Part shown: positions 1 through 64,000 of the stretch, one piece after another
Layout: every line of letters begins with the position of its first letter
Numbering within the stretch: position 1 is the first letter of the stretch
Origin: Spirosoma endbachense
Lineage (GTDB): Bacteria; Bacteroidota; Bacteroidia; Cytophagales; Spirosomataceae
DNA length: 64,000 nt
NCBI RefSeq assembly: GCF_010233585.1
Contig: NZ_CP045997.1
Location: 186,001 to 250,000 of the forward strand
Direction: 5' to 3'
Program-made: the position numbers and the translations under genes
The notes under the pieces: generated by a model
What the model was told of the DNA's origin: nothing
Seen by the model: the letters and a program-made list of their open reading frames with translations, nothing else
Database searches by the model: none

Positions 1-804
1 AAAAATTAACACAGCAAGTAAAATTCCATACACTGGCTCCAAATTTACGGTTAATACGGCCATGTAGGGCGAAAATTTTCGTAAGAGGCTCACGCCAACC
101 GTGTACGCATAGACTGTGCAGACCAATGAAAGCACCAGTAACCAAAGCCATTGCAGGGGTGTTTCGGGTATGTATTGAATAACCCGATCAACGGCCATGG
201 TATCGGTATTTCTCACAATCAGCCATAATGCGAAGGCAGCAACCAGTGCTCCGGCCATTTCGTAAAACGAAATGACCAGCGCGTCATACCGTTGCGTAAA
301 TCGACTGTTGATGATCGTAAACAGCGAAGAAAGCATGGCTGAAAGCATGGCAACGATCAGGCCAGCCACCTTGTCGAATTCAAACTGAAAAATCAGATAC
401 AGACCCGCCATGACGACTGCTCCCAGAATAACCTCGATCAGCTGCACCCGTCGACGCAGGATCAAGGGTTCGAGCAAACTGGCCCAGAGCGAACTGGTTG
501 CCATGCCCGCCAGACAAACCGATACGTTAGCCAGTCGGGCAGCGGCAAAAAATAAGACCCAGTGCAGACCAATAATGCCGCCAGTGGCCAGAAGCCGCCA
601 TCGGTCGGTGGGCGACACGTGTAGATTCAGCCCTCGAACGGCCAGCACCACACCAAGTCCGATTACTGCCAGGAGGGTTCGAAACAGGACTACTGCCGAC
701 GAATCGAGCGGCTCCAGGAGTTTACCCAGAATGGCCGTAAACCCCCAGATGACAACAATGAAGTGGAGCTGAAAATAATCAGAAAGAGCAGGCTTTTGCG
801 ACAT
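1..804 (-). CDS. EamA/DMT-family transporter, partial (cut by left edge)
   Basis: Reading the minus strand from an ATG at 804 gives an open frame of 268 codons that runs off base 1 without a stop. The protein begins MSQKPALSDYFQLHF and then shows repeated hydrophobic helices, with an IWGFTAILGKLL motif in helix 1 and a glycine-rich second half near EPVYGILLAVL. This is typical of ten-helix drug/metabolite (EamA, RhaT-like) inner-membrane exporters of about 290-300 residues, so roughly 30 residues are missing at the C-terminus. The substrate cannot be told from sequence. It lies downstream of the LptF/G gene on the same strand, but a strong hairpin separates them, so it probably has its own transcription. 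Confidence 0.8.
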   Translation of the reverse strand, partial: MSQKPALSDYFQLHFIVVIWGFTAILGKLLEPLDSSAVVLFRTLLAVIGLGVVLAVRGLNLHVSPTDRWRLLATGGIIGLHWVLFFAAARLANVSVCLAGMATSSLWASLLEPLILRRRVQLIEVILGAVVMAGLYLIFQFEFDKVAGLIVAMLSAMLSSLFTIINSRFTQRYDALVISFYEMAGALVAAFALWLIVRNTDTMAVDRVIQYIPETPLQWLWLLVLSLVCTVYAYTVGVSLLRKFSPYMAVLTVNLEPVYGILLAVLIF

Positions 805-812
805 ACGGGACT

Positions 813-873
813 TGACAAAGTATTGGTACTAAAAAATGGGGCATATTCATTTTTTAGTACCAATACTTTGTCA
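813..873. terminator. 26-bp perfect inverted repeat between lptF/G-like gene and EamA gene
   Basis: Bases 813-838 are exactly complementary to 848-873, leaving a 9-base loop. The arm has an A6 run on one side and a T6 run on the other, so it can act as a terminator in either direction. It sits 13 bases past the stop of the permease gene and 9 bases before the start of the transporter gene, both on the minus strand. It could also hide or expose the transporter start if transcribed through. Confidence 0.65.
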
Positions 874-885
874 TGCATTAAGTGG

Positions 886-1962
886 TTACCTCGGTATTGT
901 ATTGTACAGAAATACACCGATGAGCGTAAAAATAGCATTTGGCAGCCAGACTGCCACAATTGGGTTCAGGTTACCGGACTCGGCAATGCCTTTGGCCAGC
1001 ATGAAAAAGAGCAGATAGGTGAAAGCCAGAAAGAACCCCAAGGCCACCTGCCAGCCAACTCCCCGGCGGCTTTTACGAGCCGACATGATAACGCCGATAA
1101 CCGTCAGAATGATAATCGCAAAAGGACGGGTGTCCCGGCTGTATTTTTCGAGCAGATACGTTTCTACACCATCAGAACCCCGGCTTGTCAGCAGGTCGAT
1201 CTGACTATTCAACTGCGGTCGGGTAAGCGTTTCGTACAGATTGAAATCCGAACTGAAATCGTCGGGTTTCAGATTGAGGGTTGTGTCGAGTCGGGTTCCG
1301 GGCGTGAGTGTTTCCTGTAAGCCATTGATTGTCCGGATCTTGTAATCATAGACACCCCATTTCTTTTTCTTGGCGTCCCATTCGATGTGGTCGGCCGTAA
1401 GTTTTTGCTTTAGCTCATTTCCGTCAACCCGCTCGAGCGTAAACTTATAACCTGTGTTACTCAGGTTGTTGTAGCTTTCCAGGTACGCATAGGTATTGGG
1501 CGCAATCTTGATGTGTACGTTCCGGTGGGAGTACGTAAAGGCATCGTTGATGTATTTTATTTCGAAGGCGATGCGCGTTTTATTTGCCTTGGGAATCACA
1601 TAATTGACCATAAAGTAGGTCAGTAAGGCCAGCACCGATGCGCCGAGAACGTACGGAAAGAGCAAGCGGATAAAGCTAACTCCACTACTCAGAATGGCGA
1701 TGATTTCAGTTCGGGCAGCCAGTCGTGAGGTCAAAAATACGGTGGCAATAAAAACCATTAGCGGGCTGATGTAATTGGCCCAGTACGGAATAAAATTGAG
1801 ATAATAATTCAGGAGTATTTCGCTGCCGGGTGCCTTGGTTTTGTGGAAATTATCCACTTTTTCGGTGTAATCGATCATGACAACGATCAGTACGATGATC
1901 ATGACCACGAAGAGATAGGTTTGCAGGAAACGTTTTAAAATGTACCAGTCTAATAGTTTCAT
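886..1962 (-). CDS. LptF/LptG-family lipopolysaccharide export permease
   Basis: An inner-membrane protein of 358 residues from the YjgP/YjgQ family, which with LptB extracts lipopolysaccharide from the inner membrane and passes it to the periplasmic bridge. The first helix (KRFLQTYLFVVMIIVLIVVMIDY) is followed by the family motif around RLAARTEIIAILSSGVSF. A periplasmic beta-jellyroll region lies at about residues 130-260 and three C-terminal helices end the protein. The frame extends upstream to a GTG at 2010, but MKLLDWYILKRF at 1962 matches the usual start of the family. Whether it is LptF or LptG is not resolved; Bacteroidota usually encode both at separate sites. Confidence 0.85.
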   Translation of the reverse strand: MKLLDWYILKRFLQTYLFVVMIIVLIVVMIDYTEKVDNFHKTKAPGSEILLNYYLNFIPYWANYISPLMVFIATVFLTSRLAARTEIIAILSSGVSFIRLLFPYVLGASVLALLTYFMVNYVIPKANKTRIAFEIKYINDAFTYSHRNVHIKIAPNTYAYLESYNNLSNTGYKFTLERVDGNELKQKLTADHIEWDAKKKKWGVYDYKIRTINGLQETLTPGTRLDTTLNLKPDDFSSDFNLYETLTRPQLNSQIDLLTSRGSDGVETYLLEKYSRDTRPFAIIILTVIGVIMSARKSRRGVGWQVALGFFLAFTYLLFFMLAKGIAESGNLNPIVAVWLPNAIFTLIGVFLYNTIPR

Positions 1963-2070
1963 TTTTTTTGGTGTCGACTTCCAAAACAGCGAACCGTTTA
2001 AAACCGACACGTTGGGTTGTTTACAGCTTCAGGCGCGTCAGCCTGCCGTAAACTATAAACGGTGAACTGA

Positions 2071-2724
2071 TTAACTCACTAATAAATTTTTGGCAACTTC
2101 GTGGCTCACAAAAAGGGTTCTGTCATTGGCAATCTGCAATAGGATCGACTTGTCGAACGTGTTAATTTCAGTTACTGTCACTGTACACCCTAATGTTAAC
2201 TGCGAGTGGTCGAGGTGTTGCAGAAACTCCGTCGAATGTTCCAGTACCGCCATCAGGCGAACATCCTGGCCGGTTAATACGTCAGAAAGCTTACGATAGC
2301 CAGTCTGGGGCATCTGCCCGGCGGGTGTCGGAATCGGATCACCGTGCGGATCAAACTGTGGACAGCCTAAATACGTATCTAAACGACTAACCAACTCATC
2401 AGAACGGATATGCTCCAGCTCTTCGGCAATTTCATGCACTTTATCCCAGCCAAACCCCAGTTTTTCGACCAGAAACACTTCCCAGAGCCGATGGCGTCGG
2501 ATGATCTGGAGTGCAAGTCGTTCACCTTCATCGGTTAGCCTGACACCCTGGTATTTTTTGTAATGGATGAGTTGCTTGTCGGCCAGTTTACGCAGCATAT
2601 CCGTAACCGAAGCGGCTTTGGTCGCTGTCATTTCGGCCAGAGCGTTCGTGCTCACTTCACCTTCCTGACGAGTGGCGAGGTAATAAATCGTCTTTAAATA
2701 ATTTTCTTCCGTGAATGACTGCAT
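2071..2724 (-). CDS. mntR: DtxR/MntR-family metal-dependent transcriptional regulator
   Basis: A 217-residue regulator. Residues 1-70 form a winged helix (MQSFTEENYLKTIYYL, then KAASVTDMLRKLADKQLI as recognition region). Residues 75-140 are the metal-binding dimerisation domain with RRHRLWEVFLVEKLGF and AEELEHIRSDELVSRL, which carry the His and Glu ligands expected of MntR/IdeR proteins. The remainder is a FeoA/SH3-like C-terminal domain. It is transcribed away from an Nramp Mn transporter, and the shared intergenic region holds an AT-rich palindrome. The pairing suggests Mn(II)-dependent repression of mntH. Mn rather than Fe as the metal is inferred from the neighbour. Confidence 0.88.
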   Translation of the reverse strand: MQSFTEENYLKTIYYLATRQEGEVSTNALAEMTATKAASVTDMLRKLADKQLIHYKKYQGVRLTDEGERLALQIIRRHRLWEVFLVEKLGFGWDKVHEIAEELEHIRSDELVSRLDTYLGCPQFDPHGDPIPTPAGQMPQTGYRKLSDVLTGQDVRLMAVLEHSTEFLQHLDHSQLTLGCTVTVTEINTFDKSILLQIANDRTLFVSHEVAKNLLVS

Positions 2725-2801
2725 AAACGACGGCTACTCAGTAAAAACGACTGAGTCGCATGAAACAGTTTACGGGCAAAGATAGTTTTTATGTTAAACT
2801 T

Positions 2802-2852
2802 TCTAAAAATTTAGATAAGTCTAAAAAAATATTTCAACAATCCTTATCTTTG
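2802..2852 (+). promoter_or_regulatory. Candidate MntR operator and mntH -7 box
   Basis: In the mntR/mntH intergenic region, TCTAAA (2802-2807) and TTTAGA (2810-2815) form a palindrome, and a further TCTAAA half-site follows at 2819-2824. A perfect Bacteroidota -7 box, TATCTTTG, lies at 2845-2852. The AT-rich repeats sit where the -33 element would be, a logical place for a repressor. No clear TTTG -33 box is seen. Confidence 0.5.
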
Positions 2853-2938
2853 AGCGTTAACTAGTAGAGGTTGTGGGTTGATTGTTAGATTTATTAATAC
2901 AATACCCAAAATCGTCTACACCCAATGTTCGCAATCGA

Positions 2939-4273
2939 ATGGAAGCAACCAATACAACTATGAAAGGATGGCAGCAGGACAGCGCGGAAAACTCTCTGGC
3001 GGATGTTCATAGCTCTGTCCACGTACCTAAAAACAGTGGATTTTTCAAGACACTGATGGCCTATTTTGGACCGGGCCTGATGGTTGCCGTAGGGTATATG
3101 GACCCTGGTAACTGGGCTACCGATATCGCGGGTGGAGCCCGGTTTGGCTACCGTCTGTTATCGGTCGTACTGATCTCCAACCTGTTTGCCATTCTTCTTC
3201 AGCACCTGTCGCTTAAACTCGGTATTGCTACGGGTCGGGATCTGGCACAGGCTTGTCGCGATCACTATAGCCGTCCGGTATCGATTGGCCTTTGGCTGCT
3301 GGCCGAGATAGCCATTGCCGCAACCGATCTGGCCGAGGTGATTGGCTCAGCCATTGCCCTGAATCTATTGTTTGGGTTGCCGATTACGGTCGGTATTCTT
3401 ATTACTGCTCTTGATGTACTCTTACTGCTTTATCTACAGAACAAAGGTTTTCAGACTATTGAACGGATCGTTGCCAGCCTGATTTTCCTGATTATCGGTT
3501 GTTTTGGGTATGAGCTGTTCGTGTCGCATCCGGCTGTTGCCGAAGTTGTTGGGGGCTTGTTGCCCCGCACCGAAATTATCACAAACCCTGGCATGCTCTA
3601 CATTGCCATCGGAATTTTGGGGGCGACCGTAATGCCGCATAACCTTTACCTGCACTCCAGCATCGTGCAAACCCGTGATTTTGGCCGTGACGATGCCGGA
3701 CGTAAATCCGCTATTAAATTCGCAACGATTGACTCTACGGTTTCCCTTTTTCTGGCATTTTTTATCAATGCGGCTATCCTGATACTATCAGCAGCGACCT
3801 TTCATTTTTCGGGTAATCAACACGTTGCCGACATTACAGATGCTCACCGACTGCTCGATCCTATACTGGGCGTCAAACTGGCAGGTGTTCTATTTGCGGT
3901 GGCATTGCTGGCTTCGGGGCAAAACTCGACACTAACGGGCACGCTGGCCGGGCAAATCGTGATGGAAGGTTTTCTGGAATTACGGATCAAACCCTGGCTA
4001 CGTCGGCTTATAACGCGGTTGGTTGCCATCGTTCCGGCGTTAATTGTGGCGATTCTGTATGGTGAACGTGGAACATCTGAACTGCTGGTGTTTAGTCAGG
4101 TCATTTTATCGTTGCAATTGAGCTTCGCCGTTGTGCCGCTGGTAACGTTCACGGGTGATAAACTTAAAATGGGACGTTTCGTAAATCCGGGCTGGATAAA
4201 TGTATTATCCTGGGCCGTTGCCGTAATAATCATTGGCCTGAATGGCTATCTTCTCTGGGATACTTTGTTTTAG
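2939..4273 (+). CDS. mntH: Nramp-family divalent metal (Mn2+) transporter
   Basis: An inner-membrane proton-coupled metal importer of 444 residues with about eleven helices. The first helix carries the metal-binding DPGN motif within [16 protein letters not shown], and the sixth carries [10 protein letters not shown]; both are diagnostic of Nramp proteins and supply the metal ligands. The open frame begins at a TTG (2882), but the ATG at 2939 lies a sensible distance downstream of the TATCTTTG box, and the N-terminal 45 or so residues before the first helix are poorly conserved in such proteins. The neighbouring MntR-type regulator argues for Mn(II) uptake under manganese limitation. Confidence 0.9.
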
Positions 4274-4427
4274 GGCTTTGGCATCGAGCCGTGCCACCGC
4301 AGCCGCGGACGGTGGTTTCTGGTGATGCGCAAACAAACCACCGTCCGCGGCTGCGGTGGCACGGCTCGATGCCAAAGCCCAACGAGTGCAGAGACAGGTT
4401 CGTCCTCGCTGCATTCGTTGGGCTTTT
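4273..4427. repeat. Tandem long hairpins sharing one strand (GAGCCGTGCCAC repeat family)
   Basis: Bases 4273-4318 are perfectly complementary to 4335-4380 (46-bp stem, 16-base loop). The last part of that 3' arm, AAAGCCC at 4374-4380, can instead begin a second hairpin, 4375-4391 with 4409-4425 (17 bp, one G/A mismatch), followed by TTTT. The two folds compete for AAAGCCC. The structure starts on the last base of the mntH stop codon and ends about 100 bases before the sigma-factor gene, so it is at least the mntH terminator. Its core GAGCCGTGCCAC recurs in palindromes at 18.3 and 50.8 kb. Confidence 0.75.
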
Positions 4428-4531
4428 AGTTATCGACGAATTTAATTTTACGGTCTGAATCGTGGGAGAATTCACAGAAATTTAACGCACGTTTGGTTGT
4501 CGACTGCGCTGCCCTTGCCAACTTTGCGGCT

Positions 4532-5113
4532 ATGTCTGAGCAAGAGCTAAGTGATAACGAATTAGTAGCCCTGCTTCGTTATGACAACGAGGAGGCATTC
4601 CGGACGTTGTATGAACGCTACTGGTATACTCTCTTTACGACGGCAAAACGCAAACTCCGCGATGAAGATGTAGCTGCCGACATAGCTCAGGAACTGTTCC
4701 TTCGACTGTGGCAAAAACGCAGAACCCTCCTGATCACTAATCCCAACGCTTACCTGACGGCATCCCTTAAACACCTGATTATCGACCATGTTCGTACGCA
4801 GTTGCAGGGTGAACAGTATGCCAGCCATTTTATTCACACCACTTCGCCCGATACCCTTGGTACTGCACATACTGTTGAGTTTAGCGAACTGACCGAATCG
4901 CTCAATCTGGCTTTGCAGCAACTGCCCGACAAAACGCGCGAAGTGTTTATCCTGAACCGCTTCGAGCAGTTGACCATCCGCGAAATAGCCATCCGGCTTG
5001 ATCTGTCCGAAAAAACCATTGAATACCATCTGTCCCGTTCGCTGACCTTCCTGCGTGCTCATTTACACGACTATGCCACGGCTATTGTGCTGACAATTAT
5101 TTTAGGTCGTTAA
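4532..5113 (+). CDS. ECF sigma factor, FecI-like (Bacteroidetes family 1)
   Basis: A 193-residue extracytoplasmic-function sigma factor. Region 2 (about residues 25-85) contains AFRTLYERYWYTLFTTAKRKL and the DIAQELFLRLWQKR helix. Region 4 (about 125-185) contains LPDKTREVFILNRFEQLTIREIAIRLDLSEKTIEYHLSRSLTFLR, a helix-turn-helix that reads the -35 element. The ATG at 4532 is chosen because MSEQELSDNELVALLR matches related proteins; the frame is open 13 codons further up. It is followed by a FecR anti-sigma and an STN-bearing SusC, the standard Bacteroidota arrangement in which an outer-membrane receptor signals to the sigma factor. It probably drives the genes downstream. Confidence 0.92.
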   Translation: MSEQELSDNELVALLRYDNEEAFRTLYERYWYTLFTTAKRKLRDEDVAADIAQELFLRLWQKRRTLLITNPNAYLTASLKHLIIDHVRTQLQGEQYASHFIHTTSPDTLGTAHTVEFSELTESLNLALQQLPDKTREVFILNRFEQLTIREIAIRLDLSEKTIEYHLSRSLTFLRAHLHDYATAIVLTIILGR

Positions 5114-5208
5114 CAAAACCATAACATTGAGGTCTTAGGGTATTTTTCGGGTTGTCCGTCTAACCCCTGAATCCGGCTGAAACCGATACATTTCTGCCGC
5201 TTGGACCA

Positions 5209-6219
5209 ATGACCCCACAAACACTCCGTGACTTACTGACCAAATACCAGAACGGCGAAGCGACCGACGATGAACGGATGCAGGTTGAAGCATGGTATGA
5301 CACTTTAGACGGCGAGGAAGAACCAGCTTTGTCTGCTTCCGATAAACGAGCGTTTATTGGCCAGTATTGGCAGCAATTAGCCCCACAGATCGCCCAGACG
5401 CCAACGATTCGCCGTATGCCGATGGCTTTCTATCGTGTGGCCGCTGCTGCAGTCGTACTGCTTTGTGCTGGATTAGGCTGGTATTTTCTATTGAATCGTT
5501 CGGCTCAATCCGGCTCAGATAAAATGGCAGCTCAATCCGGTCAATCGCAATTAATTGACAAAACGAATGAGTCTGGCAAGCCACTTCAGGTAGCCTTGAG
5601 CGATGGCAGTACGATTACGCTTCAATCGGGTGGACGGGTACAGTATCCGGCGAGGTTTGCCGGAAATCGCCGGGAGGTGCATTTGGTTGGCGAGGCTTTT
5701 TTCGAGGTCGCTAAAAATCCGGAGAGCCCGTTTCTGGTCTATGCCAATGGGATGGTGACCAAAGTTTTAGGCACCAGTTTTACCATTGTGGCTCATGCTG
5801 GTAAGCCTACTGCCGAGGTTGTGGTTCGGACAGGTCGGGTGGCCGTTTACCGCCAGACCGATAACCAGACAACAACGTCGGATGTGGTCCTGAAGCCCAA
5901 TGAGAAAGCGACATTTTTTCGGGCCGACAGCCGGATCGTAAAATCGTTGGCCGATCATCCGGTGGTACTCCGGCCAGAAGCCATCAAAACGCATTTTGTA
6001 TTCGATGATACACCTATCGCCAGGGTGTTTCGGGAGTTGGACGATGTGTATGGTGTAAACATCTCCTTCGACGAGCAGGCACTCGTCAATTGCACGCTAA
6101 CGGCCAATCTGGCTCATCAATCACTTCAGGCCCAACTAGACATGATCTGTCTGTCTATTGGAGCCACTTATCAAACCAACGGTACTCATATCCGGATCAG
6201 CGGTCGCGGCTGTCTTTAA
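5209..6219 (+). CDS. FecR-family anti-sigma factor
   Basis: A 336-residue single-pass inner-membrane protein. A cytoplasmic N-terminal part (residues 1-70) would hold the sigma factor. A transmembrane helix follows at about 75-95 (VAAAAVVLLCAGLGWYFLL). The periplasmic FecR domain lies at about 115-225, with VALSDGSTITLQSGGRVQYP and VHLVGEAFFEVAKNPE. A C-terminal STN-like domain (about 260-330) includes IARVFRELDDVYGVNISFDE. In this family the periplasmic part senses the signalling domain of the cognate SusC-type receptor, here the next gene. It lies 95 bases after the sigma gene, a usual spacing for one transcript. Confidence 0.92.
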   Translation: MTPQTLRDLLTKYQNGEATDDERMQVEAWYDTLDGEEEPALSASDKRAFIGQYWQQLAPQIAQTPTIRRMPMAFYRVAAAAVVLLCAGLGWYFLLNRSAQSGSDKMAAQSGQSQLIDKTNESGKPLQVALSDGSTITLQSGGRVQYPARFAGNRREVHLVGEAFFEVAKNPESPFLVYANGMVTKVLGTSFTIVAHAGKPTAEVVVRTGRVAVYRQTDNQTTTSDVVLKPNEKATFFRADSRIVKSLADHPVVLRPEAIKTHFVFDDTPIARVFRELDDVYGVNISFDEQALVNCTLTANLAHQSLQAQLDMICLSIGATYQTNGTHIRISGRGCL

Positions 6220-6254
6220 AACCAAAACAACTTACTTACAACCTGTTACACTTT

Positions 6255-9200
6255 ATGAAACGTTTACTTTCGCTACTGATCAGCGTCTTGCTGAGTGGTA
6301 GTCTAGTCCATGCTGTGTCCATTTCGGCGCAGGAACTGATGAACCGACCGGTTTCTATAACGGTCGAAGGCGAAACGGTACGAACCGTATTGCAGCAACT
6401 CGAAAAAGCCGTTGATGTGCGTTTCGTGTATAGCCCCCGCGTGATTGGGGCCGATAAGCGGATCTCGATTAGTGCCCGCAATGAACGATTATCGAGTGTG
6501 CTTCAGCGCGTGTTTTCCTCGTTGAATGTATCGTGGGAAGTCATTAATGGGCAGATTATTCTAAAGAAGGTTGACGCCCAAAGCAACCTGTTATCGGTGC
6601 CGGTTTTCCAGATAAACACGCCTGTTGTGTTTGAACAGCCCAAACGGCTTCTGTCGGGCCTGGTGAGAGATTTTGCCAGTAACCAGCCGTTGCCGGGCGT
6701 AAGTATCGTGGTGAAAGGAACCACGAGAGGAACAACGACGAGTGCGAATGGTAGTTTTTCCTTAACTATTCCGGATACTGGCGACAACCTGACCCTATCG
6801 TTCTCCTTCATCGGCTACGAAACACTGGATGTTCCGGTCAACAGCAGCCAGGCCACCATTAACGTATCGCTGAAAGAAACACATAATGCCCTGAATGAGG
6901 TCGTTGTAGTGGGATATGGAACGCAGAAGAAAGTGAATCTGACGGGGGCTGTTTCGCAGGTTCTGGCGAAAGATCTGGAAAATCGTCCCCTGAATAATAT
7001 GTCCCAGATTCTTCAGGGCATGGTTCCCAACCTGAACATTACGTTCGGGACTGGCCAGCCGGGAGCCGGGGGAACGCTGAACGTACGCGGAGAAACGTCG
7101 ATCAACGGGGGCGGCCCATTGGTGCTTATTGACGGTATTCCCGGTGATATTAACCGCATCAATCCGGGCGATGTAGAATCGGTATCCGTTCTGAAAGATG
7201 CAGCTGCTTCGGCTATCTATGGTGCCCGTGGTGCGTTTGGGGTGGTTCTGGTAACGACCAAAACGGCCAAGAATGGCAAAACGACAATATCGTACAGCAA
7301 CAACTTTGGCTGGTCGACACCGACCGTCAGTACCAAATTTTTGACCAATGGGTACGAATACGTGCGTATGAATGACGAAGCGTTTACACGGGCAACCGGT
7401 AACAGCTACACGCGCTATTCTGAAGAAGATTACAAAGAGCTGGAAGCGCGTCGGTACGACAAAGTCGAGAATCCGGCCCGGCCCTGGACGGTTGTCAAGA
7501 ACGTTAACGGCAAGGACATCTATAACTACTACGGAAATTATGACTGGTGGAATACGCTGTTTAACATGACGGAACCTTCCCGGCAGCATAACATCAATCT
7601 ATCCGGCGGAACCGATAAGATCAATTACTTTCTGTCGGGGTCAGTTTTTGAAAAGGACGGAATCATGCGGATCAACACCGATAAATTCACGTCCTACACC
7701 CTTCGCAGCAAAATAAACGCGCAACTGACACCCTGGCTTAAAGTAAGCAATAACACCCAGTATTTCGATTCCAAGTACAAATATCCAGGTCTGGAAGGTG
7801 GTGCGAATGCCAACTTCGTGGGGATTACGGTACACGCTTTACCAGCTTACGCGCCCCTCAATCCAGACGGCACGGCTACCTATAACACGTTGAAAAACAA
7901 CTACTCCATCGGCGACGGATTATTCGCCAATCTACTGAAAGGAGTAGCAGGAGGAGAGAAAAAGATTCATGAACTCACGACGATCAACTCGGTTACCATC
8001 GACTTTACCAAACACTGGAATCTGGTGGCTAACTATTCCTTTTCGTTTTACATCAACGATGAGTGGTATCGGGCTGCGGTTGCTCAATATTCCATCCAGC
8101 CGGGAATCCTGACTACCGTACCGAACTACAACACCGATCAGTACAAAAAGACCCTTTGGTTTGACCCCATGAATGCCACCAATTTGTATTCATCGTATAA
8201 CCAAACGTTTGGCAAGCACTCGTTCGGAGCAACGGCTGGTATAAACTATGAGACCCGAAAACACCAGCGGTTATTTGGTGCCCGGAAAAATCTGCTTTCC
8301 GAAAGCCTCAATGATCTGGATTTGGGAACGGGTGAGCAATTATCGGCCGGTGATGCTTTCCAGTATGCTTTGTTTGGTGCCTTTTATCGCCTGAATTATG
8401 ATTTCCTCGGCAAATACCTCCTGGAAGTGAACGGACGTTATGATGGAACATCCCGATTTGGCGAAGGCAAACGGTATGGGTTCTTCCCTTCTGTATCGGC
8501 GGGCTGGCGAGTTAGCGAAGAAGGGTTCTTTGATCCAATTCGTGGCGTTGTCGATAATTTAAAAATCAGAGCTTCTTACGGAACATTGGGTAACCAGTTG
8601 CCGCCTACGCCCAGCAACAAACTCGACCCATACAACATTGTTTCGGCCAATTATTACCCATACGTGCCCATTATGCCAACGGCTCAATCGGGCTGGATAA
8701 CGAATGGACAAAAGCCTTCGTATGTCAATAGCCCGAACCCGATTTCGTCGGACCTGACCTGGGAAAAAGCGACGACCTCTAATATTGGCGTGGATGCGGG
8801 CCTATTGAAAAATCGCCTGAATCTGTCCTTCGATGCGTACATCCGGAATACGACGGGTATGCTGGTTCCGGGTCAGGTGCTGCCTTCAGTCTATGGCGCT
8901 TCAGTTCCAACCAAAAACGCGGGCGACCTGCAAACCAAAGGTTTCGAATTATCCATTGGCTGGCGGGACCAGTTTAAAGTGGCTGGTAAGGCATTGTCGT
9001 ATAATGCCTCCTTCGTGCTCTCCGATTCCAAATCCATCATCACCAAATACGATAACCCCAACAAGATTCTGTCAAGCCGGTATGAAGGGCAAACCATTGG
9101 CGAAATTTGGGGCTATTCCATCGACGGATTCTTCAAAACCAACGATGAAGCACAGGCCTATAAGGTCGATCAGACCATTGTCAACAAACAACGCCTGAGC

Positions 9201-9848
9201 GCGCCCGGCGACTGGAGCAAATTACAGGCGGGTGATCTTAAGTTTATCGATCGGGATGGGAATGGCAAGATTGATCAGGGTGCCAACACCCTGGCCGATC
9301 ATGGCGACCTGAAAGTGATTGGGAACGACCGGGCGCGGTACCGGTATGGTATTAACCTCGGAGCCACCTGGAACGGCCTCGATCTGTCGTTGCTTGCGCA
9401 GGGCATTCTTCGTAAAAACTGGTATCCGGGCAATAATGCCGATAAATTCTGGGGGCCATACTCACGGCCATACTATTCGTTCATTCCGGAGAATTTTGAA
9501 GATGATGTCTGGACACCAACGAATACAAATGCCTATTTCCCGGTATTGAGAGGCTATACTGCCCTGAATGGTGGTGGCGATTTGAACGCAGCTAACGACC
9601 GCTACATTCAGAACGTCGGCTACCTCCGCCTGAAAAATGTGGTCATTGGCTACACATTCCCCGAAACGCTCACCAAAAGAATCAGGGTACCGAGGGCTCG
9701 TATTTACGTAAGTGGCGAAAACCTGCTGACCTATACGCCCCTCAGATCCAAGTATATAGATCCAGAACAATTGGACGGTGATACGACAAACGGCAGAACA
9801 TACCCGCTATCCAAAACATTTTCCGCTGGTCTGAACATCACGTTCTAA
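6255..9848 (+). CDS. SusC/RagA-family TonB-linked outer membrane receptor with STN signalling domain
   Basis: A 1197-residue TonB-dependent transporter. After a signal peptide (MKRLLSLLISVLLSGSLVHA) comes an STN domain (about residues 35-100, with VRTVLQQLEKAVDVRFVYSP), which contacts FecR in the periplasm. A carboxypeptidase-regulatory-like domain (about 135-215: SGLVRDFASNQPLPGVSIVVKGT) leads into the plug with NEVVVVGYGTQKK, the usual SusC motif, and GGGPLVLIDGIPGDINRINP. The rest is the 22-strand barrel, ending in phenylalanine (GLNITF) as expected for outer-membrane proteins. The start at 6255 is preferred to the frame's upstream ATG at 6090, which overlaps fecR. The substrate is unknown, though downstream phosphatase genes hint at a phosphorylated compound. 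Confidence 0.95.
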   Translation: MKRLLSLLISVLLSGSLVHAVSISAQELMNRPVSITVEGETVRTVLQQLEKAVDVRFVYSPRVIGADKRISISARNERLSSVLQRVFSSLNVSWEVINGQIILKKVDAQSNLLSVPVFQINTPVVFEQPKRLLSGLVRDFASNQPLPGVSIVVKGTTRGTTTSANGSFSLTIPDTGDNLTLSFSFIGYETLDVPVNSSQATINVSLKETHNALNEVVVVGYGTQKKVNLTGAVSQVLAKDLENRPLNNMSQILQGMVPNLNITFGTGQPGAGGTLNVRGETSINGGGPLVLIDGIPGDINRINPGDVESVSVLKDAAASAIYGARGAFGVVLVTTKTAKNGKTTISYSNNFGWSTPTVSTKFLTNGYEYVRMNDEAFTRATGNSYTRYSEEDYKELEARRYDKVENPARPWTVVKNVNGKDIYNYYGNYDWWNTLFNMTEPSRQHNINLSGGTDKINYFLSGSVFEKDGIMRINTDKFTSYTLRSKINAQLTPWLKVSNNTQYFDSKYKYPGLEGGANANFVGITVHALPAYAPLNPDGTATYNTLKNNYSIGDGLFANLLKGVAGGEKKIHELTTINSVTIDFTKHWNLVANYSFSFYINDEWYRAAVAQYSIQPGILTTVPNYNTDQYKKTLWFDPMNATNLYSSYNQTFGKHSFGATAGINYETRKHQRLFGARKNLLSESLNDLDLGTGEQLSAGDAFQYALFGAFYRLNYDFLGKYLLEVNGRYDGTSRFGEGKRYGFFPSVSAGWRVSEEGFFDPIRGVVDNLKIRASYGTLGNQLPPTPSNKLDPYNIVSANYYPYVPIMPTAQSGWITNGQKPSYVNSPNPISSDLTWEKATTSNIGVDAGLLKNRLNLSFDAYIRNTTGMLVPGQVLPSVYGASVPTKNAGDLQTKGFELSIGWRDQFKVAGKALSYNASFVLSDSKSIITKYDNPNKILSSRYEGQTIGEIWGYSIDGFFKTNDEAQAYKVDQTIVNKQRLSAPGDWSKLQAGDLKFIDRDGNGKIDQGANTLADHGDLKVIGNDRARYRYGINLGATWNGLDLSLLAQGILRKNWYPGNNADKFWGPYSRPYYSFIPENFEDDVWTPTNTNAYFPVLRGYTALNGGGDLNAANDRYIQNVGYLRLKNVVIGYTFPETLTKRIRVPRARIYVSGENLLTYTPLRSKYIDPEQLDGDTTNGRTYPLSKTFSAGLNITF

Positions 9849-9870
9849 ATCGATTTTAATCCGTAATTCG

Positions 9871-11601
9871 ATGAAAAAAATCATAAGTTTCATAGTCCTT
9901 GCCCTGGGCCTCGCGTCCTGTAATCTGGACCTGCTGCCTCAGGACGCTATTTCTCCTGAGACCTTTTTCAATACTGAAAACGATCTCCTGCTTTATACAA
10001 ATTCATTTTATAATGCGCTGCCTACTGCCGAAGATGTATACAATGAGGACGTCGATAATGTGGTGAAGAACAGCCTTCGCGACGAACTACAGGGAACTCG
10101 GGTCGTGCCAACAAGCGGTGGCGGATGGAGCTGGGGTAACTTGCGGAACATCAATTATTTTCTGGCCAATTCGGGTAAATGCCCCGATAAAAAGGCCGTT
10201 GCCAAATACAATGGCCTTGCCCGCTTTTTCCGGGCCTATTTTTACTTTGGCATGGTCAAACGGTTTGGCGACGTCCCCTGGTATTCACGACCAATCGATG
10301 TGATGGATCAGGAAATGCTGACGAAAGCACGCGATCCGCGTACGGTTGTTATGGATTCGGTGATGGCCGATATCAATTACGCGATTGCCAATCTGGAGGC
10401 TTCCCGCCAGGTAAACAACATTACCAAATGGACGGCGCTCGCGCTGAAATCCAGAATGGCTTTATACGAAGGTACGTTCCGGAAATATCACCCTGAGTAT
10501 AGTCTGCCCAATGCCGATAAGTTTCTGGACGAATGCATCGCTGCCTCCGATGATTTGATGAAGAACAGTGGCTATACGATTTATAAAGCCACGCCTTCTA
10601 CTGCTTATCTCAAGCTATTTTCGTCAGACAACGCGATCCCGGACGAGGTGATTCTGGCACGGGATTTCAGCGACGAATTACAGGTTTATCATAACCTGAA
10701 CTACTACACGATGACGGCTTCGTACGGAAAGCCTGGTTTGGAGAAGAAGCTGGTCAACAGTTATTTGATGGCCGATGGATCGCGTTTTACGGATGTTAAG
10801 GGCTATGACACGATGCAATTCGCCGATGAAGTACAAAACCGTGACCCCCGTTTAGCGCAGACCATCCGGACACCAGGCTATACCCGGATTGGTGAATCGG
10901 TTCCGCTGGTTCCTGAATTTGGGGCTACAGTTACGGGCTATCAATTGATCAAGTTCGTCTCGGCACCGAAGTGGGATACATTCAGCAAGGACATTACCGA
11001 TATGCCGATTTTTCGATATGCGGAAGTACTGATGAATTTTGCGGAAGCCAAAGCGGAACGGGGCACGCTGACACAGGACGATCTGGACCGTTCGACGAAA
11101 CTGACCCGCGACCGTGTTGGCATGCCTAACATCAACCTGGCTACTGCCAACGCCACCCCCGATCCGTATCAGGCGCAGCAATACTCGCAGTTGAAAGGGA
11201 GCAATGCCGGTGTTATTCTGGAAATCCGTCGGGAACGCCGTGTTGAACTGGTCATGGAAAATTTCTTTCGCTGGGATGACATCATTCGCTGGAAAGAAGG
11301 ACAACTTTTAACCAAAGTCTTTAAAGGGATGTATTTCCCGGGAGTCGGCAGTTTTGATCTGGACAAGAACGGAAAAGTAGATCTGGTTATCTATGAGGGC
11401 AATAAGCCGAACGTATCGGGTGCGCAACTCCTGAAATTAGGCAGCGAAATCTTGCTAGAAAATGGAAACAAGGGCGGCAACATTGTAGTCAATGGCCATA
11501 TCAACAAAAAATTCAACGAAGCCCGTGATTACCTGTATCCGATTCCTACTCAGGAGCGCCTTTTAAACCCCAAACTGACGCAGAATCCTAACTGGGAGTA
11601 A
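9871..11601 (+). CDS. SusD/RagB-family nutrient-binding outer membrane lipoprotein
   Basis: A 576-residue surface lipoprotein that forms the lid over the partner SusC. The N-terminus MKKIISFIVLALGLASC ends in a lipobox cysteine. TPR-like helices of the SusD fold follow, with typical segments GLARFFRAYFYFGMVKRFGDVPWY, FRYAEVLMNFAEAKAE, and the late motif ILEIRRERRVELVMENFFRWDDIIRW. The end LYPIPTQERLLNPKLTQNPNW is the family's characteristic C-terminus. It starts 22 bases after the susC stop, so the two are co-transcribed. Confidence 0.95.
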   Translation: MKKIISFIVLALGLASCNLDLLPQDAISPETFFNTENDLLLYTNSFYNALPTAEDVYNEDVDNVVKNSLRDELQGTRVVPTSGGGWSWGNLRNINYFLANSGKCPDKKAVAKYNGLARFFRAYFYFGMVKRFGDVPWYSRPIDVMDQEMLTKARDPRTVVMDSVMADINYAIANLEASRQVNNITKWTALALKSRMALYEGTFRKYHPEYSLPNADKFLDECIAASDDLMKNSGYTIYKATPSTAYLKLFSSDNAIPDEVILARDFSDELQVYHNLNYYTMTASYGKPGLEKKLVNSYLMADGSRFTDVKGYDTMQFADEVQNRDPRLAQTIRTPGYTRIGESVPLVPEFGATVTGYQLIKFVSAPKWDTFSKDITDMPIFRYAEVLMNFAEAKAERGTLTQDDLDRSTKLTRDRVGMPNINLATANATPDPYQAQQYSQLKGSNAGVILEIRRERRVELVMENFFRWDDIIRWKEGQLLTKVFKGMYFPGVGSFDLDKNGKVDLVIYEGNKPNVSGAQLLKLGSEILLENGNKGGNIVVNGHINKKFNEARDYLYPIPTQERLLNPKLTQNPNWE

Positions 11602-11645
11602 GCTGGATAAGTAAAATTGGTGTATACATCGGTTATAAACAGTAT

Positions 11646-11685
11646 GACAACAGATTGTAGAAAGCATTTACTACAATCTGTTGTC
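11646..11685. terminator. 15-bp hairpin after susD
   Basis: Bases 11646-11660 pair exactly with 11671-11685 around a 10-base loop, 45 bases after the susD stop and about 40 bases before the metallophosphatase gene. There is no long T run after it, so it may only weaken read-through or protect the susCD message 3' end. Confidence 0.55.
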
Positions 11686-11726
11686 GTATAAATCTAAACG
11701 TTTTCGTTCTAATTCCTTCCTATCGA

Positions 11727-12953
11727 ATGCTTTCAGACAGACGGTCATTTCTTGAAAAAATGTCGCAGATCGGGGCGCTTAGTCTGCTTCCTGTTGCTCC
11801 CGTACTAGCCAATGAATCGGCCACTGTTCCAGCCGAGGAGAAAAACCATTTCGTGGTCGGTCCCTATCTTCAGAATATGGGTACGAATGAAGTGACAATC
11901 ATGTGGATTACCCATAAAAACTGTTTTAGCTGGGTGGAATATGGAGCCGGTACTTTTACCAGCAAACGGGAATTTGGTTATACCAACGGGTTGATTGAAG
12001 CGAATAATCGAATCAATAAAATAACCCTTTCCGGACTAAATTCCGGGACCGACCATAAGTACCGGATCGTTTCCACCGAGATTCTGGGCTATAAAGGCTC
12101 AAAGGTTGAGTTTGGTGAAACCATCACCAGCCCATTGTATGGCTTTAAAACACCGGCAGAGAATGAGGAAGAGTTCAAAATGGTTGTTTTTAATGACATT
12201 CATGACCGACCTCAGATTATTCCCCAGTTACTATACCGTCACGGTTATACGGGCAATAAACGGGATTATGACTTTGTTGTGTTCAACGGAGACTGCTTCG
12301 ACTGGGTTACGGAAGAAAACCAGATGGTCGAGCATCTGATCAAGCCTGCGGTCGATATTTTTGCCTCAGAAATGCCCTTCATCCTGACCCAGGGCAATCA
12401 TGAATGCCGGGGTAGTTTCTCCAGACACATTCCGGCTTACTTTGCTTATCCCGAAGGTAAATACTACTATGCGTTCACACGCGGTCCCGTACGATTCGTT
12501 ATCCTGGATTCGGGAGAGGACAAAGCCGACGACAGTGTTGAATATGGCGGCTTGTCGGCCTTTGATCGATATCGGGAAACTCAGAAAAAGTGGCTTGAAA
12601 AAGAAATTGAAAGCAATGACTTTAAAAAAGCGCCTTTTCGGATTGTCCTGATCCATATCTCTCCCTATCATTCGGGCGACTGGCATGGCCCTATGCATGG
12701 TCGTGAAGTTTTCGGCCCGTTGCTGAATAAGGCAAAAATTGACCTTCAGCTTTCGGGCCATACGCATCGTTATGGCACCCATGATCCTGATGCAACGCAC
12801 AATTATCCGATCGTGATTGGTGGTGGTCCGATCGAAGGAAACCGAACGCTAATCAAATTACACGCTACCAGCAAAGAGCTTAACCTGAAAATGATCCGTG
12901 ACGATGGGGAAGTAGTAGGAAAATACACGATCCCGAAAAAAGCCCGAAGCTAA
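11727..12953 (+). CDS. Tat-exported metallophosphatase, purple acid phosphatase-like
   Basis: A 408-residue calcineurin-like phosphoesterase. The N-terminus has a twin-arginine signal (DRRSFLEKM followed by a hydrophobic stretch ending near PVLANE), so it should be exported folded with its metals. Residues about 45-145 resemble the fibronectin-III-like domain of purple acid phosphatases (VGPYLQNMGTNEVTIMWIT). The catalytic domain shows the metal-ligand blocks FNDIHD, FNGDCFDW, TQGNHECRG, LIHISPYHSGDW and LSGHTHRYG. It follows susCD and overlaps the transcription unit of another phosphoesterase, which suggests both process a phosphate ester captured by the SusCD pair. The exact substrate is not known. 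Confidence 0.88.
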   Translation: MLSDRRSFLEKMSQIGALSLLPVAPVLANESATVPAEEKNHFVVGPYLQNMGTNEVTIMWITHKNCFSWVEYGAGTFTSKREFGYTNGLIEANNRINKITLSGLNSGTDHKYRIVSTEILGYKGSKVEFGETITSPLYGFKTPAENEEEFKMVVFNDIHDRPQIIPQLLYRHGYTGNKRDYDFVVFNGDCFDWVTEENQMVEHLIKPAVDIFASEMPFILTQGNHECRGSFSRHIPAYFAYPEGKYYYAFTRGPVRFVILDSGEDKADDSVEYGGLSAFDRYRETQKKWLEKEIESNDFKKAPFRIVLIHISPYHSGDWHGPMHGREVFGPLLNKAKIDLQLSGHTHRYGTHDPDATHNYPIVIGGGPIEGNRTLIKLHATSKELNLKMIRDDGEVVGKYTIPKKARS

Positions 12954-12991
12954 TAGTGTCTGTAAGCAGGCCAATTGACAAACCCAACAGC

Positions 12992-13804
12992 ATGAAAACG
13001 ATTCTTACCCTATTTTTTCTCCTTATTTCATTAGCTACCTACGCCATCGAAGCCCCATCGGTGGAGTCAAAACAACCGGCGAAGAAAATAAAGAATCTGA
13101 AAGTGATGACGTACAACATTCATCACTGCAATCCGCCATCGGCCGGAACTAAAATTGATGTGGAGGCCGTCGCTCGTGTTATTACGAATGAAAAACCCGA
13201 TTTCGTGGCGTTACAGGAGGTCGATGTAAATACGGAACGTTCTGGAAAAGGATTGAACCAGGCTAAAGAGCTGGCAAGACTGACCGGGATGAATTTCTTT
13301 TTTTCGAAAGCCATCGATCACCAGGGGGGCGATTATGGAGTAGCCGTCCTGTCGAGGTTTCCAATCCTTGATTCAACCCGATTTATTCTGCCAATTGATC
13401 CGGCAATAGGAGGGGAGGTCAGGACAATAGCAGCCATTACGGTAGAGGTAGCGAAAGGCAAAAAGATCATTTTTGCCAGCACCCATCTGGATTTGAAAGA
13501 ACCCAATCGACTGACTCAGTCTGAATTGATTATCAGGCATTTTAAAGAAACTGGTCTTCCAATGATCCTGGGGGGTGATTTTAATGCATTGCCCGGTAGT
13601 AAAGTTATTGGGCTTTTCGACCAGAATTTCACCAGAAGCTGTCAGACGTGTTTACCTACGATACCGGTCGTAAATCCGAACCGAACCATCGATTTTGTTA
13701 TGTACAAACCAGATGGGACGTTTAAAAGCCTGTCAACAAAGGTAATTGACGAGCAATACGCATCAGATCATCTGCCTGTTCTGGTGGAACTGAGCGTCAA
13801 CTGA
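12992..13804 (+). CDS. Exported endonuclease/exonuclease/phosphatase-fold protein
   Basis: A 270-residue protein of the EEP superfamily (DNase I, sphingomyelinase and inositol-phosphatase fold). A signal peptide starts at the ATG at 12992 (MKTILTLFFLLISLATYA); the frame extends further up to 12956 but lacks a better start. Catalytic blocks visible are VMTYNIHHC, FVALQEVD (Mg-binding Glu), THLDLKE, ILGGDFNALPGS (catalytic Asp and Asn), IDFVMYK and YASDHLPVLVEL (catalytic His). It starts 38 bases after the metallophosphatase stop, so the two are probably co-transcribed. Whether it cuts nucleic acid, phospholipid or sugar phosphate is not told by the sequence. Confidence 0.87.
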   Translation: MKTILTLFFLLISLATYAIEAPSVESKQPAKKIKNLKVMTYNIHHCNPPSAGTKIDVEAVARVITNEKPDFVALQEVDVNTERSGKGLNQAKELARLTGMNFFFSKAIDHQGGDYGVAVLSRFPILDSTRFILPIDPAIGGEVRTIAAITVEVAKGKKIIFASTHLDLKEPNRLTQSELIIRHFKETGLPMILGGDFNALPGSKVIGLFDQNFTRSCQTCLPTIPVVNPNRTIDFVMYKPDGTFKSLSTKVIDEQYASDHLPVLVELSVN

Positions 13805-14175
13805 TAGGTTACTGATGGGAGATTAAATCGCTAAAGTTGATGAGTTGACCCCCGCTTTGGCACTGTTTAACAGTTAATGTAGTGAGTGAGGTCAGGTTTA
13901 TCGGTGTGATGGTGTGGTATCAGTTTCTTGGCGTGGTGTCAGTTTCTTAAAACTGACACAGCAAACCGTAGCATCGGCGAATACTCCTTTACGAGTCAGT
14001 TTTTAGAAACTGACTCCACCACTCCAACACCATTTTTTACAGGGCTATGCGAAAGTAAAAACACGACTCAAGTAGAATTTTTAGAAGTACTGAAAAAAAT
14101 TCTACTGCGCAAAAAGACTGCGCAGGTGCCTGAAACCTTTGTATCGTCAAGTTTATCAAACAAACGCCGACGATC
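13805..14175. repeat. 371-bp gap before the Ro60 gene with four short hairpins
   Basis: No gene is seen. Two related hairpins, 13936-13945 with 13950-13959 and 13993-14002 with 14007-14016, share the arm GTCAGTTT and look like copies of an intergenic repeat; an unpaired half copy lies just before the first. Closer to the gene are 14071-14082 with 14095-14106 (12 bp, A/T-rich) and, overlapping by two bases, 14105-14111 with 14119-14125 (CTGCGCA). The last pair sits in what should be the leader or promoter region of the Ro60 gene, 50-100 bases from its start. Confidence 0.6.
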
Positions 14176-15705
14176 ATGAAATTCAACTTTTTCAACCGCA
14201 ATGCAGCACAGACACTCAACCATGAAGGGGCCAAAGCGTATGCTATGACACCGGAGGTGGAGTTGTATTCGGCCGTAGTGACGACAATGCTGAACGATTC
14301 ATACTATGAAAAATCGGACCAGCGTCTCGCCAGGATTCAGGAATTGATCGGAAAGGTTGACCCAGTGTTTGTGGCTAAACTCGCTGTTTATGTACGGGAG
14401 CAGATGAACCTGCGTTCGGCCCCGGTCGTGCTGTTGGGTGAATTGGCGAAAGTTCACAACGGCGATGCTCTGGTCGGGCAGGCGGTTGGTCGGGCTGTGC
14501 AACGCCCCGACGAAATAACGGAATTGCTGGCCTATTATCAGGTAACCAACCAGCGTGCAGGTGCTAAGAAATTGAACCGGCTCTCCAAACAGATGCAGAA
14601 AGGACTGGCTTCGGCATTCAACAAGTTTGATGAATACCAGTTTGCCAAATACAATAAAGATACGGCTGTTAGACTTCGTGATGCCTTGTTTCTTGTTCAC
14701 CCAAAAGCAAAGAATGAAATTCAGCAAGCCGTGTTCAATAAAATTGTTGCCGGTTCACTGAACACGCCCTATACCTGGGAAACGGAGTTGAGTGCATTAG
14801 GGCAGGTGGTATTTGCTTCTGAAGCCGAAAAAAACGCAGCCGTACGAGTCAAATGGGAAGAACTGATCGATAGTGGTCGGCTGGGTTATATGGCTACACT
14901 GCGAAACCTACGGAACATGCTCGAAGCAGGAATCAGCGAAAGGCATGTCGAAAAGGTATGTGCCTTGCTGGCTGACGAAAAAGCCGTCCGGAACGCTAAG
15001 CAATTGCCCTTTCGTTTTCTTTCGGCTTACCGTGAACTAAAAGCACTGCAACTGGGCTCTGTACCAATGGTCCTCGAAGCACTGGAAGCCGCAGTTTATG
15101 CCAGTGTGGCTAACCTGCGTGGTTTCGGGGCGCAAACACGTGTTGTTGTCGCCTGCGATGTGTCGGGCTCCATGCAGAAAGCTGTTTCGCCGAAGAGCAA
15201 AGTTTTGTTGTATGACATTGGGTTGCTGTTGGGAATGCTTCTACAGGCTAAATGCAAAAACGTGCTGAGCGGGATGTTTGGTGACCGTTGGAAAACGGTC
15301 GCCCTGCCAGCAAAGCATATCCTGGCTAACGTCGATGAGTTTTATCAGCGGGAGGGTGAGGTTGGCTATGCAACCAATGGGTATCTGGTACTCGATGATC
15401 TGATCAAGCGGAAATACAAAGCCGACAAGATCATGCTTTTTACGGATACGCAGTTGTGGGATAGCACGACCAACAATCAGGCTGTGAACAACACGATGGC
15501 GGCAAAATGGGCACAGTATAAAAATCTGTTTCCCGATGCCCGATTATATTTGTTCGATCTGGCGGGATATGGTCAGGTGCCTTTACGGGTAGAATCATAC
15601 GATGTCTATCTGATTGCTGGCTGGTCAGATAAAGTATTCGATGTGTTAAAAGCACTCGAAGAGGGCCAAACAACGCTAAGCGCAATTGACGAAATTGTGC
15701 TATGA
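14176..15705 (+). CDS. rsr: Ro60 ortholog (Rsr): TROVE and vWA domain RNA-binding protein
   Basis: A 509-residue protein. Residues about 15-320 match the TROVE domain, the helical-repeat ring that binds misfolded RNA in its hole and Y RNA on its outer face (for instance PEVELYSAVVTTMLNDSYYE, FVAKLAVYVREQMNLRSAPVVLLGELA, LRDALFLVHPKAKNE). Residues about 320-505 form a von Willebrand A domain with an intact metal-ion site: D328-V-S330-G-S332 (ACDVSGSM) and D424 in LFTDTQLWDS. Known bacterial Ro60 proteins act in rRNA maturation and RNA decay with Y RNA. The four Y-like RNAs starting 74 bases past the stop make the pairing strong here. No RtcB or RtcA gene is nearby. Confidence 0.95.
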   Translation: MKFNFFNRNAAQTLNHEGAKAYAMTPEVELYSAVVTTMLNDSYYEKSDQRLARIQELIGKVDPVFVAKLAVYVREQMNLRSAPVVLLGELAKVHNGDALVGQAVGRAVQRPDEITELLAYYQVTNQRAGAKKLNRLSKQMQKGLASAFNKFDEYQFAKYNKDTAVRLRDALFLVHPKAKNEIQQAVFNKIVAGSLNTPYTWETELSALGQVVFASEAEKNAAVRVKWEELIDSGRLGYMATLRNLRNMLEAGISERHVEKVCALLADEKAVRNAKQLPFRFLSAYRELKALQLGSVPMVLEALEAAVYASVANLRGFGAQTRVVVACDVSGSMQKAVSPKSKVLLYDIGLLLGMLLQAKCKNVLSGMFGDRWKTVALPAKHILANVDEFYQREGEVGYATNGYLVLDDLIKRKYKADKIMLFTDTQLWDSTTNNQAVNNTMAAKWAQYKNLFPDARLYLFDLAGYGQVPLRVESYDVYLIAGWSDKVFDVLKALEEGQTTLSAIDEIVL

Positions 15706-15714
15706 TGCCAAACC

Positions 15715-15778
15715 AAACCTATAAGGTCTTTGAGACCTTATAGGTTTATGGAGAAGTTTAGGAAGACCTTATAGGTTT
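15715..15778. repeat. 15-bp perfect hairpin plus a third copy of its arm
   Basis: AAACCTATAAGGTCT (15715-15729) pairs exactly with 15733-15747 across a TTG loop, 10 bases after the Ro60 stop. The arm AGACCTTATAGGTTT occurs again as a direct repeat at 15764-15778, ending one base before the first Y RNA stem. The hairpin can terminate or stabilise the Ro60 message. The third copy could compete for pairing, or could simply be a duplicated repeat. Confidence 0.7.
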
Positions 15779-15910
15779 ACAGGATGTCGTAGAGGTGAGT
15801 TACTTCGTAGCACCCAGGGGAGGAATCATGTGGCTTACACCGTGAAGCGAGATGGTCCGGTTCGACTCCGGCTTGCCATGCCCCATGCTCACTTCGTTTG
15901 TTACTCCTGT
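15779..15910 (+). ncRNA. Predicted Y RNA 1 (T-arm-like module only)
   Basis: The ends pair as ACAGGA (15779-15784) with TCCTGT (15905-15910). The internal loop has the array-wide strands TGTCGTAG (15785-15792) and CGTTTGTTAC (15895-15904). An upper stem AGGTGAG (15793-15799) pairs with CTCACTT (15888-15894). This bulged end-stem is the Ro60-binding architecture of Y RNAs, and the 5' strand resembles vertebrate Y RNA (GTGAGTTA). The insert has GGGG 15817-15820 with CCCC 15881-15884, ATGG 15852-15855 with CCAT 15876-15879, and a T-arm-like hairpin CCGG-TTCGACT-CCGG at 15857-15871. A GCTT/AAGC hairpin at about 15833-15848 takes the place of a D-arm. No permuted acceptor stem is seen. Confidence 0.75.
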
Positions 15911-15919
15911 TAGTTTGAA

Positions 15920-16051
15920 CAATGCAGGTGCCGTAAAATAGGGTTACTTCGTTTCGGTCGATAGGGTCGCCGGTTCGAATCCGGCCAGCGGAGAAATCTG
16001 TTGTAGCTCAGGGGTAGAGCATAAACCCTATTTGTCTGTTGCCCTATATTG
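15920..16051 (+). ncRNA. Predicted Y RNA 2 with circularly permuted tRNA-like module
   Basis: The end-stem pairs 15920-15928 with 16043-16051 (8 of 9). The conserved strands are TGCCGTA (15929-15935) and TGTCTGTTGC (16033-16042). The upper stem AAATAGGGTT (15936-15945) pairs with AACCCTATTT (16024-16033). The insert reads, in order: T-arm GCCGG-TTCGAAT-CCGGC (15969-15985), 3' acceptor strand CAGCGGA (15986-15992), GAAA tetraloop (15993-15996), 5' acceptor strand TCTGTTG (15997-16003, seven pairs, two of them G-U), the U8-A9 pair TA (16004-16005), and D-arm GCTC-AGGGGTA-GAGC (16006-16020). The Y stem stands where a tRNA has its anticodon arm. It resembles the YrlA class, whose effector module mimics tRNA. 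Confidence 0.88.
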
Positions 16052-16056
16052 CTTTT

Positions 16057-16188
16057 AGCAAGTGCCGTAGAGAAGAGTTCCATCGACTTTTAATCGGGCA
16101 GTCGCCGGTTCGAGTCCGGCCATTGGATAACGTTCCAATGTAGCTCAGCTGGGTAGAGCGCCATACTCTTTTCGCCTGTTGCCTTGCT
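16057..16188 (+). ncRNA. Predicted Y RNA 3 with circularly permuted tRNA-like module
   Basis: The ends pair as AGCAAG (16057-16062) with CTTGCT (16183-16188). The conserved strands are TGCCGTAG (16063-16070) and CGCCTGTTGC (16173-16182). The upper stem is AGAAGAGT (16071-16078) with ACTCTTTT (16165-16172). The tRNA-like module has T-arm GCCGG-TTCGAGT-CCGGC (16104-16120), acceptor strands CATTGGA (16121-16127) and TCCAATG (16134-16140) forming seven Watson-Crick pairs around a TAACGT loop, then TA (U8-A9), and D-arm GCTC-AGCTGGGTA-GAGC (16143-16159). The acceptor sequence differs from RNA 2 while pairing is kept, which supports the fold. A T5 run at 16190-16194 follows, so transcription or processing may end there. 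Confidence 0.9.
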
Positions 16189-16202
16189 GTTTTTAATACG
16201 AT

Positions 16203-16279
16203 CAAACCGGTGCCGTAGTAAAGACTTACTTCGACCATCACGTTGCTAAACGTAGTCTTTACGCTTATTGCCCGGTTTG
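16203..16279 (+). ncRNA. Predicted short Y RNA 4 without tRNA-like module
   Basis: CAAACCGG (16203-16210) pairs exactly with CCGGTTTG (16272-16279), and weaker pairs extend this by two. The conserved strands are TGCCGTA (16211-16217) and GCTTATTGC (16263-16271). The upper stem 16218-16229 pairs with 16252-16262 with one bulged T. The rest is a loop that can form ACGTT-GCTA-AACGT (16240-16253). It has the Ro60-binding end of the array but no T- or D-arm, so it is a minimal Y RNA of about 77 bases, in the size range of simple bacterial and metazoan Y RNAs. A T4 run lies at 16284-16287. Confidence 0.82.
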
Positions 16280-16401
16280 GTTGTTTTATCACCAATCCAC
16301 TCAGTGCATCCTACCGTTCACGAATTTCCTGCTGAAGCGGATTTGTCAGTGAATTAACTTTAGAGAATCGACATGTTCCGTCACGTCAATGCTCTACCAG
16401 G

Positions 16402-17364
16402 ATGCTCAAAGACTTCTTTGCTACCTTAGGCCGAATCTATACGTTCATTATGTCGGTCGTTCTGGCCGTCATTTTGGGAGCGGCAACCTGGGTTTGCTGG
16501 GGTTTTTATGAAGAAGAGAAACTGCAGAATGAGTTTACGAAAGTAGGAAAGCTCATTTCCGTACCTGTTGTTCAGGCGAACCAGCAACAGAAATCCTGGC
16601 GCGATATACTAAGCAACAGCACTTACCTCACGGTCAGATATAACAATAAAGACTACCCAATCCGGTTCGTTATGGAAAGCGTGTTTGTTGGGTCGGGTGA
16701 TGACGTCTCGCTACTGTATCATCCTCGCTATGATGCGTTCAGACAGCCGAATAGTGGTGTTCATTTTAATCGATCTACCCTAAAATCGCGCCTGGTCGAT
16801 TGGAGCACGGTCAGTACATTTAGCGCTGAAAATCGCCTGTTGCTGCTCTGCCTGGTCCTGGCTACAGCATCGTTTTTTATCATTACGGGTGTTCTGGTAA
16901 CGATTCTGCCGCTGACTTTTTTACAGGATATTGCCCGGATCGTGCTTGTCATTGTGCTTTGCATCGCCTGTATTTTCTTTACCTACGATAGCTGGAAATA
17001 TTATGAGTACTATCAAGCGCTGAAACGGAACGGGCATCCGGTAACCGTTCGGGTGCTGGATACGCAGCGAATTTCACATCGGCGAAGTTCCAGATCCAGC
17101 TCTGGATGGTATGAGTATCGCGCAAGGATACGATACCAGCAACAGGAACGCATCATTCCAATCAGTGGCGATGATTTTGACGCGCTAAAGCCTCAAGACT
17201 CACTGCAGGCGTATTATGATGAGTCGATGAATGATTTTATGTCGGTCGATTTTCCTCCTGATTACATCCGACTTTTTATCCAACTATTTTTCGGCTTTCT
17301 GGTATTCATGCTCATGCGTAACGGAATATTTAGGAAGGAAACGGGTAAATTGGCTGGCAGGTAA
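16402..17364 (+). CDS. Membrane protein with repeated DUF3592-like modules
   Basis: A 320-residue protein with hydrophobic segments at about residues 13-35, 145-167, 172-195 and 288-306. Between them lie two extracytoplasmic beta-rich stretches, about 40-135 and 205-285, each containing a value-of-period-like pattern (TVRYNNKDYPIRFV ... GDDVSLLYHP; RARIRYQQQERIIPI ... LQAYYD) typical of DUF3592 proteins. No catalytic motif is seen and the role is unknown. Its start lies about 120 bases past the Y RNA array, with a near-match to a -7 box (TAACTTTA at about 16355). A functional tie to Ro60 is not supported by anything but position. Confidence 0.65.
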   Translation: MLKDFFATLGRIYTFIMSVVLAVILGAATWVCWGFYEEEKLQNEFTKVGKLISVPVVQANQQQKSWRDILSNSTYLTVRYNNKDYPIRFVMESVFVGSGDDVSLLYHPRYDAFRQPNSGVHFNRSTLKSRLVDWSTVSTFSAENRLLLLCLVLATASFFIITGVLVTILPLTFLQDIARIVLVIVLCIACIFFTYDSWKYYEYYQALKRNGHPVTVRVLDTQRISHRRSSRSSSGWYEYRARIRYQQQERIIPISGDDFDALKPQDSLQAYYDESMNDFMSVDFPPDYIRLFIQLFFGFLVFMLMRNGIFRKETGKLAGR

Positions 17365-18123
17365 TCAGGGCAATGGGGGCGTGGAAGAAACCGCTTTCCG
17401 GCCCCTCAATTGCACGGATTCCCAGAACGCCAGTTCGGCATGAACGCCCGTACGTGGGTCATTGACAAAATCGGTTACTGATTCGTAGGAAGTCATAACG
17501 CCTTGGTCGAGGTAGCCGAAGGAGGTGCCGACTGTCAGGGCTTCGCGGGTGTCGTGCGTGACGAACAGGGCTGTCATCTTATATTGTTGGGCCACTCTCC
17601 CAAAAAGGGTTTGCATGGTGGCGCGTGTTTGCGCATCGAGGTTGCCGAAGGGTTCATCAAGAAGTAACAGCCGGGGTTTTATGATCAGTGCCCGTCCAAA
17701 TGAAACCCGCTGACGTTGCCCTCCCGATAATTGACTGGGTTGTTTTTTTGCCTGATCGCTTAGTTCCAGATCCGCCAGTAGTTCATGCACCAGGTGATCG
17801 ACCATTTCGTTCGTTACTTTTCGGATACGAAGCCCGAACGCTACGTTCTCAAATACGTTCAGGTGCGGAAACAAAAGCGGTTCCTGATAGAGATAAACGA
17901 CCTGACGACGTTCCGGGGGCACACTCAGAATACTTTGCCCATCCATTAGCACCTCGCCAGTGTCCGGCGTTTCAAGCCCGGCCAGAATTTTTAGCAGGGT
18001 TGTTTTGCCACAGCCTGACCGACCCAGAACGGCCATCACCTGACCTGCCGGAAGATCGAATGTAAGGTTATTCAGGACAGGTGTTTGACCAAATTGTTTT
18101 GACAGGGAAGCTACGTCAAGCAT
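17365..18123 (-). CDS. ABC transporter ATP-binding protein (YnjD-like)
   Basis: A 252-residue ATPase with Walker A GRSGCGKTT (about residue 34), Q-loop YLYQEPLLFPHLNVFENVAFGL, signature LSGGQRQRVSFGRAL, Walker B LLLLDEPFGNLD and the switch histidine in FVTHDTREAL. It belongs to the group serving iron, thiamine and sulfate-type importers. The two permeases and binding protein it most likely serves are 2 kb away on the same strand (20115-22918), with an M20 peptidase gene of opposite direction between. It abuts the preceding gene tail to tail: the two stop codons are adjacent at 17362-17367. Confidence 0.88.
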   Translation of the reverse strand: MLDVASLSKQFGQTPVLNNLTFDLPAGQVMAVLGRSGCGKTTLLKILAGLETPDTGEVLMDGQSILSVPPERRQVVYLYQEPLLFPHLNVFENVAFGLRIRKVTNEMVDHLVHELLADLELSDQAKKQPSQLSGGQRQRVSFGRALIIKPRLLLLDEPFGNLDAQTRATMQTLFGRVAQQYKMTALFVTHDTREALTVGTSFGYLDQGVMTSYESVTDFVNDPRTGVHAELAFWESVQLRGRKAVSSTPPLP

Positions 18124-18334
18124 AATGCGAAAGTAAGAATTTTTCAGTGATCAGCAGGTTCACTAACACCAATGCCGCTTAGTCATACAACCGGTTGATC
18201 TGCTGGCTGCCGCGTTTTATACGTAGGGCAGGAGTAGTTGCGAAGCGGGTTCCGTGGAGACGCAATTGCTGGTCATTCCGGCAATTGTTTTAGAAAATAG
18301 AAATGCTTTTAGGTAGAGTTCAGTTCGAAAAAAA

Positions 18335-18422
18335 TCATCCGAACGTTCGCAGTAGCCGTGCCGCGCTTACCTCTTGCGTCACCAAAGAAACGTGGCACAG
18401 CATCCTGCGAACGTTCGGATGA
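18335..18422. repeat. Degenerate member of the GCCGTGCC palindrome family
   Basis: Outer arms 18335-18352 and 18405-18422 are perfectly complementary (18 bp). The inner arms GCCGTGCCGCG (18355-18365) and CGTGGCACAGC (18390-18400) pair with one mismatch, and the loop contains TTGCG and AAAGAAA like the 4.3 and 50.8 kb copies. The rest of the 450-bp gap, 18124-18573, shows no gene or other structure that I can support. Confidence 0.65.
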
Positions 18423-18573
18423 ATGGGAATACGATTTCCCGCTTTATCTGGATTGGTAGGTAACCTGTAGAATATGAACAATATAAGGAAAAAACTTGGT
18501 TTAAAGCAAATTGAAGCCTACATATCGATTTTTTGGCCTTATTGCACCTTCACTTCAACTGACCTGAACTAGA

Positions 18574-20034
18574 ATGAAACTGGTGTTACGTGCTTTGGTA
18601 GTTTTGCTTGGACTACTCATTATTGTTTTGCTCGTGAATACAGTCCGATTGACGTCGCATCAATTGACAAACGTACCACCAGCAACGCCGATCCATGTTC
18701 CTGATTCAGCTATTCAGCGGCTGGCGGGAGCCATTCGAATTCCCACCGTTTCTTATACAGATTACGCACTGACAGACACTACCCAGTTTGATAAATTCCT
18801 GACCTATATCAAGGCTTCATTTCCGCTTGTTCACCAACGGCTAAAACAGGAAACTTTTAATCAATATGGCCTACTCTACGAATGGAAAGGCAGTAATCCG
18901 TCTTTGAAACCGATCCTGTTGATGGGTCATTATGACGTTGTGCCCGTAATTCAGGGAACGCAACGGATGTGGAAGAAACCACCTTTCGACGGCATTGTTG
19001 AGGATGGGTATCTCTATGGTCGCGGCACACTCGATGATAAAATGAGTGTAATCGGGTTATTGGAGTCGGCCGAATATTTGTTACAAAGCGGTTTTCAGCC
19101 CGAACGCACGCTGTTTCTCGCCTTCGGACAGGATGAGGAAACCTCAGGTTTGCGCGGTGCTCAAACAATTGCCGCAGCGTTGAAAAAACGATCAGTTTCA
19201 CTGGAATATATTCTGGATGAAGGGGGGATCATTAAAACCGATGGTGTGTCGGGAATGCAAAAACCGGTAGCGCTGATCGGGATCAGCGAAAAAGGCTACC
19301 TGAGTCTGGAATTGACGGCGGTAGGAAAAGGCGGCCACTCGTCGATGCCTCCTCCGCAAACCAGCATCGGAATGGTGGCCGAAGCCATCAGCAAATTGGA
19401 AAAACAGCCGTTCCCTGCCCGTCTGGACGGCGGTGTCGATCACCTGCTGGATTATCTGGCCTCGGAGGTATCATTTGGCCAACGAATTGTCTTTGCTAAC
19501 CAATGGCTGTTTGCTCCGCTAATTGAAAAGACACTGGCCCAGACAAAATCGGGTAACGCTTCCATCCGAACCACAACGGCCCCTACCATTTTCAGAGCCG
19601 GTGCTAAAGATAACGTGTTACCCATCGATGCAACGGCGACCATTAATTTTCGGTTATTACCCGGTGATACCGTCGACGGAGTGATTGAGCGAGTGAAAGA
19701 AATTATCGAAAATGATAGCATTACGGTCAGTGTGTTAGGCAAGGGAAATAATCCGGCCGCCGTATCTGATCCTGAAACGCCCGCTTTCCTGACGATTCAT
19801 AAAACGATAAAAAGTGTTTTTCCGGATGTAGCTGTTGCCCCATATATTATGCTTGGCGCTACGGATTCCAAGTTTTATTCCGCATTATCAACCGCAATTT
19901 ATCGATTTTCACCCCTGCCTTTGAACGACGAAGGAACGCAAACGATTCACGGAACAAACGAGCGCATTGGCGTTAAGGACTACCAAAACATGATCCGGTT
20001 TTATGTGGCTTTGATTAAAAATAGCCAGCAATGA
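18574..20034 (+). CDS. M20-family zinc peptidase (carboxypeptidase S-like)
   Basis: A 486-residue metallopeptidase with an N-terminal membrane anchor (residues 4-25). Metal-ligand blocks seen are LLMGHYDVVPV (His and the following Asp), YGRGTLDDKMSVIG (bridging Asp), AFGQDEETSGLRGA (catalytic and ligand Glu), YILDEGG and the late TIHGTNERI histidine. The lid or dimerisation domain at about residues 240-360 includes GKGGHSSMPP. In eukaryotes the nearest relatives are Gly-X or PM20D1-type enzymes acting on N-acyl amino acids and small peptides, and this copy keeps the longer PM20D1-like length. It faces the cytoplasmic-membrane exterior if the anchor is not cleaved. Confidence 0.88.
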   Translation: MKLVLRALVVLLGLLIIVLLVNTVRLTSHQLTNVPPATPIHVPDSAIQRLAGAIRIPTVSYTDYALTDTTQFDKFLTYIKASFPLVHQRLKQETFNQYGLLYEWKGSNPSLKPILLMGHYDVVPVIQGTQRMWKKPPFDGIVEDGYLYGRGTLDDKMSVIGLLESAEYLLQSGFQPERTLFLAFGQDEETSGLRGAQTIAAALKKRSVSLEYILDEGGIIKTDGVSGMQKPVALIGISEKGYLSLELTAVGKGGHSSMPPPQTSIGMVAEAISKLEKQPFPARLDGGVDHLLDYLASEVSFGQRIVFANQWLFAPLIEKTLAQTKSGNASIRTTTAPTIFRAGAKDNVLPIDATATINFRLLPGDTVDGVIERVKEIIENDSITVSVLGKGNNPAAVSDPETPAFLTIHKTIKSVFPDVAVAPYIMLGATDSKFYSALSTAIYRFSPLPLNDEGTQTIHGTNERIGVKDYQNMIRFYVALIKNSQQ

Positions 20035-20114
20035 ATTGGGGTTTGTGATAGAGTTTTTGTTTACGATTGGTTGATCTGACTGTAAGCTGTACGCTGAAAG
20101 GCATAAACTACCAA

Positions 20115-20879
20115 TTAAACCCGCCTGACAATTGCCTTCTTGTTCAGCCACAACAGCAGTGCGGCAGGGAGCAGCAGCAACAGTGAGGCTACTGCGGCCA
20201 GCCTGCTATTGGCTTCACCGACAAAAAGAAATACCTGAACCGTCAGCGTCCGGACTTTTCCGACGCTCAGATAGTTCGTTAAGCCAAAGTCGAACCAGGC
20301 GAGCAGAAAGCTTTGAAACAGGCAGGTAATCAGCAGTGGACGAGCCAGCGGTAGCAAAACATGCAGGAAAGCCTGTCGTTGTGAACAGCCCAGCGTTCGG
20401 CTTAATTGCTCATACTGAATAGCCTGTTGGCCCCAGAAACTTCGAAAAAACAGCGTGCAGAAGGGAACCGTGATCAACAGTAGAGCGACGATTACCCCGG
20501 CAATCGAACCGGATAAGTGAAGCCGGATAAAATAAGGCTGAATCAGAACCGCCAGCAGTACCGGCGGCAGCGCATAGGGGAGGTAACTCAGTATTACCCA
20601 CCGGGCCGGGTGGTTGGAAAGTGCCACCGCTCGGGCAATAACAAAGCCCAATCCTGTTGACAAAACGGAGACTGTTGTAGCAATAAACAAACTCAGAAGC
20701 AAGCCGATACTCAGTTCGCCATCGGCGGAGAGTAGCCTTGCCAGCGCGTCGAATGAATACGTGGGTGGGAGTATGTCGGGAAACCGCCAGTATTGACCTA
20801 GTGCCAGTAAACCCAGTAAGACAAACGGCAGACCGAACAATACGATCAGTACACTGGTCAGAATTGGGTTAGATCGCAT
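20115..20879 (-). CDS. ABC transporter permease, second subunit (YnjC-like C-terminal half)
   Basis: A 254-residue permease with six predicted helices and the binding-protein-dependent transport motif near residue 160 (QLSRTLGCSQRQAFLHVLLPLARPLLI), the EAA loop that docks the ATPase. It overlaps the upstream permease by 11 bases, so translation is coupled. In E. coli ynjC the two permease halves are one polypeptide; here they are two genes. Confidence 0.85.
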   Translation of the reverse strand: MRSNPILTSVLIVLFGLPFVLLGLLALGQYWRFPDILPPTYSFDALARLLSADGELSIGLLLSLFIATTVSVLSTGLGFVIARAVALSNHPARWVILSYLPYALPPVLLAVLIQPYFIRLHLSGSIAGVIVALLLITVPFCTLFFRSFWGQQAIQYEQLSRTLGCSQRQAFLHVLLPLARPLLITCLFQSFLLAWFDFGLTNYLSVGKVRTLTVQVFLFVGEANSRLAAVASLLLLLPAALLLWLNKKAIVRRV

Positions 20880-21726
20880 GGCGTTGGGTTAATCTGGTTG
20901 TCCAGAAAATGATGGCCATCAGGATGACCGTGATTAAAAATCCAATGAGATAGCCTGTCGGTAATTCGGCAAGATCGAACCGCTGGAGCCGCGTCGTAAT
21001 AAATACGGATAGCATCTGTGGGTACGTACGGCCGAGTAACAGCGGAATATCATACGCTCCCAATACGGCAACACCGTATAGAACCAGCGTAGGAGCTGCC
21101 CGATGAAGGAGAATCGGGGCAGCCACCCGTCGGTGAAACTGGCTTTCTGATGCACCCAGCGTTCGGGTCAGATTTCGTAGATCGTCCAGCCGGGCATCGT
21201 CGTATAGCGACTGGAACAGAAGGGTAAAAAATGGAAATGCCAGCACGACCTGTGCCAGAATAATACCCAAACCCACTCTATCCTGAATCAGGGCCGGAAA
21301 ATTGTCCGGTGTGCTGGTCAGCCCGATTGTGTGGGTAATTCGCGACAGCCAGCCCGATCCGCTCAGCAATTGAAAGAGATAAAACGCCACCACGAGTGAC
21401 GGAAACAGCAGTGGCACGTAAAGCAGAGTCGGGAAGGGCTGGAGCCTGAGCATAGTCTGCCGTTTTAGAACCAGAGCCAGTCCGATAAGGACCGCCAGCC
21501 CCATCGACATAATCGCTACGAATAGACTAAATCCCAGCGAAAGGAGCAGCGATGTTTCAGTGGGAAGTTGTTGCCAGTATCGTCCGGTGAGCCCAGTGGC
21601 CAGTGGCCCTGCCAGACCAACGCTTACACAGAATGCATTGACCAGTCCCGCCAGCGGAAAGCCTAAAACGAATAAGGCGTAGAGGACAAGTGTGCCTTTC
21701 CGGATTATATTATTTTTCGATAACAT
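20869..21726 (-). CDS. ABC transporter permease, first subunit (YnjC-like N-terminal half)
   Basis: A 285-residue permease with about six helices. The EAA loop is visible as NLTRTLGASESQFHRRVAAPILLHRAAPTL at about residues 185-215. Its start overlaps the end of the binding-protein gene by 17 bases and its end overlaps the second permease, giving a compact three-gene operon: binding protein, permease, permease. The matching ATPase gene is detached at 17365-18123. Confidence 0.85.
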   Translation of the reverse strand: MLSKNNIIRKGTLVLYALFVLGFPLAGLVNAFCVSVGLAGPLATGLTGRYWQQLPTETSLLLSLGFSLFVAIMSMGLAVLIGLALVLKRQTMLRLQPFPTLLYVPLLFPSLVVAFYLFQLLSGSGWLSRITHTIGLTSTPDNFPALIQDRVGLGIILAQVVLAFPFFTLLFQSLYDDARLDDLRNLTRTLGASESQFHRRVAAPILLHRAAPTLVLYGVAVLGAYDIPLLLGRTYPQMLSVFITTRLQRFDLAELPTGYLIGFLITVILMAIIFWTTRLTQRHAI

Positions 21727-22918
21727 AAGTCCGAAAATCTTTATAGAGTCTGGTCATGTACGCTGGTGCGGGCTCCTGAAAAGCCATTCCCTGAATCGAT
21801 TCACGTTTGGGGGCATACTGGCGGGTTGGTAAATTCTCGAACCGGGCGCGGTAACTGGCAGGCAGTTTTTTGAGGTCCAGCACCGTATGATCACCCCAGA
21901 CGTTCGGGTCCATTTTTTTCAACTGAGCTTCCGGCGACATCAGGAAGTTAGCCACCAGCATGGCCGCTTCGGGGTGCTGAGCCTGTTTGATGATGCCCAT
22001 ATAGTGCGAATTCTGAATGGTACCGGGCGCAGGCACATAGGCACGGGCTGTTTTCGGGAAAAAGCCAAGATTTACCTTATTGTCCACTTCAGCATCATTG
22101 TTGGAGAACGTAAAAGCAACTTCACCGTTTGCAAACAGCTGGTGTAAAGTCGACAATTGTTCAGGAAACGTTTGCCCCTGTTTCCAGAAATACGGTTTTA
22201 GCGCATTGATCTGTTTCCAAAGCTCACCCGACCATTTGGTATAAACGTCTTCGCGAAACGTACCCTGAAATAGCTTCGGATCACCCGAAAGGGCAATCAT
22301 CCAGGATTTCAGGAGTGTCATTCCCGTAAACTCATTGGGTATGGTCATCTGGCCGGGATGTGCTTTTACGTAAGCCGGAAAATCAGCAAACGACTTTGGG
22401 GGAGCTGGCGCCTTCCGCAAATCGTAAATAACGGCCAGTTGCACGTTTCCCCACGGACATTCCATGCCGGCAACCGGCTGCTGAAAATCGGTGCCAATAA
22501 ACGGGTTCGAAAAATCGATGTATCGGGCATTGGGCATCTTATCGGTCACGGGGCCGAGCAGGCCATCGATCTGCCGGAGTTGATAAAACGTTTCGCCGTT
22601 GATCCAGGCCAGATCGATCTGGCTCGATTGGCCCGCGTCGTGTTCGGCTACCAGTGTTTGCACAATCTGTGCGCCCTGACCGGCAGATATCCGCAAGTCG
22701 ATACCGTATCGCTTCCTGATCGCTGGTTTAACGTATTTGTTCATGTAATCGTTGATAAGCGGGTCGCCGAGCCACATAAACAGCGTGACCGGCTGGTCAC
22801 GACCGCGTTCCTCTATTTGTTCCCAGGATTGCTTCAGAATGGTGGCCGGATCTCGTTGCTCAGACGATGAGCAACTAAGTGCTCCGATCAAAAAGACGAT
22901 AAAAATGCTTCTCTTCAT
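21710..22918 (-). CDS. YnjB-like ABC transporter substrate-binding lipoprotein
   Basis: A 402-residue binding protein starting at the ATG at 22918 (MKRSIFIVFLIGALSC), a lipoprotein signal with cysteine at residue 16; the frame is open further up but lacks a plausible signal there. The body has the type II periplasmic-binding fold with WLGDPLINDYMNKYVKPAIRKRYGI, IDLAWINGETFYQLRQ and PWGNVQLAVIYD, matching the YnjB group, whose ligand is not firmly settled (relatives include thiamine and iron binders). A TATTTTTG box on the minus strand at 23019-23012, about 95 bases upstream, may be its promoter. Confidence 0.85.
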   Translation of the reverse strand: MKRSIFIVFLIGALSCSSSEQRDPATILKQSWEQIEERGRDQPVTLFMWLGDPLINDYMNKYVKPAIRKRYGIDLRISAGQGAQIVQTLVAEHDAGQSSQIDLAWINGETFYQLRQIDGLLGPVTDKMPNARYIDFSNPFIGTDFQQPVAGMECPWGNVQLAVIYDLRKAPAPPKSFADFPAYVKAHPGQMTIPNEFTGMTLLKSWMIALSGDPKLFQGTFREDVYTKWSGELWKQINALKPYFWKQGQTFPEQLSTLHQLFANGEVAFTFSNNDAEVDNKVNLGFFPKTARAYVPAPGTIQNSHYMGIIKQAQHPEAAMLVANFLMSPEAQLKKMDPNVWGDHTVLDLKKLPASYRARFENLPTRQYAPKRESIQGMAFQEPAPAYMTRLYKDFRTYVIEK

Positions 22919-23011
22919 GGAAAAAAACGGTAAACATTGCCGGAGAACCTGTCGCTGTAAACTACACAGGAAGGCCAACCTGACAAGGTAATTAAAATGC
23001 CGGGCGAATCG

Positions 23012-23049
23012 CAAAAATAGAGACGGTCCGCTCAGGGAACGGACCGTCT
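23012..23049 (-). terminator. Terminator hairpin of the TonB receptor gene, merging into a -7 box
   Basis: On the minus strand AGACGGTCCG and CGGACCGTCT (23040-23049 and 23021-23030) form a 10-bp stem followed by CTATTTTTG. The T run completes a factor-independent terminator for the receptor gene ending at 23150. The same TATTTTTG (23019-23012) fits the TAnnTTTG -7 consensus and could start the importer operon. Confidence 0.6.
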
Positions 23050-23149
23050 GCTCAAACACACCTAATTAAACAAAACCAGCTAGGAGGATTGGTGGAAGCC
23101 GTACGTACGAATAAAGGCAACTTTTGGTTTTTACCATTGAACCAGTTCG

Positions 23150-26100
23150 TTAAAATAAATACCGCACACCAAACTGAAACTGGCGTGGAGGTCCTGCATT
23201 TCGTTGTACAATGCCGCTGCCACGAGGCCCAACCTGAATCTGGTTGCTTTGCGTAGCATTGTTTGGGTAACCACTGAGGTTATTGGTATTCAGTACATTA
23301 AAGATATCGGCCCGAATTTCAATGCGCCGTGTTTTAGCCCCTACCGGCAGGTTGTATAGCAGGCTTACATCAATTACTTTCGACCAGGGTAGTCGATCTG
23401 AGTTGCGGCTTTCGCCGGGTTGACGGTCGGTGCTCCCATTGTACGTATCGCCAAAGGCGCTGCCATCGCCATTAAGATCATTGCTGGTTACTGGCCTGTC
23501 ATCGGGACCAAGGAGCGGCTTTAAATTCTGATCGACAACTACGTATTTCGTCGCGTCGGGAATTCGGTTAATCGGTTGTCCACTCTGAAGTAAAGCGGCT
23601 ATTGTAACCGTAAATCGCTGGCCGACATAGTAGTTAAAAATGCCGTTGATAATGTGCCGTCTGTCGTTTACGGATGGGCCCCATTCGGCGCTGAACTTAT
23701 TCGCATCCATTGCCCGAAAATTGACGTCTTCCGTGTCGTTATACAATCGCGAAAGCGTATAAATCAGGCGGTAAGCATAGGCATCACTGGCCCGGTCTTT
23801 CTGTAAATTCAAGCTCAGTGCCGTATAGCGCGAACGCCCCTTGTCTTCGGTCATCACCACACTCTGCGCTACACCCGTAAGCAGTTGGCCGTTAATGGTT
23901 CCTGCCCCGTTGGCAATGGGTACGGGCCGGGTAAGGTTAGCCGCATCGGTCGATCGGGCGATTTTTTGCTGAGCACTCACGTTATAATCCCAGGCCGACG
24001 GGGCATTCAGGTTTGTGGTACGGAAGAGGTTATAAGACTCATTGTAAACCACATCGGCATAAAACAGCAACTTGTCGCTCACCTGGTACTGATAGCCAAG
24101 CGTTGACTCAAACGTATAGGGATTCTGGTAGCCACTGGGATTCAGAATGCGACGTTCACCACTGAAGTTATTCCGCTGTCCGGCAAACGAAGCCGCCGAT
24201 GGACCCTGCAGATAACCGAACGATTGCCCGGCGCTGTTGTAGCCGGGTCCAACCGTCTGATTGCCGTCAAACGTCACCCGGTTCAGGTCTGTATTGGCGG
24301 GTAAAATGCCTTTCTCAGCAAAATACTGCAATTGCCGTTTGAAGTCGGCCCCCGTATTATTCTGCTGAAGCGCATCGCTATAAACAGTATACAGAATCTT
24401 GTCGTAAAACAGCCCGACACCACCGCGAACGGCCGAACGGCCAGTGAGTTTATAATTGAAACTGGCGCGGGGTGCCACGTTGTTGAAATCGCCCGAACTG
24501 GCTCCACCTTTCGAGAGATTATCGTAATCATAGCGCAGACCCAGTGTCAGGTTCAGGCGCGGGCCAGCCGTGATCTGGTCTTCAACATAGGCCGTATAAA
24601 TGGTTTGGGTTGTGCCGAACGAAGCCGGTCGTAATTCGACCGAATAGCCGAGCACTTTCGCATCAGCCGGGATGTCGGCAGGGCTAAGGGCCGCTCCCAG
24701 ATTTCGTTCGCGGAGTCCGGCTAACTGGGCGGCCGTTAACTGAACGGTATAACTTCCGTTGGGATTGCCGCCCCCGAACAGCCGATGTCGCGCACTGATG
24801 ATCTCGGCACCAGCCCGGATGGTGTGATTGCCACGGTAAAAGGAGACCTTTTGCTGGACCTGAAGCGTATTCTCGTGGGAATCGAACAGATAACCAGGGT
24901 GGCCGAGATAGGCAATGCCCTGACCAGCTGGATTGAGCACCGTCACGTCGGGACTGTCTGGATTCGTCGCATGGGCGTAGTTCCAGCGAAAGCTGCTGTA
25001 CTGAATGTTGGTTTCAGACGCGAATCGGGCGGTGGTATACGTATTGCGGGAGGCAATCAGCAAGGAATTCCGGTCCTGCGCGTTGGCTGCTGACGGAAAG
25101 GCGATTCCGCCCGTAAGACCACCCGCCTGACGCCCAATAGCTACCTGCCCTATATTTACCCGCAACGATGATTTAAAGCGATCGGTCCAGAACTGATCCA
25201 GTTTCCCGGAAATATAAGTAAATCGATTGGTGCCACGCACCGTTTCATTGACACCTAATTGGGGCGAAGTCAGAAGGTTGTCTTTAACATCGGTTGTGTG
25301 CTCTGCATTCAGGTAATAGAACGTTTTGTTTTTGACAAGAGCGCCACCGATACCAAAACCGCCCTGATAGCGGGCAAATCCGTCTTTCACCTGATTGCCC
25401 GACAGATCGCGTAATGGATAGCTTGTCTGGGCATCAATTGCTGAACCGGGGCGACTTAGCAGAAAGACCTCGCCAGTGGTTTCGTTGCTGCCTGACTTAC
25501 TCGTGATGTTGATGATACCGCCCCCCGTATTCCCGAATTCGGCCGAATAGTTATTGGTCAGCACTGTCACATTTCGGGTAAATCCAACAGGAATGGCAAA
25601 CTTCTGACCACCCAGAAACCGCTCATTGTTGTCCATCCCATCAATCATGTAGTTATTGAAAAGCCCATTGGCACCGTTGATACTCACGTTTGGGGCTTCA
25701 GTAAAGAAACCCGTTGCCTGGCTCACATTGGGTAGTCGATACAACACACGGGTAATATCGCGCCCTTCAACGGGCAATTCTTCCACTTTTTTGCCATCCA
25801 GTTCCGACGATACTTCGGCGTTGGTCGTATTGATACGGGAAGCACTTGTACTCCTGACGTTCACTTCCGTTAGGTTGATCTCCCGTTTTATGGGTAGTAG
25901 AAGCGTAACGCTCCGCCGGAAATTGGCCCGGAGAATGATGTTTTCGGCGTTCGTTTCGGCATATTGGTCGGTTTCCTTGGTGTAGACCCGATAAATCCCG
26001 TTTAGAGACAGTGAGCGGAATAAAACCTTTCCATTGGCATCGGTCTCTACTGACAGGGTAAGGCCAATAGACGGGTTTTCGAGATAAACCGTTTGCCCGG

Positions 26101-26212
26101 CGCTTGCCTGCTGACGGGTTAGCTCACGGACGCTTACATCCAGGTCGGCAGTTTGAGCAACAGCCGTAATTGCCAGACTCATCATGAGCCAGAGAAGAGA
26201 AAAATTTCTCAT
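23150..26212 (-). CDS. TonB-dependent receptor with N-terminal carboxypeptidase-like domain
   Basis: A 1020-residue outer-membrane protein. A signal peptide (cleavage after ITAVAQ) is followed by a carboxypeptidase-regulatory-like domain (about residues 25-105), a plug (about 130-240, with EELPVEGRDITRVLYRLPNV and NNYMIDGMDNNERFLGGQ) and a long barrel ending QFGVRYLF with terminal phenylalanine. The plug motif INITSKSGSNETTGEVF places it with Oar-like, SusC-unrelated receptors of Bacteroidota. It has no STN domain and no SusD partner. It stands beside a YnjB-type importer on the same strand, but the terminator between them argues for separate units. Confidence 0.9.
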   Translation of the reverse strand: MRNFSLLWLMMSLAITAVAQTADLDVSVRELTRQQASAGQTVYLENPSIGLTLSVETDANGKVLFRSLSLNGIYRVYTKETDQYAETNAENIILRANFRRSVTLLLPIKREINLTEVNVRSTSASRINTTNAEVSSELDGKKVEELPVEGRDITRVLYRLPNVSQATGFFTEAPNVSINGANGLFNNYMIDGMDNNERFLGGQKFAIPVGFTRNVTVLTNNYSAEFGNTGGGIINITSKSGSNETTGEVFLLSRPGSAIDAQTSYPLRDLSGNQVKDGFARYQGGFGIGGALVKNKTFYYLNAEHTTDVKDNLLTSPQLGVNETVRGTNRFTYISGKLDQFWTDRFKSSLRVNIGQVAIGRQAGGLTGGIAFPSAANAQDRNSLLIASRNTYTTARFASETNIQYSSFRWNYAHATNPDSPDVTVLNPAGQGIAYLGHPGYLFDSHENTLQVQQKVSFYRGNHTIRAGAEIISARHRLFGGGNPNGSYTVQLTAAQLAGLRERNLGAALSPADIPADAKVLGYSVELRPASFGTTQTIYTAYVEDQITAGPRLNLTLGLRYDYDNLSKGGASSGDFNNVAPRASFNYKLTGRSAVRGGVGLFYDKILYTVYSDALQQNNTGADFKRQLQYFAEKGILPANTDLNRVTFDGNQTVGPGYNSAGQSFGYLQGPSAASFAGQRNNFSGERRILNPSGYQNPYTFESTLGYQYQVSDKLLFYADVVYNESYNLFRTTNLNAPSAWDYNVSAQQKIARSTDAANLTRPVPIANGAGTINGQLLTGVAQSVVMTEDKGRSRYTALSLNLQKDRASDAYAYRLIYTLSRLYNDTEDVNFRAMDANKFSAEWGPSVNDRRHIINGIFNYYVGQRFTVTIAALLQSGQPINRIPDATKYVVVDQNLKPLLGPDDRPVTSNDLNGDGSAFGDTYNGSTDRQPGESRNSDRLPWSKVIDVSLLYNLPVGAKTRRIEIRADIFNVLNTNNLSGYPNNATQSNQIQVGPRGSGIVQRNAGPPRQFQFGVRYLF

Positions 26213-26305
26213 AGGTTGTAATAGGATAAACTAGATAACCAGGGTAAATTCATGATTGTAAGGGCATTCGTAAATGACTACGAACCCATTTTCTAGCGCA
26301 GGGCC

Positions 26306-26341
26306 GTCGTAGGTGTGCTCAGATCACACGTAACCTACGAC
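26306..26341. terminator. Hairpin between TonB receptor and DUF2064 gene
   Basis: GTCGTAGGT (26306-26314) pairs with ACCTACGAC (26333-26341), and an inner GTG/CAC extends it with a small bulge. It lies 33 bases after the minus-strand stop of the DUF2064 gene at 26374 and upstream of the receptor gene, so it probably terminates the former. Confidence 0.5.
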
Positions 26342-26373
26342 CGACAACGGCTCATGGGAGATCAAAAAAATGA

Positions 26374-27114
26374 TTAGCAGGAAACGGGTGGAGCACGCAT
26401 ACCATAGGAATGCGTTGCCTTGTCGACGGAACGCAACACAAGGGTGTTAGACGGGATAGAAACCGTAACGACCAGTTCCCATATTTTTTGTGCCAGACTG
26501 GTAAAGGCTCCTGATAACCACGCTCCTGACCGTAGATCAGAACGATTGTTCCAGTCGGTTCGGATAGTTGACTGGGTCATTACTCCGCCAAACGAATTGC
26601 TTAGAAAATTCGTCAACGCGGCCCCGAGTTGTGGGGTTTGCCACGGAAGATTTGCTAATGCATGAGCTGGACGATTTGCCAGTATCCGCCGATCAAGGCC
26701 AAAGAGAAAAACACCTCCCCGCTGATCGTAACCAACTGGCAACTGGCCTTGATTCAGCGCATTGGCGGCTGAACGCAGGTCACTAACCCGCAGATCGGGG
26801 CAGTCATTCCCGATGACAATCACCTGATCGAAGCCTTTCGTTAGCACAGCCCGTACGGCAATGCGCAATTGCTCCCCGAAGGGTGCCGAATAATCAGTGG
26901 TTGATACTATTTCGGTTGAATGTACACACGTTAGCCCGGCAGCCCGTACTTTTGCAACAGCCAGCTGTTGCATGGCCTCCCAAAATGCCCTATTGCGTTT
27001 CGTTCCTTTAGTCTCCGATGCCCCCCGACAGATGGCAAGCCGTTTGCGGACAGCATCGAGGTGTGCCGGTAAGGAAAATAGCAGGACGGCCGTGCGGGGG
27101 TAGCGAATACTCAT
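26374..27114 (-). CDS. DUF2064 (TIGR04282-type) glycosyltransferase-like protein
   Basis: A 246-residue protein with the nucleotide-sugar-transferase-like fold of the DUF2064 family. The key block is VIVIGNDCPDLRVSDLRSA (about residues 97-115), followed by the loop GYDQRGGVFLFGLDR where family members bind the nucleotide moiety. These genes usually sit near GT2 transferases or arsenosugar pathways, which are not visible here. Function is therefore left at family level. Confidence 0.75.
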   Translation of the reverse strand: MSIRYPRTAVLLFSLPAHLDAVRKRLAICRGASETKGTKRNRAFWEAMQQLAVAKVRAAGLTCVHSTEIVSTTDYSAPFGEQLRIAVRAVLTKGFDQVIVIGNDCPDLRVSDLRSAANALNQGQLPVGYDQRGGVFLFGLDRRILANRPAHALANLPWQTPQLGAALTNFLSNSFGGVMTQSTIRTDWNNRSDLRSGAWLSGAFTSLAQKIWELVVTVSIPSNTLVLRSVDKATHSYGMRAPPVSC

Positions 27115-27259
27115 TCAGGTACAAACTAACAATCTAATTTCAGGTCTTCAGACCTTGTTTATGGTAAACCTACGCAATGGCTCGATGGTTAGTTTTCATG
27201 CAGGGCAGACAAAATATCAACTTTCGAAGGAACCAACGCTGATGAATCTAAACATCGGC

Positions 27260-27267
27260 TATCTTTG
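27260..27267 (+). promoter_or_regulatory. -7 box (TATCTTTG) of kup
   Basis: TATCTTTG is a full match to TAnnTTTG, 46 bases before the kup start. No TTTG is seen at the expected -33 spacing. The region 27115-27259 otherwise holds only a short AGGTCTTCAGACCT inverted repeat near 27140. Confidence 0.5.
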
Positions 27268-27313
27268 CCCCGTTTTGACCCGCTCGTAAAACGACAAGGC
27301 GTTAGCCCTTTTT

Positions 27314-29266
27314 ATGGAAGATAAGAAGCATTTGGACTCTGTCACCGCTGCCGGTCTGCTGGTAGCAATGGGTATTATTTATGGTGACATTGGTACATCG
27401 CCCCTGTATACACTCAGGGCTATTATTGGAGCTGGGAACGTCATTCGGGCCGATGTTGTGAGGGGCGCTCTTTCATGCGTGTTCTGGACACTGACGCTGC
27501 AAACGACGGTTAAGTATGTAATCCTGATTCTGCGGGCCGACAACCGGGGTGAAGGTGGTATTTTTGCCTTGTATGCACTGGTTCGCCGACACGCCCGGTG
27601 GCTTACGCTGCCAGCCATTATTGGTGGCTCAGCCCTGCTTGCCGATGGAATTATCACTCCGCCAATTTCGGTCTCATCGGCCGTAGAAGGACTTCGGTTG
27701 CTGTATCCAGCAATAACCGAAGTGCTGATTATCAAGATCGTTATTGCCATTCTGACTGTACTGTTCCTGATCCAGGCCTTTGGCACGAGCGTAGTTGGTA
27801 CAGCTTTCGGCCCGATCATGCTGGTCTGGTTTGTCATGCTGGGTACCCTCGGCATTGTGCAGATTGCGCAGGCACCTGGCATTCTGGCGGCCCTTAATCC
27901 CTACTATGCGTGGTGGCTATTGTCAGAATATCCGGGTGGTTTTTGGTTACTGGGGTCAGTTTTCCTCTGTACAACGGGGGCCGAAGCCCTCTATTCCGAC
28001 ATGGGCCACTGTGGCCGGTCGAATATTCGGGTTAGCTGGGTTTTCGTTAAAACCTGCCTGATCCTGAATTATTTCGGGCAGGGTGCGTGGCTGGTAAGTC
28101 AGGAAGGGAAAGTATTGGGTGAGCGCATTCCTTTCTACGAAGTCATGCCGCCCTGGTTCCTGACAATTGGAATCGTAATTGCCACAGCCGCTACAGTTAT
28201 TGCCAGTCAGGCACTCATAAGTGGCTCGTTTACACTCATCAGCGAAGCTATCCGACTGAATTTCTGGCCTAAAGTTCGACTGCGTTATCCAAGCGTTCAG
28301 AAAGGACAGCTCTATGTGCCAAGCGTTAACCTGTTACTTTGGGCGGGTTGTGTAGGGGTCGTCCTTTACTTCCGTGAGTCATCGAATATGGAAGCAGCCT
28401 ACGGTCTGGCCATTACACTGACAATGCTCATGACTACGCTTCTGATGTCGTATTATTTGTATACCAAAAAATACCAGGCCTGGGGCGTTGTCCTTTTTCT
28501 AACCGTTTATCTGGGCATTGAAGGCTCGTTTTTAGTCGCCAATCTGATCAAATTCCCGCATGGTGGCTGGGTATCGCTGTTGATTGGGTTTACCATTGCA
28601 GGCGTCATGTACATCTGGCTACAGGCGTTCCAGATCAAACTCCGCCTGACCGAATATGTCCGGATCGATCATTATGTGCAGGCTATTAAAGAGTTGAGTC
28701 GCGACATCAGTATTCCCAAGTACGCTACGCACCTCGTCTTTATGAGTAACGCGGCCCGGCAATCGGAAATCGAGTCTAAAATTATTTATTCGATCTTCCA
28801 GAAACGACCTAAGCGGGCCGATATCTATTGGTTTGTCCATGTCGATATCACCGACGATCCCTATACGATGGAATACAAAGTGAATACCATCGCTCCGGAT
28901 GATGCCTATAAAGTGACATTCAAACTTGGGTTTCGGGTCGAGCAACGCATAAACCTGTTCTTTCGAAAAGTTATCGAGGATATGGTGAAAAATAAAGAAG
29001 TGGACATTACCAGCCGTTACGAATCACTTCGGGGTCAGAACGTTATCGGTGATTTCCGGTTCGTAGTACTGGAAAAGTTCCTTTCCTTTGAGAACGAGCT
29101 GCCCGTCCGCGAACGATTTATTATGAACCTTTACTTCGGAATCAAAGGCTTTACTACTTCCGAAGATCGTTGGTTTGGACTGGATAGTAGCTCCGTTAAA
29201 ATCGAAAAAGTACCGTTGGTTATCCGACCAGTCGAAAACGTTAAACTTAAACGAATCGCATCCTGA
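27314..29266 (+). CDS. kup: Kup-family potassium uptake transporter
   Basis: A 650-residue secondary K+ importer. Twelve hydrophobic helices occupy about residues 10-440, opening with the family signature GIIYGDIGTSPLYTLR and including GGIFALYALVRR, GGSALLADGIITPPISVSSAVEGL and SVFLCTTGAEALYSDMGHCG. The remaining 200 residues are the cytoplasmic C-terminal domain (THLVFMSNAARQSEIESKIIYSIFQKRPKRADIYWF). The length and all motifs are complete. It acts in the inner membrane for K+ uptake, probably with protons. Confidence 0.94.
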   Translation: MEDKKHLDSVTAAGLLVAMGIIYGDIGTSPLYTLRAIIGAGNVIRADVVRGALSCVFWTLTLQTTVKYVILILRADNRGEGGIFALYALVRRHARWLTLPAIIGGSALLADGIITPPISVSSAVEGLRLLYPAITEVLIIKIVIAILTVLFLIQAFGTSVVGTAFGPIMLVWFVMLGTLGIVQIAQAPGILAALNPYYAWWLLSEYPGGFWLLGSVFLCTTGAEALYSDMGHCGRSNIRVSWVFVKTCLILNYFGQGAWLVSQEGKVLGERIPFYEVMPPWFLTIGIVIATAATVIASQALISGSFTLISEAIRLNFWPKVRLRYPSVQKGQLYVPSVNLLLWAGCVGVVLYFRESSNMEAAYGLAITLTMLMTTLLMSYYLYTKKYQAWGVVLFLTVYLGIEGSFLVANLIKFPHGGWVSLLIGFTIAGVMYIWLQAFQIKLRLTEYVRIDHYVQAIKELSRDISIPKYATHLVFMSNAARQSEIESKIIYSIFQKRPKRADIYWFVHVDITDDPYTMEYKVNTIAPDDAYKVTFKLGFRVEQRINLFFRKVIEDMVKNKEVDITSRYESLRGQNVIGDFRFVVLEKFLSFENELPVRERFIMNLYFGIKGFTTSEDRWFGLDSSSVKIEKVPLVIRPVENVKLKRIAS

Positions 29267-29268
29267 GT

Positions 29269-29372
29269 TTACCGTATCCGGTTCACAGTTTTCAGTAAAA
29301 TGAGCCTCGGCAATCCGTAGCGATAATTGCCAAAAACTGTAAGCCGAAACCGGTATGCTGAAAACTGAAAAT
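29269..29372. repeat. Imperfect hairpin region between kup and epimerase gene
   Basis: ATCCGGTT and CACAGTTTT near 29275-29295 find partners AAAACTGT and AACCGGTAT near 29334-29354, and CAGTTTTCAG recurs inverted as CTGAAAACTG at about 29360. A similar CTGAAAAC/GTTTTCAG hairpin lies at 40.15 kb, so this looks like a second small repeat family. It probably terminates kup. Confidence 0.45.
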
Positions 29373-29380
29373 TATAAACT

Positions 29381-30442
29381 ATGAAACTTTTGATTACCGG
29401 CGGGGCCGGATTTGTTGGCTCATCGCTGGCTATCGCACTCAAGAAAAACTATCCTGATTACCAGATTTTTGCGCTTGATAACCTGAAGCGGAGAGGTTCA
29501 GAACTTAGCCTGGCGCGGCTCAAAGCGGCTGGCATTGACTTCGTTCATGGCGATATCCGAAACAAGGAAGATTTCGATTCATTACCTTCCGTCGATACGG
29601 TCATCGAAGCATCGGCTGAGCCATCCGTACTGGCGGGGCTGGATGGTACCCCCGATTATCTCATCAATACCAATCTCTTTGGTACAGTTAATTGCCTGAA
29701 CTACGCGCTTAAACACAAAGCCAATTTTATTTTTCTATCGACGAGCCGTGTCTACCCGATCAGAACCATCGAAACATTGAATTTCGAGGAGGCCGAGACC
29801 CGCTTCGTATTGACTGATGATCAACCAGTGGCGGGGGTATCGTCGCGCGGAATTGCCGAGAATTTTCCGCTCGATGGTGCCCGGTCGTTATATGGCACGA
29901 CAAAACTTGCCTCTGAACTGCTGATTCAGGAATACAACGAGTTTTATGGTCTGAAAACGGTTATCAATCGCTGTGGCGTAATTACCGGTCCGTGGCAAAT
30001 GGGTAAGGTCGATCAGGGAGTAATGGTACTCTGGATCGCCAAACATTATTTTGAGCAGCAACTGGCCTATATTGGCTACGGTGGAACGGGCAAACAAACC
30101 CGCGATATGCTTCACATCGACGATCTTTACCGGTTGATCGACTGGGAGTTACATAACCTGGATAAAGTCAATGGTGATATTTTGAACGCCGGTGGGGGAG
30201 TTCAAAGTAGCGCATCGCTACAGGAACTGACCAAAATTTGTCAGGAAATAACCGGAAAAACCATTCCAATTAAGGAGGTAACCGAAAACCGGGCGGCCGA
30301 TATCCGACTCTACATCACCGACAATACGAATGTGACAGCGAAGACCGGCTGGTCACCTCAACTCGGCATTCGCGAAATCGTAACCGACATCCACGCCTGG
30401 CTTGATGCAAACCGGGCCGCTCTGGAGCCGATATTGCGGTAG
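29381..30442 (+). CDS. NAD-dependent epimerase/dehydratase, CDP-paratose 2-epimerase-like
   Basis: A 353-residue extended short-chain dehydrogenase. The Rossmann motif TGGAGFVGSSLA (residues 6-17) binds NAD, D32-N follows the second strand, and the catalytic SLYGTTKLASE (Tyr and Lys of YxxxK) lies near residue 168. The insert before it (YPIRTIETLNFEEAETRFVL) and CGVITGPWQMGKVDQGVMVLWIAKH resemble CDP-paratose/tyvelose epimerases, so a nucleotide-sugar role is likely, exact sugar unknown. Its last 25 codons are duplicated 899 bases downstream: the gene now ends ILR, whereas the copy beside the apparent native terminator ends ILK. Confidence 0.88.
   Translation: MKLLITGGAGFVGSSLAIALKKNYPDYQIFALDNLKRRGSELSLARLKAAGIDFVHGDIRNKEDFDSLPSVDTVIEASAEPSVLAGLDGTPDYLINTNLFGTVNCLNYALKHKANFIFLSTSRVYPIRTIETLNFEEAETRFVLTDDQPVAGVSSRGIAENFPLDGARSLYGTTKLASELLIQEYNEFYGLKTVINRCGVITGPWQMGKVDQGVMVLWIAKHYFEQQLAYIGYGGTGKQTRDMLHIDDLYRLIDWELHNLDKVNGDILNAGGGVQSSASLQELTKICQEITGKTIPIKEVTENRAADIRLYITDNTNVTAKTGWSPQLGIREIVTDIHAWLDANRAALEPILR
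30359..30432 (+). repeat. 74-bp direct repeat, copy A (inside epimerase 3' end)
   Basis: These 74 bases are identical to 31258-31331, in the same orientation, 899 bases apart. The repeat covers codons for the final QLGIREIVTDIHAWLDANR part of the epimerase. The sequences diverge straight after it, three codons before each stop. Confidence 0.97.
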
Positions 30443-30449
30443 TGGCATA

Positions 30450-30791
30450 CTAACTCAGTGCAAAATCTGGTATGAGTTTCCGGCGGTTGGGGGATTGAAA
30501 AGCAAGGACAATGTACTGTTTTTCAATCCCTTCTTCAACTAAGCGGTCAGCTATTTTCAGATCCGTACCGTCATGTTGGATATATACTTTGGCATCTGGC
30601 TTTACGTCAAGATGTACAAATGGCACGTACTCCCGGCGGTTGTGGCCCCAACCTATCGAAAAAAGTAAATAATGACCACGCTCCTCGTCTATGATGACCT
30701 GCGTTTCTGACTGCTCATCTGATGGAGTTATGCGGCCAATTTCTTCGATAATCAGCCGAACGATTTCCTTATGCTTTTTCAGTCTATCCAT
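30450..30791 (-). CDS. xisI: XisI family protein
   Basis: A 113-residue protein of the XisI family (KHKEIVRLIIEEIGRI, then YLLFSIGWGHNRREYVPFVHLDVKPDAKVYIQHDGTDLKIADRLVEEGI). XisH and XisI were named as factors needed for fdxN element excision in heterocystous cyanobacteria, and such pairs are common as mobile accessory genes in cyanobacteria and some Bacteroidota. Their molecular role is not settled. The start overlaps the xisH end by 13 bases. The gene ends 7 bases past the epimerase stop, tail to tail. Confidence 0.9.
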   Translation of the reverse strand: MDRLKKHKEIVRLIIEEIGRITPSDEQSETQVIIDEERGHYLLFSIGWGHNRREYVPFVHLDVKPDAKVYIQHDGTDLKIADRLVEEGIEKQYIVLAFQSPNRRKLIPDFALS

Positions 30792-31195
30792 TGGATTATT
30801 GTTTGCTGCTCTTCGTCAAAAATAAGCAATAGTACGGCGTATCGTTCCAGAATGCCGATAAAAAACGAATCATCAAAAAAATCGGTATATACACTGGCTG
30901 GTATTGCCAGATAAAGTTTGCGGTCAGGTTCATCAGTTTCCAGAGCTACCTTGTAAATCAAAAACTGTCCAAGAGCATCTTCGAACTCATCCAATGTTGA
31001 CGCACCTAAGAAGCTTTTGATTTCAACGGCTATTTTTTGAGTTCCGCGCTGAGCGGCCAATAATTTTTCAGCTGCCAAATCGACATAGCCTTTTCTTCGT
31101 CCTAATACAAGTCGTAACGGATCATGGGTAATCTGCCACGATTCTTTCTCAAGAGCGGTACGAACAATATCATGGTAAGCGTCTTTGGCAGGCAT
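30779..31195 (-). CDS. xisH: XisH family protein (endonuclease-like fold)
   Basis: A 138-residue protein from the ATG at 31195 (MPAKDAYHDIVRTALEKESW), the typical XisH start; a longer frame reaches up to 31309 but there it only reads the antisense of the duplicated epimerase tail. The core LVLGRRKGYVDLAAEKLLAAQRGTQKIAVEIKSFLG carries a D-x(n)-ExK pattern like the PD-(D/E)XK nuclease fold to which XisH is related. It is followed by xisI with a 13-base overlap. The whole pair lies within the segment bounded by the 74-bp repeats, indicating transfer as a unit. Confidence 0.9.
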   Translation of the reverse strand: MPAKDAYHDIVRTALEKESWQITHDPLRLVLGRRKGYVDLAAEKLLAAQRGTQKIAVEIKSFLGASTLDEFEDALGQFLIYKVALETDEPDRKLYLAIPASVYTDFFDDSFFIGILERYAVLLLIFDEEQQTIIQWID

Positions 31196-31257
31196 AGGCA
31201 ATTTTTTCAACGAAATTACCACTTTCCAAATCCTCGTTTGATAAAGTCGGGAAATCG

Positions 31258-31331
31258 CAACTCGGCATTCGCGAAATCGTAACCGACATCCACGCCTGGC
31301 TTGATGCAAACCGGGCCGCTCTGGAGCCGAT
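31258..31331 (+). repeat. 74-bp direct repeat, copy B (detached epimerase 3' end)
   Basis: Identical to 30359-30432. Downstream it continues in the epimerase frame to ILK and a TAA at 31338-31340, then a strong hairpin 12 bases later. This looks like the original end of the gene, cut off by the inserted xisHI segment. Confidence 0.9.
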
Positions 31332-31352
31332 TCTGAAATAAGCGAGATTCAA

Positions 31353-31407
31353 CAAATCCATCAGGAATTACTGATTTTTTGTTCATCAGTAATTCCTGAT
31401 GGATTTG
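31353..31407. terminator. 23-bp perfect hairpin, probable native epimerase terminator
   Basis: Bases 31353-31375 pair exactly with 31385-31407 around a T-rich 9-base loop. It follows the detached epimerase end by 12 bases and precedes the end of msrB (minus strand) by about 60, so it can serve both convergent units. Confidence 0.75.
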
Positions 31408-31465
31408 TCTTCTAATAAAACGGAGATTAACGTAAATCAATTTAAGTGGAATTACCAAAACCAGA

Positions 31466-31978
31466 TTACCGATTTGTAGGCGTAAACACCAACGCCACCC
31501 CGTTCATACAATACCGCAATCCTGTCGGCTCTGGTCCATCATTGAAAACATGGCCAAGATGAGCATCACAGACTGAACAGCGAATCTCGGTACGGTTACC
31601 GTCGGGTTCTGAATAAACCGCATTCGGGATGATCGGCGCATAAAAGCTGGGCCAGCCAGTACGAGAATCAAATTTGGTTACGGACGAGAATAGAGGATTC
31701 CTGCAGCAAACGCAGCTATAAGCTCCCGGCCTGTGTTCATGGGTCAGTTCGCTGCTATTGGGCCATTCGGTGCCCCGCTCGCGAGTGATCGTATATTGCG
31801 ACCTTGTCAGAATAGACTTCCATTCAGCATCCGTCTTTTCAACCCGCCTACCGTTCGGTGAAGTTGCCCCGGCAGGGAGATGGTGTGGCGGTTTAGGCGT
31901 GGCAAAGTAGGTGCCGTATAGCCAAATCGCTCCTGCAATCAGTAGGGCCGCGAAAACGAAAAGACTATTCTGCTTCAT
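31466..31978 (-). CDS. msrB: Peptide-methionine (R)-S-oxide reductase, membrane-anchored
   Basis: A 170-residue MsrB that reduces the R-sulfoxide of methionine. An N-terminal hydrophobic stretch (residues 5-23) exports or anchors it. The domain starts near residue 48 (KTDAEWKSILTRSQYTITRERGTEWPNSSEL), has the two zinc CxxC pairs (CVCC and CSVC), the substrate-pocket FDSRTGWPSFY, and ends with the catalytic cysteine in GLRYCMNGVALVF. The resolving Cys-63-type residue replaced by Glu/Gly in RERGTEWP is as in single-Cys or alternative-resolving forms. It probably repairs envelope proteins. Confidence 0.93.
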   Translation of the reverse strand: MKQNSLFVFAALLIAGAIWLYGTYFATPKPPHHLPAGATSPNGRRVEKTDAEWKSILTRSQYTITRERGTEWPNSSELTHEHRPGAYSCVCCRNPLFSSVTKFDSRTGWPSFYAPIIPNAVYSEPDGNRTEIRCSVCDAHLGHVFNDGPEPTGLRYCMNGVALVFTPTNR

Positions 31979-32021
31979 AGAAATTGCCTGTTACATTGAC
32001 CGGTTAACTTAACTAATCAGG

Positions 32022-33908
32022 TCAATGGGGCCATTGCTGTAACGATTGCACGTTAGTATTCGTTTTCTTCACTGCTTTTTCCGGAATCAGCAAAACTGTG
32101 AGTGCCGATTTGGTGCTCGCTGGAAGTTTGACTTCAAAGCCAACTAATGTGGTGCCGGGGTTAGGTGCATCGTAGTCGTGCTGTGGATCGGTTGGCCAGG
32201 TTTTTAACGTGACTTTTGCCGGTTCCTGAACCTGAAGAATCAACGTTTTACCCTCCTTCGACAATTCTATTTTGTTTTCACCAACAATCTTTGCCGTAGC
32301 CGGTGTAAGCATCGTCCACCGCACGGTGGTCTCCGTAGGAAGGGTTTCCAGTTCATCCCGAACAACAACATAGTCTTTATTGACGATCGCAATACCGCGG
32401 TTGGCCTTTGCCAGTGACTCTTTATAGATGGCAGTCAGGTCGGTAGTGACGCTCATGAACGAGGGAGTACTCGAAGAACCAGTGATCGGGGCCTTCCCCT
32501 CGACCCGTTGAAGCTGGTCGTTGATCGTCAGGGTATTATGCACAAAATTGTTGTATCGAAATACTTGCCAGCGTTGGGAATTCTGTTTGCCATTCCATAA
32601 ATCCACCCCTTTCGATTCCAGCGTTTCATAGTTCTGCATCCCAAAATCCATCGCCCAGCGAACGCCATCCGCTTCCATAATGAAAGAGCCAATATCCATG
32701 TGAGCATGGTTCGTTGAGGCACTCCCGCCTTTCGTGGCTACGTAAATCGCGTTCGGATCAGACCAGGAAGTACGCATGAGGCCGACCGGCGTTTTGCCCA
32801 TTCCTACCCACATCGTTGATTCGGGTTCCTTAATGGTCGTTATTCCAACGCTGTTACTCCAGAGGATTGCTGCCGGGAGCAGCCGGTTTTTGATGTGTTG
32901 TCTGGCATCGTCGTTTATCAATCGACTCCGTTCTACCCAAAGCAGGGAAGGGTTTTTCTGCTTTTGAGCAAACCAGAACATGGCTGGTTGTAACTCCCCG
33001 CTAAGGCCGGAATCGGAGAAATTAAACGCGTTGTTGGAGGGCCCGGTCATGTTTTCCATGAAACCGGCAGTCTGAAGAAAACCGGGCTTTGTCGATAACC
33101 CAAAGTCAGTGCCCAATGCTTTTTCAACGGCGCTTAGAAACATAACGTTAAAGCTGGTACCGTAGCCCCAATAGCCATATCCTTCGGGATAGGCGCCATT
33201 GGGATTATAGTCGCCCATGGGTAACACGATGGAATCGATGGATCGATTAATGATGCGTTTGGCCAGTTCGGGCTGGTCTTCATAAATTGCCATGGCTCCG
33301 TATGTCATTCCGGCATTACAGACCTGATTCCAGTTGTGGCTTGCCTTCAGCCAGCTATTGTATTTCGAATCCAGCGACGGTTCAATTCCTTTTTTCAGGA
33401 TGGCTTCCTTAATGATTGACCGGGATTGCTCGGGTAAGTCGTTATATAGCCAGTCGTAGCCAATGGCAACGGCCATCGTCATCTCGGCTACGTCCAGAAA
33501 ATGGGTTGGGTTCCAGTCGCTGAACGCCGACAGGGTTAGCAATTCTTTTTCGGCACGTTTCAGGTATTTATCCTGATGGGTCATCCGCCAGGCATAGGAG
33601 AGAAAAAATAGTCGGCGCAGTGCTTCCCGCGATTTATCGAGTAAGCGACGGCCAATTTGTATCCGTTCCAGCGGGGCGGCTCCGAGTAATACATCCGATT
33701 CCGTTAAAATTGCCTGATGGAGTTTGCCCCAGGTTTTATCCGTTCCTATCGTCCGTTTTATCGTTTCCTCTTCGCCCTTAAGCAGCAGTAATCGAGGGTG
33801 ATCAGGTAGTTTAGGCGTGGTTGCCAGATGATCGACCTGTGCCGAAACGGACGATATTGGCAGGACCAGAGCGACAATAAATGTCAGAAATAAAGTAACC
33901 GTTTTCAT
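32022..33908 (-). CDS. Heparinase II/III-family polysaccharide lyase-like protein
   Basis: A 628-residue exported protein starting at the ATG at 33908 (MKTVTLFLTFIVALVLPISSVSAQ, signal peptide). The N-terminal half is an alpha-toroid (PDHPRLLLLKGEEETIKRTI, AMTVAIGYDWLYND-like helices, KASHNWNQVCNAGMTYGAMA). The central block NHAHMDIGSFIMEADGVRWAMDFGMQNYE, with its paired histidines, and the beta-sandwich end (WTMLTPATAKIVGENKIELSKEGKTL) match heparinase II/III proteins, including PL12, PL15, PL17 and PL21 enzymes. No sulfatase or SusCD pair is adjacent, so the glycan (uronic-acid polymer) is unknown. Confidence 0.86.
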   Translation of the reverse strand: MKTVTLFLTFIVALVLPISSVSAQVDHLATTPKLPDHPRLLLLKGEEETIKRTIGTDKTWGKLHQAILTESDVLLGAAPLERIQIGRRLLDKSREALRRLFFLSYAWRMTHQDKYLKRAEKELLTLSAFSDWNPTHFLDVAEMTMAVAIGYDWLYNDLPEQSRSIIKEAILKKGIEPSLDSKYNSWLKASHNWNQVCNAGMTYGAMAIYEDQPELAKRIINRSIDSIVLPMGDYNPNGAYPEGYGYWGYGTSFNVMFLSAVEKALGTDFGLSTKPGFLQTAGFMENMTGPSNNAFNFSDSGLSGELQPAMFWFAQKQKNPSLLWVERSRLINDDARQHIKNRLLPAAILWSNSVGITTIKEPESTMWVGMGKTPVGLMRTSWSDPNAIYVATKGGSASTNHAHMDIGSFIMEADGVRWAMDFGMQNYETLESKGVDLWNGKQNSQRWQVFRYNNFVHNTLTINDQLQRVEGKAPITGSSSTPSFMSVTTDLTAIYKESLAKANRGIAIVNKDYVVVRDELETLPTETTVRWTMLTPATAKIVGENKIELSKEGKTLILQVQEPAKVTLKTWPTDPQHDYDAPNPGTTLVGFEVKLPASTKSALTVLLIPEKAVKKTNTNVQSLQQWPH

Positions 33909-34064
33909 AACGGAAGCGCAGTTCAAAAGAAGTTATTCGATGTTGATAAGTTGAAAAGGGCTTTTATTTACTTGAAATCGTTATTTTCCTGACTGGAATA
34001 GATTAGGCATGCCGACAGTATTTCAATACATTATGGCTCATTCTGGTACACGAAAACTCAAAAG

Positions 34065-34562
34065 TTACTCATCATCAATCTCCTGCTCAAGCGATTCATG
34101 GTAGGCAATAATCTGGCGAAGGACATCAACGGCGATGTTAAAGTGTTCTTCACCCACAACTTGTTTGTATTCATCCATTAGTCGATGCTGCTGCCGCTTA
34201 ATGGTCAGTAAGTGTTTTTGTCCCTCAATTGTCAGGCTTATTTTCACACTCCGCCCATCTTTCTGATTCTTGTCGGTCCGGATAAGGCCCTGTTCCTCTA
34301 ACTCCTTTACCGTTCGACTCATCGCCTGTTTGGGAACCTTGGCCCGTTGCGCCAACTCACGATTTGTAATGCTCTTCAGGCTGATACTAGCTAGAAAAGG
34401 TATGTAGGAAAGTTTAAAAGGACCAATGCCTGATGCATTCATGGCTTGTTGAATGCTTCGTTCAAACAACCGCTTACCTGCCCACATAAGCCGCGCCCAG
34501 TTGCGGTCATTCGTACGCATGTATGCCGCTAATTCCGACTGAATTTGTTCCTGATCGTCCAT
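34065..34562 (-). CDS. MarR-family transcriptional regulator
   Basis: A 165-residue winged-helix regulator: dimer helices (residues 1-50), recognition region LKSITNRELAQRAKVPKQAMSRTVKELEEQGLI (about 65-97), and wing RTDKNQKDGRSVKISLT. It is divergent from a VOC-domain gene and a 58-bp perfect palindrome lies between them, so it probably represses both genes until a ligand binds. The ligand is unknown. Confidence 0.9.
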   Translation of the reverse strand: MDDQEQIQSELAAYMRTNDRNWARLMWAGKRLFERSIQQAMNASGIGPFKLSYIPFLASISLKSITNRELAQRAKVPKQAMSRTVKELEEQGLIRTDKNQKDGRSVKISLTIEGQKHLLTIKRQQHRLMDEYKQVVGEEHFNIAVDVLRQIIAYHESLEQEIDDE

Positions 34563-34644
34563 AAAATAGGCTTCCTGAACTTGCCGAAAGGTGTAGGTTT
34601 CGTCCTTAACTTTTCGGCAAGTTCATTTCTGAGTAAAATTAATA

Positions 34645-34702
34645 ATGCAATAGTAGTCATAATTGTTGACTATATAGTCAACAATTATGACTACTATTGC
34701 AT
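34645..34702. promoter_or_regulatory. 58-bp gapless perfect palindrome, probable MarR operator
   Basis: Bases 34645-34673 are the exact reverse complement of 34674-34702, with no spacer. The centre TTGACTATATAGTCAA has the length and symmetry of MarR-family operators. It lies 82 bases upstream of the marR start and 22 bases before the VOC start. The extra arms beyond an ordinary operator are unexplained. Confidence 0.8.
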
Positions 34703-34724
34703 CCGAAAAAACATATAAACGAAC

Positions 34725-35093
34725 ATGACCCTAAGCCACTTAAACATAGCTGTGCCTGATGTAGCACAAACCCGTGCCTTCTTCGAAACGTATTTTGGCT
34801 TTAAATGCACCGACGTAAAAGGAAAAGATGCCCTGGCTATTCTGATGGGTAAAAACGGATTTATTCTGGCATTAAGCAACTTCAATAAGAATCAAATCCC
34901 TCAGTATCCGTCTGATTTTCATGTGGGTATGGTTGTCGATACGCCTGAGCAGGTTACGGAGACATACACTCGGATGAAGGCCGACGGTGTGTCGCTTGAG
35001 CATGAGCCCAAAACGTGGGGCGGGCGGGGAACGACCTCATTTTATGTGATGGCTCCGGGAAATTTTCTCGTAGAAGTGCTCAGTGTAATCTGA
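34725..35093 (+). CDS. VOC-family (glyoxalase/bleomycin resistance-like) protein
   Basis: A 122-residue single-domain VOC protein. Two beta-alpha-beta-beta-beta modules are visible, beginning LSHLNIAVPDVAQTRAFFETYFGFKC and FHVGMVVDTPEQVTETYTRMKADGV, ending FYVMAPGNFLVEVLSV. Candidate metal ligands are His5 and Glu near the end (VEVL). Divergence from a MarR regulator suggests an inducible detoxification or ring-cleavage role; the substrate is unknown. Confidence 0.85.
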   Translation: MTLSHLNIAVPDVAQTRAFFETYFGFKCTDVKGKDALAILMGKNGFILALSNFNKNQIPQYPSDFHVGMVVDTPEQVTETYTRMKADGVSLEHEPKTWGGRGTTSFYVMAPGNFLVEVLSVI

Positions 35094-35107
35094 CGATTAA
35101 CCGTGCG

Positions 35108-36211
35108 TCATTTCGGTAGTTTCATCCGGTACAGCCGAAATGGATAGTCAACCTTATCTTCACCATTGTTATAGCGTTTGGTACGCTGAATCTGAGCCGC
35201 GGTGAGGTATAGGTAGCCATCCGGGCCAACGGCAAAACTGTCGGGCCAAAGTAGTCGGTTGTCGGTCACCAGCGTTTTGAGCTTGCGGTCGGCTGTGAAA
35301 TAACGAACGGCTTTGCGGGGCGAGTCGGTCAGGTAAATAGTACCCGCTTTGTCGGCTACCATCCCGTGAGATACCCCCGTTTCGGCCATTGTTTCAACGT
35401 GTGAGGCCACTTCTGCTGGGGTTAGTGCAGGGTCAGTCAGGTAGTTTGTCGCAATCCGATATAGGTTTGTTTGTGTAATCGGGCGAAAATATAAATAGGC
35501 AAAGTCCGCCGTGAGGGCTATGCCATTTACATTGCTACTGAAGGGAATCCCTTTGCTGTCTCTTACTTCTTTCCCGTCAATCGTCAGCACGAAATTCGGA
35601 TCGGCTTTGGTCGATTTATCGCCTTCGAGTACGGCACGGCTCTTTCCCGATTTTAAATCCAGCACAATGATTGCAGCCCGCCTGGGGTCCGACAGGTAAG
35701 CGATCTGTTGGCGTGAATCAACCTGTACATCGTTCAGGCCCGTACGCTCGCGGGGCTGGTCCTCGAATCGATAGATCTTCTCTACCTGATTGGTAGCCAG
35801 ATTTATCTTCAGGAGCTTTATGCCCGTTGGAAAAGCAGGCATGCCGGAAGGGCTGGCTGGATCGAGTACCCAAAGCGCATCTGTCTGGTCGACAAATAAA
35901 GCCTGCACATTGATAAAGCGATTCTGCGGATTCAGTGAATCCCACTTGTTCCATTCCTCGTTAGGGTAGGGTCGTCGCTGGCCGTTGACGATTTCGGCAA
36001 GGCCATAGTCATAATTATCGGAATTTTTGGGAAACGTAACGAATATGCGTTTTCCCTTCGATACACCGACACCAATCGGCTGATGTTTACCAAACTCGGC
36101 AACAGTTTCGAGTTCTGGCGATTGGCCGGAGTCTGCCGGTTTTACCTGGGAATTGGCTATAAAGCTACATAACAGTAGGCAGGGTATTAGGAAAAACGGC
36201 TTCATATACAC
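35108..36211 (-). CDS. Yellow/major royal jelly protein-like beta-propeller
   Basis: A 367-residue exported protein with a signal peptide ending near FIANSQ. The propeller blades include VFVTFPKNSDNYDYGLAEIVNGQRRPYPNEEWN, VDQTDALWVLDPASP and GLNDVQVDSRQQIAYLSD, which are the conserved segments of the yellow/MRJP family (bacterial relatives are annotated L-dopachrome tautomerase-related). Enzyme activity in bacteria is not established. The ATG two codons in (MKPFFLIP) is an equally good start. Confidence 0.83.
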   Translation of the reverse strand: MYMKPFFLIPCLLLCSFIANSQVKPADSGQSPELETVAEFGKHQPIGVGVSKGKRIFVTFPKNSDNYDYGLAEIVNGQRRPYPNEEWNKWDSLNPQNRFINVQALFVDQTDALWVLDPASPSGMPAFPTGIKLLKINLATNQVEKIYRFEDQPRERTGLNDVQVDSRQQIAYLSDPRRAAIIVLDLKSGKSRAVLEGDKSTKADPNFVLTIDGKEVRDSKGIPFSSNVNGIALTADFAYLYFRPITQTNLYRIATNYLTDPALTPAEVASHVETMAETGVSHGMVADKAGTIYLTDSPRKAVRYFTADRKLKTLVTDNRLLWPDSFAVGPDGYLYLTAAQIQRTKRYNNGEDKVDYPFRLYRMKLPK

Positions 36212-36344
36212 GCAGTTCAGAGGATGTTAGTGTAACGACTTCACCCGTATATGGTTCACAAAACCTGACCTCCTGGTCAGATCAGTCCAGAATAGCAGGA
36301 CCAATCTGGATGCAAAAATCATACAGGTCTGGTCTATAAGTGCG

Positions 36345-36352
36345 TATCTTTG
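36345..36352 (+). promoter_or_regulatory. -7 box (TATCTTTG) of queE
   Basis: TATCTTTG matches the TAnnTTTG consensus. It predicts a start of transcription near 36359, which lies after the first ATG of the open frame (36357), so translation more likely begins at 36402. Confidence 0.5.
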
Positions 36353-36401
36353 CCATATGCTTTTGGAACAGAAACAACAGGAAATAGGGGCTGTCGATTC
36401 C

Positions 36402-37007
36402 ATGCAGGCTACACTACCTGTCATGGAAGCTTTCTATACTCTTCAGGGAGAGGGCGCACATACGGGGCGGGCGGCCTATTTCATCCGGCTCGGTGGCTGC
36501 GATGTCGGTTGCCACTGGTGCGATGTAAAAGAATCGTGGGATGCCGATGCACACCCAAAATTAACGATTGATGCCATTGTGGATGGAGCGTTACACTATC
36601 CTGGCCGGATGGCGGTCGTTACGGGCGGAGAACCGCTCATGCACGACCTGACCGAGCTAACGGCTGCTCTACAGAATGCCGGGTTCCGGACAAATATCGA
36701 AACGTCGGGCGTGTGCCAGGCTGTAACGGGTTCGTGGGACTGGATCTGCTTTTCTCCTAAAAAATTCAGGAAGCCCAATCCGGCTATTTTTGACAAGGCG
36801 GATGAGCTGAAAGTTATCATTTACAACCAGTCCGACTTTGCGTTTGCCGAGTCGTTCGTACCGCATCTTCGCCCCGATTGCAAACTCTTTTTGCAAACTG
36901 AGTGGAGTCGTTCCAATGAAATGCTGCCTCGCATCGTTGATTACGTTAAAGATCATCCGCAATGGCAAATCTCGTTGCAGACACACAAGTATCTGGATAT
37001 TCCGTAA
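36402..37007 (+). CDS. queE: 7-carboxy-7-deazaguanine synthase
   Basis: A radical-SAM enzyme of 201 residues that makes 7-carboxy-7-deazaguanine in the queuosine pathway. Features are EAFYTLQGEGAHTGRAAYFIRLGGC and the cluster-binding C-x3-C-x2-C (CDVGCHWC), then VVTGGEPLMHD, which binds SAM, and the C-terminal SLQTHKYLDIP shared by QueE of Bacteroidota. The frame opens at 36357, but MQATLPVMEAFY at 36402 fits family starts and the predicted promoter. It sits alone; queC and queD are not in the window. Confidence 0.92.
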   Translation: MQATLPVMEAFYTLQGEGAHTGRAAYFIRLGGCDVGCHWCDVKESWDADAHPKLTIDAIVDGALHYPGRMAVVTGGEPLMHDLTELTAALQNAGFRTNIETSGVCQAVTGSWDWICFSPKKFRKPNPAIFDKADELKVIIYNQSDFAFAESFVPHLRPDCKLFLQTEWSRSNEMLPRIVDYVKDHPQWQISLQTHKYLDIP

Positions 37008-37039
37008 ATCGCTGGATAACCAATAAAGGGAAGTGGACA

Positions 37040-38968
37040 ATGGCTCGTATAGCCCGTTATACTATCCTGATCCTTCATTGCTCATTGGTCATTATCCATT
37101 GTTCTATAGGACAGGATAAAAAGGCTCAGGAGCTTTACGCCCAGTCAATTAAGCTGTTTGGCGAGCGAAAAGCGAACGAGGCCATTCCATTTATGGAACA
37201 GGCCGTCAAGCAGGACCCCAATTTCATGGATGCTTACCTGAAGCTGGGGCAGCTTTATGAATTTGCCCGGCGTTATGAACCCGCTATAGCGGCATACCGG
37301 AACGCGATTCGACTTCAACCCGACAGTCCGGCGTCCGGAACGGCTTATCAGTCGCTGAGCAATACGCTGCTCCGGCTGGGGCGTTATGCCGAAGCGTTAC
37401 CTTATCTGGAGAAATTTCAGACGATGTCTCCTCCTCAGTCGGCTCAGGGACAGCGCGTTAGTCGACAGATTGAATCGGCCCGATTTGCCCAGGAGGCCAT
37501 TCAGCACCCACAGCCGGTCGATCCCAAGCCGCTGTCGTCGGTCCTGCAGACAACACCTTCGCAATATTTTCCTGTGCTGACGGCTGATGAACAAACACTC
37601 GTCTTTACGGCGCTGAAACCCGAAGGTGATGAAGATTTAATGACGGCAACCTTTAATGGAGAAACGTGGTCGCCCCCAACGTCAATTTCGTCCGGGATCA
37701 ATACGCCCGATAATGAAGGCACGGCCAGTCTCTCCGCCGATGGTCGGATGATCGTTTTCACGGCCTGTCAGGGGCGAAAAGGTTTCGGTAGTTGTGATCT
37801 GTATCTGAGTCGTAAAACCGGGGATGACTGGTCGGCTCCCGAAAATCTTGGCGCTACGGTCAATACCCGTTTTTATGAATCACAGCCTTCGTTATCGGCC
37901 GATGGGCGCCGGCTTTATTTCGTTTCTGATCGACCAGGCGGCAAAGGACGACGCGATATCTGGCGCAGTGATCTCGATACCGAAGGAAACTGGCAGGAAC
38001 CGGTCAATATTGGCGTACCTGTCAACACGCCTTTCAATGAAGCCTCGCCCTTTATTCATGCGAATGGTCAAAGCCTTTTCTTTGCGTCAGAAGGTCATGT
38101 TGGTTTGGGCGGTTATGACCTGTTTGTGTCCGACAGCTCCACAACAGGCTGGACGGTACCAACAAATCTAGGCTATCCGATCAACACATCCGAAGATCAG
38201 GCATCCCTGTTCGTAGCGGCCAATGGAAAGCGGGCCTATTACTCGTTTGAGGAACAAAAAGACGGCGTATCTCAGAAATCCCGTTTGTATGCCTTTGAAC
38301 TTCCAGAGGCTTTACGGGAGCGTGTAAAACCCGTTAATTACCTAAAGGGTGTGGTGGCTGATGCAAAAACAAAAAAGCCATTGGCCGCTACGGTCGAATT
38401 AATTGATTTAAAGACCAATCAGATTGTTTCGCGCGTTCACGCCGACGCTCAGACCGGCCAATACACGGCCGTTATGCCCAGCGGAGGAGAATACGCGCTG
38501 TACGTGAGTGTTCCGGGCTATCTGTTCAAGAGCCTTTCCTTCGACTTCACTCAGAAGCCCAAAGCTGATCGGGAGGCCAGTACAGGAATGTCGCTGAACG
38601 TTCCACTGGAACCGGCCGTAGCCGGAGAGACAGCCAAGGAAACACTGAATAATCTTTTTTTTGAATCGGGCCGGTATGACCTCGCCGAGAAGTCGCGCAC
38701 AGAGCTCGACCGGTTATCGGCATTCATGAAAGCAAGTCCAACGGTTAAAATCGAAATCGCCGGACATACGGATGACAAGGGAGAAGCAGCCTCTAACCTG
38801 ACGCTTTCACAAAAGCGGGCGCAGTCGGTTGTGGCTTATCTGACCACAGCCGGTATTGATCCCAGTCGTATTAAAGCGGTTGGTTATGGCAAAACCCGCC
38901 CCGTAGCGCCGAATACTACCGACGAAAACCGACGACTGAATCGGCGGATCGAGTGGCGGGTGCTTTGA
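37040..38968 (+). CDS. OmpA-family protein with TPR, PD40 propeller and CRD domains (PorE-like)
   Basis: A 642-residue envelope protein. Order of domains: signal sequence (1-25), three TPR-like repeats (about 30-145, AQELYAQSIKLFGERKANEAIPFMEQAVKQDP), a WD40-like PD40 propeller (about 175-425, with repeats such as NEGTASLSADGRMIVFTACQG and ESQPSLSADGRRLYFVSDRPGG), a carboxypeptidase-regulatory-like domain (about 430-510) and an OmpA peptidoglycan-binding domain (about 530-642, IEIAGHTDDKGEAASNLTLSQKRAQSVVAYL). This exact order is that of PorE of the type IX secretion system, but paralogs with the same layout exist. It starts at the ATG at 37040 rather than the earlier frame start inside queE. 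Confidence 0.78.
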   Translation: MARIARYTILILHCSLVIIHCSIGQDKKAQELYAQSIKLFGERKANEAIPFMEQAVKQDPNFMDAYLKLGQLYEFARRYEPAIAAYRNAIRLQPDSPASGTAYQSLSNTLLRLGRYAEALPYLEKFQTMSPPQSAQGQRVSRQIESARFAQEAIQHPQPVDPKPLSSVLQTTPSQYFPVLTADEQTLVFTALKPEGDEDLMTATFNGETWSPPTSISSGINTPDNEGTASLSADGRMIVFTACQGRKGFGSCDLYLSRKTGDDWSAPENLGATVNTRFYESQPSLSADGRRLYFVSDRPGGKGRRDIWRSDLDTEGNWQEPVNIGVPVNTPFNEASPFIHANGQSLFFASEGHVGLGGYDLFVSDSSTTGWTVPTNLGYPINTSEDQASLFVAANGKRAYYSFEEQKDGVSQKSRLYAFELPEALRERVKPVNYLKGVVADAKTKKPLAATVELIDLKTNQIVSRVHADAQTGQYTAVMPSGGEYALYVSVPGYLFKSLSFDFTQKPKADREASTGMSLNVPLEPAVAGETAKETLNNLFFESGRYDLAEKSRTELDRLSAFMKASPTVKIEIAGHTDDKGEAASNLTLSQKRAQSVVAYLTTAGIDPSRIKAVGYGKTRPVAPNTTDENRRLNRRIEWRVL

Positions 38969-39170
38969 GGGCTGGATGTAAGGGGGCGATGAGCAGGGAG
39001 AAGAAGGCGGTCGGTCAGGCGACATCCAGGAACTGCTGCTCGGTGCTCCTTTCTGCTCGCTCTTTTGCTTTCCTGCGGGATTTTTTTCAATTTTGTGTAT
39101 GTTGTCTAAATACCATCTCTTTTTAGGGAACGGTATTTTGTTATAAAGAAGACAACTTAGTGCCAATCAC

Positions 39171-40127
39171 ATGACTTCCGAACACGTAAAGTGCCTGATC
39201 ATCGGCTCCGGCCCGGCTGGCTATACAGCTGCTATATACGCATCGCGGGCTAATATGAAACCCGTTATGTATCAGGGACCACAGCCTGGTGGCCAATTGA
39301 CCATTACCAACGAGGTTGATAATTTTCCTGGCTATCCTGACGGTGTTCAGGGGCCACAAATGATGCAGGATTTAGAGAACCAGGCCCGCCGATTTGGTAC
39401 GGATGTTCGCTATGGTATGGTGACCAGCGTCGATTTTTCCGGGCATCCGCACCGAGCGATCGTTGACGATAAACACGAAATAACCGCAGATTCAGTTATT
39501 ATTTCGACGGGCGCATCGGCCAAATGGCTGGGCTTGCCGTCAGAAATGCGCCTGAATGGCCGGGGCGTTTCTGCCTGTGCTGTTTGCGACGGATTTTTCT
39601 TCCGTGGGCAGGATGTGGCCATAATCGGTGCGGGCGATACGGCGGCCGAAGAAGCCAGCTACCTGGCTAACCTCTGCCGTAAAGTATATATGCTCGTTCG
39701 ACGCGACGAAATGCGGGCGTCGAAGTTCATGCAGCAACGCGTTAATACCGCGCCAAACATCGAAATTCTGTTCAACACCGAAACTATAGAAGTGCTTGGC
39801 GACGACGAAGTGTCGGGCGTTCGGGTGAAGAATACTGTAACGGGCGAAGAAAGCGTTTTAGACGTGACCGGCTTTTTCGTAGCCATCGGTCACAAACCAA
39901 ATACTGACATTTTTCGGGAGTACCTTGAGATGGATGAGAGTGGTTATATCCTGACAGAAAAAGGGAGTACCCGAACCAATATACCTGGTGTCTTTGCCTG
40001 CGGAGATGCCCAGGATAACGTCTATCGTCAGGCCATTACGGCAGCCGGAACGGGTTGCATGGCCGCACTCGACGCTGAACGTTATCTGGTCACAGTAGAA
40101 ATGCAGGAACAACAACTTGTTCATTAA
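39171..40127 (+). CDS. trxB: Thioredoxin-disulfide reductase
   Basis: A 318-residue flavoenzyme. FAD motif GSGPAGYTAAIYASRA (residues 12-27), QPGGQL, redox-active CAVC (CAVCDGFFFRGQ, about residue 137), NADPH motif IGAGDTAAEEASYLA and the FAD-closing FACGDAQDNVYRQAITAAGTGCMAALDAERYL are all intact. It passes electrons from NADPH to thioredoxin. The 200 bases before it (38969-39170) hold a GGATGT/ACATCC-flanked G-rich stretch and GAGCAG/CTGCTC repeats that may terminate the preceding gene. Confidence 0.95.
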   Translation: MTSEHVKCLIIGSGPAGYTAAIYASRANMKPVMYQGPQPGGQLTITNEVDNFPGYPDGVQGPQMMQDLENQARRFGTDVRYGMVTSVDFSGHPHRAIVDDKHEITADSVIISTGASAKWLGLPSEMRLNGRGVSACAVCDGFFFRGQDVAIIGAGDTAAEEASYLANLCRKVYMLVRRDEMRASKFMQQRVNTAPNIEILFNTETIEVLGDDEVSGVRVKNTVTGEESVLDVTGFFVAIGHKPNTDIFREYLEMDESGYILTEKGSTRTNIPGVFACGDAQDNVYRQAITAAGTGCMAALDAERYLVTVEMQEQQLVH

Positions 40128-40141
40128 CTTACTAGTTTTCA

Positions 40142-40210
40142 GAGAAAAGTTTTCAGTAGCAAACACGCCGGTATTACCGCGCAGGCCGCTGAAAACTGAA
40201 AATTTTTCTC
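40142..40210. terminator. Hairpin after trxB
   Basis: GAGAAAA-GTTTTCAG (40142-40156) pairs with CTGAAAAC (40189-40196) and, past a small bulge, TTTTCTC (40204-40210). It lies 15 bases after the trxB stop. The CTGAAAAC arm resembles the repeat near 29.3 kb. Confidence 0.55.
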
Positions 40211-40232
40211 CGAAAACTCATCTTTGATGCTG

Positions 40233-41303
40233 ATGAGAAAAACGGCTGTTCGATGGCTCCTGGCCATCAGTTGCCTGTGTTTTACCGTAACGGCACAGGC
40301 CCAGGAACGGGGGCGATTTAAGAAAAACCTTACGATTACGCCCAAAAATCAATATAACCCGAATGCACCAGTCGTCGAACAGCCTCAAAAAGCGGACGAC
40401 CCATTCGAGCAGGAAGCTACCCAACTGCGCTTTAATAGCCAGTTTGAGCCCAAAAAAGAACTTAATAAGGTCGTTAGCGAAGACACCAGCACAATTGATC
40501 AGGGTGAAGCCAGCGTTGTTGAAGTGATTGACTCGGTCCTTGTTGGTAATGAGTGGGTTAAAATCGCTGATTATTACGCCGTCTGGGATTCCCGAACCAT
40601 TGACCCGTATAATATTAATCCACTGGAGTTTAACGAAGCCATCGATATTAAACTCTATGACCCGCCTGCAAACCGCTACTGGTCGGCTCCATTAAACGAA
40701 GGGAAAATGACATCGAACTTCGGGTATCGGTGGGGGCGCTGGCATACAGGCACTGATCTCGATCTGGAAACCGGTGACCCGGTCTACGCTGCTTTTGATG
40801 GTATCGTGCGCGTAGTGGGCTGGGATGGTAATGGGTATGGCCGCTATGTACTGGTTCGCCACTATAACGGTCTTGAAACGCTTTATGGCCACATGTCCAA
40901 GCAAACCGTAGAAACGAATCAACTCGTGAAAGCGGGTGATCAGGTGGGGTTAGGCGGCAATACGGGCCGGAGTTACGGCGCTCACCTGCACTTTGAGACC
41001 CGCTACGAAGGCAACCCATTTAGTCCGTTAAACATTTACTCATTTCCGGAAAACTCGATCATCTCTGATCACTTTCTGTTGACTGGGTCCGTGTGGGATT
41101 ATCTCCGTGGAGGCCGTTCGGCATCCTCCGAATCCAGTTCGCGGCCACGGTTTAAACGAACCGTATTGCATCGCGTCCGGTCGGGCGAAACACTCAGTTC
41201 AATCGCCAGTCGCTATGGCATGTCCGTATCAGCATTGACTCGTAAAAATCACCTCTCATCGCGGTCGCGTATCCGACCAGGGCAAAAACTGAGAGTGAAT
41301 TAG
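40233..41303 (+). CDS. M23-family peptidoglycan endopeptidase with C-terminal LysM
   Basis: A 356-residue exported zinc endopeptidase. A signal peptide (MRKTAVRWLLAISCLCFTVTAQA) is followed by a low-complexity linker region, the LytM/M23 domain at about residues 150-275 with zinc ligands in GRWHTGTDLDLE (HxxxD) and the HLHFE block (ligand His), and GHMSKQTVETNQLVKAGDQVGLGG. A LysM repeat closes the protein (HRVRSGETLSSIASRYGMSVSALTRKNHL). It cuts peptide cross-links during wall growth or separation. The ATG at 40233 is preferred over the TTG at 40224. Confidence 0.93.
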   Translation: MRKTAVRWLLAISCLCFTVTAQAQERGRFKKNLTITPKNQYNPNAPVVEQPQKADDPFEQEATQLRFNSQFEPKKELNKVVSEDTSTIDQGEASVVEVIDSVLVGNEWVKIADYYAVWDSRTIDPYNINPLEFNEAIDIKLYDPPANRYWSAPLNEGKMTSNFGYRWGRWHTGTDLDLETGDPVYAAFDGIVRVVGWDGNGYGRYVLVRHYNGLETLYGHMSKQTVETNQLVKAGDQVGLGGNTGRSYGAHLHFETRYEGNPFSPLNIYSFPENSIISDHFLLTGSVWDYLRGGRSASSESSSRPRFKRTVLHRVRSGETLSSIASRYGMSVSALTRKNHLSSRSRIRPGQKLRVN

Positions 41304-41330
41304 AGCATAATAAATTTTATAATGGCTACC

Positions 41331-41369
41331 AAAAGGCCTACTCCTCATAAAAGAGCGAGTAGGCCTTTT
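41331..41369 (+). terminator. Factor-independent terminator of the M23 gene
   Basis: AAAAGGCCTACTC (41331-41343) pairs with GAGTAGGCCTTTT (41357-41369), a 13-bp stem with a 13-base loop and T run, 27 bases after the stop codon. Confidence 0.85.
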
Positions 41370-41598
41370 CTTGTTTCTAAAGCAGCTAAAATTGGCCCGT
41401 TTAGGTAGTAATTGATCACTGCTCCTGAATTTGATGGCTTCATTTCAGTCAGGATCTTCCTCAATTCAGTCGAAGAATTGGTCAATTTGGGACAATGCTG
41501 TCTGGTCGAAAGCCAGTGAACGACTAGTTTTAACCAGCAGCTAGCCGCCTGAATCACCATCGCATAGGGCGATGAGCGGGCTTCTTAACTGGTATAAA

Positions 41599-44061
41599 AT
41601 GAAGATATTTCTCCTTGTTCTCGTTATTTTTTTAGTTCCAGGTGATCTACTGGCTCAACAGTCAAAATCTGGAATCGTTACGGGTTCGGTGCAGGATACG
41701 AGTGGAAGACCGTTAGGCATGATGAGCCTACTACTGCTCAAAGCCACCGACTCGACTCTGGTGAAAGCGGCTGTCAGTAATGCGCGTGGGCATTACGACA
41801 TTGGGTTAATTCCTCCCGGAACCTACCGGATGTCTGGTTCACAGGTGGGCTATCAGAAAGTCTATTCCGAAGTATTCACAGTCGGTGATGAGCAATGGAA
41901 AATCCAACTGTTGCCGTTGACCATGCAGGAAGAAACCCGACAATTGACCAATGTGACCGTAAAAGCACAAAAGCCATTCATTGACCAGCAGATAGACAAA
42001 ACGGTTCTGAACGTTGAGAATAGTATTGTGGCAAGTGGTGGAACTGCACTCGAAGTGCTTGAAAAAGCACCCGGCGTTGTTGTCGATCTACAATCGGAAC
42101 GCATTAGCCTGAGAGGACGTGAAAATGTGCTGGTCATGATCGACGGAAAGCCGACGTACCTGTCTGGCAATCAGGTCCTGGATCTGTTACGCAACACGCC
42201 CAGTAATACCGTCGAGACCATTGAACTGATCACGAATCCACCGGCTCGCTACGATGCTGCCGGAACCGCTGGCATTATCAACATTCGCCTGAAACGTAAT
42301 AAATCAAGCCAGCCGCTTAACGGTAATCTGACCACCGGGATGGGGCAGGGGCGTTTCCCGAAATACAATACGGCCCTTACGCTTAATGCCCGAAAAGACA
42401 ACTGGAGTCTGTTCGGTAACTATGCCTTCGATCAGCGCGATTACTGGTCAGTAGCCACCATTGACCGGCGGTTTACATCGGCCGGGCAACCTAGGCTGAT
42501 TCGGCAGGACGGCTATCGACCCATTCAGAACACGACCCATACTTTACGGCTCGGCGCTGATTATGCGCTGGATAAACACAATACGATCGGTGTTTTGCTG
42601 AATGGCACCAGCGTCAGTAACAAATCGCAGGGAGGAACGGATAGCGACATTTTCAAATCCGGTGTTCTGACAACCTCCGAGCGAACACAGAATGACAACA
42701 GACGGAGCATTGATCGGTTGGCAGCAAACCTGAATTTCCGGCATCGATTCGACACGACAGGCCGAGGCAGTAAAGGGCGGGAGCTTATGGTGGATGTCGA
42801 TTATTCCGATGCGTCGTTTCGGCCGACTGAGCAGTTCGAAACCCGATTTCTAGATGACCAGGGATTAGAAACAGGGCCTCGGGATTTTCAGCGCCTGACT
42901 ACAAAATCAAAGGCGCTGATTCGAGCCGCAAAAATCGATTATAGTCACCCCATCGATAAACAAACCACTTTTGAGGCTGGTTGGAAAAGCAGTTATGTGA
43001 CGCTGAATAACGATTTGCTGGTTGAAACTAAACTTGCTGAAAATGGGCAAAATGTTCCCTGGCAGGTAGACAACGGCCGAACCAATCAGTTCGAATACCG
43101 GGAGATCATCCATGCAGCCTATCTTACGGGTCGTCGTACCTGGGCCGACTGGACCTTGCAGGTCGGCCTTCGTGCAGAACGAACGCAGACAGAGGCTTAT
43201 TCAGTTACAGCCCGGAATACCGTCGACCGTACCTATCTGAATCTGTTCCCCAATGTGTCGCTTACACGCACGGTTGGCGATAAACATCAGTTTCTGTACT
43301 CGTTTAGCCGTCGAATCGATCGCCCGGATTACCAATATCTGAATCCGTTCATCCGGATTTTTAGCCCGTACGCCTATCAGCAGGGGAACCCGTACCTGAA
43401 ACCGCAATTCACTGACGCCTTCCAGGTTGCCTACAGTTATAAAGAAGAAACGACAATTAGTTTTGGCTACAACCGAACCCGAGATGTGATTGTCGATATT
43501 AATGAACAGAACGATGCGACGGGCGAGACCCGGATCACCTTTACAAACCTGGCCGAGCAAACGAACATGGGAATTAATGTGAGCGCGCCCATCCGAATTA
43601 CGCCCTGGTGGTCATCCCGAAATTCGGCGAGCGTATTTCATACTGCCTATCAGGCCGAGATCGGTGGTACTCCGTTGGATTATAGCTGGTTAGCTACGAA
43701 TCTGACGAGCAATCATTCGTTCGTTTTTGCGAATGGTATCACCGCCGAACTGTCAGCATCTTACAATTCACCCTATGTATACAGTCAGAATAAAATGCAG
43801 GCATTCGGGCAACTAAGCGTTGGGGTTCAGAAAACACTCTGGCAAAAGAAAGCGACGTTACGTTTTAACTGGAGCGATTTGTTTCAGACGCAACGGTTTC
43901 GGGGAACGGTTCAATTCCAGAATATGGATTTCAACTTTGCGACCTATAGCGAAACCCGCGTTGCCCGACTGACATTTACGTACAATTTTGGCAATCGGGA
44001 GATCAAAGGAGCAGGTAATCGTCGGACGGTTTCCGAAGATGAACAACGTCGAATGAACTAA
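41599..44061 (+). CDS. Outer membrane beta-barrel protein with carboxypeptidase-like domain (OMP_b-brl_3 type)
   Basis: An 820-residue TonB-receptor-like protein. A signal peptide (MKIFLLVLVIFLVPGDLLAQ) precedes a carboxypeptidase-regulatory-like domain (GIVTGSVQDTSGRPLGMMSLLLLKATDSTLVKAAVSNARGHYDIGLIPPGTYR), a plug (VLEKAPGVVVDLQSERISLRGRENVLVMIDGKP) and a barrel rich in aromatic strands (FSRRIDRPDYQYLNPFIRIFSPYAYQQGNPYLKPQ). That last motif marks the OMP_b-brl_3 family of Bacteroidota. The substrate is unknown, and there is no SusD partner. The extreme C-terminus (SEDEQRRMN) runs past the last strand, unlike typical barrels ending in Phe. Confidence 0.87.
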   Translation: MKIFLLVLVIFLVPGDLLAQQSKSGIVTGSVQDTSGRPLGMMSLLLLKATDSTLVKAAVSNARGHYDIGLIPPGTYRMSGSQVGYQKVYSEVFTVGDEQWKIQLLPLTMQEETRQLTNVTVKAQKPFIDQQIDKTVLNVENSIVASGGTALEVLEKAPGVVVDLQSERISLRGRENVLVMIDGKPTYLSGNQVLDLLRNTPSNTVETIELITNPPARYDAAGTAGIINIRLKRNKSSQPLNGNLTTGMGQGRFPKYNTALTLNARKDNWSLFGNYAFDQRDYWSVATIDRRFTSAGQPRLIRQDGYRPIQNTTHTLRLGADYALDKHNTIGVLLNGTSVSNKSQGGTDSDIFKSGVLTTSERTQNDNRRSIDRLAANLNFRHRFDTTGRGSKGRELMVDVDYSDASFRPTEQFETRFLDDQGLETGPRDFQRLTTKSKALIRAAKIDYSHPIDKQTTFEAGWKSSYVTLNNDLLVETKLAENGQNVPWQVDNGRTNQFEYREIIHAAYLTGRRTWADWTLQVGLRAERTQTEAYSVTARNTVDRTYLNLFPNVSLTRTVGDKHQFLYSFSRRIDRPDYQYLNPFIRIFSPYAYQQGNPYLKPQFTDAFQVAYSYKEETTISFGYNRTRDVIVDINEQNDATGETRITFTNLAEQTNMGINVSAPIRITPWWSSRNSASVFHTAYQAEIGGTPLDYSWLATNLTSNHSFVFANGITAELSASYNSPYVYSQNKMQAFGQLSVGVQKTLWQKKATLRFNWSDLFQTQRFRGTVQFQNMDFNFATYSETRVARLTFTYNFGNREIKGAGNRRTVSEDEQRRMN

Positions 44062-44154
44062 TGAATAAATTTTCGATCCAGAGATAGTAAGGTCAAAATA
44101 GGTCAGGTGGGCTATTAGTAAGATCGTTTCCTATCAACTTAACATGGTAATAAT

Positions 44155-44604
44155 ATGACTAAAGTAGCAAAGAGCGAATGGTATCCGGGTAAAAAACTGA
44201 TTATCACTCAACTCAGTGGAGACATTAAAGAAGCTGACGTAGTTCTCTGGGAGAAATCGCTTCAGGATACTCTGGCCCAAATTGGTGATCATGGTAGTTT
44301 CAAGATTTTTATTAACCTCCATGGTTTCACGGCAACAGATTTCGCCACCCACAAACAATTTAGGGGGATTATCCCGGAAACATTGGCTCGATACGGCTGG
44401 AAAGTCGGCTACGTCGATTTGTTCGTGGAGGCTGCCAAAATGCGCTACACCAATACCAGAGGAATTACCTGCGTGGCGGCTGCGCACACGCATCAGGATG
44501 CTTTGAAGATTGATGCCTACGAACAACGCTTTGGCAGAGAAAACGAACACTTTTTCACTGACCCACAAAAAGCATACGAATGGATCGACAGCGTTGACTT
44601 ATAA
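44155..44604 (+). CDS. SpoIIAA/STAS-like hypothetical protein
   Basis: A 149-residue soluble protein without signal sequence. Alternating strands and helices (KKLIITQLSGDIKEADVVLWEKSLQD, KIFINLHGFTATDFATHKQFR, GYVDLFVEAAKM, AAHTHQDALKIDAYEQRFGRENEHFFTDPQKAYEWI) suggest the SpoIIAA-like STAS fold seen in DUF3478-type proteins, in which a small protein binds lipid or regulators. There is no anti-sigma partner nearby. Its stop (TTATAA at 44599-44604) overlaps the stop of the deacetylase remnant on the other strand. Confidence 0.55.
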   Translation: MTKVAKSEWYPGKKLIITQLSGDIKEADVVLWEKSLQDTLAQIGDHGSFKIFINLHGFTATDFATHKQFRGIIPETLARYGWKVGYVDLFVEAAKMRYTNTRGITCVAAAHTHQDALKIDAYEQRFGRENEHFFTDPQKAYEWIDSVDL

Positions 44605-44703
44605 CGGATTGACTTTTACAAGTTGGTATGAACTGGTTTGTCGTTCGGAAGGAGGTCATGCCGAACCGCTAACGCATTTTGATGCGATCCATACCTACAC
44701 CTG
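44599..44703 (-). pseudogene. Remnant of a polysaccharide deacetylase 3' end
   Basis: Read on the minus strand the sequence ends RQTSSYQLVKVNPL and stop, matching LQTSAYQLVKVNRL at the end of the intact GH9-CE4 gene that stops at 48045. At DNA level about 45 bases next to the stop are close to identical and similarity continues with a 1-base deletion and an in-frame stop further up. Similarity fades by about 44703. It is a broken copy of the last 20-35 codons. Confidence 0.7.
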
Positions 44704-44719
44704 ACTGTTTAGAGGTTGT

Positions 44720-47707
44720 TTACAGTGGAATTCGGATTTCTACCCTGGTACCGGTCAATGGCTCTGCTTTATCAATGATTGTCAGCGTTGCTTCTTTCCC
44801 CATCTGCTGATTAAAGGCATCGAAGGTGTCCTTGGTGATCGATTCACCACGGGAGGTGTGTCCTTCTTTTTTGCTGCTATTGGCTCGACCAACGCCGTTG
44901 TCTTCGATAATGCAGAGTAGTGTATCGGCTTGTTTTTCAACCTGTATACGCAGCAGTTTGTCGCCAGTTTTGGGCATTAATCCGTGCCATATCGCATTTT
45001 CCACAAAAGGCTGAAACAGCATGGGCGGTAGTAACGTATCATAGAGACTATCCGCGTCGTCGATAATAAATTGATAACTAAACTCATTATTGAACCGCAT
45101 GGCTTCCAGTTCTACATACATTTTCAGGGTTTCGATCACCTGCTCTAATTTCATTTGCTGGTAATTCGAATTCTCTAAAATCTTCCTGACTAGTTTAGAA
45201 AATTTAGAGAGGTATTTTACGCCTTCAATCGCTTTATTGGTAATAATGAAATTTTGTATGGAATTGAGCGAGTTGAAAATAAAGTGCGGATTCATCTGAC
45301 TTTGGAGCGCTTTTAGCTTCCACTCGCTAATCTGGAGCGCTGATTTATGTTTTTCGTTCAGGAAGCGAATTCTAATCTGAACGATCGCCCATATAGCACT
45401 GGCTATCAACAAGGCAAGCAGGGTACGGAACCACCAGGTTTGCCAGAAAGGGGGAGTAATGGTAAACGCAAATGTTGCCTCCTGACGACTCTCTACCCCA
45501 TCGGCATTGATGGCCTTTACATGCAGAACATAGGAATTTGGGGATAGGTTATTGGCCGTAATACTGTTTTGGCTCGACAATGCCGACCAGGTAGCTCCGG
45601 GCAGGCCAGCGAGCTTATAGGTATAGCGGATTCCGGAGGGGTCGCTTAAGCTGATACCAGTAAATTGAAAATTGAGCGAATTCTGGAAATACGGCAATTC
45701 CTCATTCGCAACAACAGTGCTGGCACCGGTCGACGGTTCATGCGTGTTTTGCGCTAACTGAGCCGAAACAATATGAACGGGTGGGTTCGTAGAGGTCTTT
45801 GGAATCGCTGATAGGACGAAACGCATGGCTCCTTTTGAGGTACCTGCCCATAGGTTGCCATCATTGTCTTTCAGGAAGGATACGATCTGCCATGTATTGT
45901 CAAGAATACCACTATTCCGGTTAAAAATTCGGGATCTGTACTGTCCTTTTTCTTTAGGCCGTTTCAGGTCAATACGCATAATACCGCCAAATGATCCTAC
46001 CCATAATTGCCCTTCATTATCAAATTCCAGATCGAGTACACTGTCATTCTGTAGCCCCTGGCGCGTGGTAATTGTCTCAACCGAAACGATGGCTCCCTGC
46101 TTGTCTAGCCTGATTTTGCGGATGCCTTTGCCAATCGTACCCACCCAGATAGCGCCTTCGGAGTCGGTTTTTATGGACTGAATAAATACCTGTTCAGTAT
46201 TTGTTTTTTTAGACAGATCTGTCCAGTGTTTACCGTCAAAAATGCGTAGCCCGTACGTGCCAATCCACAATCGATTTTGCTTGTCCTGATACAGCGCCAG
46301 GATATCATCGACGGCCATAGCCGGGGGAGAATTAATCGTAGTCCATTGGCCCTGTTGGTATCTAAATAGTTTTTCCCGGTTGCCCATCCAGATGACATCG
46401 TGAAGTGTATCTTCCAGGAAGGCCGAACAGAATTTTCCGGTCGACGTTATTTTGTTTATCTGACTACTACTGAATTTAAAAACACCATCAGCATCACAGG
46501 AAAGCCATAAATTTCCTTTATGGTCGAACCGGGTAAAATGAATAGGCAGGCCGCTGGGTTTTGTTCCGGTAAAGGTTGGGAATGGCTGAAAAAGCCGACC
46601 ACGCTGGTAAGCCGTAAAAGCTCCATTGCAGCCGCCAAAATAAATAACGCCATTTTTGTCTTTGCCAAGCGAATAGACTTCGTCATTCAGCAACCCGTTG
46701 GCTTTGGTGAAAACATCAATAAACCGCTCTCTGCACTGAATTAACCCCTCCGGCGTCGTGAGCCATATATTTCCTTCAGAATCCTTACTTATGCCCAGAC
46801 ATTTATCGCTGGGTAGACTGTTTTGCGCGTTTAGCAGGGTGACTTTGCCATTGTCAATGCAAATAGCACCCTGGTTGGTTGCCAGCCATAATCGCTGACG
46901 CTTATCGGTCAGTATATCAAATACGCGCAGTTTACTGGGGAGTATCGCCGAATACAGGGGTGTAGCCGTTCCCGATTTGTATTCGAGTATCCCCTGTTCG
47001 TAGGTGCCGATCAGCATCCGATTGCCGATGTGTACCAGACAGCGTGCTTCAATGGGTTTACCATCGGGGTATTTTATTTCGGTAAATCGATTTTTATCGA
47101 ATAAAAAAAGATGGTAGGTATTACTGACCAGCAACTGTCCGGAAGGCATCTGGCAAACACCCCAAAGATGACTGACAGGTTGATTCTGTACATCGAGTTG
47201 AAAGAGCTTCGGTGTTGCGCCGGGATTATCGAAGCAAAGCAGGCCTTGAGCACTGGTAGCCCAAATACGTCCGTCCCGATCCTGCGTAATTCCGAAAACA
47301 CGTTCAATAGGTACGTTGCCTGCTGAGGTAATATTTTGGAAGCGGCCCTGTTTCCAGATACTAATGCCGTTGAAGGTGCCAATCCAGATATTTTGGTCTT
47401 TATCCTGAAATAAGCTAAGTGCCTGATTGTTAACTAATCCGTTGTTAAGGGTGAAATTTTTGAAAGTTGCTCCATCGAATCGGCCAACACCGCCATAAGT
47501 ACCCACCCACAAATAGCCATCGCGATCCTGAAGTGAAGCAAAACAATAAGACGAGGGTAACCCATCATTGGCCGAAAATTGCCGACACATAAAAGGCTGG
47601 GCGTTAGCGCTCAAAACAGCAATCAATGCTGTGTAAATCAGTAGCAGAATTGGCAATACCTTACAGCCTCTTGTGCTTGATAGGTCAGGCTGGTACTCAT
47701 AGATCAT
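44720..47707 (-). CDS. Orphan sensor histidine kinase: Reg_prop propeller, Y_Y_Y, LytS-type kinase
   Basis: A 995-residue inner-membrane sensor. Start at the ATG at 47707 gives a signal/anchor (about residues 15-37). Fourteen or so two-component-regulator propeller repeats follow (DRDGYLWVGTYGGVGRFDG, DKDQNIWIGTFNGISIW and similar), which form paired beta-propellers in the periplasm. A Y_Y_Y domain (about 700-770, SLSDPSGIRYTYKLAGLPG), a transmembrane helix (TLLALLIASAIWAIVQIRI), a His_kinase block with the phospho-acceptor in QMNPHFIFNSLNSIQNFI, and an ATPase (FVENAIWHGLMP, IEDNGVGRANS) complete it. LytS-type kinases usually signal to a LytTR response regulator, but none is adjacent. Neighbouring GH9-CE4 suggests a glycan signal. 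Confidence 0.92.
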   Translation of the reverse strand: MIYEYQPDLSSTRGCKVLPILLLIYTALIAVLSANAQPFMCRQFSANDGLPSSYCFASLQDRDGYLWVGTYGGVGRFDGATFKNFTLNNGLVNNQALSLFQDKDQNIWIGTFNGISIWKQGRFQNITSAGNVPIERVFGITQDRDGRIWATSAQGLLCFDNPGATPKLFQLDVQNQPVSHLWGVCQMPSGQLLVSNTYHLFLFDKNRFTEIKYPDGKPIEARCLVHIGNRMLIGTYEQGILEYKSGTATPLYSAILPSKLRVFDILTDKRQRLWLATNQGAICIDNGKVTLLNAQNSLPSDKCLGISKDSEGNIWLTTPEGLIQCRERFIDVFTKANGLLNDEVYSLGKDKNGVIYFGGCNGAFTAYQRGRLFQPFPTFTGTKPSGLPIHFTRFDHKGNLWLSCDADGVFKFSSSQINKITSTGKFCSAFLEDTLHDVIWMGNREKLFRYQQGQWTTINSPPAMAVDDILALYQDKQNRLWIGTYGLRIFDGKHWTDLSKKTNTEQVFIQSIKTDSEGAIWVGTIGKGIRKIRLDKQGAIVSVETITTRQGLQNDSVLDLEFDNEGQLWVGSFGGIMRIDLKRPKEKGQYRSRIFNRNSGILDNTWQIVSFLKDNDGNLWAGTSKGAMRFVLSAIPKTSTNPPVHIVSAQLAQNTHEPSTGASTVVANEELPYFQNSLNFQFTGISLSDPSGIRYTYKLAGLPGATWSALSSQNSITANNLSPNSYVLHVKAINADGVESRQEATFAFTITPPFWQTWWFRTLLALLIASAIWAIVQIRIRFLNEKHKSALQISEWKLKALQSQMNPHFIFNSLNSIQNFIITNKAIEGVKYLSKFSKLVRKILENSNYQQMKLEQVIETLKMYVELEAMRFNNEFSYQFIIDDADSLYDTLLPPMLFQPFVENAIWHGLMPKTGDKLLRIQVEKQADTLLCIIEDNGVGRANSSKKEGHTSRGESITKDTFDAFNQQMGKEATLTIIDKAEPLTGTRVEIRIPL

Positions 47708-48044
47708 GTTCGTTGATGAACGATTATTGTGGATGAATACCGAGTGGGCCGAAGTAATTCTGCTTTGGTTTTTCGCTCGATACACGTACTTGCTTGTAGG
47801 TAAGTCGACAAAAAAAGACTTTTTTAAACTAGAAAACAACCTATGTAACCCTATTTAGTTTTGATGGGCTTGGGCTGCTCTAGTACTGGCTATTTGTTTG
47901 GGCGGACAGCTAAAATTCTTAACCGACCGAAGGAGGTTCTGATGGCCTCAGAGAACTTCCATTCATAGTATTAGTCACATATAGAATCAGCAAAGACAAT
48001 TCCACTTTGTATCGATTCACGAAGGTGATCACGCCAACGTTCAC

Positions 48045-50609
48045 TTATAACCGATTGACCTTTACCAGTTGGTAAGCGCTGGTTTGTAGCTCTGTCAACA
48101 AGTCATCCAGATAGTCGTATAGTTTATCGGTGCGGGCGGGATCTGTACCGATGTGCATCAGTAAAATAAATCCATTCAAACCCGTGGCTGACCGTTGCTG
48201 GTGATCACGAATGGATTGAAGAATTGTCTGGCTGTCGCGGTAATTACTGGCCTCTGGTGTGGTGTAATCGGCGTGGCTTAGGGTGCCTGGGGTATAGTTA
48301 ATAAGTTGTAAACCTGCGCTTTGCGTCCAGATCGAAATGCTGTCATTATACCATTCGTAGGGAGGTAAAAATAGTTTTGCTTTACTTCGTTGGATGCCAA
48401 ACCGGCCCAGAGCTGCGTAATTCGCTTTAAGGTCTTTACTGAACTCCTCATGGGTGACGAGTAAACTGTCACGCTTGGTCCAGTCGCAGTAGAGAAGGTG
48501 CTGATCAGAGTGGGGACCGATGTAATGACCATCACGACGAAGCTGCTGTACCAATGAAGCGTTGGCCCGATTACGCAGGAAACGTCCGGTCAGAAAGAAC
48601 GACGCTCGTACGTTGTGTTTTCGCAGAACACGAGCAATCGTAGTTCCACCATCGGCAAATTCGTCGCCTGTAAAGACCAGGGCGAGTTGCCGGACGCTCG
48701 TATCGCCCCGAATTTTGGCGCCCTTGAAGTAAGTGGACTTTGCGTCCACATTCGCCTGCTGATTTCCTGCAGCTAACGATTGAGTCAGTGCGGCTGGTTT
48801 CGGTCGTTTTTCGGACTGTTTAGCGGCCAACAGGTAAACGAGTGATGCTGTACCGTCCATTGTGGGCTCATTGGTACTGTAGTCACCAAAATCGTCGTGA
48901 TAGACGGCAACATCACTTTGAAAGGCAGCATACTCGTCGGGCGCATGGAGCGTAATCCCGATCAGGTTTTTGTAGATACTACCTCGTACGGGTCCGTCAA
49001 CGAGCCCACCATCAATGGGGTATTGTTTCAAATGAGTAAATGCCGAGTGCGGATCGGCAGGTGTATCTGCGTTGGCGGGCAGGCCATACACAAAACTCGT
49101 TCCCCACGGATTGCAGCCAAACAGCCAGTCAAAATTGGCTTGTTCAAGTGCGGCATATTGCTGATCGCTGGTAAGTTGCCGATACCAGAGGCATTGGGTT
49201 GCGAACGAGGTCGTAAGATTATTGCTGCACCAAATGAAAGGCACTCCCCGATAAAACGCATTTTGTTTTGCCCGTTGCCAAACGGTTTCGATGCCTCGTT
49301 TATAGAAGTCAGTAACCGTTTTTCGCTGACTGGCGGGGAACCGTTTGGCCAGCTCAGCATGACCGATATTGACGAACGGATACCACTGATAATGGCGAGC
49401 CGTATCATTCTCGATCCAGGGCGTAATTGGCTCCTGACGGGCAAACTTCAGCGCGGTGCTACGCCATTGCCCAGCCTGTTTGCTGGTAGTCCCCGACAGA
49501 TTTAATTGTTCAACGGCGGCCAGTTCCATATCATCCACGTAATTATCTTCTTCGTAGAAATAGGGTGCCCGTCCAGGCGCTGTTTGTGCGTTTCCGGGTT
49601 TTTGTTCCCCGAGTTTATAGGCCGATTGCGCCCGCTGCCGAAGCCGGTCAATATAGACCCGATCAACATAATCCGCTGGGAGTTTCCGCATGAGCTGGTA
49701 GCCCAGAGCCAGTGCACTGCTAACTTTCCCGGCCGTCGACGCGACACCTGTTGCCCGATTTTTATATTTAAACAGACCCTGTGGTTCACCCGTTGCGAAG
49801 TAAACGGGGCGTTCAAAGCCCTTGCCGTAAAAATTGTCTTCCTTCGGAATGCGTAACCCTGCATGATCACGGTCGTCGCCCAACTGATTGAACAGCCAAT
49901 CGTCGCTTGGGTGCATTTTCATCAGCCAGTCGAGGCCCCAGCGCGCTTCGTCGAGCACATCGGGTTGCCCGTTCGCTCCCGTCAGGCCGTTTGTCTGGTG
50001 TTGATCGGTAAAGGCATCCGGAAAGTCGCGGAGGGCGGCCAGCAGATGATAAGTAGCATTGGCGGAGGTTGTCACATATTGCAGATAGTCGGACGCATCG
50101 TGCCAGCCTCCGGACGCATCGATATGGGTACTATCGGGCATGGGGCCATACATCGTATAGCCATCGTGGGTGTGGCAGGAGTCTTTTAGAAAGGGGTTGT
50201 AGCCACTGCGTTGCTGACGCATGTACCGCAGGCAGAAATCAGCCGCACCATCGTATACGTTCTCATCAATGCGGAATGTAGGCGACCGTGTGCCTTCATC
50301 GGTGCGAAGGTAAAAGCGACCTTGTTGCCGGAATGCCGAAAAGTTGAGTCGGTACGTCTGCTGGAATGGTCCGTATGCGCCGAATGCCTGTCCAACTTCA
50401 CGTTGCCAGACAACCTGATCGGTCTCGGCATTGACGATCTGAAAACGGGCCGTTTTCTTCTCCGTCAGGCTTCCCCACACGGCTGTTTTAGGGCTGGATG
50501 GTCGGTAACCTAATAAGTTTACCCGAATAACCGCTGATTCATCGGCGCGCAACATAAACGCAGACAGAGCGACCGATAGACACAGAAAAAAAAGCAAGCG
50601 ACTCATCAT
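48045..50609 (-). CDS. Exported GH9 glycosidase fused to CE4 polysaccharide deacetylase
   Basis: An 854-residue exported enzyme (signal peptide within residues 1-22). Residues about 25-110 are the immunoglobulin-like CelD_N domain (IRVNLLGYRPSSPKTAVW). The GH9 (alpha/alpha)6 barrel spans about 120-605, with the nucleophile/base region GGWHDASDYLQYVTTS, DVLDEARWGLDWLMKMH, and the acid in FGDYSTNEPTMDGTASLVYLL. Residues about 635-854 are a NodB-type deacetylase: FTGDEFADGG (metal Asp), ASFFLTGRFLRN, and HSDQHLLY (HxxxH ligands). GH9 includes endoglucanases and exo-glucosaminidases, so deacetylation plus cleavage of an amino-sugar polymer such as chitin is plausible but inferred. Confidence 0.88.
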   Translation of the reverse strand: MMSRLLFFLCLSVALSAFMLRADESAVIRVNLLGYRPSSPKTAVWGSLTEKKTARFQIVNAETDQVVWQREVGQAFGAYGPFQQTYRLNFSAFRQQGRFYLRTDEGTRSPTFRIDENVYDGAADFCLRYMRQQRSGYNPFLKDSCHTHDGYTMYGPMPDSTHIDASGGWHDASDYLQYVTTSANATYHLLAALRDFPDAFTDQHQTNGLTGANGQPDVLDEARWGLDWLMKMHPSDDWLFNQLGDDRDHAGLRIPKEDNFYGKGFERPVYFATGEPQGLFKYKNRATGVASTAGKVSSALALGYQLMRKLPADYVDRVYIDRLRQRAQSAYKLGEQKPGNAQTAPGRAPYFYEEDNYVDDMELAAVEQLNLSGTTSKQAGQWRSTALKFARQEPITPWIENDTARHYQWYPFVNIGHAELAKRFPASQRKTVTDFYKRGIETVWQRAKQNAFYRGVPFIWCSNNLTTSFATQCLWYRQLTSDQQYAALEQANFDWLFGCNPWGTSFVYGLPANADTPADPHSAFTHLKQYPIDGGLVDGPVRGSIYKNLIGITLHAPDEYAAFQSDVAVYHDDFGDYSTNEPTMDGTASLVYLLAAKQSEKRPKPAALTQSLAAGNQQANVDAKSTYFKGAKIRGDTSVRQLALVFTGDEFADGGTTIARVLRKHNVRASFFLTGRFLRNRANASLVQQLRRDGHYIGPHSDQHLLYCDWTKRDSLLVTHEEFSKDLKANYAALGRFGIQRSKAKLFLPPYEWYNDSISIWTQSAGLQLINYTPGTLSHADYTTPEASNYRDSQTILQSIRDHQQRSATGLNGFILLMHIGTDPARTDKLYDYLDDLLTELQTSAYQLVKVNRL

Positions 50610-50754
50610 AACGAACCAACAGGCATTACAGGGCCTGTTCTATCCGGGCAAAATAAACGCATTTTCGGGATAGAATAGCGATCAAGTAGAATTGTGTTGT
50701 CGAATGCAACCGAGCTCAATCACCAAGTGCCAGTATGTCAGCCTTGTCCGTGGT

Positions 50755-50852
50755 TTATATTCTCAGGGTTTTCACTTCGAGCCGTGCCACGGTTACTAAT
50801 TTTGCGAAAACAAACCGTGGCACGGCTCGAAGTGAAAACCCTGAGAATATAA
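50755..50852. repeat. 40-bp perfect palindrome arm, GAGCCGTGCCAC family
   Basis: Bases 50755-50794 pair exactly with 50813-50852 across an 18-base loop. The core CGAGCCGTGCCAC and the loop-side CAAACC match the copy at 4273-4380, while the outer arms are unrelated. It ends 10 bases before the stop of the EamA gene on the minus strand, so it probably terminates that operon. The remaining bases of the gap (50610-50754) show nothing I can support. Confidence 0.8.
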
Positions 50853-50862
50853 GAAAGTGAAG

Positions 50863-51750
50863 CTAGGCAATCTGATTAGCCTCCTGACGAATCAGATAAA
50901 CGGATGCCAATATGCCCAGACAGGCAATAAAATGGTTAACTGTAAAGGATTCATTGTCCAGGATTCCCCAGAAAATCGCTACGACTGGTATCAGATACGT
51001 AATTGCGCTGGCAAATAGTGGCGACGAACTATAGATCAATTTTACGTGAAGCACCTGAGCCAGAGCCGTTCCAACAACACCCAGCGTTACCAAAGCCAGA
51101 TAGGAACTTATTGTGTCTGGCGTAAACTGAAACAATGTCTGATTGGGAAGATAAACAAACAGGAAAGCGAGCAGGCCATTGAGGGTTACGCTCACTGTGC
51201 TTAAATGCAGGGGTGGCACATCGGCTAAATACTGTTTGACAAGATTGATATTGATCCCGTAACATAAGGTGGCAATGACTATCAGAAACACGTACCCATT
51301 GATCGATAGATTCAGGCCAGTAGAGGACAATAAACTTAGGGTAACCGAGCAGAATAGACCCAGAAATAGACCCAGAATCTGAAGGGATGAGTACGTTTTT
51401 CTGACGAAAAAAAGTGAGCTTAGAAAGGTAAAGGAAGGCGTTATGGCCAGCAGAATCCCCGCCGTTGAACTCTGTAAATGCTCCTGCGATAGACTAAACA
51501 GATAGGAGGGAATCAGCGAACTGAGCAAACCGGATAATACAACCAGAGGCCATTTGCCGGAAGGAATCTTTCGGAAAAAAGCTAAGCCTAACGGCAGAAA
51601 AACCAACCCCGCCGACCCTAAACGAATCGTTGCCGCGGCTATATAGCTAAAACTTTCCAGTCCTTTCTTAAGCAGGATGTAGCTACTACCCCAAATGATA
51701 GAGAGAGCCAGAAAATACGCCCATTTTCTGGCTGGTGATTGTGTGATCAT
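50863..51750 (-). CDS. EamA/DMT-family transporter
   Basis: A 295-residue inner-membrane protein of ten helices in two EamA repeats. Helix 1 is YFLALSIIWGSSYILLKKGLE, and the second repeat starts near ISINGYVFLIVIATLCYGININ and ends GILASVYLI. It is the third gene of a minus-strand operon with an AhpD-like and a cupin gene, divergent from a MocR regulator. Export of a small metabolite made or modified by the operon is possible; the substrate is unknown. Confidence 0.87.
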   Translation of the reverse strand: MITQSPARKWAYFLALSIIWGSSYILLKKGLESFSYIAAATIRLGSAGLVFLPLGLAFFRKIPSGKWPLVVLSGLLSSLIPSYLFSLSQEHLQSSTAGILLAITPSFTFLSSLFFVRKTYSSLQILGLFLGLFCSVTLSLLSSTGLNLSINGYVFLIVIATLCYGININLVKQYLADVPPLHLSTVSVTLNGLLAFLFVYLPNQTLFQFTPDTISSYLALVTLGVVGTALAQVLHVKLIYSSSPLFASAITYLIPVVAIFWGILDNESFTVNHFIACLGILASVYLIRQEANQIA

Positions 51751-51841
51751 GGTGAAAAATGTGGTGCAACCATTGCCAACGGAAAGAGTCTGGCTAGCTC
51801 ATTCTGCAATGATTGGATGAATCGAATGACCGTTTGTAGCC

Positions 51842-52273
51842 TTACTTTTTTTCGGGCACGGAGGTCGGTTTGCCTTTTTCGGCAAGGAAGAATACCAGTA
51901 GTTTGGCAGGAGCGGTTGGATGGTTATTGCGCGCTGAACTGTGCAAACCATTCGTTTCTTCATAAAATGAATCTCCTTTTTTGTACAAATACGTTTTCCC
52001 CTCAAAAACCGACTCGATTTCTCCTTCGAGCACATAGCCGAAAGTTGGGCAGGGATGCCGATGGGCTGTCGAGGTACTGTTGGGTGGAAAATCGACAATC
52101 AATAGCTTAACTTCCCGATTTTCAAGCCCTTTATCCGCCAGAATCTGTTGACGGATAATAGCAAAACTTACCTCCGAATTTCCGGTGCTGGTTGTATGCG
52201 CGTGTTGTTGGGCAAGCAGGTTACCGGGTGCGTAAAGGCACAGGGCAATGGTAAAGAGAAGAATTGATTTCAT
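51842..52273 (-). CDS. Exported cupin-domain protein
   Basis: A 143-residue periplasmic or exported protein: signal peptide (MKSILLFTIALCLYAPGNLLAQ), then a single cupin barrel (about residues 55-130) with the metal-binding motif TAHRHPCPTFGYVLEGEIES and the second motif GLHSSARNNHPTAPAKLLVFF. Function is not predictable beyond the fold. It lies 63 bases after the AhpD-like gene and 91 before the EamA gene, in one likely transcript. Confidence 0.85.
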   Translation of the reverse strand: MKSILLFTIALCLYAPGNLLAQQHAHTTSTGNSEVSFAIIRQQILADKGLENREVKLLIVDFPPNSTSTAHRHPCPTFGYVLEGEIESVFEGKTYLYKKGDSFYEETNGLHSSARNNHPTAPAKLLVFFLAEKGKPTSVPEKK

Positions 52274-52336
52274 AGTAGAGTTTAGTTGAAAGCCTGGCTG
52301 ATTTCCCAGCCAGGCTACGTATGATTGCCCGATTGA

Positions 52337-52780
52337 TCAGTCCTGATCGGCCACCAGATGAGTTGAAATAGCAATGCGGTTCCAGCTATTGATCGTGATG
52401 ATCGCAAAAATTACCTGCGCCAGTGTTTGCTCGCCTAATAGATCGAGCGCCTTCGTATAAACTTCGTCAGAAACGCCCCGATTGGTGAGTTGTGTCAGTT
52501 CTTCGGCCAGCCGTAGAACGGCCTGTTCTGTTTCGGTAAAGAACGGCGTTTCCCACCACGCACTCAGCGTATAAAGCCGCTGTTCGGTTTCGCCCAGTTT
52601 CCGGGCATCTCTGGCGTGCATGTTGAGGCAATAACCACAACCATTTAACTGTGAGACTCTTAGTTTAATCAGTTCATTAAGTTTTGGATCGATATTAAAC
52701 GTTGCCATCTGTTTTTCGGCTTCCAGCATAGCTTTATAAACCCGTGGTTCAACCGACTTAATATGCATTCTTGCTTTCAT
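52337..52780 (-). CDS. AhpD/carboxymuconolactone decarboxylase-family protein
   Basis: A 147-residue all-helical protein. The motif CGYCLNMHARDARKLGE (about residues 50-66) has the redox CxxC and following His of AhpD-like peroxidase/disulfide proteins. First gene of a three-gene operon; its start is 137 bases from the divergent MocR gene, and shared operator repeats lie between. Such a trio with a MocR regulator recurs in many Bacteroidota, as far as I recall, which suggests co-regulation. Confidence 0.88.
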   Translation of the reverse strand: MKARMHIKSVEPRVYKAMLEAEKQMATFNIDPKLNELIKLRVSQLNGCGYCLNMHARDARKLGETEQRLYTLSAWWETPFFTETEQAVLRLAEELTQLTNRGVSDEVYTKALDLLGEQTLAQVIFAIITINSWNRIAISTHLVADQD

Positions 52781-52863
52781 GGTACAGAGAATTATTGCGC
52801 AGAAACAGCCCGTTCAAATACTGTTCCTGCTGTTTATCGTTGTATTTTATTTCTACAAATATC

Positions 52864-52918
52864 TACCTTTGGTGGACTACTTAAGTAGTCCAGATTTAAG
52901 AAATTAAGTAGGCCAGAT
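52864..52918 (+). promoter_or_regulatory. MocR operator repeats and -7 box
   Basis: A TACCTTTG box (52864-52871) fits TAnnTTTG. An 18-bp perfect palindrome GGACTACTTAAGTAGTCC follows at 52874-52891, and TTAAGTAGTCCAGAT (52881-52895) is repeated as TTAAGTAGGCCAGAT at 52904-52918, one mismatch, 23 bases apart, the second running into the start codon. Direct repeats spaced by about two helical turns are how PdxR/MocR regulators bind, so autoregulation is likely. Confidence 0.65.
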
Positions 52919-54383
52919 GATGTTCCTGAACGACCTTGTTACCGTCGATAAAGCAGTCGATACGGCTATCTATTTGCAGATTGCCAATGCTATTATTCAG
53001 GCCATTCGCAGAGGGCGTTTGCGAAGCGGATCGAAGTTGCCAGGCTCCCGCGAACTGGCGACCGCCCTGGGTGTTCATCGCAAAACAACAGTAGCCGCTT
53101 ATGAGGAGTTGCTGGCGCAGGGCTGGCTGGAAATGATTCCGAGGAAGGGCACATTTGTCGTACAGGACTTGCCCGAAATAAAGCCCAAAAAGCTTAAGCA
53201 GACGGAAACCTCAGTTGCCTATCCCGAAAAGACGATCTTTTCCATTGATGAAAAACGATTTGTCCAATTTCCGGCCTTGGGGTTTCCGGATACTAAAAAG
53301 TTAATTATTAATGATGGGTTTCCGGATATGCGTTTAATTCCTAATGAGTTATTCCTGAGGGAGTTACGAAGCATGGGTAAGCAGCCTGCTTTTAAAAAAT
53401 ACAACATGTATGGCCGGGCAGAAGGAACAGATTACTTACGTGATACGCTGTCCAGTTTTTTGCGTGAAACCCGTGGATTGCCGATTTCGGCAGCCAACGT
53501 GATGATAACCCGAGGGGCGCAAATGGGTATCTATATGGCTGCCAGCCTGCTGCTTAAACCGGGTGATCAGGTGATTGTGGGCGAGCCCAGCTATTTTGCC
53601 GCAACGCTTACATTTCAGCAGACTGGGGCCAGCATTAATCGCGTGCCTGTAGATGAAGGTGGTCTTGCTATTGATGCCGTTGAGCGGCTTTGTCTGACGA
53701 AAAAGATTCGACTGTTATACGTGATTCCGCATCACCACCATCCAACAACGGTGACCCTTACGCCCGAACGGCGCATTCGGCTGCTAGAACTGGCGGCAAC
53801 CTACAAATTCGCCATCATTGAAGACGACTATGACTACGATTTTCATTACACAAGTAATCCAATACTGCCAATGGCTAGCCTCGACCACCACGGCAGCGTA
53901 ATCTACATTGGAACATTGAGTAAAACCCTTGTTCCGGCCATACGGATTGGGTTTATCGTAGCGCCCGAAAACTTTATAAAGGCTGTTGCTAACCTTAGAA
54001 TGGGTATTGACCGGCAGGGCGACAGTATGATGGAAGTTGCCATTGCAGAGTTGTATCGTAATGGAACCATTGGGCGGCACATTCGTAAAGTGGTCAATCT
54101 TTACCGCGAGCGCCGGGATCACTTCTGCTCACTATTGACGGAAAACCTGGGCCAACGGGTTACGTTCCGGATTCCAGACGGCGGCATGTCAGTCTGGACA
54201 CGATTCAACGACAGCGATTTACGGAATGTATCTGCCAAAGCCTTTCAGAAAGGCCTGATTATGAGCGACGGCCAGCGGTATAATACCGGAACGATAAACT
54301 ATAACTCAGCCCGGTTAGGCTTTGCATCCCTGAATCTGGCTGAGCAGGAAAGAGCTATAGACATTATAGCCAGGTGTCTTTAA
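52917..54383 (+). CDS. MocR/PdxR-family PLP-dependent transcriptional regulator
   Basis: A 488-residue chimera of a GntR winged helix (about residues 15-85: AIYLQIANAIIQAIRRGRLRSGSKLPGSRELATALGVHRKTTVAAYEEL) and a fold-type I aminotransferase-like domain (about 110-485). The PLP-binding lysine is in YIGTLSKTLVPAIRIGF, and the Asp that contacts the ring nitrogen lies in IIEDDYDYDFHY. Proteins of this type sense pyridoxal phosphate or an amino compound rather than catalyse transamination. It faces the ahpD-like/cupin/EamA operon and is presumably its regulator. Confidence 0.93.
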   Translation: MMFLNDLVTVDKAVDTAIYLQIANAIIQAIRRGRLRSGSKLPGSRELATALGVHRKTTVAAYEELLAQGWLEMIPRKGTFVVQDLPEIKPKKLKQTETSVAYPEKTIFSIDEKRFVQFPALGFPDTKKLIINDGFPDMRLIPNELFLRELRSMGKQPAFKKYNMYGRAEGTDYLRDTLSSFLRETRGLPISAANVMITRGAQMGIYMAASLLLKPGDQVIVGEPSYFAATLTFQQTGASINRVPVDEGGLAIDAVERLCLTKKIRLLYVIPHHHHPTTVTLTPERRIRLLELAATYKFAIIEDDYDYDFHYTSNPILPMASLDHHGSVIYIGTLSKTLVPAIRIGFIVAPENFIKAVANLRMGIDRQGDSMMEVAIAELYRNGTIGRHIRKVVNLYRERRDHFCSLLTENLGQRVTFRIPDGGMSVWTRFNDSDLRNVSAKAFQKGLIMSDGQRYNTGTINYNSARLGFASLNLAEQERAIDIIARCL

Positions 54384-54538
54384 AACGTTCGGCTTACCGT
54401 ATACACAAAACACTATGCTTTGATTCTCGAAAAAACAGTAGGTTTGGATCGCTTTTGTCTGTCTGTAGTGGTCTGCTAATCAATAGACTACGGATTGAAA
54501 GCGCCACTATTACTACACTGCGTTTAGAATACTGTTAA

Positions 54539-54988
54539 ATGAAATTGAAAATCGATGGCAGCCTGTTATTCTTCGGGCTATTTGCCCTGATAGGAACTGT
54601 TTTTGCGATTGCGGCCTACCTAAGCTGGCAGTCGACGCAGCGGATCGTTCAAACCGGTATTGAAACAAAGGGCCTTGTGATTGACACGCGATACAGTCGT
54701 GATAAAAAAGGCCGGACAACAACGGCACAGGCTCCGGTCGTTCAGTTTGTAACATCGGCAGGAAAGCCGATCACGTATTATTCACAGACGTACACGACAC
54801 CTGCCAGCTTTAACGTGGGCGATACCGTAACACTTTGGTATATGCCCGACAATCCGCAAGAGGACATAACCCTTGAAGGGGTAGACGGCTGGCTTTTGCC
54901 CGGCGTATTTGGCCTGTTTGGCGTCGTTTTTTCGCTAATTGGTTATCCAACCCTGATCAGTTCGGTATTTAAAGCCTTCAAAGGATAA
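54539..54988 (+). CDS. DUF3592-domain membrane protein
   Basis: A 149-residue protein with transmembrane helices at about residues 9-28 and 122-142 and a beta-rich middle (GIETKGLVIDTRYSRDKKGRTTTAQAPVVQFVTSAGKPITYYSQTYTTP ... VTLWYMPDNPQ), the standard DUF3592 pattern. Function is unknown. It is a distant relative of the larger protein at 16402-17364. It is followed after 4 bases by another small membrane-protein gene. Confidence 0.8.
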   Translation: MKLKIDGSLLFFGLFALIGTVFAIAAYLSWQSTQRIVQTGIETKGLVIDTRYSRDKKGRTTTAQAPVVQFVTSAGKPITYYSQTYTTPASFNVGDTVTLWYMPDNPQEDITLEGVDGWLLPGVFGLFGVVFSLIGYPTLISSVFKAFKG

Positions 54989-54992
54989 GCCG

Positions 54993-55370
54993 ATGCCCCG
55001 ATTTGTTCAATTGCTCATCGGTCCGGAATTATTCTGGGTTCTTGTTGTGTGTGCGGCTTTGCTACTGGCGCAGGCCAATGTGCCTCCGTCAAAATCCGTC
55101 GAGGATATAATTGAGAATCTTCATTTGTGGATTTCGCTAGCCGGAATCCTGACCTTTTCGCTATGGTTTGTTCCCGGAATTAATCGCGACTGGCTACTGC
55201 TTCGAATCTGGATTGCGGCAATTGTCGGTGCCCATTTTGCCCTGGATAAAGCATTGAGTGCGCATAGCGAACAGAGCCCCGGCATCGGCACCGTATACAT
55301 TGCCGGTTTGTTGTTTCTATTTTTCGTGTTGCTGGTAGGGAGCGTGGTTGTGAAAGTGTTTTACGCCTAG
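54993..55370 (+). CDS. Small hypothetical membrane protein
   Basis: A 125-residue protein with about four hydrophobic segments (LFWVLVVCAALLLAQA, LWISLAGILTFSLWFVPG, IWIAAIVGAHFALD, IAGLLFLFFVLLVGSVVVKV). I recognise no family. The 4-base gap to the upstream DUF3592 gene indicates co-translation, so the two may work together in the inner membrane. Confidence 0.7.
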   Translation: MPRFVQLLIGPELFWVLVVCAALLLAQANVPPSKSVEDIIENLHLWISLAGILTFSLWFVPGINRDWLLLRIWIAAIVGAHFALDKALSAHSEQSPGIGTVYIAGLLFLFFVLLVGSVVVKVFYA

Positions 55371-55414
55371 CCGTTCCTGGCCAGTTACGGTAGCGATTCA
55401 TCGCAGAGCGCCTG

Positions 55415-56131
55415 TTAGAACTGGTTTTTCAGTGCCAGCGTCGGGTAAACCTGCACCTGGTTTTCGGGAGTAAGTGTATGATAGAATAAATTGATTCTTG
55501 ATCCAACGGAAAGCGTTTTCGATACTTTAAGCCAGATCTGAGGATCACCGAAAAAAGCGATCTTTTTGCCAGATTGACTGGCCGTAAAATCAGTGCCCTG
55601 GTTACGGTTCTCGCTCCATCCGACCAGACTCCCCGCCACCATGAGTTTGTACTGAAAAAATCCTTTTCCGAAATAAAACGTAACCTGTGGGTCATGACTT
55701 GGCTGCGGAAATGCATTGTAGCGATACACGACACTGGCGCTAAACCAGGCACCTTTCCACTGAAATGGGTACGCAATACCGAAGCCGAACGAATTGGTCA
55801 GGTAATACCCATAGGAGGGTGGTGCCACGCCTAAACCGCCACTGTAAGTTAACGACAAATAGACCTTAGGCCGCCAAAAGCGTAGATTTTTGGAGACTTG
55901 CAAAAATAGCTGACCGATATTATTATTTTCGCCACTAAAGTCGGTTTGTGTTTTTAAGAGGAATGATCCGGTCGAATCGTTTGCCTTGAAGTATTCGAAC
56001 GTGAGCGACGCGAAATTCCGTTTGTTCAGATCAGGGTCGATCGAATGCCTGAAATCATAATGAAACTGGAGTTGCTGGGCCACGCCAGTCAGGGCAGAAA
56101 AGAGTGCAAGAATCAATAAGGCTTTTTTCAT
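55415..56131 (-). CDS. DUF5020-like outer membrane beta-barrel protein
   Basis: A 238-residue exported protein starting at the ATG at 56131 (MKKALLILALFSALTGVAQ, signal peptide). Repeated amphipathic strands (LQFHYDFRHSIDPDLNKRNFASLTFEYFKAND, VYLSLTYSGGLG, WFSASVVYRYNAF) and the terminal LALKNQF indicate a small barrel of 10-12 strands, similar to DUF5020/Tsx-like channels. In the family, nucleoside channel function is known only for Tsx, so no substrate is claimed. Confidence 0.75.
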   Translation of the reverse strand: MKKALLILALFSALTGVAQQLQFHYDFRHSIDPDLNKRNFASLTFEYFKANDSTGSFLLKTQTDFSGENNNIGQLFLQVSKNLRFWRPKVYLSLTYSGGLGVAPPSYGYYLTNSFGFGIAYPFQWKGAWFSASVVYRYNAFPQPSHDPQVTFYFGKGFFQYKLMVAGSLVGWSENRNQGTDFTASQSGKKIAFFGDPQIWLKVSKTLSVGSRINLFYHTLTPENQVQVYPTLALKNQF

Positions 56132-56321
56132 ACGATCGGGCTGCCGAAGCAAAATGTTTTTGACAAAACTTCGCTTTGTGGCCCGAAAAGGCCGGAATCT
56201 GACCGGAAACATTGCGGAAATCTCGTTTCCGTTGGGCAATATGCCGCATCGTTAAACCCCAGGACAGAATGCTGTGTTATGAATCTTGTTGGGTTAGGAA
56301 TTGATAGATGCCAGTTGTTAT

Positions 56322-57494
56322 ATGGATGAATTTGACCGGCGGGCGTTTGCCGCTCTTTTTAGGGCCGTAGTAGAAATGTGTTTTGGTCAACCACTACAAA
56401 ATCAGTTATCCGAATCAGAGAGCAGGCACCTCAGTAACGAGATCGAAGAACGCACAGGACTGGTTGTCGGATGGAGAAGTATCAAAAACTACGCGGCTTT
56501 TCTGGTAAATCCTTCGCCGGATAAGCAGGAAAATCCATCGGTGGCCACCCTCGATACGCTGGCACGCTTTGTCTTTCGCGCTCCGGTTACGACAGAAGCG
56601 GAGCGGAAAAAGAACGAAGAGCACTTTCCGTACTGGTTCCGTTATCGCGAACAACTTTTCCAGCCCAATCGAGCCGAACAGATCGACCCCAAACCGAACA
56701 GGCACCGTTTGCCAGGCTGGCTGATTATACCCCTCATTTTGGGCGTAATAGGCTTGTTTTGGTTTGTTCAGGAGCCTGAACCTGAGCGGATAATCGACGA
56801 TTTTCGTAAAACTGACGAGATGTCACTTAACCGGAATGGCTGGATTGTTCATGCCCGAAATAAGGCCTTCTGGAATCGGAGAGCAGAGAAACCGGGTCAT
56901 TTAACCCTCTTCACGCTCAAAGGCGATAACTGGCATAAGACGGGCGAGGCTCCGCAGATTCAGAACCTGTTGTTGCAGCCCATTCATAATGACTGTTTTC
57001 GCACTGAAGTCCATTTTAAGGATTTTGTCCCCAGCGCCAACTGGCAGCAGGCGGGTTTAGTGTTGCTGGAAGATACCTCGTTCGCCGGGAAAAGTATCCG
57101 TATCTCACTGTCCTACAACGACTTCTTTGGTGGGTACATCAAACCCGGCGAAATCCTGATTCAGGCAATCGCTTCGTATGGAAAAGGATACACGAATCTG
57201 GAAGAGATTGCTCACCAGCCCCTGTTTACGTTAGGTAACACCAGCGATCGTCGTCTTGCCGTGAATAACCTGAAAAACTTCGCCTTCCGGATAGAGAAAC
57301 AGGGTCAGAAATTCCGGTTCCTGTACTCGGCCAGCCCCGTCGACAATTTCTCGTTTAAAGAAGTAACCACCTACGAATTTGGCATTACACCAAAATACGT
57401 CGGGATTTTTGCCCTGAAAGGGTTTGTCGATTCAACGGCTGTGATGCCTGTTACTGTGCGTTTTTTTCGACTGGACGGGGAGCGGTGTAAGTAG
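56322..57494 (+). CDS. Hypothetical protein: helical N-terminal domain, one TM helix, concanavalin-like C-terminus
   Basis: A 390-residue protein not assigned to a named family. Residues 1-95 are helical with ERTGLVVGWRSIKNYAAFLVNPSPDKQENPSVATLDTLARFVF, a segment recurring at the N-terminus of various Bacteroidota membrane proteins and looking like a DNA- or protein-binding helix bundle. A transmembrane helix follows at about 133-152 (GWLIIPLILGVIGLFWFV). The outer part (about 165-390) has a DUF1349-like sandwich (NLLLQPIHNDCFRTEVHFKDFVPSANWQQAGLVLLED), a fold often binding sugars. It could be a signalling protein with outside carbohydrate sensing; that is inference. The ATG at 56322 is preferred to the TTG at 56301. 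Confidence 0.65.
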   Translation: MDEFDRRAFAALFRAVVEMCFGQPLQNQLSESESRHLSNEIEERTGLVVGWRSIKNYAAFLVNPSPDKQENPSVATLDTLARFVFRAPVTTEAERKKNEEHFPYWFRYREQLFQPNRAEQIDPKPNRHRLPGWLIIPLILGVIGLFWFVQEPEPERIIDDFRKTDEMSLNRNGWIVHARNKAFWNRRAEKPGHLTLFTLKGDNWHKTGEAPQIQNLLLQPIHNDCFRTEVHFKDFVPSANWQQAGLVLLEDTSFAGKSIRISLSYNDFFGGYIKPGEILIQAIASYGKGYTNLEEIAHQPLFTLGNTSDRRLAVNNLKNFAFRIEKQGQKFRFLYSASPVDNFSFKEVTTYEFGITPKYVGIFALKGFVDSTAVMPVTVRFFRLDGERCK

Positions 57495-57676
57495 GGTTTC
57501 TTTTCAGACGCCATTTTAGACAGTTCATCCAACTGTTTCGACAGCTTGTATCCAGATGCTTTTAACGGGTATTTATACTGATTTGCTTTGTACGGCAATG
57601 TCTGTGCGTCAAACTGACTAAACTGAGCAGAATGAGGATAGGCAGCCAGATCATTTCTCACCTATTCGCTCTAAAA

Positions 57677-58321
57677 ATGGCACGTACAGCTAAAAAAAAG
57701 CATTCAGTTAAACTACCTTTTTTTTTATTATCCCTATTTACCCTGGCTTTTTCTTCCTGTAAAAAGGATCAGGAAAGCCAACCCAATCCCCAGGTAACCA
57801 CCGTCCTGATTAGTGGAAAAGAATATCCGACTACGACAATTGGCAGTCAGGTCTGGACGATAACCAATTACGATGGGCCGGGTGGATTGCTGTATAAATC
57901 CGGAAGTGAAAAACCCGAATATGGACGGTATTACACCTTCGATGAAGCCAGGGCCGTGCCAATTCCCAGTGGATGGCGGCTCCCAACGATGCAGGATTAT
58001 GTGACACTGGCCGAAAGTCAGGGCGTCGTGTTTGCCGATCATCGGGCAACCCGACAGGAGGCTATAAAAAAGCTGACGTCAACCACTAACTGGCGAACCA
58101 TTAGCGGCACGAATATTTCGGGTTTCAACGCGCATCCGGCCGGTTACAGCTTCCAGAACAGTGCTCCTCTGGATGGAGACATCAGTGAATTCTGGGTAGC
58201 AGATGGAAATACCTTCAGTATTCAGGAAAATGCTTCCGGCAAAGCCCATTCAATTCTGTTTTACACGACCAACAGCCCTGATTATCGATTTAATCTGCGG
58301 TTTGTAAAGAATGCAAAATAA
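57677..58321 (+). CDS. FISUMP-domain lipoprotein
   Basis: A 214-residue lipoprotein (signal ending LAFSSC, cysteine 34 after a KK-rich start) followed by a FISUMP-type domain, the C-type-lectin-like fold widespread in Fibrobacter and Bacteroidota: TIGSQVWTITNYDGPG, YYTFDEARAVPIPSGWRLPTMQDYVTLAE, FNAHPAGYS and a late FNLRFVK. Ligands of these proteins are mostly unknown. It follows the previous gene by 180 bases in the same direction. Confidence 0.82.
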   Translation: MARTAKKKHSVKLPFFLLSLFTLAFSSCKKDQESQPNPQVTTVLISGKEYPTTTIGSQVWTITNYDGPGGLLYKSGSEKPEYGRYYTFDEARAVPIPSGWRLPTMQDYVTLAESQGVVFADHRATRQEAIKKLTSTTNWRTISGTNISGFNAHPAGYSFQNSAPLDGDISEFWVADGNTFSIQENASGKAHSILFYTTNSPDYRFNLRFVKNAK

Positions 58322-58457
58322 GGTTTTTTGTGACAAAACAGGATGTTGAAGCCCTGGTTCGACGCCATTGGAAAAGGCTTTTGACGAGGTTGAAAAGTTG
58401 CCGCAATCGCCCTGCATCTTGTCGCATTTACCCCCCACTAATGCTACCCATGGGGCG

Positions 58458-58465
58458 TATCTTTG
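58458..58465 (+). promoter_or_regulatory. -7 box (TATCTTTG) of the VOC gene
   Basis: TATCTTTG fits TAnnTTTG and lies 29 bases before the ATG at 58494, leaving a leader of about 20 bases. It supports that ATG over the frame's earlier one at 58368. Confidence 0.55.
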
Positions 58466-58493
58466 TTATGTAAACATCAAAACACAACTACTC

Positions 58494-58928
58494 ATGGCAA
58501 CCAAAATTTTTGTAAACCTGCCCGTTAAAGACCTCAACAAATCGATTGATTTTTTCGCTAAGCTTGGGTATTCCTTTAACCCACAGTTTACGGACGAGAA
58601 TGCCACCAGCATGATTATCAGTGAAGATATCTATGCAATGCTGCTGGTAGAGCCGTTCTTCAAAACGTTTATAAAAACTGAGATTGCCGATGCCACCAAA
58701 GTAACGGAAGCCCTTATCTGCCTCTCTGCCGATAGCCGGGAAGCCGTTGACGAACTGGTAGATAAAGCCATTGAGGCAGGTGCTACTACACCAAATGAGC
58801 CTATGGATCAGGGATTTATGTATGGCCGTAGCTTCCAGGATCTGGACGGTCATCATTGGGAGATTATGTATATGGACCTGGCGGCTATTAATCAGGAGCA
58901 ACCTGCGGCTGAGGCCACGGCCGTATAA
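58494..58928 (+). CDS. VOC-family (glyoxalase-like) protein
   Basis: A 144-residue single VOC domain. MATKIFVNLPVKDLNKSIDFFAKLGYSFNPQFTDENATSMII opens the first beta-alpha-beta-beta-beta unit, and EALICLSADSREAVDELVDKAIEAG with FQDLDGHHWEIMYMD closes the second. The GHHWEIMYMD block is the usual end of this DUF1428/PhnB-like group, and its Glu is a likely metal ligand. Substrate unknown. Confidence 0.87.
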   Translation: MATKIFVNLPVKDLNKSIDFFAKLGYSFNPQFTDENATSMIISEDIYAMLLVEPFFKTFIKTEIADATKVTEALICLSADSREAVDELVDKAIEAGATTPNEPMDQGFMYGRSFQDLDGHHWEIMYMDLAAINQEQPAAEATAV

Positions 58929-58958
58929 AAACACGAAACAGCGCTACTTACGGTAAGG

Positions 58959-59007
58959 GATAAGACAGCTCTGGTGAGTACTATTCACTCACCAGAGCTG
59001 TCTTATC
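58959..59007. terminator. 21-bp perfect hairpin after the VOC gene
   Basis: Bases 58959-58979 pair exactly with 58987-59007 around a 7-base loop, 30 bases after the stop. The remaining 220 bases to the MFS gene show no further structure. Confidence 0.75.
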
Positions 59008-59229
59008 GTGTATTTACGCCAATTCATTACCTTGTTTTTCTGAAAAACCTTACTGCCCACCATTTGTTGCAAATGGTGAATGTACTTTGCTATGCATGAG
59101 CCAGGTATACTTCTGAACTACTCAGGATGTTATATAGCCATAGCTCATTCCAGTTGCCCATTCGGTCTTTCTTTATATAGTCGGTCGCATTTGTAAAAAG
59201 CAGGATGTGATGCGACAAAATCAGAAACG

Positions 59230-60546
59230 ATGAAAACGTTTTATGTCATTCTGGCCAACTCACTGGCAGCTTCTCTTACGAATAATCTTGTCTGGTTTGC
59301 GGTTACGTTCTGGGTCTATCTGGAAACGAAATCGGTGGTGGCTACGTCGATTATGGCGGGTGTGTATACGGGTACAATCGCCATAACCGGTTTTTTTCTC
59401 GGGTCTTTAGTAGATCGGTACAAGAAGAAAACGGCAATGATTGTGTCTAGTGTTGGTTCATTAGGTTTATATGTGCTGTCCTTTTTCATTTATATAGCAA
59501 CACCCCGCCAGGTATTTACAGACCCGTCGAGTCCAATTCTATGGGCATTTATCATCCTGTCGCTCCTTGGTGCAATTGCCGGAAACATACGATCAATTGC
59601 CCTCTCGACCCTTGTTACCTTTCTGATTCCGGAAGACGGCAGGGATAAGGCAAACGGCCTCGTTGGGACAACAAACGGCGTATCGTTTCTTGTCGCTTCG
59701 ATCTTTAGTGGACTGATTATTGGCTTTCTGGGTATATTCTGGATGCTGGTTGCTGCGCTCGGCCTGACCCTGCTTGTTCTGGTTCATTTGTGGACGGTAT
59801 CCATTCCCGAAAAGGGGGTCGTACATACCGAAGACCATACCAAACGAATCGATATTCGGGGCACCATTCAGGCACTGAACGCGATGCCGGGGCTTTTTGC
59901 GCTGATTTTCTTCAACACCTTCAATAATTTCCTGGGTGGCGTCTTCATGTCACTGATGGACGCCTATGGCCTGTCGCTCGTGTCGGTTCAGACGTGGGGT
60001 GTTTTGTGGGGTTTTCTGAGTTTGGGCTTTATTATTGGCGGCTTGGTCGTTGCCAAAAAAGGGCTTGGGAAACGACCCCTCCGAACGCTTTTCCTCTCAA
60101 ACATAACCATGTGGGTATTATGCGTTTTCTTCACGATTCATGAGTCCATCGTGTTGCTAACGGTTGGATTATTCCTGTATCTATGCCTGATTCCGGTGGT
60201 TGAAGCGGCTGAACAAACCATCATGCAGAAACTGATTCCACCCGAACGGCAGGGACGCGTATTTGGCTTTGCTCAAAGCATCGAACAGGCTGCCTCACCG
60301 CTGACCGCTTTTATGATTGGCCCCATCGCTGAATACATTTTCATTCCGTTTATGACAACCGGGGCCGGGGTAGACCTGATCGGCAACTGGTTCGGCACTG
60401 GCAAAGATCGGGGACTCGCCCTACTATTCACCGTTACCGGCCTTATCGGCCTCCTTGTGACGGTTATTGCCATGAAATCCAGTGCCTATAAGACACTTTC
60501 CAGGAATTACCAAAAGCAAACAGCCGAGGAGTTGATTGATCAGTGA
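59230..60546 (+). CDS. MFS transporter (enterobactin exporter-like MFS_3 type)
   Basis: A 438-residue inner-membrane protein with twelve hydrophobic segments. The motif GSLVDRYKKKTAMIVSS between helices 2 and 3 is the MFS motif A, and IGPIAEYIFIPFM and GRVFGFAQSIEQAASPLTAFMIGP lie in the second half. The group includes exporters of siderophores and macrolides, but substrate cannot be told. An N-terminal NSLAASLTNNLVWFAVTFWVYL with an Asn pair matches the family. Confidence 0.88.
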   Translation: MKTFYVILANSLAASLTNNLVWFAVTFWVYLETKSVVATSIMAGVYTGTIAITGFFLGSLVDRYKKKTAMIVSSVGSLGLYVLSFFIYIATPRQVFTDPSSPILWAFIILSLLGAIAGNIRSIALSTLVTFLIPEDGRDKANGLVGTTNGVSFLVASIFSGLIIGFLGIFWMLVAALGLTLLVLVHLWTVSIPEKGVVHTEDHTKRIDIRGTIQALNAMPGLFALIFFNTFNNFLGGVFMSLMDAYGLSLVSVQTWGVLWGFLSLGFIIGGLVVAKKGLGKRPLRTLFLSNITMWVLCVFFTIHESIVLLTVGLFLYLCLIPVVEAAEQTIMQKLIPPERQGRVFGFAQSIEQAASPLTAFMIGPIAEYIFIPFMTTGAGVDLIGNWFGTGKDRGLALLFTVTGLIGLLVTVIAMKSSAYKTLSRNYQKQTAEELIDQ

Positions 60547-60559
60547 GCCGATTAGCTGG

Positions 60560-60735
60560 ACTAGACGGTTTCAGTACTACATGTAAATCAGGACTATGGC
60601 GAAAGTCAATATCAATTGTGAGTCGTTTTAAACCGAAAGTTTGGGCAGTAGTAGCTAGTAAAGCGTCAGGTGTGTCGGAAATTCGATTACCTTTCCGGAA
60701 TTCGTTGATCAAGCTATAGCATGGCCTAAACCGTC
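60560..60735 (-). pseudogene. Possible VapC-type PIN-domain remnant
   Basis: On the minus strand the frame reads YSLINEFRKGNRISDTPDALLATTAQTFGL and then KRLTIDIDFRHSPDLHVV, the pattern of the last third of Bacteroidota VapC toxins (sDALIAATAl, LyTlNikDFrfiPgl). A stop lies upstream at about 60740 and the N-terminal acidic residues of PIN nucleases are absent. No antitoxin gene is present. It overlaps nothing but the intergenic region between the MFS gene and the next gene. Confidence 0.5.
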
Positions 60736-60752
60736 ATGAAAAATACACACTG

Positions 60753-61367
60753 ATGAGCCTGCTGAGAAAACTATTTGGTCCTTATAAAGATGAAGCCTGG
60801 GGGCAACTGGCCGATGAAATAAACGCCGATTTTATAGATGGCGGTTTCTGGAAAGGAAGTAAAGTACAGGCTACCGTAAAGGAATGGACTATTACACTCG
60901 ACACCTATACCGTATCGAATGGTAAAACCAGCATTACGTTTACCCGAATGAGAGCCCCTTATGTAAACAGGGACGGTTTCCGCTTTACTATATACCGAAA
61001 GGGTTTTTTTAGCGAATTAGGAAAAAAATTAGGCATGCAGGATGTTGAAGTAGGCTTCCCTGATTTTGATGATCAGTTCATTATTCAGGGGAATGACGAG
61101 GACAAACTACAACTCCTGTTTAAAAATACCCGCATCCGGCAATTAATCGATGCACAGGCCGGGATTAGTCTTGAAGTAAAAGACGATGATGGCTGGTTGT
61201 CAACAACATTTCCAGAGGGAGTCGATCAGTTGTCGTTTAAGGTTGTGGGCGTAATCAAAGACATTGAGCGGTTAAAGCAGCTCTACGAACTCTTTGCCGA
61301 AACCCTTAATCACCTTTGCCTTATTGGGTCAGCCTACGAAGACGACCCCAATGTCGTATTGCGCTAA
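60753..61367 (+). CDS. Conserved hypothetical protein (DUF3137-like)
   Basis: A 204-residue soluble protein without signal or membrane helix. WGQLADEINADFIDGGFWKGSKVQATVKEWTITLDTYTVSNGKTSITFTRMRAPY followed by PDFDDQFIIQGNDEDKLQLLF resembles DUF3137-type proteins with a beta-sandwich and a late helix (IKDIERLKQLYELFAETLNHLCLIGSAYEDDP). Function unknown. Confidence 0.65.
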   Translation: MSLLRKLFGPYKDEAWGQLADEINADFIDGGFWKGSKVQATVKEWTITLDTYTVSNGKTSITFTRMRAPYVNRDGFRFTIYRKGFFSELGKKLGMQDVEVGFPDFDDQFIIQGNDEDKLQLLFKNTRIRQLIDAQAGISLEVKDDDGWLSTTFPEGVDQLSFKVVGVIKDIERLKQLYELFAETLNHLCLIGSAYEDDPNVVLR

Positions 61368-61463
61368 TCAAGGCAGAAGCCGCTTTATGGAAGACGTTGC
61401 TATTAGATCGATTCTGTACATCAGCGAGAAAATGGGCTAAGACTAGTGCTCGGCTAATTTAAA

Positions 61464-61503
61464 CCGATGCGCCGGGCCGCCGATGCGCCGGGCCGCCGAT
61501 GCG
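61464..61503. repeat. 16-bp tandem repeat, 2.5 copies
   Basis: CCGATGCGCCGGGCCG occurs at 61464-61479 and 61480-61495, with eight more matching bases at 61496-61503. The unit is self-complementary in part (GGCGC/GCGCC). The rest of the 214-bp gap before the helicase gene shows nothing else. Confidence 0.85.
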
Positions 61504-61581
61504 GTGTCAAAAACCGTATAGGTTCTTAATCAAAAGGAAACATACCTCATCTTAATCATCGTACAAATCAGCGATCTGTTA

Positions 61582-64000
61582 CTAGTTTAGTAAACGCAGT
61601 AGATCGCTCCTGGTGAGTGATTTAACGAACGATGCGTCTGTTTTGATCAGGCTGTTGGCTAGCTCTTTTTTGGACTCCTGGAGTTCCAGAATCTTCTCCT
61701 CGATTGTATTGGGGCATATCAAACGTACAGCCACTACATTTTTCTTCTGACCAATTCGGTAACTCCGATCGATAGCCTGATTTTCAACGGCGGGGTTCCA
61801 CCAGGGATCTACGATGTACACGTAGTCGGCCTTCGTTAGGTTTAGACCCGTACCACCTGCTTTCAGGCTGATCAAAAAAACACGAACGTCGTCGTCTGAC
61901 TGAAACCGATTTACGCTGGCGGCCCGGTTGCTGGTCTGTCCGGTGAGGTATTCGAAGTCAATCTGTCGGGATTCCAGTTCGTTCCGGATCAGGTCGAGCA
62001 TGGACACGAACTGTGAGAAAACCAGAATTTTATGCTGTGAAGATTTATTCTCGATCTGGTCGATCAGCATATCGATCTTCGCCGAAGAGTCACCGTAGAA
62101 TTCTTCGTCGTTGATCAAAACGGGTGAGTTGCAAATCTGTCGTAGTTTCGTGAGCCCCTGCAACACATGTAAACGTACCCTCGGAATGTCGCCTTCTTTG
62201 GTTGTCAGCAGGAAATTGCGAAACTCCTGTTCGTAGGCGTCATAGACTTTTCGCTGTTCAGGCCCCATGTCGCAATGGATAATCATCTCCGTCTTGTCTG
62301 GTAACTCGGTGGCCACCTGCGCTTTGGTCCGGCGCAGGATAAACGGGCTGATTTTCTTCTGGAGTTCGCGGGCACGCTGCCAGTCATCGAATTTGTCGAT
62401 CGGTGTTGAATAGTGACCCTTAAAGTGATTATAACTGCCTAACAGGCCCGGACAGGCGAACGAAAGCTGGCCATACAGATCGAACGTATTGTTTTCGATC
62501 GGTGTCCCGGTCAGGACGATTTTATTGCGCGAGGTCAACAGCCGAACCGCCTGATAACGTTGCGATTCCGGATTTTTTATAGCCTGCGATTCATCCAGAA
62601 AGATGTAATTAAAGGGGTAATCCTTTAAAAAACGGATGTCGGATAAGAGCGTTCCGTAGGAGGTCAGAAGGATGTCGAACTGCGTGAATTCCGTTTTCTT
62701 GAGCTTACGTTTAGCGCCGTAAAACGTATGAATAGTCAGACTGGGAGCAAACTTCGCCACTTCGGCCTGCCAGTTGAACAACAGCGACGTTGGCACAACG
62801 ATCAGGTTGGTATTTGGGCCATGTTTCGTGCGCTGTAACAGAATAAACGCAATGATCTGGAGCGTTTTCCCAAGCCCCATATCGTCGGCCAGACAACCGC
62901 CGAAACCCAGATCATCCAGAAAGTTTAGCCAGTTCAACCCCTCTTTCTGATAATCCCGAAGCAATGCGTGTAGCTCTTTCGGTACGGAAACGGGCTGAAT
63001 GGATTGGAAGTCAGTGAGTTTTGTCGTAAACAGGGTCAACTGTACCTTCACCTCACTGGTTAATTCATCATCGGCGTACAGGTCGCGAACCGTCGAAAAG
63101 TTGACTTTGGGCGTTCGGATGCGCTCGTCAACCACGTCGCCCGCCTGAAAATAAGCCGAAAACCGATCGAGCCATTCAGCCGGTAAGACGCCCTGCGTAC
63201 CATCATCGAGCGTAACAAACCGGCTTCTGTTTTTGATTGCCCGTTGCAGGTGTTTTAAGCTAACCCGTTGTTTACCATACGATATGCCCAGTGCTGTTTC
63301 GAACCAATCGAGGCCACTGCTGACAATTACGGAGACTTTCGCTTTGTGCTGATTAAGCTTGTTATTCTTAAGCGTATTGAAACCCAGAATGCGAATGTTC
63401 TGGGTGTGCCAGGCATCGAAAGCAGCCAGAAACCACTCCTCGTCCAGAAAATACTTTTTATGCAGATAGAATTGAGGCTGGTCGAGTTGATCCTGAAAAT
63501 CCGGATGCTGACTAAGTATGGCCATTGTGAAATGAATCTCAGCCTCATCGTCTCTGGCCACCGTAAAAGGTTTGCCTTTCCTGTCGACGGAGTAGATCTG
63601 TCGTTTAGACAACACGGGTACTTCAACGTTTCCGTATTTCATCACCGGCGAAATCAGTACATAATGTTCAGAATCGCTCAGGTAAATAATACGTTCCCGC
63701 TCCTGATCGAAACCATTCTCCGCTAATTGCCCGGCAGTTGCCGGTTTCAGGTAGGCATAATTTAGCTGAATCCGGTTTTCGAGTTTCGACAGGATTGTTT
63801 GCTGAAATTCGTCATACTTCGACTGGTGAATAATGATTCTGTTATCCCTGGAGCCAAAAAACTGAATAATCCGCAGATAGTCAGAATTATTGATCAAATA
63901 CAGTGTATCGTGAAGCAGGACAAAATAGTCGTACTTAATGGTCAGTTTGTGTAATTCATACGAAACTCCATCGAGACTCAGCGATCCGTGGATTTCATAA
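61582..64000 (-). CDS. SNF2-family DEAD/DEAH helicase-like ATPase, partial (cut by right edge)
   Basis: The frame is open from the stop at 61582 to base 64000 without a start required at 63897: codons upstream of the TTG at 63897 keep reading (YEIHGSLSLDGVSYELHKLTIKYDYF...), so at least 805 residues are present and the N-terminus is outside. Motifs: I LADDMGLGKTLQI, II LDESQ, III LTGTPIENN, and in the second RecA domain LVFSQFVSMLDLI, SLKAGGTGLNLTKADYVYIVDPWWNPAVENQAIDRSYRIGQ. It is a Swi2/Snf2 translocase of the bacterial RapA/HepA-unlike type, with an extra N-terminal region. Partners and targets are unknown. Confidence 0.93.
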   Translation of the reverse strand, partial: YEIHGSLSLDGVSYELHKLTIKYDYFVLLHDTLYLINNSDYLRIIQFFGSRDNRIIIHQSKYDEFQQTILSKLENRIQLNYAYLKPATAGQLAENGFDQERERIIYLSDSEHYVLISPVMKYGNVEVPVLSKRQIYSVDRKGKPFTVARDDEAEIHFTMAILSQHPDFQDQLDQPQFYLHKKYFLDEEWFLAAFDAWHTQNIRILGFNTLKNNKLNQHKAKVSVIVSSGLDWFETALGISYGKQRVSLKHLQRAIKNRSRFVTLDDGTQGVLPAEWLDRFSAYFQAGDVVDERIRTPKVNFSTVRDLYADDELTSEVKVQLTLFTTKLTDFQSIQPVSVPKELHALLRDYQKEGLNWLNFLDDLGFGGCLADDMGLGKTLQIIAFILLQRTKHGPNTNLIVVPTSLLFNWQAEVAKFAPSLTIHTFYGAKRKLKKTEFTQFDILLTSYGTLLSDIRFLKDYPFNYIFLDESQAIKNPESQRYQAVRLLTSRNKIVLTGTPIENNTFDLYGQLSFACPGLLGSYNHFKGHYSTPIDKFDDWQRARELQKKISPFILRRTKAQVATELPDKTEMIIHCDMGPEQRKVYDAYEQEFRNFLLTTKEGDIPRVRLHVLQGLTKLRQICNSPVLINDEEFYGDSSAKIDMLIDQIENKSSQHKILVFSQFVSMLDLIRNELESRQIDFEYLTGQTSNRAASVNRFQSDDDVRVFLISLKAGGTGLNLTKADYVYIVDPWWNPAVENQAIDRSYRIGQKKNVVAVRLICPNTIEEKILELQESKKELANSLIKTDASFVKSLTRSDLLRLLN

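Follow-up and report, generated by a model that had tools for sequence, protein, structure and literature searches.

Y-RNA-like units beside the Ro60 orthologue of Spirosoma endbachense, two of them with predicted circularly permuted tRNA-like modules

What are the four head-to-tail RNA units that follow the gene for a Ro60 orthologue in Spirosoma endbachense, and what might they do for the protein? A preliminary description, made from the sequence alone, had read them as Y RNAs placed 74 nucleotides past a complete TROVE/vWA gene. We re-examined the locus in its window, i.e. the whole 64,000-nucleotide stretch that was analysed, whose first letter is position 1 below, and recognize the following features:

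14105..14125, no strand assigned: inverted repeat CTGCGCA-N7-TGCGCAG ahead of rsr, predicted to be the operator of a WYL-type regulator
14176..15705, plus strand: rsr, TROVE/vWA protein of 509 amino acids, Ro60 orthologue (open reading frame, TROVE domain and profile)
15779..15910, plus strand: U1, Y-RNA-like unit with a type I module (descriptor scan, 31-sequence alignment)
15817..15884, plus strand: type I module of U1, with GGGG...CCCC, a two-part arm (15825-15829, 15832-15836) and a T-arm-like hairpin at 15857-15871 (model R1)
15920..16051, plus strand: U2, Y-RNA-like unit with a permuted tRNA-like module (YrlA match, model R2)
16057..16188, plus strand: U3, Y-RNA-like unit with a permuted tRNA-like module (YrlA match, model R2)
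16201..16281, plus strand: U4, minimal unit of clamp and short hairpin 16240-16253 (descriptor scan, R2 at 54 bits)

The protein-coding part of the earlier reading holds: a Pfam search recovers the TROVE domain in the rsr product (PF05731, E=8e-33, 114.7 bits against a cut-off of 23), and a profile of eight rsr relatives matches the Ro60/Rsr structures 1yvp (4e-10) and 2nvo (1.7e-6), which places the protein in one family with animal Ro60 and Deinococcus Rsr. It is the sole TROVE gene of the genome. Pfam lists no separate vWA domain in the product; its D328-V-S-G-S332 stretch, invariant in 8/8 sequences, has the DxSxS form that we take to be a vWA-type metal site.

The RNA units begin, as described, 74 nucleotides past the rsr stop codon. 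A descriptor scan of both strands of the whole window scored U1-U4 at 25-28 and the next best place at 19, with closing stems of 7-10 pairs and second stems of 9-10 pairs; U4, formerly placed at 16203-16279, has a closing stem that extends to 16201-16281. A T-rich stretch lies just past U4. Covariance models made from relatives match the genome (10.3 Mb) at the four units alone: R1, from 30 U1-type modules, gives a single match at the U1 module (68.1 bits), and R2, from 34 permuted-type units, recovers U3 (116 bits), U2 (111 bits) and U4, with nothing further at E<=0.1, both models including the window's own units and the searches scoring the best first-look candidates (34 of 5012 for R1, 150 of 1640 for R2). 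The accompanying Rfam search brought out a YrlA similarity in U2 and U3, while no Rfam family reached its gathering score anywhere in the window. Single-sequence folding is weaker support, with z-scores of -2.16 for U2, -2.48 for U3 and -5.51 for U4, and U1 alone folded no better than its shuffles (-0.22). A search for promoter-like sites gave fewer of them than shuffled sequence did, terminator-like sites came close to the mean of the shuffles, and neither kind was found within the array.

All four units share a clamp, in which the loop strands TGYCGTA and GYYTRTTRC are flanked by two stems; in U1 these are the closing stem 15779-15784/15905-15910, the loop strands 15785-15791 and 15896-15904, and the second stem 15792-15799/15888-15895. 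That the closing stems vary in sequence yet keep their pairing had been noticed within the window, and the relatives extend this to strong covariation. In alignments of members hand-picked from the named loci and the window (type I, 31 units in A2 and 30 in A3 out of 53; type II, 34 in A4 out of 105), 98.2% of clamp cells are paired in the 31 units and 96.7% in the 34, and 22 of 29 and 25 of 31 clamp pairs, respectively, have changed on both sides. None of 500 shuffles matched these levels, and sliding the columns by 1-3 positions left 38-52% paired. The loop pair Y3-R8 also covaries (C-G 63, T-A 35, T-G 22, C-A 15; p=7e-7; loci L004, L005, L006 and L009 excluded from this test onward as duplicates of named loci), and a control pair did not (p=0.6). 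We predict the clamp to be the part gripped by the Rsr (Ro60) ring. Animal and Deinococcus Y RNAs likewise have paired ends round an internal loop, and those of animals are not known to carry a tRNA-like module. The units stand beside rsr and have covarying paired ends round an internal loop, as a bacterial Y RNA should, and U2 and U3 further carry tRNA-like D, T and acceptor arms. A notion that each array has mutually orthogonal closing stems found no support, cross-pairing being 3.88/6 within and 3.68/6 between arrays (70 arrays).

The position of such units in relatives further supports their identity as Y RNAs alongside architecture and covariation: at the rsr loci of the best 80 of at least 419 confirmed relatives, 260 units follow rsr on its own strand within 3 kb, against two on the other strand and one upstream. 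At least three units, and up to eight, occur at 60 of these 80 named loci, so that an array of four, which had been set against a customary one or two, is not exceptional among relatives of this rsr. Short spacers, from which the preliminary description suggested a putative processed polycistronic RNA, are typical of such arrays: the gaps between units have a median of 11 nucleotides (123 of 214 are of 20 or fewer), and in some relatives the array switches back and forth between units and real tRNA genes, 1-9 nucleotides apart. The preliminary description overlooked that different module types sit on the clamps. The division of labour that it suggested becomes more plausible because there are three such types, namely that of U1, that shared by U2 and U3, and that of U4.

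The type I module of U1 is conserved separately from the permuted type and matches no Rfam family. Among 150 genomes of the family, strong matches occur in 15 of the 25 with rsr, each within 0.8 kb of it, and the 125 without a detected rsr yield no strong and one weak match (29 bits); in the phylum sample the counts are 6/27 versus 0/368. Its GGGG/CCCC pairing is nearly invariant, with one compensatory case (L008). We tentatively propose a pseudoknot, crossing GGGG/CCCC, between the strand behind TTACTT and the strand between the T-arm and CCCC: in 38 distinct units, drawn from the 48 of 53 that fit the pattern, pairing is 4.67 versus 4.13 (sd 0.12, maximum 4.55 of 1000), and U1 itself has merely a shifted 3-bp version.

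The module of U2 and U3 visibly contains a T-arm, a 7-bp acceptor hairpin, U8A9 and a D-arm, with helices that covary in relatives. In U2 the parts are a predicted anticodon-arm stem-loop (15949-15961), T-arm (15969-15985), acceptor hairpin (15986-16003) and U8A9 with D-arm (16004-16020), and in U3 a predicted anticodon arm (about 16083-16097), T-arm (16104-16120), acceptor hairpin (16121-16140) and D-arm (16141-16159). Acceptor pairs 1-7 form in 31-38 of 38 permuted units and pair 8 in 21/38. When the 70 of 105 type II units with a regular D-arm and an insert of at least 17 nucleotides were cut at the predicted point, ARAGORN called 52 as tRNA, against 0/70 for the native order of the same pieces, none at six other cuts and 0/350 shuffles (five of the 105 were called even as encoded). 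Because 183/350 arm-shuffled sequences were still called, this supports the permutation and was rejected as proof of the anticodon arm.

The anticodon arm is accordingly a prediction, supported statistically across relatives. The tRNA spacing was the best of 42 registers, and the arm has 3.08/5 pairs versus 2.23 by permutation (sd 0.10, maximum 2.59 of 2000); the permutation statistics given here are optimistic because related sequences are not independent. In 67 of the 96 distinct units of type II, loop position 33 is occupied by T. In the loop comparison, which took 89 of these 96, 23 predicted loops are identical to real tRNA loops and cover 11 isoacceptors, among them Lys, Asn, Asp, Glu, Met, Thr, His, Gln, Pro and Leu types; seven other spacings gave none, and column shuffles a mean of 6.4 (maximum 15 of 2000). 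U3, with 4/5 stem pairs, has the loop CTTTTAA as in tRNA-Lys; U2 has 3/5 pairs. The idea that every unit recently captured a complete tRNA finds no support: with the loop masked, the nearest tRNA is of the same isoacceptor in 1/20 cases, in a comparison with tRNAs of this genome and of nine further loci rather than each host's own. The window has no canonical tRNA by ARAGORN call, and its best Rfam tRNA score is 20.2 versus 29.

Among the closest known systems is YrlA (Rfam RF02553) of the Salmonella rsr-yrlBA-rtcBA operon, which is likewise located beside rsr, has paired ends and, as in relatives of our locus, has RtcB nearby. It also shares the permuted order of T-arm, acceptor hairpin and D-arm, already known for YrlA (PMC11472068). 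The resemblance is incomplete: the scores of U2 (37.1 bits) and U3 (41.9 bits) fall below the cut-off of 69, the YrlA model has four unpaired nucleotides in place of the predicted anticodon arm and V loop, and here several modules are mixed in one array, with a WYL gene instead of RtcR. U1 and U4 had no YrlA match at E<=10; the type I consensus has a T-arm-like hairpin, no D-arm motif and another fold; none of 12 relatives' loci reached the YrlA gathering score, and E. coli YrlA as comparator gave no match. A further parallel comes from Gordonia phage Boopy, whose tRNA cluster has a Ro-like gene, tRNAs, a tmRNA and a permuted Y-RNA-like unit with an anticodon-like arm (loop ATTGGGA, 4/5 pairs by eye); it differs in its phage setting and in a tRNA-Leu annotation that overlaps the unit.

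The genomic surroundings in relatives point to RNA repair. There, rsr often neighbors RtcB, RlaP, RNA ligases, Pnkp/Hen1 or a WYL regulator, with a repair-type neighbor at 38 of the 80 named loci (again the best 80 of at least 419 confirmed relatives). Across 99 loci, counted without the same duplicates L004, L005, L006 and L009 and without L027 and L028, a WYL gene is divergent to rsr at 47 and RtcB lies on the rsr strand at 34. In the same set the predicted operator recurs, identical or nearly so, within 250 bp upstream of rsr at 25 loci and within 250 bp past its stop at 15, with 21 additional sites elsewhere in the 973,610 bases surveyed. What counts against this reading is that in S. endbachense itself we found no repair gene next to rsr: the WYL gene, at C1:77252-78253, and rtcB are some 120 kb distant. 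A one-mismatch copy of the repeat lies between WYL and rtcB, and the genome encodes PNPase and RtcB.

How should the anticodon-like arm be explained? A serious contender, slightly short of even chances in our estimate, is that the units are ordinary YrlA-type Y RNAs, whose module would do no more than link Rsr to PNPase and draw in tRNA-modifying enzymes, with the hairpin a passive structural arm or a relic that has no role of its own. The sub-threshold YrlA match of U2 and U3 is consistent with this, as are the reported binding of YrlA to PNPase and its D/pseudouridine modification (PMC8394870) and the many imperfect arms, 54 of 96 having fewer than four pairs. Yet the arm stands at the exact tRNA spacing, T33 is kept, and exact loops exceed those of all 2000 column shuffles; the relic view is weakened because a relic should have decayed. 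A less favored explanation, to which we give perhaps one chance in a few, is that the permuted tRNAs show their loops to anticodon nucleases as decoys or sensors, sparing tRNAs or signalling attack with repair enzymes nearby. The exact loops of 11 isoacceptors and the repair and WYL neighbors are in line with it, and YrlA has been proposed as a competitive inhibitor in a Salmonella operon that responds to tRNA cleavage (PMC7790460); on the other hand, the same source reports that the SOS-dependent nuclease did not cut Salmonella YrlA, and an exact loop is present in only about one type II unit in four. Its more elaborate form is rather unlikely: a Bacteroidota bank beside Ro60, comprising permuted tRNA mimics with genuine anticodon loops and a second tRNA-like module, that would serve as both decoy and sensor for anticodon nucleases and be WYL-wired to repair by RtcB, RlaP, Rnl or Pnkp-Hen1.

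Very improbable is a role as permuted tRNA genes, whose transcripts would lose the clamp, have their ends ligated and open the acceptor hairpin to yield working tRNAs. In its favor, the prediction includes all four tRNA arms, many relatives have RNA ligases nearby, and genes with tRNA segments in permuted order are known from algae and an archaeon (PMC3978253); those mature into tRNAs, whereas in our units the clamp keeps hold of both ends. The clamp is moreover the best conserved part while the acceptor loops vary, and normal tRNA genes (46 tRNA matches in the genome) already serve the same anticodons. A decayed, functionless tRNA cluster, suggested by the real tRNA genes among units in some relatives, is less probable still, being in the main refuted by the strong covariation and by the strict linkage of type I with rsr across genomes.

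We consider it probable, from comparative sequence evidence, that this is a four-unit array with a shared, covarying and putatively Rsr-bound clamp and differing modules that would route Rsr to tRNA-handling partners under WYL induction. RNA damage would lead a WYL-type regulator to switch on rsr, the array and rtcB together; the Rsr ring would hold the clamp of each of the four units, and the module atop it would likely direct Rsr to distinct partners. The tRNA-like modules may tether Rsr to PNPase and to tRNA-modifying or repair enzymes, so that structured or broken tRNA would be degraded or re-ligated, with U2 and U3 likely acting as handles or decoys upon tRNA damage. Overall, we infer that the units serve Rsr as scaffolds in tRNA quality control or repair, under WYL control.

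According to PMC9879122, the Rsr/YrlA/PNPase complex has no known RNA substrate, and PMC7790460 called the substrates of the Salmonella operon unknown before that study. Relative to Rfam, the type I module and the predicted anticodon arm missing from the YrlA model are provisionally new. The former would be a clean RNA family marking rsr loci, and the latter, on a tRNA mimic, makes a decoy role directly and cheaply testable. As the array places two module designs next to a bare clamp, the partners of each become separable, which bears on the role of bacterial Y RNAs and on the presence of Ro60 in RNA-repair operons.

The ORF at 14176-15705 of the window encodes a TROVE protein of 509 aa, and a profile of eight relatives matches both Ro60 (1yvp) and the Deinococcus Rsr (2nvo). 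This gene, rsr, is the sole TROVE gene in the genome, which is a single contig of 10,326,072 bases. The nearest solved sequences, nearer than Ro60 or the Deinococcus Rsr, are PDB 9l5y and 9kop ('TROVE domain-containing protein'). Reading of the sequence by eye together with a descriptor scan confirmed the positions of the four Y-RNA-like units that the preliminary description had placed downstream of rsr:

15775-15914, plus strand: U1, Y-RNA-like unit, type I (with a T-arm-like hairpin)
15920-16051, plus strand: U2, Y-RNA-like unit, type II (permuted tRNA-like module)
16056-16189, plus strand: U3, Y-RNA-like unit, type II
16201-16281, plus strand: U4, Y-RNA-like unit, minimal (bare clamp)

All four share a clamp, namely a closing stem, an internal loop in which a 7-nt TGYCGTA faces a 9-nt GYYTRTTRC, and then a second stem; its descriptor scores 25-28 in U1-U4 versus 19 at the next-best place in the 64 kb scanned. 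Covariance models were built from 30 type I modules (R1) and 34 permuted-type units (R2), with the window's own units included in both: in this genome R1 matches U1 alone (68 bits) and R2 matches U3, U2 and U4 (116, 111 and 54 bits) and nothing else. Folded singly, U4 gives a strong signal and U2 and U3 a moderate one; the result for U1 (z=-0.22) carries no information. Between rsr and U1 lies an inverted repeat, AAACCTATAAGGTC, in three arms (15715-15778); allowing one mismatch, it does not recur in the window.

The preliminary description had looked to covariation of the closing stems in relatives, and this is indeed present. When nothing but the loop strands is used to locate unit ends, which gives 135 motif pairs in 69 of 101 loci, the closing stems have 5.16 of 6 positions paired versus 3.49 with swapped partners (maximum 3.79 of 1000), the 82 fully paired ones spanning 45 distinct 5' sequences; second stems have 5.44 of 7 paired versus 3.71 (maximum 3.95). 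The internal-loop positions Y3 and R8 covary (p=7e-7), unlike a control pair (p=0.6). In the RNAalifold structures for type I (31 units) and type II (34 units), 98.2% and 96.7% of cells are paired and 22/29 and 25/31 pairs have changed on both sides, values matched by none of 500 shuffles; slides of 1-3 columns leave 38-52% paired, a control biased in favor of these structures as they come from the tested alignments.

The protein was matched in 25 of 150 genomes of the family, one match being a fragment; contigs shared with S. validum, S. profusum and Fibrisoma limi point to the family of Spirosoma. In two loci (L027, L028) rsr is cut down to its last part or broken into two frames, with Y-like units still behind it. 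A contig scan gave at least 419 confirmed relatives, and the loci of the best 80, all with Bacteroidota names save one MAG labelled Limnohabitans, carry 260 units on the rsr strand within 3 kb downstream, versus 2 and 1 on control strands at the same threshold. Counted to the locus end (up to 5 kb), 77 of these best 80 loci contain at least one unit, 60 at least three and 38 at least four, with a maximum of eight in Hymenobacter. Thus, the array of four, previously singled out for its number, is ordinary among these relatives. Units are closely spaced (median 11 nt, 214 gaps). The Chryseobacterium loci (L064-L108) have Y units scattered across 1-4 kb behind rsr, interleaved with small ORFs in L100, and several recurring neighbor families without assigned function. 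The Rfam Flavo-1 RNA occurs directly behind rsr on the minus strand, opposite to rsr, at L084:6565-6655, L098:6552-6629 and L106:6568-6657.

Simple patterns sorted 324 units from 101 loci into 105 type II, 75 T-loop only, 53 type I, 49 minimal, 37 other and 5 with the D-arm motif only; type II is present in 78 loci and type I in 53. By eye, the closing stems ACAGGA, GCAGG, AGCAAG and AACCGG repeat by array position in the Spirosoma group while the modules vary: the second slot holds type II in the window and a hairpin with a T-arm in S. arboris, S. validum and L007, and the fourth is minimal in the window and type II in F. limi and L010.

In type II the T-arm is followed on its 3' side by a seven-pair acceptor hairpin, U8A9 and the D-arm; acceptor pairs 1-7 form in 31 to 38 of 38 units and pair 8 in 21. 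ARAGORN recognizes 52 of 70 units as tRNAs once they are cut at the predicted point and rearranged (U2 as Arg tcg, U3 as Lys ttt), against none of 70 with the same pieces in native order, none at six other cuts and 0/350 shuffles; whole units as encoded give 5 calls in 105. Such a permutation is already known for YrlA, the bacterial Y RNA with a tRNA-like module (PMC11472068). Ahead of the T-arm, pairing at tRNA spacing (5-nt V loop, 7-nt loop, 5-bp stem) ranks top of 42 registers and above all 2000 permutations, and 67 of 96 units have T at position 33. Compared with 66 distinct anticodon loops of 137 real tRNAs (30 loci of this genome and nine other loci), 23 of 89 type II loops are identical to a real one, covering 11 isoacceptors; seven other spacings give no exact match, and column composition predicts 6.4 (maximum 15 of 2000). 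The predicted loop of U3 is CTTTTAA (4/5 pairs) and that of U2 is TTTCGGT (three pairs), the latter lacking an exact real-tRNA counterpart. The arm has fewer than four pairs in 54 of 96 units, 183 of 350 arm-shuffled sequences are still called as tRNAs, and with the loop masked the closest real tRNA is of the same isoacceptor in just 1 of 20. The Rfam YrlA consensus has four unpaired nucleotides at this place and a review, in the portion available, lists D, T and acceptor arms only (PMC8394870); the predicted anticodon arm seems new. A permuted Y-like unit in Gordonia phage Boopy (L159:1440-1595), beneath an overlapping tRNA-Leu annotation, has an anticodon-like loop, ATTGGGA, at tRNA spacing, indicating that such an arm is not confined to Bacteroidota.

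The type I module comprises GGGGAGGAAT...CCCC, a two-part arm and a T-arm-like hairpin, with, tentatively, an additional crossing helix. No Rfam family matches it at gathering in the window or 12 relatives' loci, and in a permissive scan U1 gave a 9-bit tmRNA match across the T-loop and otherwise chance-level matches. Under the stricter filters applied to over 40 genomes, which lose weak matches, the 150 family genomes gave 15 strong matches (50-78 bits), all in rsr-positive genomes and within 0.8 kb of rsr, and one weak match (29 bits) in a genome where no rsr was detected; it was not found in 10 of the 25 rsr-positive genomes. Across 395 phylum genomes there were six matches, all among the 27 with rsr and within 1.8 kb of it. 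This confinement of strong matches to the vicinity of rsr indicates that type I is bound up with the Rsr system.

Neighbor clustering over 99 loci recovered a divergent WYL gene in 47; in 34 an RtcB gene shares the strand of rsr, mostly downstream of it (median +889). Pfam names among the neighbors include WYL/WCX, RtcB, RlaP, T4 Rnl1-like and Rnl2-like ligases, Pnkp and Hen1, and one or more repair-type neighbors are present in 38 of the best 80 of 419 loci. Pnkp and Hen1 lie near rsr in five loci each, from Cesiribacter and Pontibacter (L054, L062, L068, L071, L081). About 120 kb from rsr, this genome carries an adjacent, divergent pair made up of WYL (62% identity to the query) and rtcB (C1:77252-79989). 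A predicted WYL operator, CTGCGCA-N7-TGCGCAG, precedes rsr (14105-14125), and between WYL and rtcB there is a copy with one mismatch, which suggests from sequence that rsr and the distant pair may form a single regulon split over two places under this putative operator. With small variants, the repeat is found no more than 250 bp upstream of rsr in 25 of 99 loci and no more than 250 bp past its stop in 15, with 21 more sites elsewhere in 973,610 bases; 25 loci have a site that separates rsr from the first unit.

Five family genomes have 8 to 16 ARAGORN tRNAs in the 19 kb around rsr with Y units among them, and in G027 (L112) the two alternate with gaps of 1-9 nt. Canonical tRNA runs in or near which rsr lies, almost always on the same strand, were seen at L112, L113, L114, L115, L116, L063, L083, L084, L090 and L098. 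Across eight loci tRNA accounts for 77 of 79 Rfam matches. tRNAs are called in 15 of the best 80 of 419 loci, five of which have 3-12; lone calls within type II units may be false positives.

Given their structure and linkage, U1-U4 are best read as Rsr-bound Y RNAs, with expression and binding predicted. Chen et al. reportedly described, in 2014, bacterial Y RNAs from over 250 species. In the titles, abstracts and passages covered of literature other than Chen 2014, Wang 2018 and Sim 2018/2020, there is no paper on Bacteroidota Y RNA arrays, Y-RNA anticodon arms or type I, and any novelty is provisional. YrlA is reported to bind PNPase and tRNA-modifying enzymes (PMC8394870, PMC9879122), the Salmonella operon responds to tRNA cleavage, and YrlA has been proposed as a competitive inhibitor, though itself uncut (PMC7790460). 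An anticodon loop on a tRNA mimic would make this competitive-inhibitor idea far more direct.
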